Positions 1 to 64,000 of a stretch of 64,000 nt of DNA are shown here, in pieces; position 1 is the stretch's first letter; every line of letters starts with the position of its first letter. The notes under the pieces were generated by a model that had not been told where the DNA came from, did no database searches, and saw only the letters and a program-made list of their open reading frames with translations. The translations under genes were made by a program, and so were the position numbers. Source of the stretch: Utricularia gibba (lineage: Eukaryota; Streptophyta; Magnoliopsida; Lamiales; Lentibulariaceae); contig NEEC01000009.1 in assembly GCA_002189035.1 (NCBI GenBank), positions 496,001-560,000 of the forward strand, given 5' to 3'.

Positions 1-1400
1 TTGATTCATGTTCACCATGAGCAGAAAACATTCTGTTGGAATTGAAAGATCACTCTGCACACATGTGGTGCCCAAACATGCACTGAGGAATGCGTCAGTT
101 GATTTAATTGTAGGTGCTTATGTAATATAGCCAGATAAGCCACCAGGTTTACACCTGGTCTCCTCAGGGCCCGGCACCACTTCACTTCCAGCCAGCTATG
201 GAGCAAACACCCACTTCAAATTGTTGGCATATTTCCTTACATCATCTCCTTCAACTTGCACGCTGAAAAACGGGGCTTTCTGAAGTAGAAAACAAGTGAT
301 TCAACCTCCTGTGTTACGGCAAACGAGAGCAGAAATGCAACTCCCCGGCTTTGCTGTTTTGAACTTGGAAGCAATGAGAAAATGTGGTCTTTTATTCATC
401 AAAACCGTACATCCTTTGTATACAACAAAATGAATTCAAAACAAACGCATTTGCAGTAACTAGCAAAAAGAAAACGACAGACAACCCACGATTTCCACAA
501 GAAACGGAATTACAGCAACAGACAACAGATTTTGAGCAGCACCATCCGCAGAACAGGGGAAGCGGCGGAGCAGGGGCCTCCCCTGTTGTCTAGCCACCCA
601 TTTGATAATAATACATCACATAATGAATGCATCTTCCTCAGCAATTAACGCCAGGGCTCTTTAATTAATTTTTGTGGTTCACCCACCAACAACAGAGAGC
701 TTCTTTCAGTTCCAAAAAGCAATGCAGCACGAGGAAGATCGACCAAAAAGCAGGTTTACACACCAAAAAGAGCAAAGACTTGTCAAGACTGTCGGCTTAC
801 CAATTCCAGTAGAGCGCTACAGCCAAACAGAAGAAGAATCTCACATTGAGATGAGAACCGGAAATCCGCCGGGACCCGAAACTCAGACGACAAACACCCG
901 TCCACGGGGAGACTCATGCGTGATCTTTCCATTGTCAGCTCCGACTCCGAGGTTACCAGATGTTTTCGAGTCGCGTTTAGGCCTCTCGACAATACCCTAA
1001 TTTTTCTAAAAGATGACCTTCGACTCCGCATGCAACGAAGAAGACGAAGATGAAGAGCACGTAGGATATTATTTACATAGAGCCCCCTTAATTCCATCAT
1101 AATCACAGATCAGTCCTTCAAAATCTTCATTATTCTCTTGCACCCACTTAACTCAGTTTAGGGGGGTAAATTAGAATAATAATTAATAGTGGCCAACCCA
1201 AATTAATAAGCCCTTTAATCCTGTTGTGGTTAACCTAAGTTGCACCTTGTAGTTGTAGGTACACCCACCACCTCACCTTTCGCCAACCCTCTCTATACCT
1301 AGTTAGAGTACTCAACTCTTTTTTTTTTTTAATATATTCACTAAAAAATATCAAAAAAAAAAAGATTGGTCATAACCTCAATATCAAACTAGTATAAAAA
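1..1400. other. Intergenic DNA, no gene recognised
   Basis: I see no exon with recognisable protein similarity on either strand. Base composition is mixed up to about 1.1 kb and strongly AT-rich after that, with A/T homopolymers near 1320-1365. The first kilobase could hold untranslated or promoter sequence of a gene lying outside the window, but nothing in it proves this. Confidence 0.5.
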
Positions 1401-1611
1401 AGAGGAGTTCATTTGAGAAATGACCATCTCTTTTCTACCATATTCAAGAAATAGTCTTCTCAAAAAACTTTTGACATGTTAGTGAATTTTAAATTTTATG
1501 CATTTTTTTAAATTGAAATATTAAAGATGGTAATTTCTATAAATTTTTGAGAGAATGACCATTTCTAAAATATGATAGAATAGAGATGATCATTTTTCAT
1601 ATAGACCTCTC
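1401..1611. repeat. MITE-like inverted repeat
   Basis: The left arm (about 1401-1475) and the reverse complement of the right arm (about 1538-1611) match along most of their length, both containing the series AGAGG, ATGA.CATCTCT, TTCTA.CATATT and TCTCAAAAA. The whole is about 210 bp, AT-rich and non-coding, so it would fold into a long imperfect hairpin. That is the layout of a miniature inverted-repeat transposable element. No clean target duplication could be assigned, so the superfamily is open. Confidence 0.55.
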
Positions 1612-3418
1612 AAAAAATAGCAAGCACAAGCAATATTGATGCTTCATGAAAATAGTAAAAATTCTTCTCGTGTAAATATCACATATTTAGTTTTCTTATT
1701 TTTCGGGTCATCAATCTTTGTGTTTTTTTTTTTTTACTTCTCATTAACAAGAACAAAACTTTAAATAGTATTAGCAACAATTTTTTGTGATTCATTTTAT
1801 ATGAAACTACCAAAATACCCATAACTTCTACATCAAATGATAATGGAAGGGAAATATTTTTTTTGGAGTAGGAGGTGTAATAGTGTCTTTTTGGTGACAT
1901 GAGATTGATGAAGCCTATATAGAAGATGCATTTGTATTTTGATACAAGTCATGCATTAGATAACAAAAATTTTCAAGATATCTAATCTATGGTACTACTC
2001 ATCACTCCTCACCAAACTTATGATTAAGATGCATTATTTAACATTAGTCACTTTTTATGTTATGGGTACACAATATAATGGTGTGTGATTCTCATTCTAT
2101 TACAATTGCAATTTGCAAAATTGTAAGCACTAGAGTACCTAAATGCATATTTATATAAGCATTGTTTTAAAAATTGGAGAACTTATTCTTCAATTTAGAC
2201 ATGGATTTGAAATACATTTTTTTTTTATAATGAGTTGAATTGAGTTACATAATTTTTAATTATATTTTAATTAAAATGAATTGATATCATTCTCTAATTT
2301 ATTCATAGATTTCAGTTGAACCCATGATTTGAAAAAAAAAAATTCAGTGCTCATTAACACAATTGAACCACATAAAAAAAGATTGAATCCATCCCATTGA
2401 TTATAATCATCTTTGGGTGTGGGATTCTCATCCACCATATATGTTTTTTTTTTTTTTTTGGGTGTAGCGCCTTCAAGTTACCAAATAAAGGCATGGAGAT
2501 GCCCTAAGGATTAACTGAACACTTAATAAGGGTGATTCAGGAGGATTGAAGCCAAGATTTGTGTTTTAGGTCAATGTCAACTTATAATTTATTTGGGGAT
2601 CGAGATTCCTTGCAGTCTCATCTGATAGGTATTTAATTTGCTTGACATTTGGTGAAGGATACTGCGCCTTTGTCAAGATCTCTAGCCCTCAATGCCACTG
2701 CAAGCATTACTGTGTTCATTTATCATGAAGTTCACACCACGCCCACCCCACTCACATTTGAGCCTGCAAAACAGAATCTTTGCATTGAACCAGAAGATGT
2801 TGAGCAAAGTATCTGATACACACGTTTATGGGAGGGGAGTCTGCACAATCTGATTGAGTATATTTGTAAAATACTTGGGGTGCATGAGTGTGCTTGGTTG
2901 TGATAAATACAAATTTTCAAATTGGATCTATGAGAAACTGAGACGGAGATCGCAATGTAAGATTGGTGAGGTTTAGGGTTTTCTGATGCAGTAAGTACAG
3001 TAAGAGCAAAGGAGCAAGCAGTCACAGGGAGACTTGGGGTGTTTTCATCAAACCCCAGGGCTAGAAGTGTGGTAAACAGCTTGACAGCAGAAGCTAATCG
3101 TTACTAGGAGAAATCTTTTGAAACTCATGTTCCTAAAACAGAACACAACAGTAGAATGACAGCAGTCATAATGGTCACAGTGCAGACGATGATGATGAGA
3201 AAGGGGAATTATGATTCCTCCGAATCTATACAAATACACAAACAAGCAACTAAGATCCATGTGCTCATCTTTTGGAAAGCTGGGTTTTTGAGCATGATGA
3301 GGATCAGATGAATGATTCCCTTGCCGAGATTCACCTCTCTTTCCGTTTTCTTCTTTCATTTGCCTTACTTTTACTCATACCCCTCATCATGCTTTCGCAA
3401 TCACAATCATTTCATTTC
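1612..3418. other. AT-rich intergenic DNA; 3' part may be VQ gene 3' UTR
   Basis: No coding exon is recognised. The stretch has many poly-A and poly-T runs (for example around 1720 and 2445). The last few hundred bases lie directly downstream of the minus-strand VQ gene and are the natural place for its 3' untranslated region; this is inferred from position only. Confidence 0.4.
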
Positions 3419-4320
3419 TCATTTCCACTCCGATGAGCATATCCATGACGCACCGAAGGAGTCACTTTCATGGCCGGTTGCAGCAGCGTTTTCCGGCCCT
3501 TTTCCGACAAGATAATTCGGCGTGGAAGCTCCTCCACCGCCACCCTCATTGGCGTCTCTCAATCTTGAACTGTACTTTCCGTTAAAGGTGGTATCTTTAG
3601 CTAGTTGATCGCTAAAGATGAGATTTTGGGGTGCTTGTAAGAACCCCATTTTGGGCTGTTGAGTGAAAACCAAATCCGATTTCGTACCCATGACCGGAGA
3701 AATGGAGAAAGGGAATCTTGGGTTGATTGGTAGTTCATGATTGATGTGTAGAACGGAGGTGAATCTGTTGAAGAAGAAGCGAAGGTGTTTCTCGCTGGCG
3801 GAGGCGGAGAAAATTGCAGTTTGTCTGCGAAAGGGAATCGAAAGTAGTGGGGGGCGGCGGGATCGGACACGCTGTGTCCGACGACCTGACACTGCCTCCG
3901 AACAGATCGAGTCTTCTTCTAGTAAAAGGGGAGTTGCCGAACGACAAAGACGGTATACCTGTGAATTCCTGAACCATTGCTCGAAAATTTGAGGTATCCG
4001 TCGTCAACACGGTTGTTGGGGCTCGCCTGGAAGCGCGTGATCTTTTCTTCGAGTTACGCGCCGCCGTCGACGCCGTGGGCTCTTCCGCAGGGATGAGAGA
4101 TGGCGGGGCACCGGAGACGGAGAACACAGGAGGCGTAGGCGGAGCAGGAGGAGGGGGCCCCCCCGATCATCATGCTGGGATTTTTGCTTTGATTGATGTA
4201 CTCCTCAAATAGCTGCTGGTCAGAGACACGGGCGCTGTTCATGAAGGCCACCGCAGCGCGTGAGTCGTACTCGTCGTCTCCCCCGCTGGAGGACTGCAAG
4301 CTCCCACTACCGGAATCCAT
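3419..4320 (-). CDS. VQ motif-containing protein gene with several frame breaks
   Basis: VQ proteins are small plant nuclear cofactors that bind WRKY factors through the motif FxxxVQxxTG. Here FRAMVQEFTG is encoded at 3957-3986. The start at 4320 opens MDSGSGSLQSSSGGDDEYDS, typical of one VQ subgroup, and the C-terminus ends ASWICSSE at 3419, also family-like. The product is spread over three minus-strand frames. The first jump is in the G/C run 4153-4164: removing one base gives a proline-rich stretch leading into FSVSGAPPSLIPAEEP. The second is at the G6 run 3849-3854, where one extra base gives PPPPHYFRFPFADKLQFS. A third lies near 3690-3740, before SPVMGTKSDLVF. Each segment keeps family-like sequence right up to its break, so the breaks are either recent mutations or sequencing indels. 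No intron is needed. The family is certain; whether the gene works is not. Confidence 0.75.
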
Positions 4321-4729
4321 TTCCGGAACCCAGAAACACCAGAATCAAAACCACCTTCTTCCACCGAAAACACACTGAAGATCACGAGAAGAGCAGTAAA
4401 CACAGAGTTATGGAAGAGAAAAAATAGGTGGGGTTCCGAGAAGAAGAAGAAGCACCACCACCACCAGCAGCAGCATCTACCAATTATTTTCATATAGAGG
4501 ATAGAAAGAAGCCGATATCACCCATTTTAAAATATTTTTTTAATCATAAATATTCATTTTATATCCCAATATTTTAAACTCCCAAAAATACCACCTCTAG
4601 GGTTTTACATTTTACATTTTAGCACCCCCCACAAAAGGCACATTACCATTTTGCCCTTCACGTGGACCGATATTAATATGAGTCAATAGGGACAGAGAAC
4701 ATATTTGGTAAGATGTCGGTACGAACACC

Positions 4730-4764
<35 letters not shown>

Positions 4765-4765
4765 T
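4730..4765. repeat. AAT/ATT microsatellite
   Basis: A run of AAT units switches into ATT units and ends in poly-T, making a self-complementary simple repeat of about 36 bp. It lies about 400 bp upstream of the VQ gene start, in its likely promoter region. It is probably length-variable. Confidence 0.85.
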
Positions 4766-5160
4766 TTTTGTTTTTTCGCCCACATAATATAAATTATCCA
4801 AATTCATTAGCGCATTTCCTTGTTGCAAGGTTAGTGAGCACTGTGTGTAAGAGTGGGGGATGCTGGTGAATCAATCATGCAGAGAATTTCATAGTACAGA
4901 AAGCCGAGCCGGACCGGACCGGAGGCGGCCCGGGCCCCCAGCTAGTGGGTTCGGTCCACCCAGTCTACGCCATGCATAATAAATGCAATGGGATCGGGCG
5001 TACTATGGTTTTCACCTTGGTTAAAAGTTTACTCCCCCCATATTATTAGATTCTCTCTAAAGATATGCCTCTCCTCCAATCCCACCATACCAAAAATAAT
5101 CATTCGTATTAATAAAATATGCAAAAGATTGTTTTTCAAAACGGTTCATAATATTTAACA

Positions 5161-5396
5161 GGTATTTGGTTGATGGGAATATGATAAAAAAATGTCATTT
5201 TCTTAAATTTAAAGAAGAGTGATGTAGAGCGATTAATTTTGAAATAATATTTAATAAGTAGGATTAAAAGTGTTATTAAATAAAGTGTTATGTATGGAAT
5301 TAAACAAAAGCTATCGTAATTATGAATTCATGAAGTAAACGTGATATAATTTATAATTTTAACTTTAAACTCAATTAATCCTATCAACCAAACATT
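5161..5396. repeat. MITE-like element with TTTGGTTGAT ends
   Basis: The left end reads GTATTTGGTTGATGGGAAT and the right end, reverse complemented, reads AATGTTTGGTTGATAGGAT. The roughly 20-bp ends are thus inverted repeats around about 200 bp of AT-rich non-coding DNA. Ends of this type are common in plant MITEs. No open reading frame is present and the target duplication is unclear. Confidence 0.5.
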
Positions 5397-6187
5397 ATCT
5401 TATTGGTTTTGTTTCTAGATTTATTTTCGATTAGGCCATCGGACACACAACCCAATGCCTTGGTAATTTGAAAATTGATCATTCCCATTTTTGTAGGTGT
5501 AAAAAATAATCATTCTTAATATTCATATTTTGATTTTGATTTTGTTTCTGTATTGATTTTGACCCAAAGTCTATTTTATATTAAAAAATGGGAATAGGTT
5601 TTTATTACGTGGGATGGAAGAAATATGAGGTTTAATGTCCACGAGTGACGACAGTTACCTAACACCGCAATAAGACAATTTCGTGACAATGGACACGTGA
5701 CTCACATTAGTGAAATAATTTGTCTTTATCTAGTCTAGGCCTAAGATGGGCCCCCAAACGAATCCAGATTTTGGATGTACGGTAATATGTATCTATCTCA
5801 TCGGGATGGGCTTCAGCCCTGAAGCGTGTAGAAGTTTGGGCCTAATGTGGCGAGCCCAATGGTTTCCCCCTTTCTTAGGGTTTGATTTGGTGAGGTGATT
5901 CTTCTTCGTTGTAATAGTGAGTGATCTCGTTCAGGTATAATTGTGGCTGTTGTAGAAGGGGAATTGAATCTCCAGGAGTTGATATGAGGAGGAAGCGTTT
6001 GTTTCGGATGATGATAGGGAGGTGGATGAATATCACCTGCAAACTTTGTGCGCCGTTGGGTGATGATGGGTTTGCGGGAACTCTTTCATTTTGTAGTTTT
6101 GTCACCATGACGAGGAAGTGATTGTGTTGTCTGTAGTCGTTCTGAATGTGGTAACGCCTCTGAAAAAGGTTGTTATCATGAAGAAAG

Positions 6188-7966
6188 ATGGTGTATTCCG
6201 TAAAGAATCATATTTTTGTCTATACGAGAACCGCTTATTTGAAGATTCAGCAAGCCATCATTCGGAAATGTGCGGAGGAGAAAGCGCTTTCCGTGGGTCT
6301 TGCTTGCCATGCTCAAATTCTGCACTTTGGTCTGCAAGTAGATGTTTTGACTTCAAACATGCTAATCAATATGTATTCCAAATGTGGGGTCGTGTGCTAC
6401 TCTCAGAAAGTGTTCGACAGAATGCGTGTGAGAACCGTTGTTTCTTGGAACACCCTGATCGGGGCTTATGCTAAGAACGATGTTGGTGAGGGTGCTTTAC
6501 AGCTTTTTGTGAGGATGCTTAGAGAAGGTTCTGAGTTTAGTGAATTTGCATTGTCAAGCGTACTGTGTGGCTGTGCTTCTAAGATTTTAGCATGTGAGAG
6601 CAAACAGTTGCATGCATTTGCTATTAAGGCGTCCATGGAGTTAAATAAGTTTGTTAGTACGGCTTTGCTGGATGTTTATGCCAAGTGCCATTTCGTTGAT
6701 GATGCTTTTCGGGTATTTAAGCATATGCCTGAAAAGAGTGATGTGAGTTGGAGCTCAATGATGGCGGGGCTTGTGCACAATGGGCTTTACGAGGAGACCA
6801 TCAGCTTGTTTCGAATGGCACGTAGAACTTATGAAGAACCTAACGTGTTTACAATCTCTTCAGTTATCACCGCCTGTGCTGCAATGGCTGCTCTGATAGA
6901 AGGTAAACAAGTTCATGCTGTGGTGCATAAGAACGGTTTTGGGTCAAATGAGTACATCATCTCATCACTAGTAGATATGTATGCTAAATGCGGAAGTATT
7001 AAGGAATCCTATATTGTGTTTATTGATTCCGAGGTGAAGAGTGTAGTGTTGTGGAATACAGTTATATCTGCTTTTGCAAGACATGCACGATCCACTGAGG
7101 CAATGGTATTATTTGAGAAAATGCAGCAGATGCTACTGTTCCCCAATGAAATAACTTATGTTTCTGTTTTATCTGCTTGTGCTCATATGGGTTTGGCTGA
7201 AGAGGGTCGTAAATATTTTCACATGATGAAGGAACAGCATGGCATATCTTCTAATGTCTTTCACCATGCGTGCATGGTCGATGTGCTTGGGAGAAGTGGG
7301 AAGCTTACTGAAGCTAAAGCTTTAATTGATCAAATGCCTTTCAAGCCCACAGCTTCAATATGGGGCTCACTTTTAGCTTCTTGCAGGGTATTTCGGAATG
7401 TGGAGCTTGCAGAGATGGCAGCTGTAAGGTTGTTCCAGATTGAGCCTCACAATGCTGGGAACCACGTCTTACTTTCCAACACCTACGCTGCAAATGGACG
7501 ATGGGATGATGTCGCATCGGCAAGGAAGCTTCTCAAGAAGAGTGAAGCTAAGAAAGAAAGAGGGCAGAGCTGGATAGATATCAAAGACAAAGTTCACTCG
7601 TTCATGGTCGGAGAGATTTCTCATCCAAGGATTGGTCAGATATATTCAAAACTGGATGAATTGCTCTCCGCAGTGGAAGCTGCAGGTTTCAAAAGCCATA
7701 CACAACATGACCTGCATGATGTCGACGATGACTTCAAAAGGGAATTGCTAAGGCATCATAGTGAGAAGCTGGCATTTGCCTTTGGTATAATGTGCTTACC
7801 TTCAGGTGCACCTGTGCGAATAATGAAGAACCTGAGGATCTGTGGAGATTGCCATGAATTCATGAAAGTTGCTTCAAGTGTGACAAAGAGGGAAATCATT
7901 GTTAGGGATAACAACCGTTTCCACCATTTTCTTGAGGGCTCCTGTTCTTGTGGAGATTTTTGGTAG
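6188..7966 (+). CDS. DYW-class pentatricopeptide repeat protein (At5g04780-like)
   Basis: PLS-DYW proteins bind organelle transcripts with tandem PPR motifs and carry a C-terminal deaminase-like DYW domain used in C-to-U RNA editing. This intronless frame gives 592 aa. PPR motifs run from about residue 45 to 390, with repeated signatures such as SNMLINMYSKCG, TALLDVYAKC and SSLVDMYAKCG. An E/E+ region follows (GSLLASCRVFRNVELAE), then the DYW domain with the zinc-binding and catalytic signature HHSEKLA...CGDCH and the end SCGDFW (DFW variant). From memory it resembles Arabidopsis At5g04780. The first in-frame ATG after a stop at 6179 is used. It gives no clear transit peptide, whereas an arginine-rich leader in the same frame at about 5983-6118 is cut off by stops, so a first exon or a start-region indel may be missing. 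Confidence 0.9.
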   Translation: MVYSVKNHIFVYTRTAYLKIQQAIIRKCAEEKALSVGLACHAQILHFGLQVDVLTSNMLINMYSKCGVVCYSQKVFDRMRVRTVVSWNTLIGAYAKNDVGEGALQLFVRMLREGSEFSEFALSSVLCGCASKILACESKQLHAFAIKASMELNKFVSTALLDVYAKCHFVDDAFRVFKHMPEKSDVSWSSMMAGLVHNGLYEETISLFRMARRTYEEPNVFTISSVITACAAMAALIEGKQVHAVVHKNGFGSNEYIISSLVDMYAKCGSIKESYIVFIDSEVKSVVLWNTVISAFARHARSTEAMVLFEKMQQMLLFPNEITYVSVLSACAHMGLAEEGRKYFHMMKEQHGISSNVFHHACMVDVLGRSGKLTEAKALIDQMPFKPTASIWGSLLASCRVFRNVELAEMAAVRLFQIEPHNAGNHVLLSNTYAANGRWDDVASARKLLKKSEAKKERGQSWIDIKDKVHSFMVGEISHPRIGQIYSKLDELLSAVEAAGFKSHTQHDLHDVDDDFKRELLRHHSEKLAFAFGIMCLPSGAPVRIMKNLRICGDCHEFMKVASSVTKREIIVRDNNRFHHFLEGSCSCGDFW

Positions 7967-9887
7967 TTTTTGTTCCCTGTGAACAAAATACACCTCCCAT
8001 TTGGATTCCAAAAACCATCTACATTCTCACAGTTTATTGGTATCCACCCCACGTGGGAAGCAGTATGATTAGGTGCATGTGAAGGAATTTTCCCTCCTCC
8101 CCTTGTTAGAAGAAGCCTTGTTACATCTTTTTCTCCCCCATGTGCGTGCATCGCCAGAGAAATCTGTTACTGGCATCATGAGCTTCTGTTGTGCAGCTTT
8201 TCTCCCATCCCCAGTTTGGTCCTATGTTTAACCAGATTGGGTAAACTTGCTGTAGAGTTTGACTGCAGGGCTGTGAAACAGTTGCCTGGCACTTGACAGA
8301 TCCCCGAGCACGCACGCACCCACCCACCCACCCACACTGTTGAATGAACTCGGTGGATGGAGTTCAGTCAGTCAGCCGGTGTGTGTTTTACCCCCAGAAA
8401 ACGCCAAGGGTGAAGAGTGTTTTTCACTTGAGTCAGAGGACCACCGGCGGGCGCCTGCTACCGCCCACGCTCACACTTGCGTTCTCCGGACAGTGAGATG
8501 ATATGTCTGTCCCCATCCATGACACATGCCTGACATGACACTTGACGTGGATGGACATGGAATCCATCTCGAGCTAGACCACGACACTCATACCCCCTCT
8601 GGATCAACCCGACCCGACCCGACCCGGCCCGGGTACCAAGGTGGTGGGAATATTAATGAATTGTGTCAACGTTTCCCTCTGAATACAAAGGAAAAAAAAG
8701 TCAAAGCTTCGATTCTCAGCCAGCTGGCTCTTTGACGAATCCAAAGCTGCATAAAATGACAGGCTTCTTCTGATATTGCCTGCTGCGCTGGCTTGGCCTG
8801 CACCAATGTATTTTAATAATTACAATGAGAATAAATAATTGTGTGTGTGTTTTTTTATATATATGTAAAATGCAAATAAAAAGACGCTACATATCTAATC
8901 TGTACTGGCAGGTTGGCGCACAATAGACTTACTGATTCAAGGATTGCTTTTGAGATTTTTATTTAATATTTTAGAATATATCGATGTTCATGTTTTCAAT
9001 GAACAGGTTGAGGTGGGTGAATGGGGGCGTCGCGTATGCATCAAGCTGGAATTAATGCACTCATTCATTTCAACTCCAACCTATACTTTTTTTTGCCCAT
9101 TCATTTAATAATTCTATGTTGTGTAGTTTTAAGTTATGCTTTAAATTATATATTCTAGAATCAGTTTTAAAATTATCTGAATAGAATCAATTTGAATTTA
9201 TAAAACTGTTTTTTGTAGAATATTATAATATAAATATATTTTTAAAATAGATAACAATTTAACAATATAATTTTTTTATGTATTCATTAAAATAAATTTA
9301 ATCATTTATGGAGTTAATTACAAAATTTGAATTTCTCATTTGTATGCATAGCCGTTAAAGATTATAATTTTTTTTAAAAAAATAAATCACGTTAGAAAAT
9401 TAATAAAACAAAGCACACCCTATACGTTCTAATGAAAAAAAAAAACTACCTGCTCGAATGGTAATAATGTTAATAACGAAGGGGCAGTGCAGGGCAGGGC
9501 AGGGGGATGAAGATTGAAGTCGCGAAGGGTATATAAACAAATTTTTACTGCCGCTGGAAATCTGAGGATGCATTATGGGTATGCGGTAAAAGGAATGATT
9601 CTCGTTTATGGTAATAATGATGAATCAGGGTCTCCTCCTTTCTCTGTATCACTGGTTCTGGTTCCTGCTCCCCTCCCTGCTATTTTTTCACGGTGACGGG
9701 GAAAAAGAAAGAAAGAAAGAAAGAAACATGGGTGGGTGTTGAGTTGAATTCCCTCTTCCTGCGCAGGGGATCATATGGATTTTGACCACTCTTATAACAA
9801 TCCATCTCTTCGCCTGTGGTTTCCATATTTCTCACTGGGTTTGTCTTGATTTGGGATTCCATGCGTTGCTCTTGCTTTTCGTCTCCA
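7967..9887. other. Intergenic region with simple repeats; TTL gene 5' flank
   Basis: No coding exon is recognised. About 8308-8335 holds a CACC-type repeat and about 8596-8636 holds CCCGA units. After 8800 the DNA becomes AT-rich. A GAAA-unit microsatellite lies at about 9703-9726, just before the TTL gene, probably in its 5' UTR or promoter. Confidence 0.5.
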
Positions 9888-12244
9888 ATGGAGGATGAAG
9901 ATTGTGAGAAGAAAGCCATGGGATGTGGAATGCTGAACGCCCTCTTCGGCAGGAAACGTCGCGCCCCGAGAAGAACCATCTCCACCGGCTCACTTCCCAC
10001 ATCCAATCTCAATCCCTATCATGTTGCGCGTTTTACGAGCACTCCAGCGTCGATTAGCCGCGGAGATGAACGGCTGCCGGCCGAAAAGGGGGTTGCGGGC
10101 GGGGGCCGAGTCATGTTAGGGATGGAAAACAGGGTGTTGGAAGCGAACAGGGCTCCGGCAGGGGCCGGAAGGTTCCTCCGCCGAGAAGCAGAATCTCTGG
10201 GGAGCTCGAAAGCCTGATCACGGACCACCAGAAATCCAACCAGGCCGTGTCGTTCATCCGGGCTTCTTCTGGCAACGTGATGCTGCATGGTAATTTGGGG
10301 AATCTCAGGCATCTTGGAACCAATGGGAACGCGTTGGTTGATGGGAAGCACAAGAGAGCCCATAGGTCCGAAAAGCCTGCTTCCCTGTGCAGAGCCCTGT
10401 CGACGAGGATGGACCCTGAGCAGCTCAAGATACTGGGAAACGAGGACTACAAGAATGGAAGATTTGCAGAAGCTGTGGCTCTCTATGATGCCGCCATTTC
10501 CATTGATCCCAACAAGGCCTCCTACAGAAGCAACAAAAGTGCAGCCTTGTTCGCACTTGGGAAGCTCTGGGATGCTGCTTTCGAGTGCTGCGAGGCCATC
10601 CGAATCGATCCCTTTTACCAACGAGCTCACAACAGATTGGCCACCATATACGTAAGGTAACAGAATCAATCATCCATCCCCTTGGATCCATTCACATCAT
10701 CATTTTACCTCTACTTTGGCTTTGTGTTTCCCAATAGATTAGGTGAAGTGGAGAAGGCTCTGTATCATCAGAAGCAGTCCGGCCCGGAAGCCGATCCCGA
10801 CACCATGAATCGTGCCCGGAAGGTTCATTTCCATTTAGAGAAATGCACAGAAGCGAAGAGACGCCACGATTGGAATATTGTCTTGAAAGAGTCGGGTCTC
10901 GCTATCAAGGCTGGAGCTGACTCTGCACCGCTGGTAAGCTCCAAGTTCCTGGAGTCGGCGTTTGTCATCGGAATCAACTTACTACTTTCTCTTCTTCCGT
11001 CGATGCAAAGATAATCGGTGTGAAAGCAGAAGCCTTGCTGAAGCTCAATAGGGTGGAAGAAGCTATTCAGACAATGGATAATGCTCCTGACCTCAAAATC
11101 GATGAGTGTATCAAGATTTTCGGGCCTGTCGGAAGCGCTATGCTTCTGGTGTATCAATCGCAAGTCGACATGGCTGCGGGGAGGTCGGCTCTGACATTGT
11201 AATAATAAGATCAGCTTCACCACTTGAAACATATGATTCCTACCTATCCCGTGTCTGAAGCAGGTTCGAAGCAGCCATGGAAGTGGCTCAACGTGCTGCT
11301 AAGCTGGATCCGAATAGCAGTGAAGCAAAGGCAATGTCAAGGAGGACGAAGGCGGTGGCCGCAGCCAGAGCAAACGGCAATGACCTCTTCAGGCGGGGGA
11401 GTTACTCAGAGGCGTGCGTTGTTTATGGAGAAGGCCTCAGTCACGATCCTTCCAACGCCATCCTGCTTTGCAACAGAGCGGCCTGCAGATCGAAACTCAG
11501 GCAATACGATAAGGCGATAGCCGACTGCGACAAGGTGCTCCAAATCCGGCCATCGTACCACAAAGCCAGATTAAGAAGAGCAGACTGCTACGCCAAGGTG
11601 ACTTACTTTCATACCTTCAGCAGGCGCACTTCTTTCCTCATCATGGCTGTTGCAATAGACAGGGAAATGGGAAGCATGCCTAGAAGATTGCCAAGCCCTG
11701 ATCAAAGAGAATCCAAAGGATGAGGAAGCACGCAACCTGAGGGATCAAGCCAGTAAACACAGCCAACAACATAAAGACATGAAAGGGAGCAGAATCATCG
11801 TCGTCTCCAGCGATGAAAGCTTCCGAGACTACGTTACATCTCCAGGCATGTATTCATATGATGAGAAGAACCAGAAACACCACAATGAACTCTATCGTAT
11901 CGGTTTTTCCAGGAACCTCGGTCGTACTGTTCCGCAGCAGGCATGGAAACAGAGCAGGTTTGGAGCTTGTGGAGCAACTGAACTACAGATATCCATCAGT
12001 CAACTTCCTCCTGGTAACACTTCGTTTCCATGCAAGTCTGTGTGATTCACTCTTCCTGCAAATTTTCGAACATTGGGGGTCTGTGAAGGTGGAAGTGGAG
12101 GACCATCCGAAGACAACGGAATCCCAGGGAATACATTCATGTCCATGTTTTGCAATATACACAGAGGGATCTAAAGTAGAAGAAATTGCAGGCGACAAGC
12201 ATGCGTTGTTGGAGAGATTGCTACAGAAATACACTGGTTCTTGA
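9888..12244 (+). CDS. TPR repeat-containing thioredoxin-like protein (TTL3-like), one frame break
   Basis: TTL proteins are cytosolic or peripheral-membrane scaffolds with TPR repeats and a C-terminal thioredoxin fold, linked to osmotic-stress tolerance, brassinosteroid signalling and cellulose synthesis. Predicted exons: 9888-10656, 10738-10933, 11011-11183, 11264-11597, 11659-11845, 11913-12013 and 12089-12244. All phases agree if one G is added to the GGGG run at 10161-10164, which joins the N-terminal frame (MGCGMLNALFGRK, RRTISTGSLP) to ISGELESLITDHQKS. The product is then about 638 aa. The N-terminus is low complexity, two TPR blocks follow (DPEQLKILGNEDYKNGRFAE and AAARANGNDLFRRGSYSEA), and the thioredoxin-like end has GTSVVLF and CFAIYTEGSKVEEI without a WCxxC pair, as is usual for TTLs. 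The intron at 11846-11912 starts with GC. The ATG at 9888 is chosen because MGCG follows closely; 9861 and 9918 are alternatives. Confidence 0.88.
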
Positions 12245-13114
12245 TGTGTGTATATTACAATTAAATAATTGAGTTAATAGTTATCCCAATGAAATAATTT
12301 ATTCCAAAAAATATTATTGTTAATCCATATCGTTTTAAAACTATACATAATCGATTCTCAGTCATTCATAATTGGATAAAATTGATCCATATAAAATATC
12401 ACTGTTTCTATAAACAATTTTGTGAAAATTATCCTCGTTATTTTTTTTCCAAAATAAGATTTTTATTTTTTATAATTTAATTTAATTTTTATTGAGGATA
12501 AATATATTCTTTTTTTCTATTTGTATCGCATGTCTAATAAAAGGAGAGATTTAGAAGATAGTGGTAAAATTTGATAATTTACTAAGATTAAAATCTTTTT
12601 ATATTTACTATTGTGAATAATAAATTTTTATATAGTAGGGTGTGAATATATTTCTGATTTGGTGATGAGCCATATAAAACTTTTGTATAATTTTTATTGA
12701 TTTTTCGCTCAATTTATTATTTAGGTAACGATTCCGTACAACATAAACCTTGGTTGATGAGAGAGTTTGAACATTAAGAAGCTAAAGAATTTAATTGAAA
12801 GTTTGCTAGTGAAATGATGATATTATTTAAGTTAGGAAAAATCCATGTAGAAATTAATCATCACTAATATTTATGTTTAGTAGAAGGGTTGATGATTTTA
12901 TAACAATCAAATAGGCTCTTCTTAATGTAGAGCTATTTAGCTTAAATCCACCTTTCCAGTGTGGAATGTCACTTGTATGTCATTTCTATTTGTATATATT
13001 ATTTAGAAATTAATTAAAATTTAATGCTTGACATTGAAAAAAAATATATTATTGAGAATTATTAATATGCCCCTATCCCTATATCTCGTGTGTTGTATCG
13101 GGTACCCGACCCGA
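12245..13114. other. AT-rich intergenic DNA
   Basis: No gene or recognisable repeat structure. This gap separates the convergent 3' ends of the TTL gene (plus strand) and the PLAT gene (minus strand), so transcript ends of both should lie here. Confidence 0.5.
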
Positions 13115-13751
13115 TTAAACCTGACCCAAAAAAACGGGTTCGGATCGGACTATTCTACCCTTGGAACTGGAACCAGCGGGGTTGCAGTTATCCCTGATCG
13201 CCGTCAACTCGTACGGGGGTGCGTCGGATGCAAGCCACTGTTCGACGGCGAGCATCTGCTGCGCGCATTGCCGATGGGCGCCGGAGGACGTGACCTCGAC
13301 GTAGTTGCAGTACCATCCGTGGCCGGAGCCAGATCCGTCGGAGGTGAGATTCATCGCGCAGGCAGGGCACAAAAGGCAAGGCCCACGGCCGCTGAAAATG
13401 TCGAGGTTCCCTCTCTCGAAATAGTCGTGGCCGTAGCCCATTAACCCGCCCCACGATTCCAGATCGCCGATCACGAACCCGGATCCTGCGACGTCGTACA
13501 GCGTCAGGGAGATCGTCGAATCGGTGCCGCCTTTGATGATCGATCCCGTTCTCACGTACACGGTGTACACGCAATCCGATTCCGCCTGCAAAATCCGCCA
13601 TTTCCACGATTCAACGACGCAAACTGATAATCAAAACCAGCTTTTTGTAGGTATACGCATGTAACGTCAACTTTGGAAGAAGACGAAAACTCACAGATAC
13701 GGAGAAGAAGATACAGACACAGACAAAGAGGAAGAGCTTTTCGGTTTCCAT
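13115..13751 (-). CDS. PLAT domain stress protein (PLAT1/PLAT2-like)
   Basis: Plant PLAT proteins are small ER or secretory single-domain proteins induced by abiotic stress and ABA. There are two exons: 13695-13751, encoding a 19-residue hydrophobic leader METEKLFLFVCVCIFFSVS that fits a signal peptide, and 13115-13585, encoding the domain. Together they give 175 aa, close to the roughly 180 aa of the family. Diagnostic stretches are CVYTVYVRTGSIIKGGTDS, FERGNLDIFSGRGPCL, MNLTSDGSG and EQWLASDAPPYELTA. The acceptor TTTGCAG lies directly before AESDCVY and keeps phase 0. Cysteines are abundant, as expected for a secreted fold. The last 20 or so residues are less conserved. The domain assignment is certain; the choice between PLAT1 and PLAT2 orthology is not. 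Confidence 0.92.
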
Positions 13752-13904
13752 CTCTCAAGCTAACGCCGGATCGCACAACTTTCGAATCAAGGGGAAACTG
13801 ATTCACTGCGAGTATTTATAGTAAAACAAAGATGGTGGAGGTTCAGACAAGCTAGAATTGCGGGACGTGGATCTGAAAGGGTATGATCCTGATAGTGTAT
13901 GGAG

Positions 13905-14384
13905 TGCTTAGGATTCTTCAGACGAGTTTTGATGGAAGAAATTGATTGAGGATAAACAGGAGATATGGGATTTTAACTTTGGAATATATGAGATCTGATT
14001 GTAAGGTATGAGAGAGTTTCTGCAGAACTGCACATACAAGAATACTGGGAACTCATATTTATAGGCTTCATATTCGACCGTTGCCGAAGTTACCGTTGTG
14101 TTTGTCAGTTGCTTCATCAACGGGAGGAGACGCTCCTCTTCTCATCACTGCTGTCTTCATCTTGTCGTAGTGCCACTTCGTTGTTGGGCTGAGCCTTCAA
14201 TGGGCCTCCATGAATGCTGGCCTAATGCTTGCAGGGCATGTACAGGTAGGAACCCATCACTAGAAATCCAGTTTGATTTCTATCCCCATTCATCTTCACG
14301 GGAGACTTCTCGTACTCTCGTGCCTTCTTCCCCAACTCTGCAATTCCGTATCCAGCTTCCTCATTTTGAGTTGTGGCAGGATCA
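13905..14384 (-). mobile_element. Ty1/copia LTR fragment (minus orientation)
   Basis: Reverse complemented, this is the long terminal repeat also seen at 14705 and 17729. It reads through GATCCTGCCACAACTC, a TATA-like TATAAATATGAG, and on to an end in ...CCTAAGCA at 13905. It lacks the first 20 or so bases (TGTTAGTGTGTGAAGAAGG) present in the other copies, and joins directly to an RNase H fragment of opposite orientation at 14385. It is the most complete copy at the 3' side, implying a full LTR of about 500 bp. Confidence 0.8.
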
Positions 14385-14704
14385 ACAACTATGTGATGAC
14401 CTGAAGATCAACATCATCAAACCCATAGTGCTGAAAATAGACAATAAATCGGCAATCAGCATTGCTCAAAACCCGATGATGTTCGGACGGACAAAACACG
14501 TAAAAATCAAGTATCATGTACTCAGGGATTATGTTAAAGAAGGATCGATCAAGTTAGATTACTTACCTTCGGAGGAACAGGCTGCAGACATTCTTACGAA
14601 ATGTCTATTTCCAAGAAATTTCAACAGGATCCGCAGCATGCTAGGGCTGAGACCGAATCCGCTGGAGATTAAGCCAGAATCCAAATTCCTTCTTCAAGGA
14701 GGAA
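14385..14704 (+). mobile_element. Ty1/copia RNase H 3' fragment
   Basis: This encodes the last 100 or so residues of a copia polyprotein: the RNase H end with KIDNKSAISIAQNP, GRTKHVKIKYHVLRDYV and the terminal ADILTKCLF...KFLLQGGML. It leads straight into the LTR start TGTTAG at 14705, so here the natural polyprotein-to-3' LTR junction survives. The 5' side is cut at the RNase H codon for LCDDLKI. It is truncated and not functional. Confidence 0.85.
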
Positions 14705-15116
14705 TGTTAGTGTGTGAAGAAGGAATTGATCCTGCCACAACTCAAAATGAGGAAGCTGGATACGGAATTGCAGAGTTGGGGAAGAAGGCACGAGAGTACG
14801 AGAAGTCTCCCGTGAAGATGAATGGGGATAGAAATCAAACTGGATTTCTAGTGATGGGTTCCTACCTGTACAAGCCCTGCAAGCATGAGGCCAGCATTCA
14901 TGGAGGCCCATCGAAGGCTCAGCCCAACAACGAAGTGGCACTACGACAAGATGAAGATAGCAGTGATGAGAAGAGGAGCGTCTCCTCCCGTTGATGAAGC
15001 AACTGACAAACACAACGGTAACTTCGGCAACGGTCGAATATGAAGCCTATAAATATGAGTTCTCAGTATTCTTGTATGTGCAGTTCTTCATAAACTCTCC
15101 CATACCTTACAACCAG
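14705..15116 (+). mobile_element. Ty1/copia LTR fragment (plus orientation)
   Basis: This begins with TGTTAGTGTGTGAAGAAGG and contains the TATA-like TATAAATATGAG near 15047. It stops about 90 bp short of the full LTR end, where it fuses at CTTACAACCAGA to antisense RNase H sequence. It is the outer part of the left arm of the large inverted repeat. Confidence 0.82.
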
Positions 15117-15841
15117 AATTTGGATTCTGGCTTAATCTCCAGCGGATTCGGTCTCAGCGCTAGCATGCTGCGGATCCTGTTGAAATTTCTTGGAAATAGA
15201 CATTTCGTAAGAATGTCTGCAGCCTGTTCCTCCGAAGGTACGTAATCTAGCTTGATCGATCCTTCTTTAACATAATCCCTGAGTACATGATACTTGATTT
15301 TTACGTGTTTTGTCCGTCCGAACATCACCGGGTTTTGAGCAATGCTGATCGCCGATTTATTGTCTATTTTCAGCACTATGGGTTTGATGATGTTGATCTT
15401 CAGGTCATCACATAGTTTTATAATCCACTGAGTATGGTTCGCAGCATAAGCTCCAGCAATGTATTCTGCCTCGGTTGAGGACTGGGCGACCGAGTCTTGT
15501 TTCTTGCTGTTCCAAGAAAATACAGCAGAACCTAGATGAAACAGATATCCTGTGGTGGAGCGACAATCATTATCATCTCCAGCGAAGTCTGAGTCCACAA
15601 AACCCTGCAGGTTAGCTTCTGTCCCCTTTTTAAAATATAACCCAAAATTGATCGTAGCCTTCAGATAGCGAATGATTCTCTTGGCAATCTCCATGTGTAC
15701 CTTGTGAGGTTTGTGCATATACCTTAGAGGAAAGACACAGCGAACGTGATATCAGGGCGCGTGGCCATAAGGTACATTAGGGCCCCTATGATCCTTTGAA
15801 AGTCATGAGGATCACATCACTGGTTATCCATTTGCTTCATC
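15117..15841 (-). mobile_element. Ty1/copia RNase H segment, left arm
   Basis: The minus strand encodes ATRPDITFAV, YLKATINFGLYFKKG, GFVDSDFAGDDNDCRSTTGY, SSTEAEYIAGAYA and the RNase H end SEEQAADILTKCLF. It carries a TGA stop near 15825 where the right arm has TGG. A small deletion breaks the frame before the MHKPHK stretch near 15718. The C-terminus is fused to LTR sequence after KPESKFWL. It is dead. Confidence 0.88.
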
Positions 15842-17009
15842 TTGTGTTTCAGTTTTGGGGGAAACGGTATGGAGCTGTCTTTGGCATGCTGTTGCCCAAA
15901 TCTGAGTATAATATCTTCCATGTATTTCTTTTGATTCAGAAATATGTATTCATCCCCTTGTTGAATTTCCATTCCCAGAAAATAGCATACCATCCCGAGA
16001 TCTGCCAATTCAAATCTGCTTTTCAGTAGCTCCTTCTGTTCTTCAATCTGGTCAGCATTGCTTCCAGTAATGAGTATGTCGTCAACATACAGGGTTATAA
16101 TCACTTTGCCTTTGGAATTCTCCAGGATGTACAACGTGGTGTCATTCTTGCTTCTCATGTAGCCGGATTCTATGAAGTAAGTGTCTATAGTCCCATACCA
16201 CTCCTTGGGTGTCTGTTTTAAGCCGTAAAAGGCCTTTTTCAGTTTCAGTACTTTGTCTTTGCCTGCTTTGATCTCAAATTCGGGCGGCGGATGTACATAG
16301 ACATCCTCGTGGAGTTCCCCATTGAGGAAGGCACATTTTATGTCCAAGTGATACAACTTCCAGCGGAAACTTGCTGCCATTGCTACTACCAATTTTATGG
16401 TGTCGAGGCGAGCGACAGGGGCGAAGGTCTCAACATAGTCTATCCCTGCCCTTTGAAGGTACCCGAGAGCCACCAATCTTGATTTCAGTTTGTTGATAGT
16501 GTAGTCTGGATTCAGTTTCGGTTTTCGAATCCATTTGAGACCAAGAACTCTGGTATTTGCGGGTTTATCGACGACTTCCCATACATCATGCTTTTCAATG
16601 GAGGTCAGTTCCTCATACATCGATTTCTTCCACTCTGGATCTTTTAAGGCTTCTTGATTACTAATAGGCTCATAGATCAAAAGGCACTTGTCGAGAATGT
16701 CTTTGATATATCTATATTTGGGGTGAAGAGGTCGGTCACTGTTATCATGATAATCTTCATTGTTTTCAGGGTCTGTTTCAGAGAAGTGAAGAACATATCG
16801 TGCATAGAGTTCCTTTTCTTTGTCTGTCTCATTGTCATGTGATTCAGAGGCTGATATTTCTTGTAATAATCTAGGGGCGAAACAGGGGTTCCTAGCTGGA
16901 TGAACAATATTTGCTGAATCATCACTGGATTCAGTACCAACTGAGTCTCTGGAGAGGTCCTGCATGTATTCTTCTTGAAGGGTAAGATTAGGGTTGCTTT
17001 CACTAGATG
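15842..17009 (-). mobile_element. Ty1/copia reverse transcriptase segment
   Basis: The minus-strand frame 16965-15817 contains the copia reverse transcriptase core (RVT_2 type). It starts with DPEWKKSMYEELTSIEKHDV, then VLGLKWIRKPK, the DIKCAFLNGELHEDVYV motif, GLKQTPKEW and the catalytic LYVDDILITG. Upstream integrase, protease and gag are missing, and the frame meets stops before RNase H. This is the unique spacer of the inverted repeat. The core motifs are intact, so the insertion is probably not very old. Confidence 0.9.
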
Positions 17010-17728
17010 AAGCAAATGGATAACCAGTGGTGTGATCCTCATGACTTTCAAAGGATCATAGAGGCCCTAATGTACCTTACGGCCACGCGCCCTGATATCA
17101 CGTTCACTGTGTCTTTCCTCTAAGGTATATGCACAAACCTCACAAGGTACACATGGAGATTGCCAAGAGAATCATTCGCTATCTGAAGGCTACGATCAAT
17201 TTTGGGTTATATTTTAAAAAGGGGACAGAAGCTAACCTGCAGGGTTTTGTGGACTCAGACTTCGCTGGAGATGATAATGATTGTCGCTCCACCACAGGAT
17301 ATCTGTTTCATCTAGGTTCTGCTGTATTTTCTTGGAACAGCAAGAAACAAGACTCGGTCGCCCAGTCCTCAACCGAGGCAGAATACATTGCTGGAGCTTA
17401 TGCTGCGAACCATACTCAGTGGATTATAAAACTATGTGATGACCTGAAGATCAACATCATCAAACCCATAGTGCTGAAAATAGACAATAAATCGGCGATC
17501 AGCATTGCTCAAAACCCGGTGATGTTCGGACGGACAAAACACGTAAAAATCAAGTATCATGTACTCAGGGATTATGTTAAAGAAGGATCGATCAAGCTAG
17601 ATTACGTACCTTCGGAGGAACAGGCTGCAGACATTCTTACGAAATGTCTATTTCCAAGAAATTTCAACAGGATCCGCAGCATGCTAGCGCTGAGACCGAA
17701 TCCGTTGGAGATTAAGCCAGAATCCAAA
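17010..17728 (+). mobile_element. Ty1/copia RNase H segment, right arm
   Basis: Plus-strand copy of the RNase H coding segment. The frame 17129-17740 is open from MHKPHKVHMEIAKR through SSTEAEYIAGAY and AADILTKCLF to KFWL, and closes at a stop produced by the abnormal LTR junction. The first bases repeat the last bases of the reverse transcriptase region. It matches the left arm almost base for base. Confidence 0.88.
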
Positions 17729-18142
17729 TTCTGGTTGTAAGGTATGGGAGAGTTTATGAAGAACTGCACATACAAGAATACTGAGAACTCATATTTATAG
17801 GTTTCATATTCGACCGTTGCCGAAGTTACCGTTGTGTTTGTCAGTTGCTTCATCAACGGGAGGAGACGCTCCTCTTCTCATCACTGCTATCTTCATCTTG
17901 TCGTAGTGCCACTTCGTTGTTGGGCTGAGCCTTCGATGGGCCTCCATGAATGCTGGCCTCATGCTTGCAGGGCTTGTACAGGTAGGAACCCATCACTAGA
18001 AATCCAGTTTGATTTCTATCCCCATTCATCTTCACGGGAGACTTCTCGTACTCTCGTGCCTTCTTCCCCAACTCTGCAATTCCGTATCCAGCTTCCTCAT
18101 TTTGAGTTGTGGCAGGATCAATTCCTTCTTCACACACTAACA
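17729..18142 (-). mobile_element. Ty1/copia LTR fragment, right arm (minus orientation)
   Basis: Reverse complement of the LTR, ending at 18142 with the LTR start (CTAACA on the plus strand). It contains the same TATA-like motif as the other copies. Five bases following (AGTTT) do not match the five bases before 13905 (TGGAG), so the cluster as a whole has no evident target duplication. Confidence 0.82.
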
Positions 18143-18379
18143 AGTTTGTGTGGAAAAGGGGTTTATTCTATGTAAGAGTTTTCAAAATCTTTAAAAACAG
18201 TGAAGAATTCATCAGAGGCAGGATGTATTTAAGCAGATTTGGCGAGATGGAAGATTTTTCCAGGTGCCAAAGACCACAAAAACTACTGCTGTTCTTTGAA
18301 AGTTGGGGATGTGCTGCAAATGCGTCCTTGTATGAATTTGAGCTCTCGTTGTCGGAGGCATTGGTGGGGGTGCTTAAGC

Positions 18380-20716
18380 CTAGAAGTCACAAAAACTATG
18401 TCTTTGAGGCACGCAATCTCGAAATTCCATGTTGGCTCCTACACAGGAGAAACCCTTCTCGTATCTTGGATCTTTCCGGCTGCTTGTCTGCACCTCCACA
18501 GCAAAGACGGCGCAGACAGGCCGGTGATCGGAAAATCTTGACTCGCCACGAATATAAGAAAGCTGCTCGATTCCGGAGCCACGCCATAGTATTCTATCAC
18601 ACCTGATAAAAGAAAGAAAATGGCACAGTGCTTCAGGCCAATGAAGCAGGAGATCCAAATTCCAGCATGATTTTACGCACAGATGAATTGGGTGGAAACT
18701 TGCCATGCCGGAGTCCTTCGTTTCTTCTTCGACTTGGTGGTTACTCCGGCGTATGAGTCGGAGTTTTGCGAGTACTTGTAAGTCGGAGGAAACATGATCT
18801 TCCCTTCTTTCCATCCAAGAAACACTCTTCCGCTCTCCCGTTCCCGTCTCAGCTGTTAATTTTATGCACGATCTTTTAAACGGCTTTAAATCTGATGAAA
18901 TTCAATAGTTAAACGTATAAACCAACCTGATCTTTCTCCAAGAGGGTGATCCAATCCTTATCCTCCAACAGGCGGTTTGCTTCTTGATAGTTCGCACAGG
19001 TTCTGTAGTTCAAGTCCCCGAACCAAATCGCACGGCTGAAAGGGATTTCATCATGATCTGTAGGGGTTACTTTTGGACAAAAGCTAAAAGGAATACTCAA
19101 AGCATGCATACTCATGGTCAATGATTCTCTCCGGTACTCTTCTGCTTGATCCTTTGCAAACCCGGACAAAAGTAGTGCTTTTTAGGATTTCCGCCACATC
19201 GGAGTTTCTCTTCAGCTCGTCCCCTTCCTTCTCGCCCGAGGCCAGGTGACTGCAGACGAAGCACAGGCTGGTCTTGTGCAGTGTCATGCTAATCGAAATG
19301 CATCCCTGCAGATTCATCCACGTATGTCATTACATATTTGGTAGTATAAAGTATATCTTCTGACAATGTAAGAAAAGAGTGAGGCAAACAACCTTATTGC
19401 CAAGGTATCCCATGATTCCTCTGCCAATGCAAGAAATTCTGAGGTGACTGATGTGCTTAACCAGCTCTCTCCGTGCCCAGATTGAAAGAAAGATGCCCAC
19501 CATTTGCTTGCTAGCAACAAGCTGATAATGTGGCCTCGACGGGACAGATATTCCGGCCGTCGAAAGGAGATCGTCGATGCTTGGAATAGGATTTCCATCC
19601 AAGGGATCCCTCATCTTCTTGACTCTAGGATTTGAGCATCCTCTGGGACAATTGCACCCTTTAAGACCATGATCATCCACCCTTATGTTCTTGAGAATGT
19701 CTTTGAGTGACGACGGTTTTTTGAACATTTTAGTCGAATTCGAGCTACTGTTCGAATCATGGTACGCCTTGTTTATAGCTTGACTTATCAAGAACAACCA
19801 TTTGGCTGCTGGCTCATTGTCCTCCATCACCAGAACATTCCCTGCGTTCAAGGGAACTATCTCCTGAAACCTGAGATAAAATATCAGATTTTTTTGCTTA
19901 AAAAACACGTTCTTCTGCAAGAGGAAGCATATCAGATTCTTACCCGAGTACATATAAGTCTGCTGAACCTTCCACCTGCAAGAAATCTTCAAGGTTGAGT
20001 CCGAGATTAGGCACGTTCCCTCCAACATTCCACGTCCCAACAAAAACCCTAAAATTTTACCGACAAAAATTGCCTTTTATACTACAGTTAAAAGAATCTT
20101 GAGAGAATCGAAGTCAGCTTTTTTACACAGTACCTGATGTCTTGTAGTACGGTTTCTGGATCCATTGATTCATCAAATGGTGAAAGATCCAGGCTCACGA
20201 TCTCCCCACTGCTATGCCTTTCTGAGAAAACAAACCATTCACAAAAAAAGGCTATCTGGTAAGATCTAAAGCTGCAACAGATCATGAATAAATACCTCTA
20301 GAGGAAGAGGAGGCTGATTCTTCAAGAAAGGCTCTTCTTCTGTATGCCCATTCTGCCCATGACCGCGTGGATGAATAGGGAAATGGAGAAAAGAAGCATC
20401 TGGTTTTTTATCAATTCTAAAGCCGTTACCATCCGATTGAAGGCTGTCTTCTTGTGAGTCTTCCCTGCCGCATTTTTTGGAACTGAAAATCTTCGGGATG
20501 ATGAACTTTTTTTGTTGTCAACAGAAACCAACGAAATCCGGGTCAAAATGAATTGGTAAAACAATAAATGCAACAGTGTTGGGTGACTACAAGTACCATC
20601 TTTTTCCGTTCAACTTTTGGGGGTGACGGTGGTGGGCTACCGCCGGAGCCGTCGTCTCCGCCGATGATGTTCGTCATGTTATCGTCATCGGCGGGCATGT
20701 CATCAATGAATGACAT
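18380..20716 (-). CDS. Type I inositol polyphosphate 5-phosphatase (IP5P)
   Basis: This enzyme removes the 5-phosphate from soluble inositol phosphates and/or phosphoinositides, ending IP3-type signals. Nine exons: 20597-20716, 20296-20505, 20134-20255, 19944-20048, 19393-19870, 19112-19305, 18927-19035, 18704-18852 and 18380-18602. Phases agree and give 569 aa. Landmarks in order are KIFSSKKCG near the N-terminus, [41 protein letters not shown], the catalytic IWFGDLNYR and [11 protein letters not shown], then [11 protein letters not shown]. Both catalytic motifs are complete. The intron at 18603-18703 uses a GC donor (ATG|GCAAGT), needed to join PAW to CDRIL. The exon 3 acceptor at 20255 is the least certain boundary. 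The N-terminal part and the NEPAAKW stretch suggest the IP5P8/IP5P10 subgroup, from memory. The copia cluster lies only 240 bp beyond the stop codon. Confidence 0.93.
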
Positions 20717-21499
20717 TACTCATCACATGACGAGAAAACCGTTTTCCTCATAAAGCGCCTGAGGGCAGATGCATTCTCTCTATTGTGTTGCTTCGGAAAA
20801 GGGGGGTGGCCGTCGCTGGCTGCTTTTCAAAAGAAATCATCTTCATTAATGCATCTGAGTTTCCGTGTCCGACTCTTTGCTTTTCTGCTAAAATAAAAAA
20901 CAATTCATTAATTACACTCACTCTGCCCCATTCCTTTTTCTTTTTTTTTAATAAATAATACATTGTTATTGAAGTTAAGCATGGATTTAGTTCTTGTTTT
21001 GAGGTGAATCACGTAACTTTTTTGTTGATTTTTTTGATCAATTTGTTATTTTGATAATGCTTCCACACAACAAGTGGTAGTTTATTTATGAAATTGATGC
21101 TTATCGTATACTTTGTGGTTACCATTAAATGGATCTTCTGCATCATAAAATAATTTAGTATATTTTATATTCTTCTAATTGATACAAGGCATCATGAAAT
21201 TTAAGATCTTCAGTATGATCAAGTTAAATGTGATGAATTATCTCTCGTGAAAATAAATTGAAATCTAAGATTAATGAAGAATGTGGATTCGAGGATTATA
21301 AACCCTGCAATTTTATTTGGAAATGTTGCTTATAAAACACATACAAAGAGCTTATGATCTAAGCTTGAGAACATGTATGCATCCAAGATGGGTTAACGGA
21401 TTACTTTATGTCATAAAAATGATTATGTCGAAGTATAGAGAAGGGGCTTATGCTAGTGATCATCTAAATGAAATTCAAGAAATTTTGTGGCACTTGGTG
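20717..21499. other. Intergenic, 5' flank of the 5-phosphatase gene
   Basis: No gene recognised. The first 200 bp should contain the 5' UTR and core promoter of the minus-strand 5-phosphatase gene. Beyond 21000 the sequence is AT-rich and probably belongs to the degraded copia element seen just after it. Confidence 0.4.
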
Positions 21500-21850
21500 A
21501 TAATGGTTATATCTTACTATGCACTTTGAAAATAACGTCACTTGTAGAACTTGTCATTTTGTGAACTTCATTGATGATCATTCTTGTAAAACTTGGATCT
21601 ATCTCATAAAGGTAAAGGATCAAATTTTTGAAAAGTTCAAACACTTTGTTGTGATAATGGAACGAGAAACTCAAAAGAAGATGAAATGTATCTGCACAAA
21701 TAGATGAAGTGTATCTATATAAATGACTTTTGATGTCTATTGTAAGGAGGTAGGAATCCAACACCAATTCACTATGGTAAAAATAATGTGGTTGAATGGT
21801 TTCACATAAATAATGAATCAAACTCTGATGGAAAGAATGAGATTTATTCT
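21500..21850 (+). mobile_element. Degraded Ty1/copia integrase fragment
   Basis: Translation at 21519-21707 shows the copia integrase catalytic-core pattern FVNFIDDHSCKTWIYLIKVK followed by DQIFEKFKHFVVIMERETQK. In another frame just downstream come YCKEVGIQHQF and IMNQTLMERM. Stops and frameshifts separate these pieces. This copy is far more decayed than the cluster at 13.9-18.1 kb, so it is an older, separate insertion. Confidence 0.75.
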
Positions 21851-22626
21851 TTAGCATTCAAATATATTATAATGTTTTGGGGAATAAGTTATTTTTTCCC
21901 ACTCATATATATCACAAGTGTTTGGAAGAAGCTATTCTTATAATAACATATATTTTGTTTTTTTGTTACGTGTGTCTTTTGAGATATGATATACCATAGT
22001 AATTTGTTCTTATACCAAAGGATGAAGGATCGAAACTCGGTTCCAAGATACTTGAATATGTGTTCATTATGGTGAAACATAGCGGCAGACGTTCAAATCA
22101 ATCAAGGTCCAGATCGGTCAACTGTGCGACAGCCCACAAACAAAATCCAGACAGAAATGAAAGAACAGCGTACGCCGTACGAGCCATGTACTTGGTGGCC
22201 GACGAGTATCGCAGTAAATGGAGCCCTTCACCAGAAAGGGATGGGCAGCAGAGCTGGCGCTAGCAATTGCAGGGACGACGCAAATCAAGAGACATGCTGC
22301 CATTTTCCCAGAAGATAGATATGAGAAACCGCGCCAGGGAAGAAAAGGAAAGGGGCAAGAGTTCACCCTCGACCACCGACGGTTCATTCATTCACAAGAT
22401 TCTGTAATAATTTCGACTTCCCAAAACTTCTGCAACAGCATTATTCTAATGGATTTTTTTTTTTTTTGGCCGGAAAATTTGGAGAGGAACTTCTCCTAGT
22501 ACAAGAGACGACGGGGCACAGGCACCCTTTCTACGACAGAAAGGCGGGACGTCTAAAACAACTTATTATCACCTACTGCATAACTGAGCTACATGACGCC
22601 GCCAGGACTCTTCCTCATTCTACCGA
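21851..22626. other. Intergenic, no gene recognised
   Basis: Short open frames around 22120-22500 on both strands do not resemble any family I know. The region lies just downstream of the Em gene stop codon, so part of it may be that gene's 3' UTR. Confidence 0.4.
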
Positions 22627-22908
22627 TCAAGTGCTCTTAGTCGTATATTTGGACTCATCGATCGGAATCCCTTCCTCCTCCGCCCTCTCCTGGCCAGACT
22701 TATCGCCCGTGCTCAGCCCGCCCTTCCGGCCCATCTCCTGATATCCCTCTGTTCCCAGTTGCTCCCTTCTTGTCTGCCCTCCGCGGCTCCTCCCTTCAGC
22801 CAGATGCTCCTGGGCCTCCAGGCTTTTGCCGCCGGTACCTCCGGGGACCACCGTCTCCCCCTGCTTCGCTCTCGCGTCCAAATCGCGCCTCTCCTGCTCG
22901 GAAGACAT
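22627..22908 (-). CDS. Em-type late embryogenesis abundant protein (LEA group 1)
   Basis: Em proteins are very hydrophilic, largely disordered proteins that accumulate in drying seeds under ABA control and protect cell contents from water loss. The 93-aa frame begins [20 protein letters not shown] and includes [20 protein letters not shown]. It has one copy of the 20-mer hallmark ([20 protein letters not shown]) and the conserved end [18 protein letters not shown]. Length and single 20-mer repeat match the short Em6-type rather than the multi-repeat Em1-type. The start is the ATG at 22908; codons upstream are in frame but lack family similarity. I see no intron, although some Em genes have one. 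No breaks are present. Confidence 0.95.
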
Positions 22909-22937
22909 TGTGATTCTCTTGTGAACAGAAAATGTAA

Positions 22938-23084
22938 ACGTGTGCCCAAACATCCTGCTCCCCTGCATTACTTATAGCACAAAAATGGTGGAGGCTGCGG
23001 GCCGCGTGGCCTACTACGCGGCAGAAGGACAGAAAAAGTGTCGCGAGCAAGCATTCGGTGAGCCCAAGAAGAGTGACGCGTGTC
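22938..23084 (-). promoter_or_regulatory. ABA-type promoter elements of the Em gene
   Basis: Upstream of the Em start (reading leftward) there is a TATA-like CTATAAG at 22971-22977, a GCGTGG-containing stretch near 23004, and GACGCGTGTC at 23075-23084. The last is identical in core to the CE3 coupling element (ACGCGTGTC) of ABA-responsive LEA promoters. ACGTGTG at 22938-22944 is an ABRE core in the likely 5' UTR. Motif identity is seen directly; function is inferred from the gene family. Confidence 0.5.
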
Positions 23085-23402
23085 ACATAGACCAACCAGT
23101 ATGTTCGGAAACCATTCCAATGGCGTGGCCTTCCCCTGCATCTCTAGAAATATAAAGTAAAAGGGAAAACTTGTGTTGCTTTTACACCATTGTTTAAGGT
23201 GTTTAAGGTGGTGCTGTTGATGGAAGAGGTTCAATTTCTTACAATAACAGTGAAAACCAGTTGATGCAAGAGGCGTAGATACCCATTGAAAGACAACAAC
23301 CATGAGCATACATCAATATAGCAACATATGTCACGATTACAATTAAAAAAGGGAACCCCAGATGAGGAAACTATCAGTCAAGTCCAAATTCGTTCTCCAG
23401 CT

Positions 23403-25879
<2,477 letters not shown>

Positions 25880-25986
25880 TTTGATTCACAAAGAAGCGAG
25901 AGCTACGTCGGAGATCCCAACAACCCGAACCGGAAACCTCCTCGCAAACTCGCTCGCCTCTGCGATCTGCATCGCCGATACATGCG

Positions 25987-26016
25987 CTTAAATAGGCGGT
26001 GACGACGTGCACGTGG
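25987..26016 (-). promoter_or_regulatory. MIPS core promoter: TATA box and G-box
   Basis: Reading on the minus strand, TATTTAAG (25987-25994) lies about 110 bp before the MIPS ATG and is a good TATA box. A perfect G-box CACGTG at 26010-26015, in the context GCACGTGGC, sits just upstream and matches the ABRE consensus. A reversed CCAAT box (ATTGG) follows at about 26026-26030, and a second CACGTG lies at 26197-26202. Motifs are visible; activity is inferred. Confidence 0.5.
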
Positions 26017-26030
26017 CGCTCCCTCATTGG

Positions 26031-27591
26031 CCATCCTTCTACCGGTGCCCCGCCATGCAAAGTATTTCGCACTTCGAGAAACCAGTGGCTTCCATAATTA
26101 TTTTATTTTAAAAAAGGGAAATTGGTTTGTGGGCCCCAGTCGATCGTAAAATCCTAAAATAATTTTTTTCGAATAAAACAACAAAAAAGCACGGACACGT
26201 GTGGAATGGGCTATATGGGCCTGCAGTTGGGCCCAGTCCCGTCCACATACTCCATTATAAATGATTATCTTTATTTAGAATATTCTCTTGTCCTATGGTG
26301 CTCCTGGTGCGACTCCCGCCCACAGTCACTTTCGCTAATCTCTGCCTCTCGTGGAGCCATCGCGGTTCTTGATTACAAACCATTGCTGTCCATTCGAAGT
26401 GTCGATGGATCTTAGCTGATTTGATTGACCCTTGGTTTTCTGACCGGATCCTCAAACTAAACCTGATCTTACGATTTTATGTTTTTTTCTTTTCGATTAT
26501 AGTTGATTCGGATTCTATATAGTTAGTAATGATGATCGGTTAGAAGAAGCAGGCATGATCCTTGGCTTGGGTGGTGGTATCTGGGTCGAGGGCGTGTGGT
26601 CCTGAGGAGGGTTGATGCTGACTCAAGATAATATCTCCATGAAATTGAAAATAAGTTTATGGCTAAGCTTTGGAGCACCACACAAACTCGCCGCGCATGC
26701 CACGACAAAGAGATGCTGTTGTCGTTCACGGCTCCTCCTGGGGTGGTGCTTTTGCAGTTTGGAGGGCGTAGCTCGTCTGGTGCATCAGAGATAGACACAC
26801 TGCTTTACTGCTGCTACTGTGAAATCTGGTTGAAACTGTGATGAATCGATTGCCTTGTTTGTTATTCTGGTTGGGATGGTACAAAAAAGGGAGACCCAGA
26901 TGATTAATTTAATGGAGTTAGTCATCGGGTTCCAGAGATCCCATCAAAATTTGATTGCCACAGGAATTATTTGTGGCGGTTGTGTGTGTAGGGTTTATCT
27001 GTGGTGAAGGTTGGCCCTTTTTCCTCCTAATCATTTCCATGTGCACATAACGCTATTATTAGGGCAACAACTTGCATGATCAGTCGCTTTCTATCTCGAG
27101 ATTGCAAGAGGAGGTTCAAGGGCTTTCTTTTCCTTTGTTTTAGATATCACGCTTGTGGTGGATGGTTCAAGATACCTACCGACATGTCTGACTTGGGAGA
27201 ATATTCTTGTTTGCACTGATTTTGAAGTATGGCCAAGTTGAAGCTTCTGGGTGATTCTAATAAAACGATTTTGGAGACTTGTGAACTGCATAGGCAATGC
27301 ATAAGAAGAGAGCCATTTGAGATGAATGTTAACTGCCATGGAAATGGAATATGCTTTGTCTTTAGAAGAGTAGGAAGAGGCATCACAGATGTTTCAAACA
27401 ATGAAGGACATCAACCGGGGATACAGAAGCATTCACACCCACTTTTCACAAAGCTCTAACAATTTCTTCTGCAAATAACACAATGGCACTATACACACAA
27501 AACAGCACACGCCTTTGAGGTGATCTATTGGGTTGAAATGAACAAAAACCCGTAGATTCTTTATTTTTCATGTAAGGTTGAAGATGATGGT
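26031..27591. other. Intergenic between MIPS and CSI1
   Basis: No convincing coding exon on either strand. Moderately GC-rich islands near 26280-26420 and 26650-26790 have short open frames without recognisable similarity; these may be non-coding transcripts or old gene debris. The last few hundred bases should contain the CSI1 3' UTR. Confidence 0.4.
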
Positions 27592-30500
27592 GTTACTTGT
27601 TAGACCACTGGATTTCAATTTCGAGGTTCCTTGAAGGCCCGCTTTTGCTTTCAGGCAGCAGAGTGTACTCCCGGCCACTGCTCCGACCATCACCACACGA
27701 TCGATCTGGATTGTCACCTTCCCGAACGAGCTCTGCAGCGTTCAATCCACCAATGGGAGAAGTGAGTATGCAGCAAAATGGGAACAAAGTGGAAGCATGT
27801 CTGGTTTAGCGTATAGGGTGGGTACCTTTCCCATTTTGCTCTTGTTCTTGCACGAAATGTGAAGCTTCTGGCCTTTGGGCGGGCTTTCGAAGGACCAGGC
27901 GAAGCTCTCATCCCACTCTGGGTTCGGACCAGTTGATACAACCTGCAAGAGTCAGAGACATGTTCAGCAAGCTACTGGTGGTGGATCATAATCTCGGTAT
28001 TTTATTGCAACACATATTCTAGAAAGAACATCAGAACAATGCAACTCATCAACCTTGGTTTGTCTGGGGGGAGTGTTTCCGAGTGTAAGCTTGCAGTAAA
28101 CACTGGGATTTCCAACAGATTGTCTCATGTTGTTTCCTCGCTTGATTATCACGACTAGAGTGCCTGGTAGGCATTGCAGCAAGAACTCAGCTTTCTCCTG
28201 GAAGCGTGGAGGTGCGGATTGTATCAAGTACTGTAAGAGTGGAATAGCATCAGCAGCTGCGATGGATTGGGCCCGAGAAACTTCAGCAGCACAAGCCGTC
28301 CATGCTTGTCTCAGGAGGAACAGAGCATCCAATGCAGCTTCTTGAGTTGCCTCCGAACCCGTCTTGAGAGAAGTCACTAGATGAGGAATGCTTAGAGTTG
28401 CAGGTTCAGAGGCTCTGAGGCGGGGGAAGTTGCCAAATAGTGCATTCAGAGCCTTCAGATACTCTTCATTCACAGTTCCAGTAGCCCATAAATCTTTCTC
28501 GATCGCAGCTGCAAGAGGATGAGATTCAACAGTGCATTTAGAGTCAATGATTTCATACATAATCATCCATTTCTACGAGTATGAAAAATCCTTGAAGGAA
28601 AATAGAAGCATGAGTGCGGAGTTACCTGTGATTGCCCTCACGGTTTCGCTTGAAGCATATTCTTGAATGGTATTATTCGAGAAAAGAAGTTTGATGAACA
28701 TTGCTGCCTGTATTGATGTCTCAGGGTCACTGGAACCAATCAAATCCAGCACAACCTGCACCCCACCTCCTTCTGCAACTGCTCTTTTATTTGATCGACT
28801 GTACATCACAAGGTTCTGGAGAGCACATATAGCAACTACCTTCATTTCTTCAGTAGGTTGATCCTCGAGCAAATTTACAAGTGCCCGGCATGCTGAAACA
28901 GCATCTGCAGTTCGAGCAAGAGCCTCGTTTTGGAATAAGTCACCAAGTGCAAGGGTCGCTAGCAGCCTTGCTTGCTGGCCTTGTGTTTGAGGATCCAGAA
29001 GGTACTGGGAGAGTGGCAAGATAGCAGATTTTGTAGCTTTTGATTCCCGGATCTTTACATTGTTCAGTAGTACCTCAAGCAATCTCGCAGCTGTTTCCTC
29101 GCACTGATGATTCCTGAGAAGGTCAAGGAGAGCCTCAATAGCGCCACTTTCAGCCATTGCTTGCGCACTCGTAGAGTCATCACTTTCCAAAACGAGCAGT
29201 GCATTGAGTGCACCAACAATTGTACTCTCTGATCCTGATCTGAGCAACCTAACCAGCACTGCTACAGGCACTTCCAAATAAAATTCAGAACTGAACTTCA
29301 GAATGCTAGATAAAACGGAAGCAGCCGGCTCCCACAAGGCATGAGGGATTAGGGGATCAGCTTGAAGTATAACTTTGGACAATTCACTCACGCCGCCTTC
29401 TTTGGCAATGTCATTTGGCCAAGTCACTGCTAAACATACAAGAGCTCTCACGGCCCTCTGCTGCAAAACACTGATTCCAGTGCTAAGTATACGCACAAGT
29501 GGGCCAATTGCCTGCTGTGCAAGTGGATCTCTCTGAAGATGCTCCTCCAACAGAAGGTGGGATAGAAGCTCAGCAGCCAACTGCTGGACTGCTGGCGACG
29601 GGGAATCAAGCAGAGGGAGGAGGGGTTCCAATGCTTGCTGAGGTGTGGGAGTGTAATCTGCACGACATTGTGGATGCTCTAAAATATTCACAAGTACTTG
29701 CAATGAGCTGTGCTGTCCATCTGGACCATACTCAGATCTTGTCAGCAAATGGAGGAGCGGCTCAACAACTTTTGCTGCGGATGGTCCTTTAGCAATGGAT
29801 GCATTGTTAGTGAGAATTCTAAGTAACTCCGCGAATGCAGCACACAAGAAATCTGGGGCCTCTTCAAGAATGTCAAGGACACACTCTATAACGCCAGCTT
29901 TCACCATTTCAATCTTGCATACAGGCCTATCTCTACCTAACTTAACCAGAGCCCTTGATACAGCTTCATGGAGCAAATAACTTCGACCAAACAGAAGGCC
30001 TACTAGAGGGATCACAGCACTATGAGCAGCAACAAGCTCAGCCAGCTGTTCATCATCTAAAAGTTTATCCAGTGCACGAACAACAGAGAGTTGAGCCGGA
30101 CTATTCTCAATGAGTAAGAGAGAAACCAAGGGCTCGACACACCTAGCAGCTGCTACAGTAGATCTTATTCTCGTGTTGCCAAAAAGCACACAGCACAACT
30201 CAGCTGCATCACCCTTCAGCTCCAATGAATAATTTGAAGAAAGAATCCTGCATAGCACATCAATAGCATTCATCTCAATATCAACCACTACAAGAGCCTT
30301 TGATGGGTTTTCATTAAGCAGTCTAATCAGAGCAGCGATGGCTGCATGTTGCTCTTTCTCCAGACCAGTATTTAGAATTTCAACCAGAGGCTGAACGGCT
30401 TGCCTTGCAGATTCAGCATTCCTCACATGATCGGCAGAAAACAAATTTTCCAAGGCCTTTGCAGCACTGTACCTTGCTGCTCTTCCACCTAATCGAAGAA

Positions 30501-33500
30501 CAGCTATAAGTTGACTGACAGCACCAAATGCTGCATCATGTCTCCTGATCTCAGCTGTGCTAAACAGTATGCCCAGTAAATCAGTAGCAGCTTCTTCATA
30601 GGCATCTTGAGGGCCAAGAGATAGGTACTTCGTTAGACCTTCCAACGCCCCGGATTCCACCATAGCAACTTGATTTGAAGGGCAATCTGCAGCTATCTGT
30701 ATTAGTAGTCCCAAAGCAAGAAATGGGGCTCCAGGGCGATCAGGAATAGGTTTAAGCAGATCAACCAAAGCTGGTATAGCTTTCCTGGAGGTAGCACCAA
30801 GCCTGATGTCATCAACCCGAAACATTCGTTCAAGAGCAACTTGATCAGGGTAACGAATCAAACCAAATTCATCAGCTAACTCTAGAAGGTCTTGTATGTC
30901 TTCATCAGCACACCCAAGCAATGAAATGAGTCCCACTGCAGCTCCTGAATTCGCAACAGATAGAAGAGTACCCCTGCTACCATTACAGATAAGACTTGCC
31001 ACAGCTTGAGCAGCAAAATATCTATTTGCACTGTCATCTGATTTCAGCAAACTAGTCAATACAGGAATGGTTTTGATGGCGGAATTCGATCTTATAATAT
31101 CTCGACTCTGAAATAAAACTGCTAGCAATAAAGCACATATCCACACGCTCCTGTCTTCTTTATAATCAGCCTGAAGAGAGATTTTTAGAGAAGAACCAAT
31201 GTGATCAGACATACTACAATGTGCTAGTAAATTAGGTTTTAAAAAGAAATGGCATGCTAAAGCTTAGCACTGAAGAAACCAAATAAGCAAAAAATTACCA
31301 GGGAATACTGCATCAATGATAGAGAAACTTTTTCAGTGAGAACTTCGATTCCCCCAGCCTCCATGATCTCAACCTTACTTCTGTCGTCATGACATGCTAA
31401 GGAAGAGAGGAGCCACACAATGATGTCGGCTCCACGAATGACAGATGTGCATCTTTCCATGCTTCCTTGTTTTGCATCCTCCTCACTCAATCTGCATAAG
31501 CTTACAGCATCCCTCCAGCCATTGTCCCAACTTCCAAGGGTTCAGTAATGGGTAAAATCCCAACAAGAGAATGTAGGAGCGATGCACACAAATTGGACTG
31601 ATTTAAATCTTCAACCACCCTGTGGCGATTAACGTTGGCGGTGCAGACAAGAAGTGCCGCCCCACCAATTTTGATTGACAAATCAGAGGATAAAATTATC
31701 CTTCTTGCAATAGAAGAGATGCAGTCAGTGGAACATGATATTGTTTCACCAAGAATTTTGGGCTGAGCCTGGGAGAGCCTAGATAGGATTTCTATAGCCT
31801 TATCCTGCAAGGGAGGTGAGGCATCAGGAATACATGAAACTATTGGGGTAATACTGCTGGGATATTCAGCGAGAGCGGTCCAAGCAGGTTTCACATTCCC
31901 AATATTTCCACTTGGTCTCGAGAGAACAGCAAGAGCATCTAATGCCTCAGATGCAGAGATTGACACGCTATCAGCAGTTTCCAAGAAAGAAACGGTGGCA
32001 AGCACAGTACCTGTATGGTTTACACAGTCAATTATATCAGAATCAATTTTACGAGAACGCAGGAGCCTAGCAATTGCTGCTGATGCATGTATCTGTCCAT
32101 CCATTGATCCTTCTCGCAATACTCTTGTGGCAGGTAAGAGAATTTTTTCTACTGTAGCCTTTTCAGAAGCTTCACTGTCTAAAAGGAGATTGGCCAAGGC
32201 ACAGATTGCCTGCTCTGCCACCTTCAGGATTCCAGAGTTGGCTAGAAGTACCAACAATGGAAGAGCTTCCAGACAAAGAACTGCCACATCACGATTCTCT
32301 TTAACAGATAGAAAGATAGCAGCAAGGCACCGAGATGCTTCAACTAAAATGTTCTCAGTTTCAACATTCAAGAGGTTGATGATAGCCTCAAAAGTGTTGA
32401 CAGCTATGAAAGTTTCCCGCAAGTCCTTCCTCAAATGAAAAATACCAGCGAGAGCAAGGGCAGACTTCGCTTGAGTCTCTTCATTATTAGAGCTTAAAAT
32501 TTTAATCATTGTTTCAATAGCATCATTTTCAGCACTTCCTTCTCGTAGTAAATCGTGCAGAGGCGCCACACAAAGCAGGCTTTTCAGGGCATCCAATACA
32601 TACACTTTGGACTCAGGCAAATCACTGATCAATAATGCAGTGAGCTGGCTGATAGTAGCCGTATCTGATTTGTGAATCAGATGATTTAATGTCTTCGCAG
32701 CAATTTGCTTCCCATTCACACTTCCATTCTTCAGCAGCCAGAGTAATGCTGGAACCGCATCTGCACTTTCAACACATGCACGTATATCCTCACTGTGATT
32801 ACAGAGGTTTCCAAGGATCGTTGCAGAATCTTCTTTAGCTTTCGCTGAGCCAGTTTCAAGAATTTGAACAAGAGGGGGAATACCACCCGCAGCAGTTATT
32901 GCCCATTTGCTATCATCGTTTTCAAGGGACAGAAGACAAAGTAGTGCAACAGCATTCTCTTGCTGTTGTTCAGATGACAGGCCAAGAAGGGATATTAGAA
33001 GTTGTATCCCCTCACGACCTTGAAGGGCTTGCCACAGGGTACCTTCATCATTGCAGAGAAAGAGGAGTGGTCTTAGTAACTCTTCCTGAACATCATTCGG
33101 TGCCATTGTAATCAAACCAACAAGAAGTCTCTTTGCATCAGAATATGCCAGTTTGCTTGCTAGTATATCATTTCCGTACAAACTAGCAAGAGCTTCAATT
33201 GTCCTCTCCTGGACCAAAAAGGTTAATTGGGGCTTGAACTGCTGGATAAGTGTTTTTTCCACTTCAAGAGGATCAGATGCTCGAGCAGATTCTGCCTTGC
33301 TATCATATATCATTAAAGCAGATGCTAGTGCCCCTAATGTGTCGGCAATTTGAGCAGGAGACGTGCAAGATCCAAGACTTTTACCAAGACTAGATATGAC
33401 ATAAGACAAGCCTCCTGATATGTTTGCAAGTGCACACATTGCATTCTCTTGCAAAGCTTGGGCAAATTCACCCTGCATGAATTCTTTTGAAGGAGCTATT

Positions 33501-35081
33501 GTAGCGTTTATCAGAATCGGAATACCATTACTGCTAGTAATCTCACGCTTGGCTTCTTTGCACTGTGCTGAAAGAGACTTAAGAGCAGCTGCAGCCTCTG
33601 CTCTGACAGAGGCTTCATTTCCAGGACCAATAAGCTTAAGGAGCACTTTAGTAGCCTCAGCAGACAAAATACTGGAACAAACAGATGGGTCCTCCATAAT
33701 CATGCAAGCCAGTAGAAAACATACATTTTCTTGAGTACTTGCTTGGCCTATCATCAGCAATTTGATTAGTATATCAACCCCCCAGCGTGGACAGTTGCAG
33801 GCCAAAAACCCTCGGTGCTGCTACAAAGATTCCTCAATGTTCCTGTCAGCAGGTCATCAATCACGTTACCAGACTTAAGCCCCTTCTCCAGCTGTTTCCA
33901 TAGTACGGGGACAACACCTTCTGTTGAGAAGATTTTGGATCCAACGTGATCCTTAGTTCCACCCTGGGATACAGCATGTATGGTCTTCGCAGCCGCCATC
34001 TGACCTTCAGTTGAGCTAGACTTGAGAAGACCAAGAAGAGGAGGGATGCAACCACCAAGTAAAACTTTAACTCGCAATTCATTTTCTTGGCACAAGGAGC
34101 CCAAAACACTGGCAGCCTGCATCTTGATCCCAAGTGATCCAGACCGAAGAAGTGATACAAGAACAGGAACTGCTTGAGAATGTGATCCTACAGCACCAAA
34201 GGCATTTTCCCGGGTAACAATTAGGTCATGTAGCTGCCTCAATGAACTTTCTTTTTCTTGTGTTGAAGTAGAACCCTGGCGAAGTTGCTCGACACATTGT
34301 GCAACACTTGCCAACGTGCCATCTGGATCCTCCATGCTAGCCCTATCTCTGCATGTGAAGAGCCATTAAAACAAGGGTTAGGGGATTTTCTCCTCGTAAA
34401 CCAAAGTTAGTGTGTTCACCTTTTACATCAGAGAGGCATACAATGCGATCAAAATAGAAGTCAACATGTGATACAGCATGGAATTAAATGTGCTTAGTTG
34501 CGTCCATAATATTATAAAATAAAAGTACACAAAACAAATTTCAAAGTCGGGAATGTGCAAACCTTGAAGAATGCTTTACTGTGATATGGGGGGTTGGAGG
34601 TTCTGGTTCACGAGATTTAGCCTCCCCATTTCTCTCCTACAGAAACATAGGTTGTTAAATACTTAGAGGACTTTAACTGATTGATTGGTTTTAATCAGCA
34701 TATGATAGACAATAATATCTATGAAGAAAGAAAATTAAAGAAGGAAAGAGTATATGCAAATGCTGCTATTATTCGAATGTTCTGATATATGCAATTTTAT
34801 GGAAAATCCACTGCAGAGTATAATTTGAACCTCATAAGATATTCTTAATTCAGAAATATAAGAGAAACGACTGATATCCAAGGCACTCTTTGACAACGGC
34901 AATTCTCACACACTTTGGGGAAAAACTCTGGCACACATGAAAACAGATGCAGTGCTTGAAGAGTAGAAAAGCTGACTGGAAAAAAAAACAAGCACTAATT
35001 TGAAACGGACCATACCAATGTATTTGGTGAAAGACCATTTCCATTAGGAGCAGAAAGTCTCCAATCTACCGTAGTTGCCAT
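27592..35081 (-). CDS. CSI1: Cellulose synthase-interactive protein 1 (CSI1/POM2), with two frame breaks
   Basis: CSI1 is a large armadillo-repeat protein that tethers cellulose synthase complexes to cortical microtubules at the plasma membrane. Predicted exons: 35016-35081, 34563-34636, 31299-34348, 28626-31170, 28054-28508, 27826-27942 and 27592-27732. Almost all of the protein is tandem ARM repeats (for example [40 protein letters not shown]). The end is a C2 domain ([49 protein letters not shown]). The 3-kb exon has two one-base breaks. One is at the C6 run 33778-33783 (HAGG to VDILIKLL). The other is at about 31499-31510 (MAGGML to [10 protein letters not shown]). Adding one base at each gives about 2149 aa, essentially the Arabidopsis length as I remember it. 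A possible 5' UTR intron acceptor sits two bases before the ATG. Frames stay open for thousands of bases otherwise, so sequencing error is more likely than decay. Confidence 0.95.
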
Positions 35082-37666
35082 GTCTGTGATTAGTCCAGAG
35101 TTATCTTTGGATCGTCTGTTTCTAGATGCAGCAGAGAGCTATCATAGCCGTCCTTCTTCTAAATAAGAGACGTCAAATTCAAGTCAAACAGTTTAAGCTG
35201 CGAGCGCTCTGCACAGTGGAAACAATACAGTACAAGCCTAACTATAAAAAACCAAAATTTGAACTAAATTTGCAACTCTCCAGATCACAGTATCGATCAG
35301 AGAACCGAGGAGGAATCTGCTTGACAATTCAAAAATGATTTCTTAATTGAAGAGTGAACCCCTATTGGAAAGAAAACGAGAAAGAAGCCAAGTGCTCCCA
35401 CAAATTTAGCGTGCAATCCACGAAAAGGAGTAATCTAGCCCGGAAAAAGCACCAAATCAAATCCCCCCCCACAAGTAAATTTGCTGATCCCAAATGCAAT
35501 ACACCCACCCCGTAGAAAAGCAAAGTTCACATGTTTACTTCTAACAAAAAATAGAGCACAATTTCCCACAGAAAGAGTAAGATCCAGCATAAATCAATCC
35601 CACCTTTAATGAGACTCGACGAAGAACATCAAAATTCCATCTTCGTTCACACCATTGCTGGTGATCCAACCAACGAAGGGCAGAATAGCACTAAAGACTG
35701 TTTTGCGGCTGGGACATGCTAATGCATCCTCCCCCGGTCTCTCTCCCCGGTAGTTTCAACAAGGCCCCAGTCCAGTGAGATGCAGATAGCGATGTGGTGA
35801 CTGACAATGGAAGAAGGTAAATTCTTCTTCTTCAATGCACCCCACTGAGCGAGGGAGGGAGAGAGCTGTGACTGTAACTAACTCTTCTGCTGGGAAATTT
35901 TGTAAAGAAGCGTTCAACAGTGGCAATGCGGCCACCGACAGACTGTTGTCCGCGGCTTCATCGGCTTCGCGGCTTCCACTTCGCCTGGCTCACCTTTCTT
36001 TTTACATTTTTTATGTATAAAAAATATCGAATTACGACTTGTTCCTCATAATATGTAAAATTTTTTTAAAAAAATAAATATAATTATACAAATTTAAGAA
36101 AAAAGATCTAAGCTATTTTACCATTACAAGCAGCCGCGTAGCCGAGCCGCTGATTGCTGGCGCCAACTAAATCGATGCCTTTCTCTTTCTTAGCTGGCGA
36201 TCAAATTCCACCAAGTTTTAGGTCAATAAACCCTACTAAATAAAAACAAAATAAATAGAATAAAGTAAAATAAAAATAGAATAAAATAAAATAGAATACA
36301 ATAATATAATAAAATATAGAATAAAATAAAACACCATAATTAAAAAAGGAATCTTTGTTACGACATTATTAATTACATATTTTAGAACCAAAATAATGCG
36401 AAATCGGGCCTCTCAAGTCAAAAGACTCGAGAGCCGTTGATGATGAATGTGGATGAAAGTCATATTTATAATTTTGTGTGGACTGAAAAATAATAATAAA
36501 AAGTTGAAGGTAAGTGAGCTGTAAATTTTTCAATGTATGGGCCGGGCCACACGTATGAGTTGGCAGGCGGACTGGGCTGTAGCCGAGCCCATCTTTAGTC
36601 GATGGCTGTACGATGGCGGTGTGGTACGTTGCAGATTTTGGTTCTATGGTTAGATTGTTCCAAGCTCCAATCAGTGTTGCACTAGCTCCTTTCAAGAGGC
36701 ACCGATGGGCAAAGAAAAATGTAAGTGCATGTTCTATATAAATTTTTATCAAATAAATTCTATTTCTACTTAAAAAAAAAAAGAAGTAATTTGTTTATAA
36801 AGCAATACTTCATTCTTCTCTTATTTTTACTTCCCAATCTTCTTCTCCTTTCTTTTTTTATTTCTTTAAGAAATGAGAAGTAACACCAGAATTACTTCTC
36901 GTTCTCCTTCTTTTTAATAAATTCTCATTTTAGGAGAAGTATAACTTATTATAAAAAGTTATGCAGAACAAACTCTAAGACATTCTTTTTGAATTATGCC
37001 TGTCTATGATCTAGGAACTACATGCAGGTAGTACTGCAGTGTTTCCTGCCTCATCATCGTTGATCCGGGTAAAAAGCTTGATCTTTTTGCATGTGGTTTA
37101 GTAGTGGCTTCCATTAGTATGATCTTGTATTTAGGATTGGGATTATCCCAAATACAAGACAAATATAATAAATGCAAAAAGATCGATGTGGCCCAGCCAA
37201 GACAGTGGATACGGCCCATCCTGCACTGTCTAACATGGCATGGAACGTCACTGATTCCGTTCGCAAATGCCAGGTTTCATGATCTTTCATCACTTCCTCT
37301 TCCTGGGTGGTGGCTCTGCTGTTCCAGAGCTTTTTGCACCTTGTTACCACTTGTGTGTTTTCTCTTGTTTCTTCTTCATTGCCATCAGTCATGAGCACGA
37401 TATTCCAGAGGAAGTTAGGTGGCGAAAGAACCAAAAAATTAAAGAATGAAAAAACTAACCTCTTCTTTACTTTGCATTGCCTGAGTGAGATCCGTGACAC
37501 GGAATGGAGCCTTCTGTAAGAGGGGAGGCTAATCAAGGTTGAAGCCTCTAAACGTGGTTGGTCAGATTAACAGGACTGCAGTTAGTCTCCAATGTTCAGT
37601 CACCCTTGAAAAGGGAGCAAAAGGAGTCGGCTCCACTGGTTCAAGTATCCAGTATGGCATCATCTT
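35082..37666. other. Intergenic, CSI1 5' region
   Basis: The first 700 bp probably contain 5' UTR exons and the promoter of CSI1; the AG directly before its start codon suggests a leader intron. After 36000 the DNA is AT-rich. Open frames at 36369-36752 and 37104-37536 show no family similarity. The last 100 or so bases should be 3' UTR of the minus-strand PPR gene. Confidence 0.45.
36235..36340. repeat. AT-rich simple repeat (AAAATA/AATAG units)
   Basis: About 100 bp of degenerate AATAAAATAAAATAG units with almost no C. It is a low-complexity tract, probably a decayed microsatellite, and the strand is arbitrary. Confidence 0.7.
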
Positions 37667-40045
37667 TCACCAGTAATCTCTGCAGGAACATGATCCGTTC
37701 TTGAAATGGTGGAAGCGTGTAGCATCACGAACGATGATTTCCCTATCAACCAGCTTGGCAATGAACTTGATAGCTGAATGGCAGTCATTGCAGACTCTCA
37801 GGTTTTTCATGATCCTTAATGGAGTCTTTTCAGGGGTGTTCAACAACCCAAATGCAATGGCAAGTTTCTCACTATGATGCTTGAGAGTCTGCTCTTTGAC
37901 TTCATTATCGAGATCATGTAAAACCGACCCTGTATCCGGAACGAATCCCATCTCTTTAATGTCCTGCCAGATTTCACTCATCTTCTTGTAAACTGCATCT
38001 CTCTGTGGATGGTATACATCATCTGCTCCGAAGGTGTGCACTTCATTCTTTACTTCCAACCAACTGATTCCTTGTTCCTTCTTCACCTGACTATCCTTCA
38101 TGAATTTTCTAATTCTCGCAGCTTCTTCCCATTTTCCGCAGGCAGAGTATACATTCGCGAGAGATGAGTAAGCTCCACTATTACTTGGGTCGAGAGAGAG
38201 CATTTTCTCAGCTGCAATAACTGCGACCTCTGCATTCCTGTGGACCTTACATGAAGCTAAAAGTGAACCCCATGCTACAATATCTGGTTCAACTGGCATG
38301 GTTTGAATGAAGTGATGTGCCTCTTGTAACAAGCCAGCACGGCCGAATAAATCAATCATGCAAGCACAATGGCTGGAGGTTGGGGTAATTCCATGCACAT
38401 CCTTCATCATTCTGAAAAAGTTACGGCCTTCTTCGACCAAGCCAACGTGTGTACAGGCCGAGAGAACACCAACATAAGTTATATGATCAGGTTTGACTTG
38501 CATGGCCAACATTTCCTCAAACAACCGCAATGCCTCCTCCCCAAGACCGTGTTGTGCCAAAGAGGTGATCATGGATGTCCAACAAACTGAATCTCGCCGT
38601 TCTTGTGTTAAGCTGAATGCTTTTCTTGCGCAATCAACGTTTCCAGTCTTGGCATACATATTTATCAGTGAATTGCTCACTGATGGAGACAGTGCTTGTC
38701 CTAACTTAACTGCTGTTGCATGTACTTGTTTCCCGTAATTTAAAGAAGCTAAAGTTGAAGTAATGCTCAGCATAGCAGCCAGTGTATGAGAGTTTGGTAA
38801 TGGCCCTTCCTCGATCATGACTCTAAAAAGATCTACTGCTTTTCCATTGTCACCATTCTGAGCATAACCTACTATCATAGCCGTCCATGCTACGACATCA
38901 CGGTCCCCCATCACGTCAAATATCTCCCTGGCTGGATTTACATCTCCCAGCTTCATGTACCCATCTAACAACGCTGTAAAAGCAATGGCATCTATGTTGG
39001 TTCTCTCAGACATCAGCAAGATTTTCTTGGACATTTCAACATTACCACACTTTGAGTACAAGCACACCAATGCATTAACGACAGCTCCGAAATGCAGTCC
39101 ATTTCTAATGACATACGCATGAACTTGCTTCCCGAGTCTTAATGCATTAAGATTTGTGCAGGCGGACAACACTGTGGCCACAGTGTAACCATCTGGTCGA
39201 GGACTGGATGCTGCCAGCATCTCAGAAAAAACATCCAATGCATCTGTATGGCAACTGCAACGATGATAGCCTGAAATCATTGAGTTCCATGATACAGCAT
39301 CACGCTCTTTCATTCCCAGAAACAGAGCTCGTGCGTGGTCTAGCTGGCCTGTTTGAATATGCAGCGATATGATTGAATTCCAAGTTGAGATATTCTTCAA
39401 CTCAATTCTATCGGCCACATTAAATGCACTAGCAGGATCTCCTGACTTAGCATACATGTTGACCAATGAATTTGCCACTGAGGCATTACTGCCAAGGCCA
39501 AGCTTAACAGCAAAAGAATGAACCTTTTTACCAACATCCAGGGATGCCATTGAAGCACAAGAAGCAATTATATTCGTAAAGGTGTATTCTGTAGGAGTAA
39601 CATGGCTCTTTACCATATCCAAAAACATACGAAAAGCAGCCTCAAAACGGCCCATTCGATTAAACCCCGCAATCATAGCCGTCCAAGAAATAGAATCATG
39701 CTGAGGAACTTGATTGAAAATGCGAAGTGCTTCATCAATCATACCCTGTTTAGCATAAACAGACAAAATAGTATTATAAGAAGACACATTCCTGTCATGC
39801 ATTTCGTCGAACACTCTCCGAGCATCACTGAGATCACCAGTTTGCGCGTAGGCATTCATCAGAAGGTTAACCAAGAAGACACCTCCATGAAATCCGGATT
39901 TAATTATGCTAGCATGGGTGGATCCAATTGCGGAAGGGATGTTGGATTTGAGACTTGCCTGTAAAATGGTCACCCATACAGTGGTATTCATCTGCCGCAA
40001 TGCTTGAATTGGAAAGCCTAAATACAACGATCGCCGCAGTTTCAT
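37667..40045 (-). CDS. DYW-class pentatricopeptide repeat protein (At2g22070-like)
   Basis: This is a predicted organelle RNA-editing factor. The single intact frame of 792 aa starts at the ATG 40045, the first ATG after an in-frame stop. The N-terminus MKLRRSLYLGFPIQALRQMN is basic and hydroxylated without acidic residues, fitting a mitochondrial or plastid transit peptide. PLS repeats fill residues of about 30-600 (NLLMNAYAQTGDLSDARRVF, SLVNMYAKSGDPASAFNV, NSLINMYAKTGNVDCARKAF). Then come the E region (WGSLLASCKVHRNAEVAVIA) and the DYW domain with HHSEKLAIAFGLL, CNDCHSAIKF and the canonical end CSCRDYW. No breaks occur. From memory it is closest to At2g22070, which in Arabidopsis lies near CSI1, the same neighbour as here. 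Confidence 0.93.
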   Translation of the reverse strand: MKLRRSLYLGFPIQALRQMNTTVWVTILQASLKSNIPSAIGSTHASIIKSGFHGGVFLVNLLMNAYAQTGDLSDARRVFDEMHDRNVSSYNTILSVYAKQGMIDEALRIFNQVPQHDSISWTAMIAGFNRMGRFEAAFRMFLDMVKSHVTPTEYTFTNIIASCASMASLDVGKKVHSFAVKLGLGSNASVANSLVNMYAKSGDPASAFNVADRIELKNISTWNSIISLHIQTGQLDHARALFLGMKERDAVSWNSMISGYHRCSCHTDALDVFSEMLAASSPRPDGYTVATVLSACTNLNALRLGKQVHAYVIRNGLHFGAVVNALVCLYSKCGNVEMSKKILLMSERTNIDAIAFTALLDGYMKLGDVNPAREIFDVMGDRDVVAWTAMIVGYAQNGDNGKAVDLFRVMIEEGPLPNSHTLAAMLSITSTLASLNYGKQVHATAVKLGQALSPSVSNSLINMYAKTGNVDCARKAFSLTQERRDSVCWTSMITSLAQHGLGEEALRLFEEMLAMQVKPDHITYVGVLSACTHVGLVEEGRNFFRMMKDVHGITPTSSHCACMIDLFGRAGLLQEAHHFIQTMPVEPDIVAWGSLLASCKVHRNAEVAVIAAEKMLSLDPSNSGAYSSLANVYSACGKWEEAARIRKFMKDSQVKKEQGISWLEVKNEVHTFGADDVYHPQRDAVYKKMSEIWQDIKEMGFVPDTGSVLHDLDNEVKEQTLKHHSEKLAIAFGLLNTPEKTPLRIMKNLRVCNDCHSAIKFIAKLVDREIIVRDATRFHHFKNGSCSCRDYW

Positions 40046-40206
40046 GAGCCACACCGAGTTTCTTTACGGCGCAAAACAAGAACATGTGTAGAAGTCGCCG
40101 TCATGACCAGCGACCATCCTGGCGATCGGTGGAAAGAACCGAAGCAGAAACAAAAGTAGAATCGGAGACAAGCAAAAAAGAATACGGATCCATACGGTCG
40201 AGATTT

Positions 40207-40278
40207 TGAACCCGACGTGAATCGAACACGCAACCTTCTGATCTGGAGTCAGACGCGCTACCATTGCGCCACGGATCC
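40207..40278 (-). tRNA. tRNA-Trp (CCA)
   Basis: The 72-nt minus-strand sequence begins GGATCCGTGGCGCAATGGTA, has the anticodon loop ACTCCAGAT (anticodon CCA) and the T-arm GGTTCGATTC-type GTGTTCGATTCAC, and ends CGGGTTCA. The acceptor stem pairs GGATCCG with CGGGTTC, including G-U pairs, with discriminator A. The A box (TGGCGCAATGGTA) and B box (GTTCGATTC) promoters are present. There is no encoded CCA end, which points to a nuclear eukaryotic gene. A T-rich tract lies about 35 nt downstream. It sits between the receptor kinase stop codon and the PPR start codon. Confidence 0.93.
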
Positions 40279-40331
40279 TTGCTGCTTTGATATTGCTATT
40301 CTACTTTTTTAGACCAAACCAAAGCACATCA

Positions 40332-43229
40332 TCATCTAGCCCCCGACAATTCGATGGCGTCCTGGTTATAAATCGAGTCCTCTCCGAAGTCGAATCGTCG
40401 TTGCATTCTCTCGTTCTCCTGCAAACGAGTCACCTCCAAGTGCTCCCACTCTTCCCATCTCTCCGCCAGCCCTTCGCCTTCTAGCATCCGTACAACCTCC
40501 GACATGGCTGGCCGGTCCTCAGGCGTGGGCTGGGTGCAGAGTAAGGCAACTTGGATCACCATCTCCACCTCCGACATGTTGTAGTCCCCCTCCAGGTTCA
40601 CGTCCACGATGGAATCCAGTTTCTTCTCGCGTTGCATCTTCTTAGCCTTCCATGGCAGAGGTGATCTTCAGTTTCTGAAGGGAGAGTAAGCGGATGTTCG
40701 GAAGGGGTTGCTTACGTGGTCAAGGAGCAAGACATCATCCTCATCTTCCAGCCGTGAGAAGTCTATTGCTCGCTGGCCGGTTACCAGCTCCAGAAGCATG
40801 ATTCCATATCCGAAAACGTCTGTCTTTTCCGATGATTTCCCCGTGGAAAGATACTCCGGTGCTATGTGGCCCATCGTGCCGCGAATCTGGGTCGTGACGT
40901 TCGTTCGTCTCACATCGACAAGCTTTGCCAGACCGAAGTCTCCGACAACAGCTTCGAAATCTTCATCCAGCAGCACATTTGCAGCTTTGACATCCCGGTG
41001 AATGATCTTGGGATTGCAGTGCTCATGGAGATATTCAAGGCCACGAGCTGTGCCGAGTGCCACGCACTTTCGAGTTGGCCATGGCAGCACCGCATCCCCA
41101 GGTTTCAGTTCTGGCCCAAAAACCAGAGAAAATGAGCTGGCAACAAAGAAGAAGACACGCTGCAGAAAATTAAGGAAGACAGCAGTTTTGGGCACCTCGA
41201 AGGCGAGAGGCAACGCTCAGATTCTGCATAAAAGGATATACCAGGAGACGCTCTGTTGGGGTGGTGCAGTAGCCTATCAATCTCAATAGATTTCTATGGA
41301 CTGCGACGCTTATCAGCTCGACTTCGCGTTGAAATGCAGCTTCTCCGGCAGGGGCATCGAAATCAGTTAACCGTTTGACGGCCACCATCGTCCCATCAGA
41401 AAGAACTCCCTTGTAAACCTTCCCAAAACCACCCTTCCCCAGGACATTCTTCTCACTGAAATCATCAGTAGCATACTGCAGCTCTCTCAGTGAAAATCTC
41501 CTCAGCTGCCCAAATTCTATTTTCCTATCAACTTCACCTAAGACGAAAGAACACGAAATTTGCGTCTATTTGCTTGGAATCTCGAACAGAGAAAAAAAAA
41601 AGAAGCTCAAATGTACTAAGCACAAACCTACAACATCCACAAAAACTTCAGGCCGGTTTCTTTTGCAGTTGCTCCTCCATAGATATAGCAGTAGACTACT
41701 TCCAAGAACAAGAACAACTAGGAGTGCCACAGCTACTCCAATGATCGTACCCATATTGGGGTTACTAGAAACTACAATATACAACAACAAAAAAATGGAG
41801 GTTATGGAAAATCATCTAAAGAAAAACTTTTCTCCCTCTAGAACCTCTTTCCTTGTGTTTCATTGGTGTAGGCGCATACCTCGATCTTTCGATGCACACC
41901 TTTGGGCAAGACTGACTCCACAGTTCAAATGGTTGCCTGTGAAACTGGACTTGCACAAACTCAATTTATTGCATATAATGCAATGCAGAAACGAATAGAA
42001 CACGCAGGGAGACATTGAGGCGATGGTTACATACTTGTACTTGGAAATGCTGAACAACCGTGCCGGAATTTCACCACTAAGATTATTAGAATCAAGCTGT
42101 CTGCATCACAAAGCTCAAATCAAAGACGCATGAGGATTATGATCCTGCAAATCATGCTGAAACGTAATACACAGAAACTTACAGGGCAACCAATTTAGGG
42201 AGATTTGTGAGTGAATCAGGTATGGACCCAGAAAGGTTATTCTGGTTTAACATCCTGTCCATGACGGGGTTCAACCAATATCCACTCTATAACAATTAAA
42301 AGAGAGATGCAGGTAAGGAGAGTTTACAAAAATGCGAGATTCTTCAAATTGCCGAGGGAAGAGGGTATTCCTCCGGTCAAATGGTTGTTCTGAAGTTCTA
42401 GATTCGTCAAACTTGACAAATTTCCATACTCCTCTGGAATCCTACCTGTGATGCCATTCCCCTGCAACTGCCTGCATTAGAGGATCAACATGAATACCCG
42501 TAAGCAGTACAAAACTTAGAATCAAGAGGATGAGAAGGTTTGCAGGGTACTGAAACCAACAATTTAGAACAAAGATGCAAGTTGGCGATGCTTACAGTGT
42601 CTTCAGCATCTTTAGAATCCCTATCTCTGGTGACAGGGTTCCGGAAAATCCCATATTGGACAACGTCCTGGTGGGAAAGATAAAATGTAACAGACCTTAG
42701 AGGCAATGAAAGATCATTTTTTTAAGAGAAAAGGAGTGATCAGAATTCAGGTACTCAACGCAATGCATGAAAATACAATGGGTGACAAACGGTTTCAAGA
42801 GAATAACAGAAAACAGAGTAGATCTTACACTGTGACTACATTATTAGAAGGGTCACATATGACCTTGGACCAGGTGCAAGGATTAACTTGATCTCGGTTC
42901 CAGTCCGCCAGCTGACCAGTGGAAGCATTCAGTGAGATTCTCAATGCATACAGCGCATTCCCTGCATGGGTTCCAAACATGAGATACGAGTTCCTTGCTA
43001 ACAAAAGCAAACAAGTTTTCAGTGTTTAACAACGAATGTAGCCGCTACATAAAAGCTTTGTCCTTCTTTCGTGTTTCCTCTGAAAACATTCCCTTGAAAC
43101 ACATATTTCTGGCAGCTAAACAAAAAATTTAAGAACAGGCAATGAGAGAAATTAACCTTGCTGGTCTGCAAATGTAAAAGAAACTAAACAGGCAAATATG
43201 AAGGCTCCAACACCCAGGTCAAGCTCCAT
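40332..43229 (-). CDS. LRR receptor-like kinase, subfamily II (At5g10290/At5g65240-like)
   Basis: This is a plasma-membrane receptor serine/threonine kinase of the SERK-related group. Eleven exons: 43157-43229, 42829-42961, 42596-42667, 42328-42471, 42183-42254, 42035-42100, 41880-41944, 41628-41771, 41196-41537, 40716-41110 and 40332-40646. Phases agree and give 606 aa. Order: signal peptide ([20 protein letters not shown]), LRR N-cap ending [10 protein letters not shown], four to five LRRs ([60 protein letters not shown]), a transmembrane helix ([20 protein letters not shown]), then the kinase with [45 protein letters not shown] and a C-tail ending LSGAR. The HRD and DFG residues indicate an active RD kinase. 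The 72/144-nt LRR exons are typical of the group. It has no proline-rich SPP stretch, so it is not SERK1-5 itself. Confidence 0.94.
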
Positions 43230-45234
43230 TGTCAGCATTTGGTGCTATGTGGGGAAAACTCAGGATTCAGATCTCCGTCTCCACCGAAAGACAAGACCTT
43301 CTCGAGTATTCATGGATGTGCAGACGGAAGAATAGTTGGCGTGTCGTCAACCAAATTGATTGCACTAAAAAGAAAAGTATAAGTACACTATGATGGAGAG
43401 CAGTAAGATAAAGAAAACTAACTTAATACCGAACCACAAGCCGTATCAGAAGGGAAAGGAGTTCAATTTAGCCATAAACAATGAAGACAGACAAACAATC
43501 AAACAGGAAGTGGCCTTCTTCAATGCAGTGACTATTTAAAATCGAACAGCCTTCAAACAAATTCAAAAATTCAAACTTAATCAGGGGCAGATTCTCATAC
43601 CAGGAAGCCGCAAGCTATTGCCTAAATAAAAAGCGCAGAGGCACTTCGGGGATGAAAAAGCGCCTCGCAGAAGAAACAGCTATAAAACCGTCGCAATTAA
43701 CCCTCTTTAGAGACAAAACAGACTGCAGAGATAGGAAGAGGAAAGACACCAAGTTGGTCACCCCCGAGTGCAATGCTGAAGCTGCAAAAAAACAAGGAAG
43801 CTTATTTTCAACCCTTTTCGTCACAAGTCACCTTTTTTCTCGGCGACGACTCACTGAAGAAATGCTTATCCCGAGTTAGTGGGTAGTGCACGATTCCTCT
43901 CTCCTAACCCCAATTATGAAGATATAATCAACTTCACGATCAAAACTAGAATCACTTGACTAGGGTGAGTCGTACCGGCAAAAAGGGACCTACCTTCAGT
44001 TAAGTTAAGCATCTCCGACAGTGATTTTGGGGTCTTCATTATACTTTGTCGGCGACCTCCAGTCTCAACAGGAAGCTGTGCCTTCTAGATGGCTGGATCG
44101 AGATGGTCAGCATTTCACTTCAATTCGCTAGTTTAATGAGAAATGCAGTAAATTCTACGAACAAAGGGCAGTACACATAAGAAGCATCAAATTAACGCCA
44201 ATTCGAAGAACAGAAGTATCTTTATTGAAGGATCGAATCACTTCGCACCATGGTTGCCATAAATGATGAATCAATACCCCTAAGCCAAATATATCTATAT
44301 GAAGTACGCGAGAATTTGATTCCCTTGGAAAAGAGAGCCGGGTATAAAGAAAATGACAATGAAACGATATTCCCCACGAGTCTATGAGATATTCGGAAAC
44401 TTTTACCTTAAGTAGATGAAATCTGTGAGCACTGCAGGGGCAGCAGACAGCTAAGTACATTACTTTGAAAGGCTTTAGGAGTCATAAGCAGAAGATATAA
44501 AAGGTTTTACTTCATGATACATCAGAAAGTGGAACTTCATCTGAACTTACAGAAGCGGTTGCCTCGTCTGTTATGTCCAAGCTTCAGTTTGAGGCCCAGT
44601 ATGCTCAAATTCAACAAGGGACAGGAAGTTCAAGAATCTCCAAGCTCTTGGCTCGCAAAAGACCTTAAACTCATGTCCTAAACGGACCAACAAGATACCT
44701 CCTGCATCGCCATTGACATTTCATGTGTCCGCATACTCTGATCATAGAAAAAAATTTCGCAAAAATAACCAAAATCATTAACAAAAGCGAATGAGAAACG
44801 GGTGTCCCAGTGAGAGCGCCCTGCAAGATCGAACTTGATCAAATAAAGTCTCTAATCTTGCATCCTTCTTGACTTTGGAGATTATGATTCTCCCACTGGA
44901 GAAATACTACACCATAGTTGATTTCAAATCCTTCAGCACCCCTCTGAGGATTCAGAGCGCGCCATCGGATGTGCAGCCGGCCCTTCCGATTCGGCTCCGG
45001 TCTTTAGCGTGGAGAATAACGGTTGAAAATTGTTGGAGGGCATCATCGTAATTTTTCTCAAGAACAAAGCATCTCACGCTCGTTATGCAGATTCTGATTT
45101 TAAAGAATTACTTTTAAATTTATATTATCTTTGCATTCCTATTTAATAAAGATTAATTTAAAGCATTTTGTAGAAATTTAAGTAATTCCAAATTTCAACT
45201 AAAATTTTGAATTTAATCGGTTAACTAATGGTGG
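43230..45234. other. Intergenic, 5' flank of the receptor kinase
   Basis: No coding exon recognised. Moderate base composition up to about 45060 suggests promoter and 5' UTR sequence, perhaps with a leader intron, of the minus-strand receptor kinase. After 45060 it becomes AT-rich, approaching the MULE insertion. Confidence 0.4.
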
Positions 45235-45243
45235 ATCAAATGC

Positions 45244-45387
45244 GGGAATTTTACACAAATAGGCATGTTTTCATAATCCATTCCAATTCACGTTAATCAT
45301 ATTTGTACTTTTGTACAATTCAAACATTTTAATTATTAAAATATTACATTCATTTTCTATTATTTTACATATGACTAAAATAATACT
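45244..45387 (+). repeat. Left terminal inverted repeat of the MULE
   Basis: About 144 bp. Shared landmarks with the right end are TTTTACACAAATAG, ATGTTTTCA, TTGTACAATTCAA, ATTTTAATTATTAAAATATT-like AT core and ACATTCATTTT. Divergence from the right end is modest, mostly single substitutions and short indels. The inner boundary is approximate. Confidence 0.85.
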
Positions 45388-45774
45388 ATATCTTTATTCC
45401 ACCTATCCCATCTGCCCGAAAAGTTGAATCGTGCCCCTGCTTCTCGAAATCCCCCAACTTCTCAAAATCCGTCGAACAACGAGGGAGCTAATCCCCAAAT
45501 TTCACACACCATCTTCCTTGATTTCTGCATAGTAACTTCACAGATTGCAACCCAAAAGAAATCCAAGCAATCAAATCTAGTTTATATGGTGCTACAAATA
45601 TAAATTTTATTTTTTAGAGTTTCGAAAAAATAAATCTGATTTGATTCAATTCTTTGTTTTTTGTCAAAGAAATAAATTTTTAATGATTTTTAGTTCCATT
45701 TGTAATTATAGTTACTTGTTTTTATATTTAAGCTTTACATACTTCAATTTTTTTTCAGAATTGCATCATCCATA

Positions 45775-48380
45775 GTGATAGCAAGGATATTTTGGGATGG
45801 AAACATTTGCACAACAAATGATTTTATATATTACGATCAACCACCGCGATGTTGTGCCAATTTGCCACGTGATATTACAAGTGAAAATCTTTTAACTTCG
45901 ATTTATTCTATGTTAAATATACCTATGATGGGAAACACTTTGGATGTGTTTGAGAATTATGTTGCATATGATGAAAATAGGGAATTGAAAAACTTTTTTC
46001 ATCAATTGGAGTTTGATGATAGATATTTAGCATTTTTGTTTGATGAAAGTCATAATATTTCAAGTATTGATATGTACGTTGTTATTAAACAATCATTTAT
46101 GAATTTGTTAACATGTGTTCATGGTGCAGAAACAGGTATATTCTAATTTAAGTTATAATAAATTCATTATTATTCATTTTTTTGAAAATATGTTCTATAT
46201 TATAGCTTGAATTGTTATTTTACAGGAACCAATGGAAATGCAAACTTAGAATTTGCAAAGGAGATGGAAATAAGAGATAGATATAATTTTGTTGAATCTG
46301 ATATTGACCCTGGATCAGAAAATGAAGATGGGGGTGTGCAATCAGATCATATCTATTCTTCAAATCCATATGAAAGTTCTGAAGAAAAAGCTAGTAGTGA
46401 GAAGTCTATTGATGAAAATGATATATTATATGATACTGATAAATCATCTAATCATGAGATTGATGAAATTGATTACAATCCTGATGTTAATATGGAGTCA
46501 ATGCTTGCAGATTCTTCAGTAGAATTTACTCGATTTACTTACTATGATGGTGCATCTGGAGAAACTTTTAAAGGAAAATATTTTAGAGATAAGGAACAAA
46601 TGAAGATAGTTTTATCCTTCTATGCAATTGAAAGGTTGAAGGCCCTTTCAAGGTCTACAAGTCAAGTAATTCTCAGTATGAAATTCATTGTTTGCATAGG
46701 GAAACTATTGTGAAATGCATGTGACATGTCAGAGTTATATTCAGTAAAGTTACACAGGTTTGGGTAGTTTCACAGTATGATGGACCTCATACATGTTTCA
46801 CTAGTAGTTCCTGTTCTACTCGTCATGCAAATGTGCGAACAAATGTCATTGTAGCAGCAATTATGGAGACTCTAAAAACGAATCCTAATATTCATGTTTC
46901 TGATGTGATCACATTGATGGAAAATCAACTCAAGACTAGGCCAACATACAAGAGAGCATAGCTTGGAATCAAGCGTGGTATTCGAATTTATATGGCACAT
47001 GGGAAATCTCGGTATCTAACTTGCTAACATGTTTAAAAGCTATTCAAGATGCTACATCAGGTATTTCATATTATTGTTATTCTACATGTTTGAATAAATA
47101 TTTAATATGTTCATTTTCATTTATCTTAGGTACTATTGTTAAATATGAACATTTTCGTACTGACTTGGATGTGGCTATGTTGCATCATGTGTTCTGGGCA
47201 TTTGGACCTTGTATACGTGCTTTTAAATATTGCCCACCGATTATCTCTATTGATGCTACACACTTGTACTCACGATACCGACACAAGTTACTTATTGCGG
47301 TAACTCTTGATGGTGATAGAGTTATTGTTCCTTTAGCATTTGAAATCGTTGAGGAAGAATCGTTTGAGTCTTGGAATTGGTTTTTGAGCAACCTAGTGGA
47401 TCATGTTATCAAATCTGATTCTCGTGCTACATGTATTATTTATGATCGAAATGCAGGGATACATAAGACAGTTAATAGCTTTCTAGTCTTTCAAGAACCA
47501 CAAGGAGCTCATCGGTATTGCCTAAAACATTTGTGTGGGAACTTCAGAGCTAAGTTTAAATCAGAGGCTCTTCATAATTTATTCTGAAATGCTGCAATGA
47601 CATCCAAAAAATCAAAGTTTCAGATTTTCATGAATAAGATAAAAGAGAAAACAAGGATGCTTATGATTATCTTGCTATGATTTCTAGAAAACGATGGACC
47701 TTTGCAAAAAGGATGAGAAATCCAATGAGTTCAAGAAGTGACATATTACATCACATCTTTGAAGGAGAGGAAGTGTTCATGTGAAAATATGCTATTCAAG
47801 GTTATTGAATAAGACAATGTGAAGCAAACAGCTAGAGTGAATCCAAGAAGTGGTCTTTATAAAAACACCACATATTACATCACATCTTTGAAGGAGAGGA
47901 AGTGTTCATGTGGAAAGTGGAAGCAACTTGATATACCTTGTTCACATGCTATTTAGGTTTTTTTCATCATTTTTTTCCTAAAAATTATGAGTCTAACTTC
48001 TTTTTTTTACTGCAGGTTTTTAAAGCATTTGAAATGGATACAAGTACTTGTATTTCATATTATTATGAAATTAGAACACGGGCAAAGTTGTAGTCAAAAC
48101 AATTTAGCCTGCCATTACCTCCAATTGAAAAAGGACATGCACCATTTTATTTGATACATAATCTAGAAAGACGTGTGATAGAAACAAGTGCAGGCCATGA
48201 CAAAACAACCCCGTTTCCAAGTTGTATGGGTGGATGTCGATATCATAGAAGAGCAAAGAAGTAGAGCAAGTTGTATTCTCCGATACAGAGTAACCACCAT
48301 GGTGCGCAATCGATTTATTAGAGTCCCCAGTGGAAGGATTCATTTCATAAACACTTTTCATCCTTTGTTAACTTTTTGTT
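45775..48380 (+). pseudogene. MuDR-type transposase (MULE), degenerate
   Basis: The pieces lie in family order. At 45775-46146 is an N-terminal MuDR plant segment (MMGNTLDVFENYVAYDENRE). At 46207-46713 is an acidic stretch, then FTRFTYYDGASGETFKGKYF with DKEQMK. Around 46755-47010 come QYDGPHTCFTSSS and DVITLMENQLKTRPTYKRA, followed by an in-frame stop. At 47021-47587 is the DDE core with ISIDATHLYSRYRHKLLIAV and IYDRNAGI. Around 47880-47955 is the SWIM zinc finger SLKERKCSCGKWKQ and PCSHA. Some gaps between pieces look like introns, but the TAG after KRA and later breaks are real disruptions. A 43-bp duplication damages the zinc-finger region. The last part, to about 48380, is weakly defined. 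Confidence 0.82.
47741..47912. repeat. 43-bp direct repeat inside the MULE SWIM region
   Basis: The segment at 47741-47783 (from ACATATTACATCACATCTTT to TTCATGTG) is repeated identically at 47870-47912, offset 129 bp. The downstream copy continues into an intact SWIM coding sequence (CSCGKWKQ), while the upstream copy runs into ATGTGAAAAT and loses it. It is a recent tandem-type duplication, as the copies are identical. Confidence 0.9.
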
Positions 48381-48901
48381 GACAGATTCTAGAGGTGGGG
48401 ATCGTTGTTTACTCTGTGGTGATCATATTATCCATGAGCACATCATACAACACATGATCAATCAAAGGCCTCATCGCAGCCCTTTGTTTCCATCAACTCT
48501 TCGAAGGGATGGGTCTTGGTTCTGCATCCTTTAGGTAATCAAAACCCTAAAATAAAAAACTTGAAATTATGCTTTCTTTTTTTAGAGCAGGTTTGATAGC
48601 AATCAAAACCTGAAATCTTATTTTATTTTGGAATTTATTAAAACTCTTCGAATTCTCATTTATATACTTTCATGAGAATTTTTTTGGGGCAGGTTGGATA
48701 GTTTGAGATAAACAAATATTACTATTTTATTAATATATAAAAAAATAAGTTACAAAAATATTATTTTATTAATGTATAATAATTTATTAAATAAGAAATA
48801 TGGGGTACTAATTTGAACTTTGGTAATTTTAGAAAAAAAGTCTCATTATAATTCACATTTTCCAGAATTTTTTCGGTAGATCAAGTGAGATAAAGAAACA
48901 T

Positions 48902-49046
48902 CATTATTTTAATAATATGTAAAATGATAAAAAAAAATGAATGTAATATTTTAATAATTAAATGGTTGAATTGTACAAAATGACAAACATGGTTACCGTG
49001 AAATAGAATGAATTCTGAAAACATAACTATTTGTGTAAAATTTCCA
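48902..49046 (-). repeat. Right terminal inverted repeat of the MULE
   Basis: Reverse complement of the left terminal repeat, ending at 49046. The subterminal region carries a weaker related direct repeat: GAATTTTTT..GG.AG.T...GAGATAAA..A occurs near 48677-48740 and again near 48864-48925. This suggests earlier duplication of the element's right end. Confidence 0.83.
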
Positions 49047-49055
49047 ATAAAATGC

Positions 49056-49437
49056 TATCTGACATTTCATGAATTATAAAACAGCTTGCTTCAATTTTTT
49101 TTATTATTTCAAATATATTCTATGAGTCAATATTTTAAAATTTGAATTTCTGAGTTTTTTAAAATAAAACATTATCGAAATTTCTCGAACATAAAATAAT
49201 AGAGAAACGGACTCTTTTTATTTCCGAATAATTCAAATTTTAAACCAAAGAGTGAAAGCCACGGCCCACGACCGAGGCATTCGGTAATAAATTCTGTACA
49301 ATCACTGAGATGAATCCCATGGCGGCCCGACAAATTTTTCCAACATTCCCGATAAAAACGCAGAACTTGTAATTGAGAAAAGTTTCGATTTTTTATTCTG
49401 ATCTTGATTTGGGATGGGGATTATGCAACTGGGTTTT
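49056..49437. other. Short intergenic spacer
   Basis: AT-rich DNA between the MULE target duplication and the EPFL stop codon. No gene seen. The part next to the EPFL gene is its probable 3' UTR. Confidence 0.45.
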
Positions 49438-49870
49438 TCAAGGATTGTAGAAATGACCGCCACATCTACAACTCCATCCGAGCGGCTTGTAATTGGAGTA
49501 CCTGTTGGCGGCGGAACTGTAGAGGGTGGCTGGCGACTTCTCCTCTGCTAGGGAGGCGGAGGATCCTGGCTGGACGCGGCTGTGACTGGGCAGCGTGGGT
49601 GCTTGCACCGCCATGCATGGGTGGCACTGGTTGCATTTGTTGTGGCAGCTGGGAGGCCTTGATCCCAGCCTCATTCTCTCCGTCACCACGAAGCCCTACA
49701 AAAGATTCGTCAGGTAGTAAGCTTCAAACATCAAATGCATGTGCAGTAGAAGGAATTAGTGTTGGAATTTGCACTCTGTAGATTTCTGTGGCACTGAAGC
49801 ACTGAACTGAAGAATAGAGGAGGAAGAAGAGAATTGAAATCAGGGGGGAGATGTTGGAAGAGGAAACCAT
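49438..49870 (-). CDS. EPIDERMAL PATTERNING FACTOR-like secreted peptide (EPFL)
   Basis: EPFL peptides are secreted cysteine-rich ligands of ERECTA-family receptors and shape organ growth or stomatal pattern. Two exons, 49775-49870 and 49438-49695, joined in phase 0 across a 79-bp intron, encode 117 aa. The N-terminus MVSSSNISPLISILFFLLYS is a clear signal peptide. The mature domain has MRLGSRPPSCHNKCNQCHPC, MAVQAPTLPS and the end YSNYKPLGWSCRCGGHFYNP, with six cysteines in the family spacing (C-x3-C-x2-C-x2-C ... C-x-C). The long loop between the fourth and fifth cysteine and the NYKP..W.C.CG..FYNP end point to the EPFL1/2/3 group rather than stomagen. The start codon is the only ATG giving a leader. 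The MULE lies just downstream. Confidence 0.88.
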
Positions 49871-51524
49871 TATTCATTAATGAAATCATGGATATGGTTC
49901 CATCTCTTTCACAGAATCGAAGGGTGAAGAGTAAAGGATGCTGAATCAAGGGAAAAGAGCAGACTTTTCCCAGGGTCCGAGAAAAAAGAAAGCAACTGTG
50001 GTCGGAGAAATTTGTAGTGTAACTCCTAACTAGAGACTAGTTCTGAGGGAAAAAGTTCGTGTTTTCGGGTTGAGAGCTTAGAGTTGGGGTTGGGAGATGG
50101 GGATGATGAATAGTAGTTGACAACAACATCACGGAAAAAGGAACACAAGAATAGAAAGAAAAGGCAGCATACGAACAGGGGGACCCCCGTTGTTCAATCT
50201 GGTTTCTTTAGCAGCATCCATCAGCCAATTGGCAGCTGTTTCGAGAGTGAAAGCTCTTTTCCTCCAGTGAAATTGATGCTTTTTTCCCCTCTTCTTCCAA
50301 AGAAAAGTTTACATCCGCACCACTTTCCTCTTTACTCATTCCCTTGCAACAACAGCCTCGCCTTCATTTAATCATGTTCAACTCCCCTGCTGAACGAATG
50401 CCTCAGCCTCCACTTGACCAGATCTGCTGCTTCTGTGTATCAGCCAGCATTAGTGTCATATGAAGGAGCTGCTAGAGATGCGCCCACTATGGATAAGACG
50501 TAGGTTGCAGGTTACATGTGTCTTGATCATGTGCGCATGCTTTGAATCTTCCTGATTGGTTGAAAAATGGAATTACCAAGATGACATATTTTAAGCAAAG
50601 TGGTCATAGTAGTTGAGATGCTCCCACACTACGCAGCTACTAGGCAATAGAATACTGCTGAAGGGGGGGTCGTAGAGTGGGAATAGCGAAATAAATGAGG
50701 TTTCAGAAGGAAGCAGTAGTGGCCAGTGTGCCATCCACCAACTTGGCTTTGACTGAGCGGTAAAAGAAAACAGGAAATGTTGCTTATTGTTAAATATGGG
50801 AGGGAGTTTCTCGCTGTCAGCATAAAGCTTTCTGCAGTAGAAGAAGCAGGAAGAAGAAGAAGAAGAAATGGTCCTGTTTACACACAACAGTAACAGCAAG
50901 CAATGCAACCTCTTCGGCTGCAGATAAGCAATACTCCACCTGGAAACCACCTTCCAGTCGACCCAACTAAACTTCCTACTGCTCAGTAGCCCCTGAGGTC
51001 AGTGAATTATATAATTGCAGATGTTCTGCATTGTTGTCTCAAGTTCCTCACCAGTTCATCAAAAAACAAGAACAACACGCATTTCTCAGTCCCTGTCTAC
51101 CTTAGTCTGCTAACACCATGACTAACCATCCTCATTACAGGATAAGAAAAGGCACTGGCGTGGGGTGCACAATAATGGAGAGGGGCCTCCGGTGGCCGAA
51201 ACGTATCGGAAAGTAGGGCTTCCTTACACCCCAATAGCATGGTCCTCCTCCTTGTTGCGGTCCTCACAGCAACTTACGAAAGTTGGCCATTGTCCCATAT
51301 CATTCTCATTATTTTATGTATGAGATGGAGAAATATCCCCATCTTTTAAATTCGCTTGTGATCTTTTTATCTATCTCTTCGTCCCCTTTTATAAGGTGTT
51401 AATGACATCATTTACCTAGTGTTTGGTAGCCTTGTTCTAGCCGCCAACACATGCATACACACTTATGATTTAGAACATTTGTATTATTTCTCAACAGTGT
51501 TTTTAAAATTTTTGCATGTATATT
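49871..51524. other. Intergenic, 5' flank of EPFL
   Basis: No exon with family similarity. Purine-rich GAAGAA repeats occur near 50845-50865. The 119-codon minus-strand frame at 50591-50950 has low-complexity serine and cysteine runs and no recognisable domain. Promoter sequence of the EPFL gene is expected in the first kilobase. Confidence 0.4.
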
Positions 51525-52073
51525 TTTTAATGGAAAAATTACGTGAATAATTACTAATATTTACATAAATGATATAATTAATTATCATAAATAAGTGTTT
51601 TGAAACCATTCATAATTGGTCTCGATTATTTAAAAATGTATCAAAAATGATTTCCGATACTTATACAAATGATACAATTAATCACAAATTCTATTTTTTT
51701 TATAATTCAATATTACTATTTTTGATCGGCCATCGACCGCCACTCACCACTGTCGATAGATCGTCGCTCATCACCTGCGTCAAGCGGTGAGTGTGGGGCG
51801 AGTGATGGGTAACGGGCGGCGGGCACAGGCGACACGTGACGGTCGTCGGTCGGTCAGAAAAATAAGAATCAATTTTATCAAAATATAAAATAACGATAAT
51901 CAAATATATTTAGTTTTTTAAATATTGGAGATCAATTGTAACTGTTATTTAAAATACAGGAACAAAAAATGATTAATATAAAAAAATTGTGAACTAAATA
52001 TATCGTTAGATACATCAAAATATAAGGATTAAATATACTAATGAAGAATACTTATGTAATTTTCATTAAATAT
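51525..52073. repeat. Non-autonomous inverted-repeat element with GC-rich core
   Basis: The left end (TTTAATGGAAAAATTACGTG..., from about 51526) resembles the reverse complement of the right end (TTTAATGAAAATTACATAAG..., to about 52073), with AT-rich arms continuing inward for tens of bases. The core at about 51724-51862 is strikingly GC-rich, with repeated CACTCAC/GTGAGTG and CGGTCG/CGACCG self-complementary words. No coding capacity is seen. The class is unknown and the target duplication is unclear. Confidence 0.45.
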
Positions 52074-53330
52074 TAGAAACTAATCATGTTTATTCTAAAA
52101 ACAGTAGGGGCGTCTGCAGTGAGTGTCCATTTTTTAATGAAGTGAGTCTTAGATTTATTTTATTTATTTATTTACTTAAATACATATATCAAGCATAATA
52201 TCCTTTTTAATCTATATTTATGAAATATACGCACGAATACATCTGCCTAGCAACTCACATTCACAACTGATTATATTAATTTAATTTTAATTATATAAAA
52301 TATATTTATATAATACAAATATATCATTAATTAAAGTATACTATCCAATATCCCTGTATAGTTTATTTCTTTTAATCACATTGGCCGTCCAATGAAATGA
52401 ATGGTATGCAATTATTAAATAACCCATATTTGACCGTTGACAACGACTCTCAACCGAAACTTACTTTTGACCGCAAGAGCATCGTTATTACCAGCCACGT
52501 GTATTGGTAACCTTTTTCCCCCTTTTTCACCGTGGCATGGGTGACTTTCTGCTTTTAAAAAAAAAGTTTTCAGTTCTAACAGTTTTAACTGCCAGCTATT
52601 CATCAAATGGGCCATCAAGGCCCATGTTCATATACACAAGAAGCTCAAGAGTTTTCGAGGGTGGCCCACTAAACGTCTCAAGTCTCGAATAAAGGAATTC
52701 GAGTTTTTTTTTATAATATTTGTTTACAATTCCAAATAAATGTATATTGAATATACGTATAGTCGATAAATATGTTCGTTAATACATAATTTTATAATAA
52801 TTCTAGTTATATTTTTGAAAACTCTATTCTCACATGAATTTTCTTAATCAAATGAATTTTGATTTAGATTTTATTTAATATAATTTCTTAAAATATAATT
52901 TTTAAAAGTATTTCTAAAAAAGAAGTTAAGGTTTTGCAGTTTTTTAAAAAAAGTAAAAAAAAATTTCTAAATTTTTAGATGTTTTGAAATAAAATTCATT
53001 CATATTTGATAATATGAAAGAATTATTTTAAACCTAAACTTATTTTAAATACACATAATCAATACAATATCATTATAAACACACATTTGTTTTATGCAAT
53101 AAATAAAAATAATTCAAAAATATATCATTAATTGAACTATATAAGTTTACGTGTCACATTCGAATTAGATTTAATATACGGGGTTGGTAAGAGTGTATGG
53201 GGCCTAAGTTGCCAACTCCGGTTTCTAAATGGGACCGGTTGGGTCAGCAACCCGAGTCAAATCCGGTTTGGATCGAATTCGGCTCTGTTATTTATTAATT
53301 TTTTATATTTTTAGAACTTTCCTTAAAAGT
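52074..53330. other. AT-rich intergenic DNA
   Basis: No gene recognised. Composition shifts from strongly AT-rich to mixed near 53150, approaching the F-box gene leader. Confidence 0.45.
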
Positions 53331-54579
53331 CAACACAGAGCAACGTTCCCTCCTCCGGGCGGCGGTGTGGCCGGGATTTGTCTGATTTCTGGTGAATAGG
53401 GGAGTTGAACTGCCGGTCAGCTGGTCAGGCTAAGAACCTAGTTCGGGACCTCGTCTAAGGTTGGCTGGCAATTATCGGGGTGAGTTGTACGGGGGACTGT
53501 GTTTCAGAAAACTGCTTGTCTTCAGTAGAGAAATCATTGCTACATGTATGATGATGCATATGGGGCTAAGGGATATTTGCTGTAGATGTGATTATGGGTT
53601 TTCTCTTTTGGTTTTTTAATGGGCGAAGAACATGGGAGATGTCTGAGTAGTCAGATTTTTTGCCATCGAAGCGGAGTGAAATCAGCGGCGAATAGAGACA
53701 AAGGTATACGAAATTGGTGGAGCCTCGATTCAATCAGATCCTTTGTTTTTTTTCCGTAGGTTCTAACCTTCCACTCTCTCTCTCCCCCCTCTCTCTCTCT
53801 TGTGGGGTGCAGCTGTAGAAAGAGATTCACGATGGTGCTGTGTGAAATCTGTTGCTTCTGCGCCCTTCATTTGGGCGGATAACGCGGTGCCTTTTTTACA
53901 GATCCAAGGGGCCTGAATTGGTCGAGGCGTTTTTCCTCTGCAACCCCCAGCTTTCTTCCTCTTCTTCTTCTTCTTCCGTTGTCTCGTACCCCGCCTAGAG
54001 ATGATCCGCAGCTTTTAGAGATCAGGTTTTTGCATGTCTTGAGGCTCGTTTTGTTCCAGAATGAAGTGGGTTTCGTTAAACAAACATTATGAGTTTGAGA
54101 ACAGCTTGGTGGATGTGTTCTGATATTATTGTCTTGACTCTTGACTCTTGAGTGGTTGAGGGGCTTATCAAGATTTGATTTTTGGTCATCTTTCTTTCAC
54201 CAGGCTTGGCTTATAGCTGTCTCTGTTGTTTTCTGGCTATGCCTAATCTGAACTCTTCTGGGAAATTCTCGGTTCTGCAATGGTGGGTGGACCAATCCAC
54301 CTCATTCACCGCTCTTTTTACCCCCCTTTTTCACCTGATCTTTCACTCCTCGGATTTACCCCAGAATTTTATTCCGTTTTCTGATATTTCGTCACTTGTT
54401 TCCCAGGATATGCAACTCACCAGGCCGTGTCGTCATTTCTTTTTTTTCAACTAGTTGTGTAATGATCCGTTGTTGTACATGATACAGATTTGGATTTCTC
54501 TCTATCCTTTGGGGATACTGAAATAGTGTAGTGATTCAATTTGTTTCCCTCGCCTTACAGGGGAGAAGTCTGAAGATAA
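53331..54579 (+). promoter_or_regulatory. Probable promoter, 5' UTR and leader intron of the F-box gene
   Basis: A pyrimidine-rich CT microsatellite at about 53766-53800 and further CTTCTTCTT runs near 53950-53980 are typical of plant 5' UTRs. An acceptor TTACAG at 54555-54560 lies 20 bp before the ATG of the FBW2-like gene, suggesting a leader intron. Donor and transcription start were not determined. Confidence 0.45.
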
Positions 54580-55647
54580 ATGGATAGTGAAAGTGGGGAG
54601 TTTCGTAAATGGGATGAGCTGCTTCCTGATGCATTAGGCTTGATATTCAAGAATCTTTCTTTACATGAGGTTCTTACAGTGGTGCCAACCGTGTGCAAGG
54701 CATGGGATAGAGCTGTGAATGGTCCTTACTGCTGGCAGGAAATCGACATCGAGGAGTGGAGCAAGAACAGCAAGCCCGAACTCGTTGATAGAATGCTTCA
54801 GTTGCTGGTTAAAAGAAGCTGTGGTTCAATAAGAAAACTTGCGGTTTCTGGGATCTCCAGCGAGCAAAGCATCATGTTCATAGCGAATCAGTGAGTAAAT
54901 CTAGCCCATATCATTTCCATCTGTGAAAGATGGATTCTTTTTGTCTGTTCTCATACTTTTTTCCTATTCTTTCTTCCCTGCAGTGCTCAATCTCTGCAAA
55001 CCTTGCGGCTCCCAAGAAGTGAAATAGACGATTCAATAGTGGTGAAGGCTGCTTATAGGCTGTCAAGCATAACTCATCTGGATTTGAGCTATTGCATCAA
55101 CATTGGAGCTGAAGCGCTCGAAATGATCGGAAAGAACTGCAGTTCTCTCACAAGTTTGAGGCGTGTGATGCACCCTTTGGAGGTGATCGACAAGCTCTCT
55201 CAGGATGACGAAGCTCTGGCCATTGCAAACACGATGCCTCTTCTGCAGCATCTAGAGATTGCCTATCTGCTTGTTGAAACTTTGAGCATCCTCCAAATTC
55301 TCAAAAACTGCAAGAAGCTCGAGCTACTGGATGTACGAGGATGTTGGAAAGTGAATTTGGATGACAAGCTGCTGAACCAGTTCCCCAAGTTGAAAGTTGT
55401 TGGACCCCTGGTTCTTGATTGCTATGATGTGAGTGGCTGGGACAACTGCTCCGACTACTCGAGCTCATCGGGTTATCTCGCATGGGACTTCGTTGCAGGT
55501 AATCTGGAGGATGACGACGACTATGACTACGATCCAGAGATGGTAGATGAGTTCTGGGAAGATCAGCAGGCCATTGAGGAAGTTGAAATGTGGTTTTATG
55601 ATGATTTCAATGCAGATCCTGGTCATGACTGGCCTCTGTCTCCATGA
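54580..55647 (+). CDS. F-box protein, FBW2-like
   Basis: F-box proteins recruit substrates to SCF ubiquitin ligases; Arabidopsis FBW2 targets AGO1. Two exons, 54580-54890 and 54984-55647, joined in phase 2 across a 93-bp intron, give 324 aa, close to the FBW2 length as I recall it. The F-box is at residues of about 10-50 (WDELLPDALGLIFKNLSLHE, VLTVVPTVCKAWDRAV). Leucine-rich-like segments follow (ITHLDLSYCINIGAEALEMI, LQHLEIAYLLVETLSILQIL, LLDVRGCWKV). The C-terminus is acidic and aromatic (DDDDYDYDPEMVDEFWEDQQ). No breaks. The family is clear; FBW2 orthology rests on the F-box and the PYCWQEIDIEEWS stretch. Confidence 0.9.
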
Positions 55648-55792
55648 ACCCTCATGCGTACATTTCTTCTTCATGTTGTGTATTATGATGATACCTACCT
55701 CTTGAATAAGAAAGACATTTTTGGAGAATCCTGCTACTTGTTGTGAAACAACCAATTCATCAGAACATTTTTGGACAGAGCTTGAAGCTCAG

Positions 55793-58169
55793 CTATGGAG
55801 TGGCAGCTGAAAACTCAGCTCGATAAGCGCTCTCATCTGCGATCACTGGAGGTATTACCCACGTTCCAAGTGGAGAGCCACCAGTTCTCATTGTTCCTGA
55901 ACGACCACAAGAAACCTACCAAAGTTATTATTACCATTTTCCCCAAGGCTTGAAGATGATAGCTTTTACCTACCTTCTTTAGTAGCTTCTTCACATCTTT
56001 TCTGGTACATAGTCAACAGTTCAGGAGGTAGTAGTTGAGATAGTTGAGCATACTTTTCTTCCTCTTGTGTAATGAACTTTGCCTGCATTGTGAGTTCTGC
56101 TGTTTAACTAAAGCAAAACGCAGCTCAGTGAAAATATGGCATATTCTATGTTCAGGTTTCACAAACACACCATCATGACTGAAGCAGACGAGGGTCCATA
56201 GTATTTAACGAACATGCGCAGAATGTTGAAGCTGTTTTCCAGGATATCTTCCTATCAAAACCATGAACACCAAATGAAATACAGTAGCAAGCAAGTGTAC
56301 TAAAAAAGCTGAATGAGGATCAAGGAATCTCGCCTCGTAGTCGAACCTGCACCATCAGTCCATGCTTGTCTTGTGCAGAATGAAATGGAACATGTTCACG
56401 GCAGAAATATGCAGTTTATGGGGTAACAGGAAACATGCTGATGAATGAAGGGAGCCTAGCAGTTCAAAACAGATTTACTCACAGATCATCCGAGACTTCA
56501 ACGAGCAACTCTGAGACAGACAAGAAGTCCATGTGCAGATCATTTACTGCTTCTCCTTTTAGCTGATACAGCAAAAGGTTCAACACGCGGTAGTCGAAAG
56601 ACTTCAAACGGATTGCCTTTGTCACATCTTGAATAGATATCTGTACAAGGATCTTTATAAGAGAAAGCCAACTGTGGCACCAACCCCATATTCAACATAT
56701 GGGCTTGATCTTGAACTATTCTTGGATGATTACCTTTTCGTTTTTTGCTAAAGCATGACAAAGTTTTCTTTCCAGTGACCAGTATTCTTCTCCAAATCTA
56801 AGCTCTTCCTTGATCCTAAAAACGAATGCATTAATTAAATGAGAGTGGTCACTTAATAACAGAAGGAGAAATTGGAGTATCATGAAAAGGATTAAAGATA
56901 ATATACTGAACCTATTTGTGAGAAGCCCATATCGTTCCAGTATTACAAGGAGTGGTCTGAAAGGTTGCTTCCCAAGCATTGTAGAGAACTTAGCATCAAG
57001 ACTTGCTCCATCTTCCTGATCACCAGTAGAAATTCATGGCGTATCCTAGAAAATTAGGTGAGACTCTGGATAGCTATCCAACTCTCACCTCAAAATTCGA
57101 GGCATCTCTTGGCACGCGTAGCAGTTTCTCATTTAAACTATCCAACTGTATCACCCGAATATTGGAGTATATGAAGCATGAGAATATTGTGTGTGTCTGA
57201 GGAACAACCATGTTTATGAATCTGCAATAAGATCCCCCTACCTGATAAATATAGCTTTCAGTGAAAGACAGCAAAGGGAGATACTTGAAAACAGTTTCTG
57301 GATGGTTAGCGTCCATGCTATGAAACATAAAATATGACCTGCACTGAAGATTTCAAGGAGAGGGTCAAAATCACCAAATTTTGTCATCAAAAGATAAATG
57401 AAGCAGTGAGAATATCCAATAGGCTAACTGCACGAGACAAGGGTGCCAATCAACATTCTAGAGAATATGTGCGTCTTACAAAATCCTCTAAACTCGAATT
57501 TGAGCGCATCATTGCATCCAAGCACACCACAGCCTCCTCCCCAAATAAACTGGAAGAAGGACCCTCGTTTGCCTTATCATCAACACGTACTTTTTCTTGC
57601 TCTTTAACTCGGATGTCTCCTGGAAAACATCTGACTTGAAATGATCCTTTATGAAGTAACATGAACAGATCAATAATACTATACCATCTAGGAAACCTTG
57701 TAGGTCACCCAACAAACTTGATATCTGGAGGAGAAATTTAGATAACAAAAAAGCGATCTTTGAACAATTTGATGAATCATAAAACCCAAAAAACAGCAAA
57801 AGGTGCAAAGAAGTGAAGGCTAACTTTAGATATGTTCCGTGAAACCAATTGGCATTTGGATGTAAGATCAAGCTGACCGCCACCTTGCACCTGAAAGAGA
57901 AAGGGCCTGTAATTCAAGTACCTTTGAAAACCTAGTTCTGTAAATGAAATTAAGCAACGACATTTAATCTACTCCACCCCAAACCATAAAATCTTGTGAG
58001 TTCCAAGCCCTAGATACTTAAAAGAACAGAAAAACGGAGACTTGCGTACCAAAAAGAAGGCAAAATCAGCAAGGAAGCGCTCGGCATCGGGATTTTCTTC
58101 GCAGACACCCGAGGAACGCAGAAAATGTATTGCTCTTTGCACGCTTTCAAGTTTCTCCAAGCCTTCCAT
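55793..58169 (-). CDS. Conserved plant protein of unknown function, 13 exons
   Basis: I do not recognise a characterised family. Exons by splice sites and phase: 58050-58169, 57825-57890, 57685-57724, 57480-57619, 57242-57343, 57089-57145, 56912-57015, 56734-56815, 56483-56640, 56334-56346, 56171-56251, 55974-56082 and 55793-55896, summing to 391 aa without a break. Protein-like stretches are ESVQRAIHFLRSSGVCEENP, HPETVFKYLPLLSFTESYIY, QPFRPLLVILERYGLLTNRI, EELRFGEEYWSLERKLCHAL, IRLKSFDYRVLNLLLYQLKG, SVSELLVEVSDDLFDYE and the C-terminal GSPLGTWVIPPVIADE. No signal peptide or membrane segment; it looks soluble and mainly helical. Exon 10 is only 13 nt and its downstream intron would start with GC. 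Small-exon boundaries are the uncertain parts; the reading order is well supported by phase. Confidence 0.8.
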
Positions 58170-58530
58170 CTTCACAACGCCTTAAGAAACTGGGAAAGTG
58201 AAGAAAGCAAAACTTGCGCTTTTTGAGTAACGGGTTGTTGATCCTACAGTGAAGACTTCATCCGGTGGCCAGTATCCGTAAACGGGAGGGAACACGCCTC
58301 TAGAGTAATGAGAATGGCCGATTGGGAAGCAAGGATGTAAGAACATCGATAATTCAAAACTGGCATAAAATTTTACAAACACATCAGCTTTCAACGTTCG
58401 AAAGGCTCTTCCTTACTACAAAAAGGTGCTTCTTCCATCAACTAAGTTACAAGACAACGGTTGCCTGCCACTTCTTGGGAGTCATTTCATTCAGAAATTT
58501 ACACCCGGTGATTGAATTGGATCGGAAAGT

Positions 58531-59742
58531 CTACGGTTTGTTGTTCCCTTCTTTTCGGGATGGCACTGCCTGCATCTGCTCAATTTTAGAATCTGCTGCT
58601 TCATCCCTGGATGAAAAGGCGAGGACTTCTTTAACCGCCTCCTTATTATGAACGTTTGTGGGCGAATCTCCCCACAACTTACTGGTTTTCCCAATTGCAA
58701 GAATAAGCTCAAGCTGCTTTTGCTGTTGCTCCTGCACAGCCAAAACTAATAACTGTACAAGACGACACACAAGTACAAATCTTTCTTGATAATATAACTC
58801 TTTAGAAACCACAGAAAACTGGCTTAAAAAATGTTGAAGGCTAATATACCTGCATGGCGATAAGAACCTTTTGAATTTCAACAAGCTCCCTCTCCAGGAC
58901 ATCATCTTGGGCAGCTAATACATGAGTAGCATCTGAAGTTTTCTGTGCCAATGCTGCAGTCTGAATACAAAGAGAGAGATTATTTTTGTTTCTAAAAAAC
59001 CCTTGATCATAGACAACATTTGCTTCCAAAATCAAACACTGCATTCATCTTCTACCAAGGATCCTAAGCTTTGTTTCTCAGAGAAGTATCGTATCTCAAA
59101 TTGGTTCAATGCCATTTTGCGTTTCTAGGAATTTCGAGAAATTACCTCAGCAATTGGTTCCCTGAGAGTCTTCCTAGACACCCGAAACCGAATCCCAAGC
59201 TTCTCAACGCGCCTCGACAACGCGTGAATAACAGCCGTGCAGCTACGCAAATCCTGCTCCAGTTTCTCTACTCTGTCCAACAAATTATTCCCAGAAGCTG
59301 GACCAGCACCACAAATTCTCCTCCACTGCCGACCCCTGATCAGCACACCCGCCATCAGCCCGAACACCAAAATCACACACTGGCAAGCTAAAACCTTGCT
59401 CCCCAGAATCCCAATTGTTCCTCCACTGGGCAAACAACATTTCACAGCCACGTAAACACACACCGCCGCAGAAGAAGCTAAACTCAGAAACTCAAACCCA
59501 GAAAGAAAAACATAGAAGTTATCATTTTTACTTTCCACCCGTTTACTGGAAGCTTCCAATTTTTCATCGGCGTAGGCAACGACTCTACGAGCAGCCAATA
59601 ACCGACGGCGAGCTACGGAATCGAGGTTTGCGATCCCAGGAAAATTGGGATCACGGAATTTCTGGAGATAGGTCTGAAATAGATGGATAGTCGACGATGT
59701 GGCATGCTTGCTCCTCAAGACGCCATGGAACACGAGCGCCAT
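58531..59742 (-). CDS. Conserved plant membrane protein of unknown function
   Basis: Three exons, 59146-59742, 58850-58960 and 58531-58731, all joined in phase 0, encode 302 aa. Two hydrophobic stretches in the first exon (FEFLSLASSAAVCVYVAVKC at about residues 83-102, and VLACQCVILVFGLMAGVLIR) are probable transmembrane helices. A coiled-coil-like stretch follows (LLDRVEKLEQDLRSCTAVIH), then DDVLERELVEIQKVLIAM and the glutamine-rich EQQQKQLELILAIGKTSKLW. The start is the ATG at 59742. No enzyme motif is seen. A role as a small coiled-coil membrane protein is plausible, but the function and compartment are unknown. The gene is in the same direction as the preceding unknown gene, 361 bp apart. 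Confidence 0.82.
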
Positions 59743-61748
59743 CGACACAACTGGCGACCTCTCCGACCAAAGGCTCCCGTTGTACGCTAGATCGTCAGGT
59801 ATTCATAATGAGCCCAACTAATTGGGCCAAACATTTAATCCATTGGGCCTTATGTGGTTTAAGGGTCCAAGTAGCCCATATCCCATTTTTTTGTTAATTA
59901 TTTAAAGAAAATAATAATAATAAATAAATAAGTACCTATTGGTAGGTGACAGTTATGAGTAGGTTAATTTGCAATGTAGCTCACTACAAAAATTATATGG
60001 GCTATATAATCTTAATTGATAAATATTTGTGAAGTGGTACTATTTAGTGTAGCTATTTACTAAATAGTTTTACTTTTAATATAATATATTTAGTATAATA
60101 AAAATAATTAATTTTTATTTAAAAATTGTAATATATAACTAAATATATATGATATATGATATTTTTTTTTAATTTTATATAATCTATATTTTATTTTATA
60201 TTCTTATTTATACCAAAATTATAATTAATGATGTATGTAAAATAATTTATGCGTGTGGCTTATCATTCGTATAAATGTATATTATTCTATGAACATGATT
60301 TATAGAATTACCAACATCTGCATATAAATCATTTTACGTGTGTAGCTTATCATACGTAATGATGATATAAGATTGGAGGTGAGAATATCTCATACGCACG
60401 TTGTTTATGCTATCACTAAAAAATTTTCCGATTTTTTCAATTATTGTCATTTAAATTTATATTTGTTTTGTCATTTCATAATATATAAATACGTTAAAGA
60501 TTTTTTCGATGTTTTGGAAATTTCATTCAATTCCCAATATTCGAGTAACATATATTTAACAATGAAAATATCAATTTGTCCTACAATGAGGGTGAAAGTT
60601 TATATATTCTTTTATCGTCTTGCATCAATATGTCGGATGTAAACTATAAAATTATTGATTTTATTGGATATTTTAGTAACTATTATTTTTTTATATTTAT
60701 AATAATTAATTGCATTCTAAATGTATCACTAAGTTTTCAATTTTCATTTTTTAAACTATGATGACAATCCTAGTGTGAACGTTACTACAAAATATTACTT
60801 AAAATGTAAATTTAGTGATATTAAGTGTAAATATATGAAATTGTTGTTATTGACTTTTTTTTGAAAATATGGTTGATTTCGATGATGATAGTGGAGACAT
60901 CTCATATAGTACAATTTCTTAAATCTTATTCTCGATAGTTCTTTGGGATGTTCCATAAGACAGAAATACCATGTTTCCAAAATAATTCGATAACACTTTC
61001 ATGTCCAAGAAAACAATTTGTAATTTTTAAGAAAAACACTAATGAATTTTGGTTGTTGGCAATTACGAATCTTGCAAACCGCAATGTTTTAGAAAAAATG
61101 AAAGTTAGATCTTCTTTTTTTGTGCCACACTGACATAGTTTATGAAATAAGCGAGATTTATATGGTTTTTATTTTTATTATTTAGAATTATATGTTATAT
61201 TAAATAAATGATTAGTTACATCTATATTATTTATACATATATTTGTTATTCTTATATATTTTCATAAATAATGAATTAATTATATCTATATTATTTATAT
61301 ATATTCATTACATTTATTTGGATGTGTTAAATATTCAAACACATTCCTCAAATATCTCAATTCTGAATATATATTCTCTCTATCTCTTTACAATGTTAAA
61401 TTCTATTTCATTTGTGAACATGCGAGTATTCTATGGTGGTAACATAGTACAATTGGTTTATAGTCATAGAGTATTATTAGGATGTGCTAGAATGTCTTTG
61501 ATTAAAAAGGTTTATGAACTCCAAGACACTTACATGATGCATATATGAAATAATCGATATATATCTGACACATTTTCCAAGTAGTGATGTTCGTTTAATA
61601 ATAAAAAGGTTCTATATAGACATCTTATTATATAGCTCTCTCAGATAATGAGTACTACGATTTCTATTTCAATCCAATAATACTTAGTGTGGTGTTAGAC
61701 ATTTTTTGTGATATGTGAGCTAATATCGAATTTTCAAGTATCCACATT
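59743..61748. other. AT-rich gene desert
   Basis: No recognisable gene. Long AT-rich runs dominate from 59880 on. Scattered short open frames show no family similarity. Given the MULE debris further on, this is probably decayed transposon sequence, but nothing here identifies it directly. Confidence 0.4.
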
Positions 61749-61880
61749 CAATAATATTGGATTGTATATGATGATGTTGATTTTTTTATGGGCATGAACA
61801 CTCATATAATGACTCAATAATATTGGATAGCATATGATGATTCTGATTTTTTATGGGCATGGACACTCATATGATGATTC
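61749..61880. repeat. Tandem duplication, two 66-bp units
   Basis: CAATAATATTGGATTGTATATGATG... (61749-61814) is followed directly by CAATAATATTGGATAGCATATGATG... (61815-61880). Both units continue through GATTTTTTTATGGGCAT and ACACTCATATAATGA-like sequence. The units differ at several positions, so the duplication is not recent. Confidence 0.75.
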
Positions 61881-63189
61881 TGATTGTCATAGACAATGCT
61901 ACTGACTTCTATGACACATGTAAGCAGTCGTCAGTATCTACGAACACTATTTCCACCAAAATCTGATAACGATGCTTTACTATCGTTGGATAGTGAACCG
62001 ATATCGGAAATACTTTGAAGCAATGACAACACAATACCCTTAATTGATCATGAAAATGAATAATACAAGAAATATAGTTCAAATAAGTAGAGTTTATTAT
62101 TGTGCTAAGACTCTATGAACTATTCGAAGTTTGTTGTGATATACAACATAGTGATGAATGAATCCATTTACATGTCGGGCTCACAAAAGATTAAAAAAAG
62201 TAATATATGATTGGTGGCCAAATGTTGACTAACGTGGTTGATGGTTCCCCTCTATTTATAGAGGAGAACATTTTCTACAAATGAATATCGAAACATCAGC
62301 ATTTGATTAGTCTTTTAGAGTGAGTTTGTTAGAAATTCAGTTTCGAAGGGTAGAAAAGGAAAAAAAAGGAAAACAATTTTTTTTCCTATTCGTATTTCTC
62401 ACCTCATAGAGTTTTCGGAAAGAAAGTGGAAAGAGAGAATAAAACCCATTAGTTTATCAAATCCCTTTGTATTCATTGTGGTAAATAGTGAATTTTTCTC
62501 AGAGTTGGTTGTGGATGTAGCACTTATTTTAAGGTAAACCATATTAACTTTTGGTGTTTATTTTCTTGATTTTATAATTAAATTTATTGTATGGTATCGA
62601 TTGCATACAAACCATAGGTACTATGAACCTACGTCGTGGACTTACACTTGTACCGAAAGCCAAAGTTGTTGCAATTGCCAATTACTCGGTGTTTGTTGCC
62701 ATACGAGAATTTGCTATAAAATGCAATAGCAACTCCAAGTATGAGCTAATTTGTCATAAATTATTTTAAAGTAAATCGCACTATTATTAGAAAATGTATT
62801 ATAGCCATAGTAATATGAAAAGTATATGGAAGATCACATAGCTAATATAACATCAAACTTGCAATATATTTTGTATTTTCACAACAAGACGTGTGAATTT
62901 GAGAAAATACTTTTTGACCCATAGCCTGATTGAATGGTAAGAGATTGGTTGTGAATTAGATTGACTACGATATAGCGATTCATCTAAATGCAATTCCAAT
63001 TTAAGATATTGTACTCAAAGGCATAGTGTATTCTGATACGAGCATAGGAGCTAGTTTATGGTACATAGGAGCAATCTATCATTGAATTGCCTGAATATCT
63101 CTTAAAGTGCAATGATTAAATGTAGATACTATTGGTACATTTAAAAATACTCGTGGAAGACAAGAGGAACATCTATTGCATTGCGTTTT
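61881..63189. other. AT-rich DNA, probably decayed transposon
   Basis: No intact frame of interest. The region leads into a MULE transposase remnant and may be the upstream part of the same element, but specific motifs could not be confirmed. Confidence 0.35.
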
Positions 63190-63345
63190 CTGGGCCTTTT
63201 GACCGTACGCTGCAAGTTACAAGCATTATCGTCCGATGATATAGGTAGACGAGACACACTTATATGTTAAATATAACTATAAATTATTTGTTATTGTGGT
63301 CATAGATGCCGAAGTTCATTGTTTCCCTGTGTTATGAAAATGGTT
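63190..63345 (+). pseudogene. MULE transposase remnant
   Basis: The plus-strand translation reads CVFWAF, stop, PYAASYKHYRPMI, stop, VDETHLYVKYNYKLFVIVVI then DAEVHCFPV. This parallels the first MULE core (HVFWAFGPC, CPPIISIDATHLYSRYRHKL, DGDRVIVPL). At least two in-frame stops occur. It is a second, more decayed Mutator-like insertion on the same strand. Confidence 0.72.
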
Positions 63346-64000
63346 CCTACACCTATTAAATGTGCATGTTGTCCACAATTGCCATCCAATATACGTAATT
63401 AATAATGAGAGAGTCAGATTGGTAGATACTTTAAAAACGGTCTTGACATTTCGACTATCTAATGGGATTTATCATTTCTACCTATGACATGTGGGGTCGA
63501 ACTGTATTATATATAATAGAAACAAAAATCTACGTATCTTAGCATAGGTCGCCGGATCTACACCACATGTTGAAGAATTCAATCGTATGATGGAGAGAAT
63601 ATATCACATACATTCAGTAGGATAGCAGTATTTAATAGACATTCCATTGGAAATATAGACATTATCGCATGATTGAGGTGCAAGATTCACTTGTTTTATT
63701 TTTTGCAAACTACATGCTCTATTAATTTTCAACTCTACTTCCATGTATGACTTCCGCTTCTTAATTTCCAAATTCGATATTATAACTACAAACCACGCCA
63801 AAACGATAAATGGAATTTTTCGAGGAGAGCATCGTTTGTTGTGTATATCTATTGTGTATATCTACACCTCAATTTTTTTGAGATAACTTCTTTAACTACT
63901 CTTTTGATAAATGTAGTCATCATTCAATAAAACAAATGAATACTTTGCATACAGGATGGCCGCAGCTCATCAAATAACTCAATAACAAATTAAGTTTGCA
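63346..64000. other. AT-rich window end
   Basis: No gene recognised. It probably continues the degraded MULE, but no conserved motif (such as a SWIM finger) was found before the window ends. Confidence 0.35.

Follow-up and report, generated by a model that had tools for sequence, protein, structure and literature searches.

A defective derivative of a Ty1/copia LTR retrotransposon occupies positions 13930-18142 of the window, the 64,000-nucleotide stretch of Utricularia gibba contig NEEC01000009.1 that was analysed. It is one old integrated element in minus orientation, a copia-type mosaic in which seven blocks (A-G, 4213 bp) include a large inverted repeat. A single retrotransposon insertion can turn into a kilobase-scale inverted repeat, here in a very compact plant genome, and repeats of this scale are a locus type thought able to initiate silencing. 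The features, with strand, are as follows.

13925-13929, no strand: left target-site duplication (TSD) AGTTT, directly outside the LTR-end TG at 13930
13930-14385, minus: block A, genuine 3' LTR with its 3' (CA) end complete and its first 21 nt absent, as judged from its tail against relatives
14387-14704, plus: block B, 3' part of RNase H plus polypurine tract (PPT) AAGGAGGAA, inverted filler copy, with RNase H, PPT and LTR contiguous as in the C1 relative
14705-15114, plus: block C, LTR nt 1-410 by alignment, last ~66 nt absent; left end of the left arm
15115-15846, minus: block D, RNase H and C-terminal reverse transcriptase (RT), left arm; breaks off 17 nt short of the LTR start and lacks the PPT
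15847-17002, minus: block E, RT with RVT_2 domain and integrase/RT linker; spacer between the arms
17001-17731, plus: block F, inverted copy of D, right arm
17732-18142, minus: block G, genuine 5' LTR with its 5' (TG) end complete, truncated at nt ~411
18143-18147, no strand: right TSD AGTTT

The order and orientations of the LTR, RNase H and RT copies had been claimed in the initial annotation of this DNA, and alignment located the blocks accordingly. The aligned LTR copies lie at 13994-14385(-), 14726-15117(+), and 17730-18121(-), and the aligned RNase H copies at 14387-14688(+), 15116-15417(-), and 17430-17731(+); judged by length and by their 97-99% identity, these repeats are not chance. 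The inverted-repeat arms, 14705-15846 (C-D) and 17001-18142 (F-G), are 1142 nt each and 99.4% identical (seven mismatches, one of them at the E|F joint, and no gaps), and the spacer separating them is 1154 nt, close to the ~1.13 and 1.17 kb originally given. The proposed copia origin was also borne out, as the RT block (15820-17001, minus strand) matched Pfam RVT_2 (PF07727, E=1.4e-71) in a reading frame open across 394 codons. The RNase H block had no Pfam match; it resembles the corresponding region of many copia elements of this genome.

Copia (Pseudoviridae) relatives within the genome (C1:4297585-4302904, C451:2793720-2799151, C451:6089528, and C3:4169621) share with the locus TG..CA LTR ends, the PPT AAGGAGGAA before the 3' LTR, LTRs of ~470-496 nt, an RVT_2 reverse transcriptase, and a 5-bp TSD. 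The locus differs from them in its interior of inverted copies, its length (4213 bp versus ~5.4 kb), and its lack of gag, integrase, and primer-binding site (PBS). Neither these nor protease was present in 13930-18142, all of whose blocks could be assigned to LTR, RNase H, RT, or linker, and comparison with the C1 relative shows canonical linker sequence continuing in block E to about 17002.

Three relatives within the genome served to define the LTR borders: L030, L028, and the C1 element (L024/L026). Their LTRs start with TGTTRGTG... after the purine tract AAGGAGGAA/AAGGATGAA and end with ...TCTTCYAACA (TTTTCCAACA in C1), followed by TGGTGAA..., which is presumably the primer site. The tail of copy A, TTCTTCCATCA at 13930, aligns with TCTTCYAACA, and A including its missing 21 nt would measure ~477 nt, compared with 470-496 nt for the LTRs of the relatives. 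Copies C and G terminate ~66 nt before the LTR end defined by A and the relatives. The terminal LTRs have the same orientation, G beginning with TGTTAG at 18142(-) and A finishing with ..CCATCA at 13930(-), and the flanking 5 bp match perfectly (AGTTT at 13925-13929 and at 18143-18147). Region 13905-13997 holds nine TG dinucleotides, and the probability of a chance TSD match at one of them is ~1%, a figure that excludes the separate agreement of the relatives on the position of the LTR end. The canonical TG/CA ends and 5-bp TSD therefore mark the boundaries of a single element integrated in minus orientation, whose 5' LTR is G and whose 3' LTR is A. A left end at 13996 was rejected on mismatched flanks (agatc/agttt), and correction to 13930 gave the perfect TSD.

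These borders revise the initial annotation, which placed the structure at 13905-18142: the right end stands, and the left end moves to 13930. The perfect TSD AGTTT at the mosaic ends is an addition to it, as are the 3' truncation of the inner LTR copies and the absence of the first 21 nt from the left LTR. It had also excluded a simple insertion, which no longer holds at the outer boundary, where the TSD and authentic ends frame one insertion. Intact ends and a TSD separate the insertion from the rearrangement inside it.

The interior junctions have 0-3 nt of microhomology overall. At C|D, 2 nt are shared (GA); at A|B there is no microhomology and perhaps one added base; and E|F shows 2-3 nt of it (CA/CAC), plus one base added or changed. 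At the PPT/3' LTR border only 37 canonical bp are missing: block D reaches to 17 nt from the LTR start, and A picks up at LTR nt 22. This 37-bp gap is occupied by the inverted filler C-B, an RNase H-PPT-LTR copy. A deletion combined with an insert copied from nearby or homologous sequence is what characterises a filler-DNA scar. The same LTR|RNase H junction is found at C|D and F|G, and the PPT is still attached to C only; G-F therefore looks like a copy of C-D made via LTR homology.

Divergence among the copies is uneven, with 9/392 differences for A-C, 5/302 for B-D, 1/410 for C-G, and 5/728 for D-F. C and G are significantly closer to each other than A and C are (p=0.010), and the arms (6/1138) are closer than the A-C and B-D pairs combined (14/694, p=0.004). 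Of the six arm differences, four are found in the 110 nt beside the loop (p=0.001), a pattern expected if conversion had homogenised the remainder. All six are transitions, which is consistent with decay of methylated cytosines. The differences between A/B and C/D comprise eight transitions and six transversions, and the transversions hint at the involvement of two element variants, although the comparison was non-significant (p=0.11). A derived G-to-C change (15159/17688) is common to D and F and absent from B and all outgroups; D and F also have a shared frameshift near the RT/RNase H border. Outgroup comparison also assigned at least two derived bases of its own to B, and private changes to each of D and F. 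Two models of the arms would fit these patterns: G-F may be a later copy of C-D made through LTR homology, or the arms may be as old as the remaining blocks, with their outer ~1 kb recently converted. Each would need homologous exchange between inverted LTR-bearing segments.

Our preferred explanation, given about an even chance of being correct, is that breaks in the integrated element were repaired by templated copying in inverted orientation, and that the arms later underwent gene conversion with each other. It is preferred because of the 37-bp gap, the decay shared by D and F, and the fact that of C and G only C is still joined to a PPT. The insertion of one copia element, in minus orientation and with a minus-strand gene on either side, is shown by its ends and TSD; under this explanation, its interior would later have broken and been repaired by copying. 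One break at the PPT/3' LTR border may have cost 37 bp, and 728 nt of RNase H-PPT-LTR(1-410) sequence may then have been copied into the gap in inverted orientation from a sister chromatid, the homologue, or another copy. A second break would have deleted the tail of the 5' LTR together with PBS, gag, and integrase. What was left of this LTR could then have paired with the inverted inner LTR, with copying running on past the junction of the inner LTR into RNase H and RT; end joining of the copied strand to the RT linker would have produced the 1.14-kb arms, and conversion between them would have kept their outer ~1 kb alike since. The locus is now a dead remnant. We infer both the order and the number of these events. 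Plant breaks repaired with filler DNA copied from nearby sites have been documented (PMC2686159). As in the maize p2/p1 scars described there, the locus combines a deletion with a nearby-copied insert and little or no microhomology. However, the filler is at least 0.7 kb, inverted, and inside a retrotransposon, and at 728 nt it far exceeds the published maize fillers quoted there (8-131 bp), which counts against break repair. The A/B versus C/D transversions also count against it, as two co-packaged RNAs could equally supply them. An empty site or homeologous region was sought genome-wide (assembly of 100.09 Mb in 516 contigs), and the flanks matched only short stretches, apparently exons, at 69-84%.

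A tentative competitor is that the mosaic was built before integration, by RT switching between RNA and cDNA templates or by joining of broken cDNA in the virus-like particle, and then integrated in one step. The authentic outer ends and perfect TSD fit it as well as they fit break repair, since the unit could enter whole; the 0-3 nt of microhomology at the breakpoints, the partly transversional A/B versus C/D differences (as if from two RNAs), and a family without another remaining copy among the matches listed are also in its favour. The purine tract is the site of plus-strand priming, and one junction lies 8 nt from it. However, several inverted switches would be required within one molecule, and neither the 37-bp closeness of the A and D breakpoints nor the frameshift common to D and F is predicted. 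In its strictest version, which we consider less likely than not, one reverse-transcription episode gave a self-complementary mosaic cDNA that integrase inserted whole; if so, retrotransposons could make ready-made hairpin loci in one step, without later chromosomal rearrangement. The initial annotation had proposed aberrant reverse transcription with template switching, or fold-back synthesis at a break, and one such process is indeed needed, as in the two readings above; it had missed that LTR-homology-templated repair can explain the large arms. Its dismissal of nested insertion also agrees with our data. C ends with ..ACAACCA beside RNase H, superficially like an integrase joint, and two nested same-family elements with such a joint at C|D were our first model. 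We dropped it, together with autointegration, as the relatives place the real LTR end ~66 nt beyond C|D, which is no LTR terminus. Inner TSDs are also lacking, and just three LTR copies were found genome-wide among the matches listed, all within this locus, so we regard both versions as very improbable. Palindromes are a known type of artefact in assemblies and reads, for example as long-read hairpins. Against a chimera stand the derived substitutions in each arm, the spacer, the unequal sequences of the arms, and the authentic element ends flanked by a perfect TSD, which make it the least probable reading of all.

In geometry, the locus is an inverted repeat able to form a hairpin, with perfect duplex runs of up to 598 nt between the arms. 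TATAAATA is kept in all three LTR copies, and a transcript starting at G or C could span both arms and fold back. The initial annotation had suggested that small RNAs from such loci silence related copia copies. A precedent exists in maize, where Slotkin et al. (2005) are said to have described Mu killer as an inverted duplication of MuDR. Like this locus, Mu killer (as cited in PMC11624286) is an inverted transposon segment that could in principle form a hairpin; unlike Mu killer, the locus derives from an LTR retrotransposon rather than MuDR and has no close targets among the matches listed. That the locus was retained for silencing other copies is very improbable. The best other copy has ~82% identity, with no near-identical target elsewhere in the genome among the matches listed, exact matches to the relatives checked extend to 22 nt at most, and no 24-mer is shared with relatives in the loci tested. 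Silencing of related copies would therefore be weak, and the main target of any silencing would be this locus. We found nothing directly comparable in the literature on rearranged LTR elements with inverted duplications; the locus is unusual, and its mechanism is of a known kind.

The insertion lies between the 3' end of one minus-strand gene, which has a weak Exo_endo_phos2 match below the Pfam cut-off (inositol-phosphatase-like), and the start of a minus-strand PLAT/ATS3 gene. The likely ATG of this PLAT/ATS3-like gene, at 13751, lies 179 bp downstream of the end of LTR A, which is directed at the gene and could serve as an alternative promoter for it. LTR A retains TATAAATA at 14063.

The initial annotation proposed a genome search for other copies of the same structure. 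Our search covered 150 scored RNase H-like matches of 843 candidates, and none was found among the two nearby opposite-strand RNase H pairs examined. The pair C451:2644218/2646235 (L032) was rejected as same-family inverted copies, with a 64% inverted match, and the pair C255:937624/939288 (L033) was likewise not same-family, with no inverted match between its members. Copia RT/RNase H sequence occurs twice in L032:1876-6188, in opposite orientations and 1.4 kb apart; the two stretches are diverged (64% alike) and are probably different families inserted side by side.

Nine RNase H matches (C451:6125788, C213:757323, C213:1921195, C236:19411, C321:1510850, C328:2415621, C412:2553364, C413:428684, and C422:39693) had identical scores and 77% identity to this element, some with frames open for up to 1632 aa. 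This points to a recent burst in a related copia family. Ten more RNase H matches, at 69%, form a second group of similar appearance. A related copia element in L028 (C3; 3684-6561 of that locus) retains both LTRs but has lost gag and integrase from the interval between its primer site and RT linker, a deletion much like the missing part at the locus studied here.
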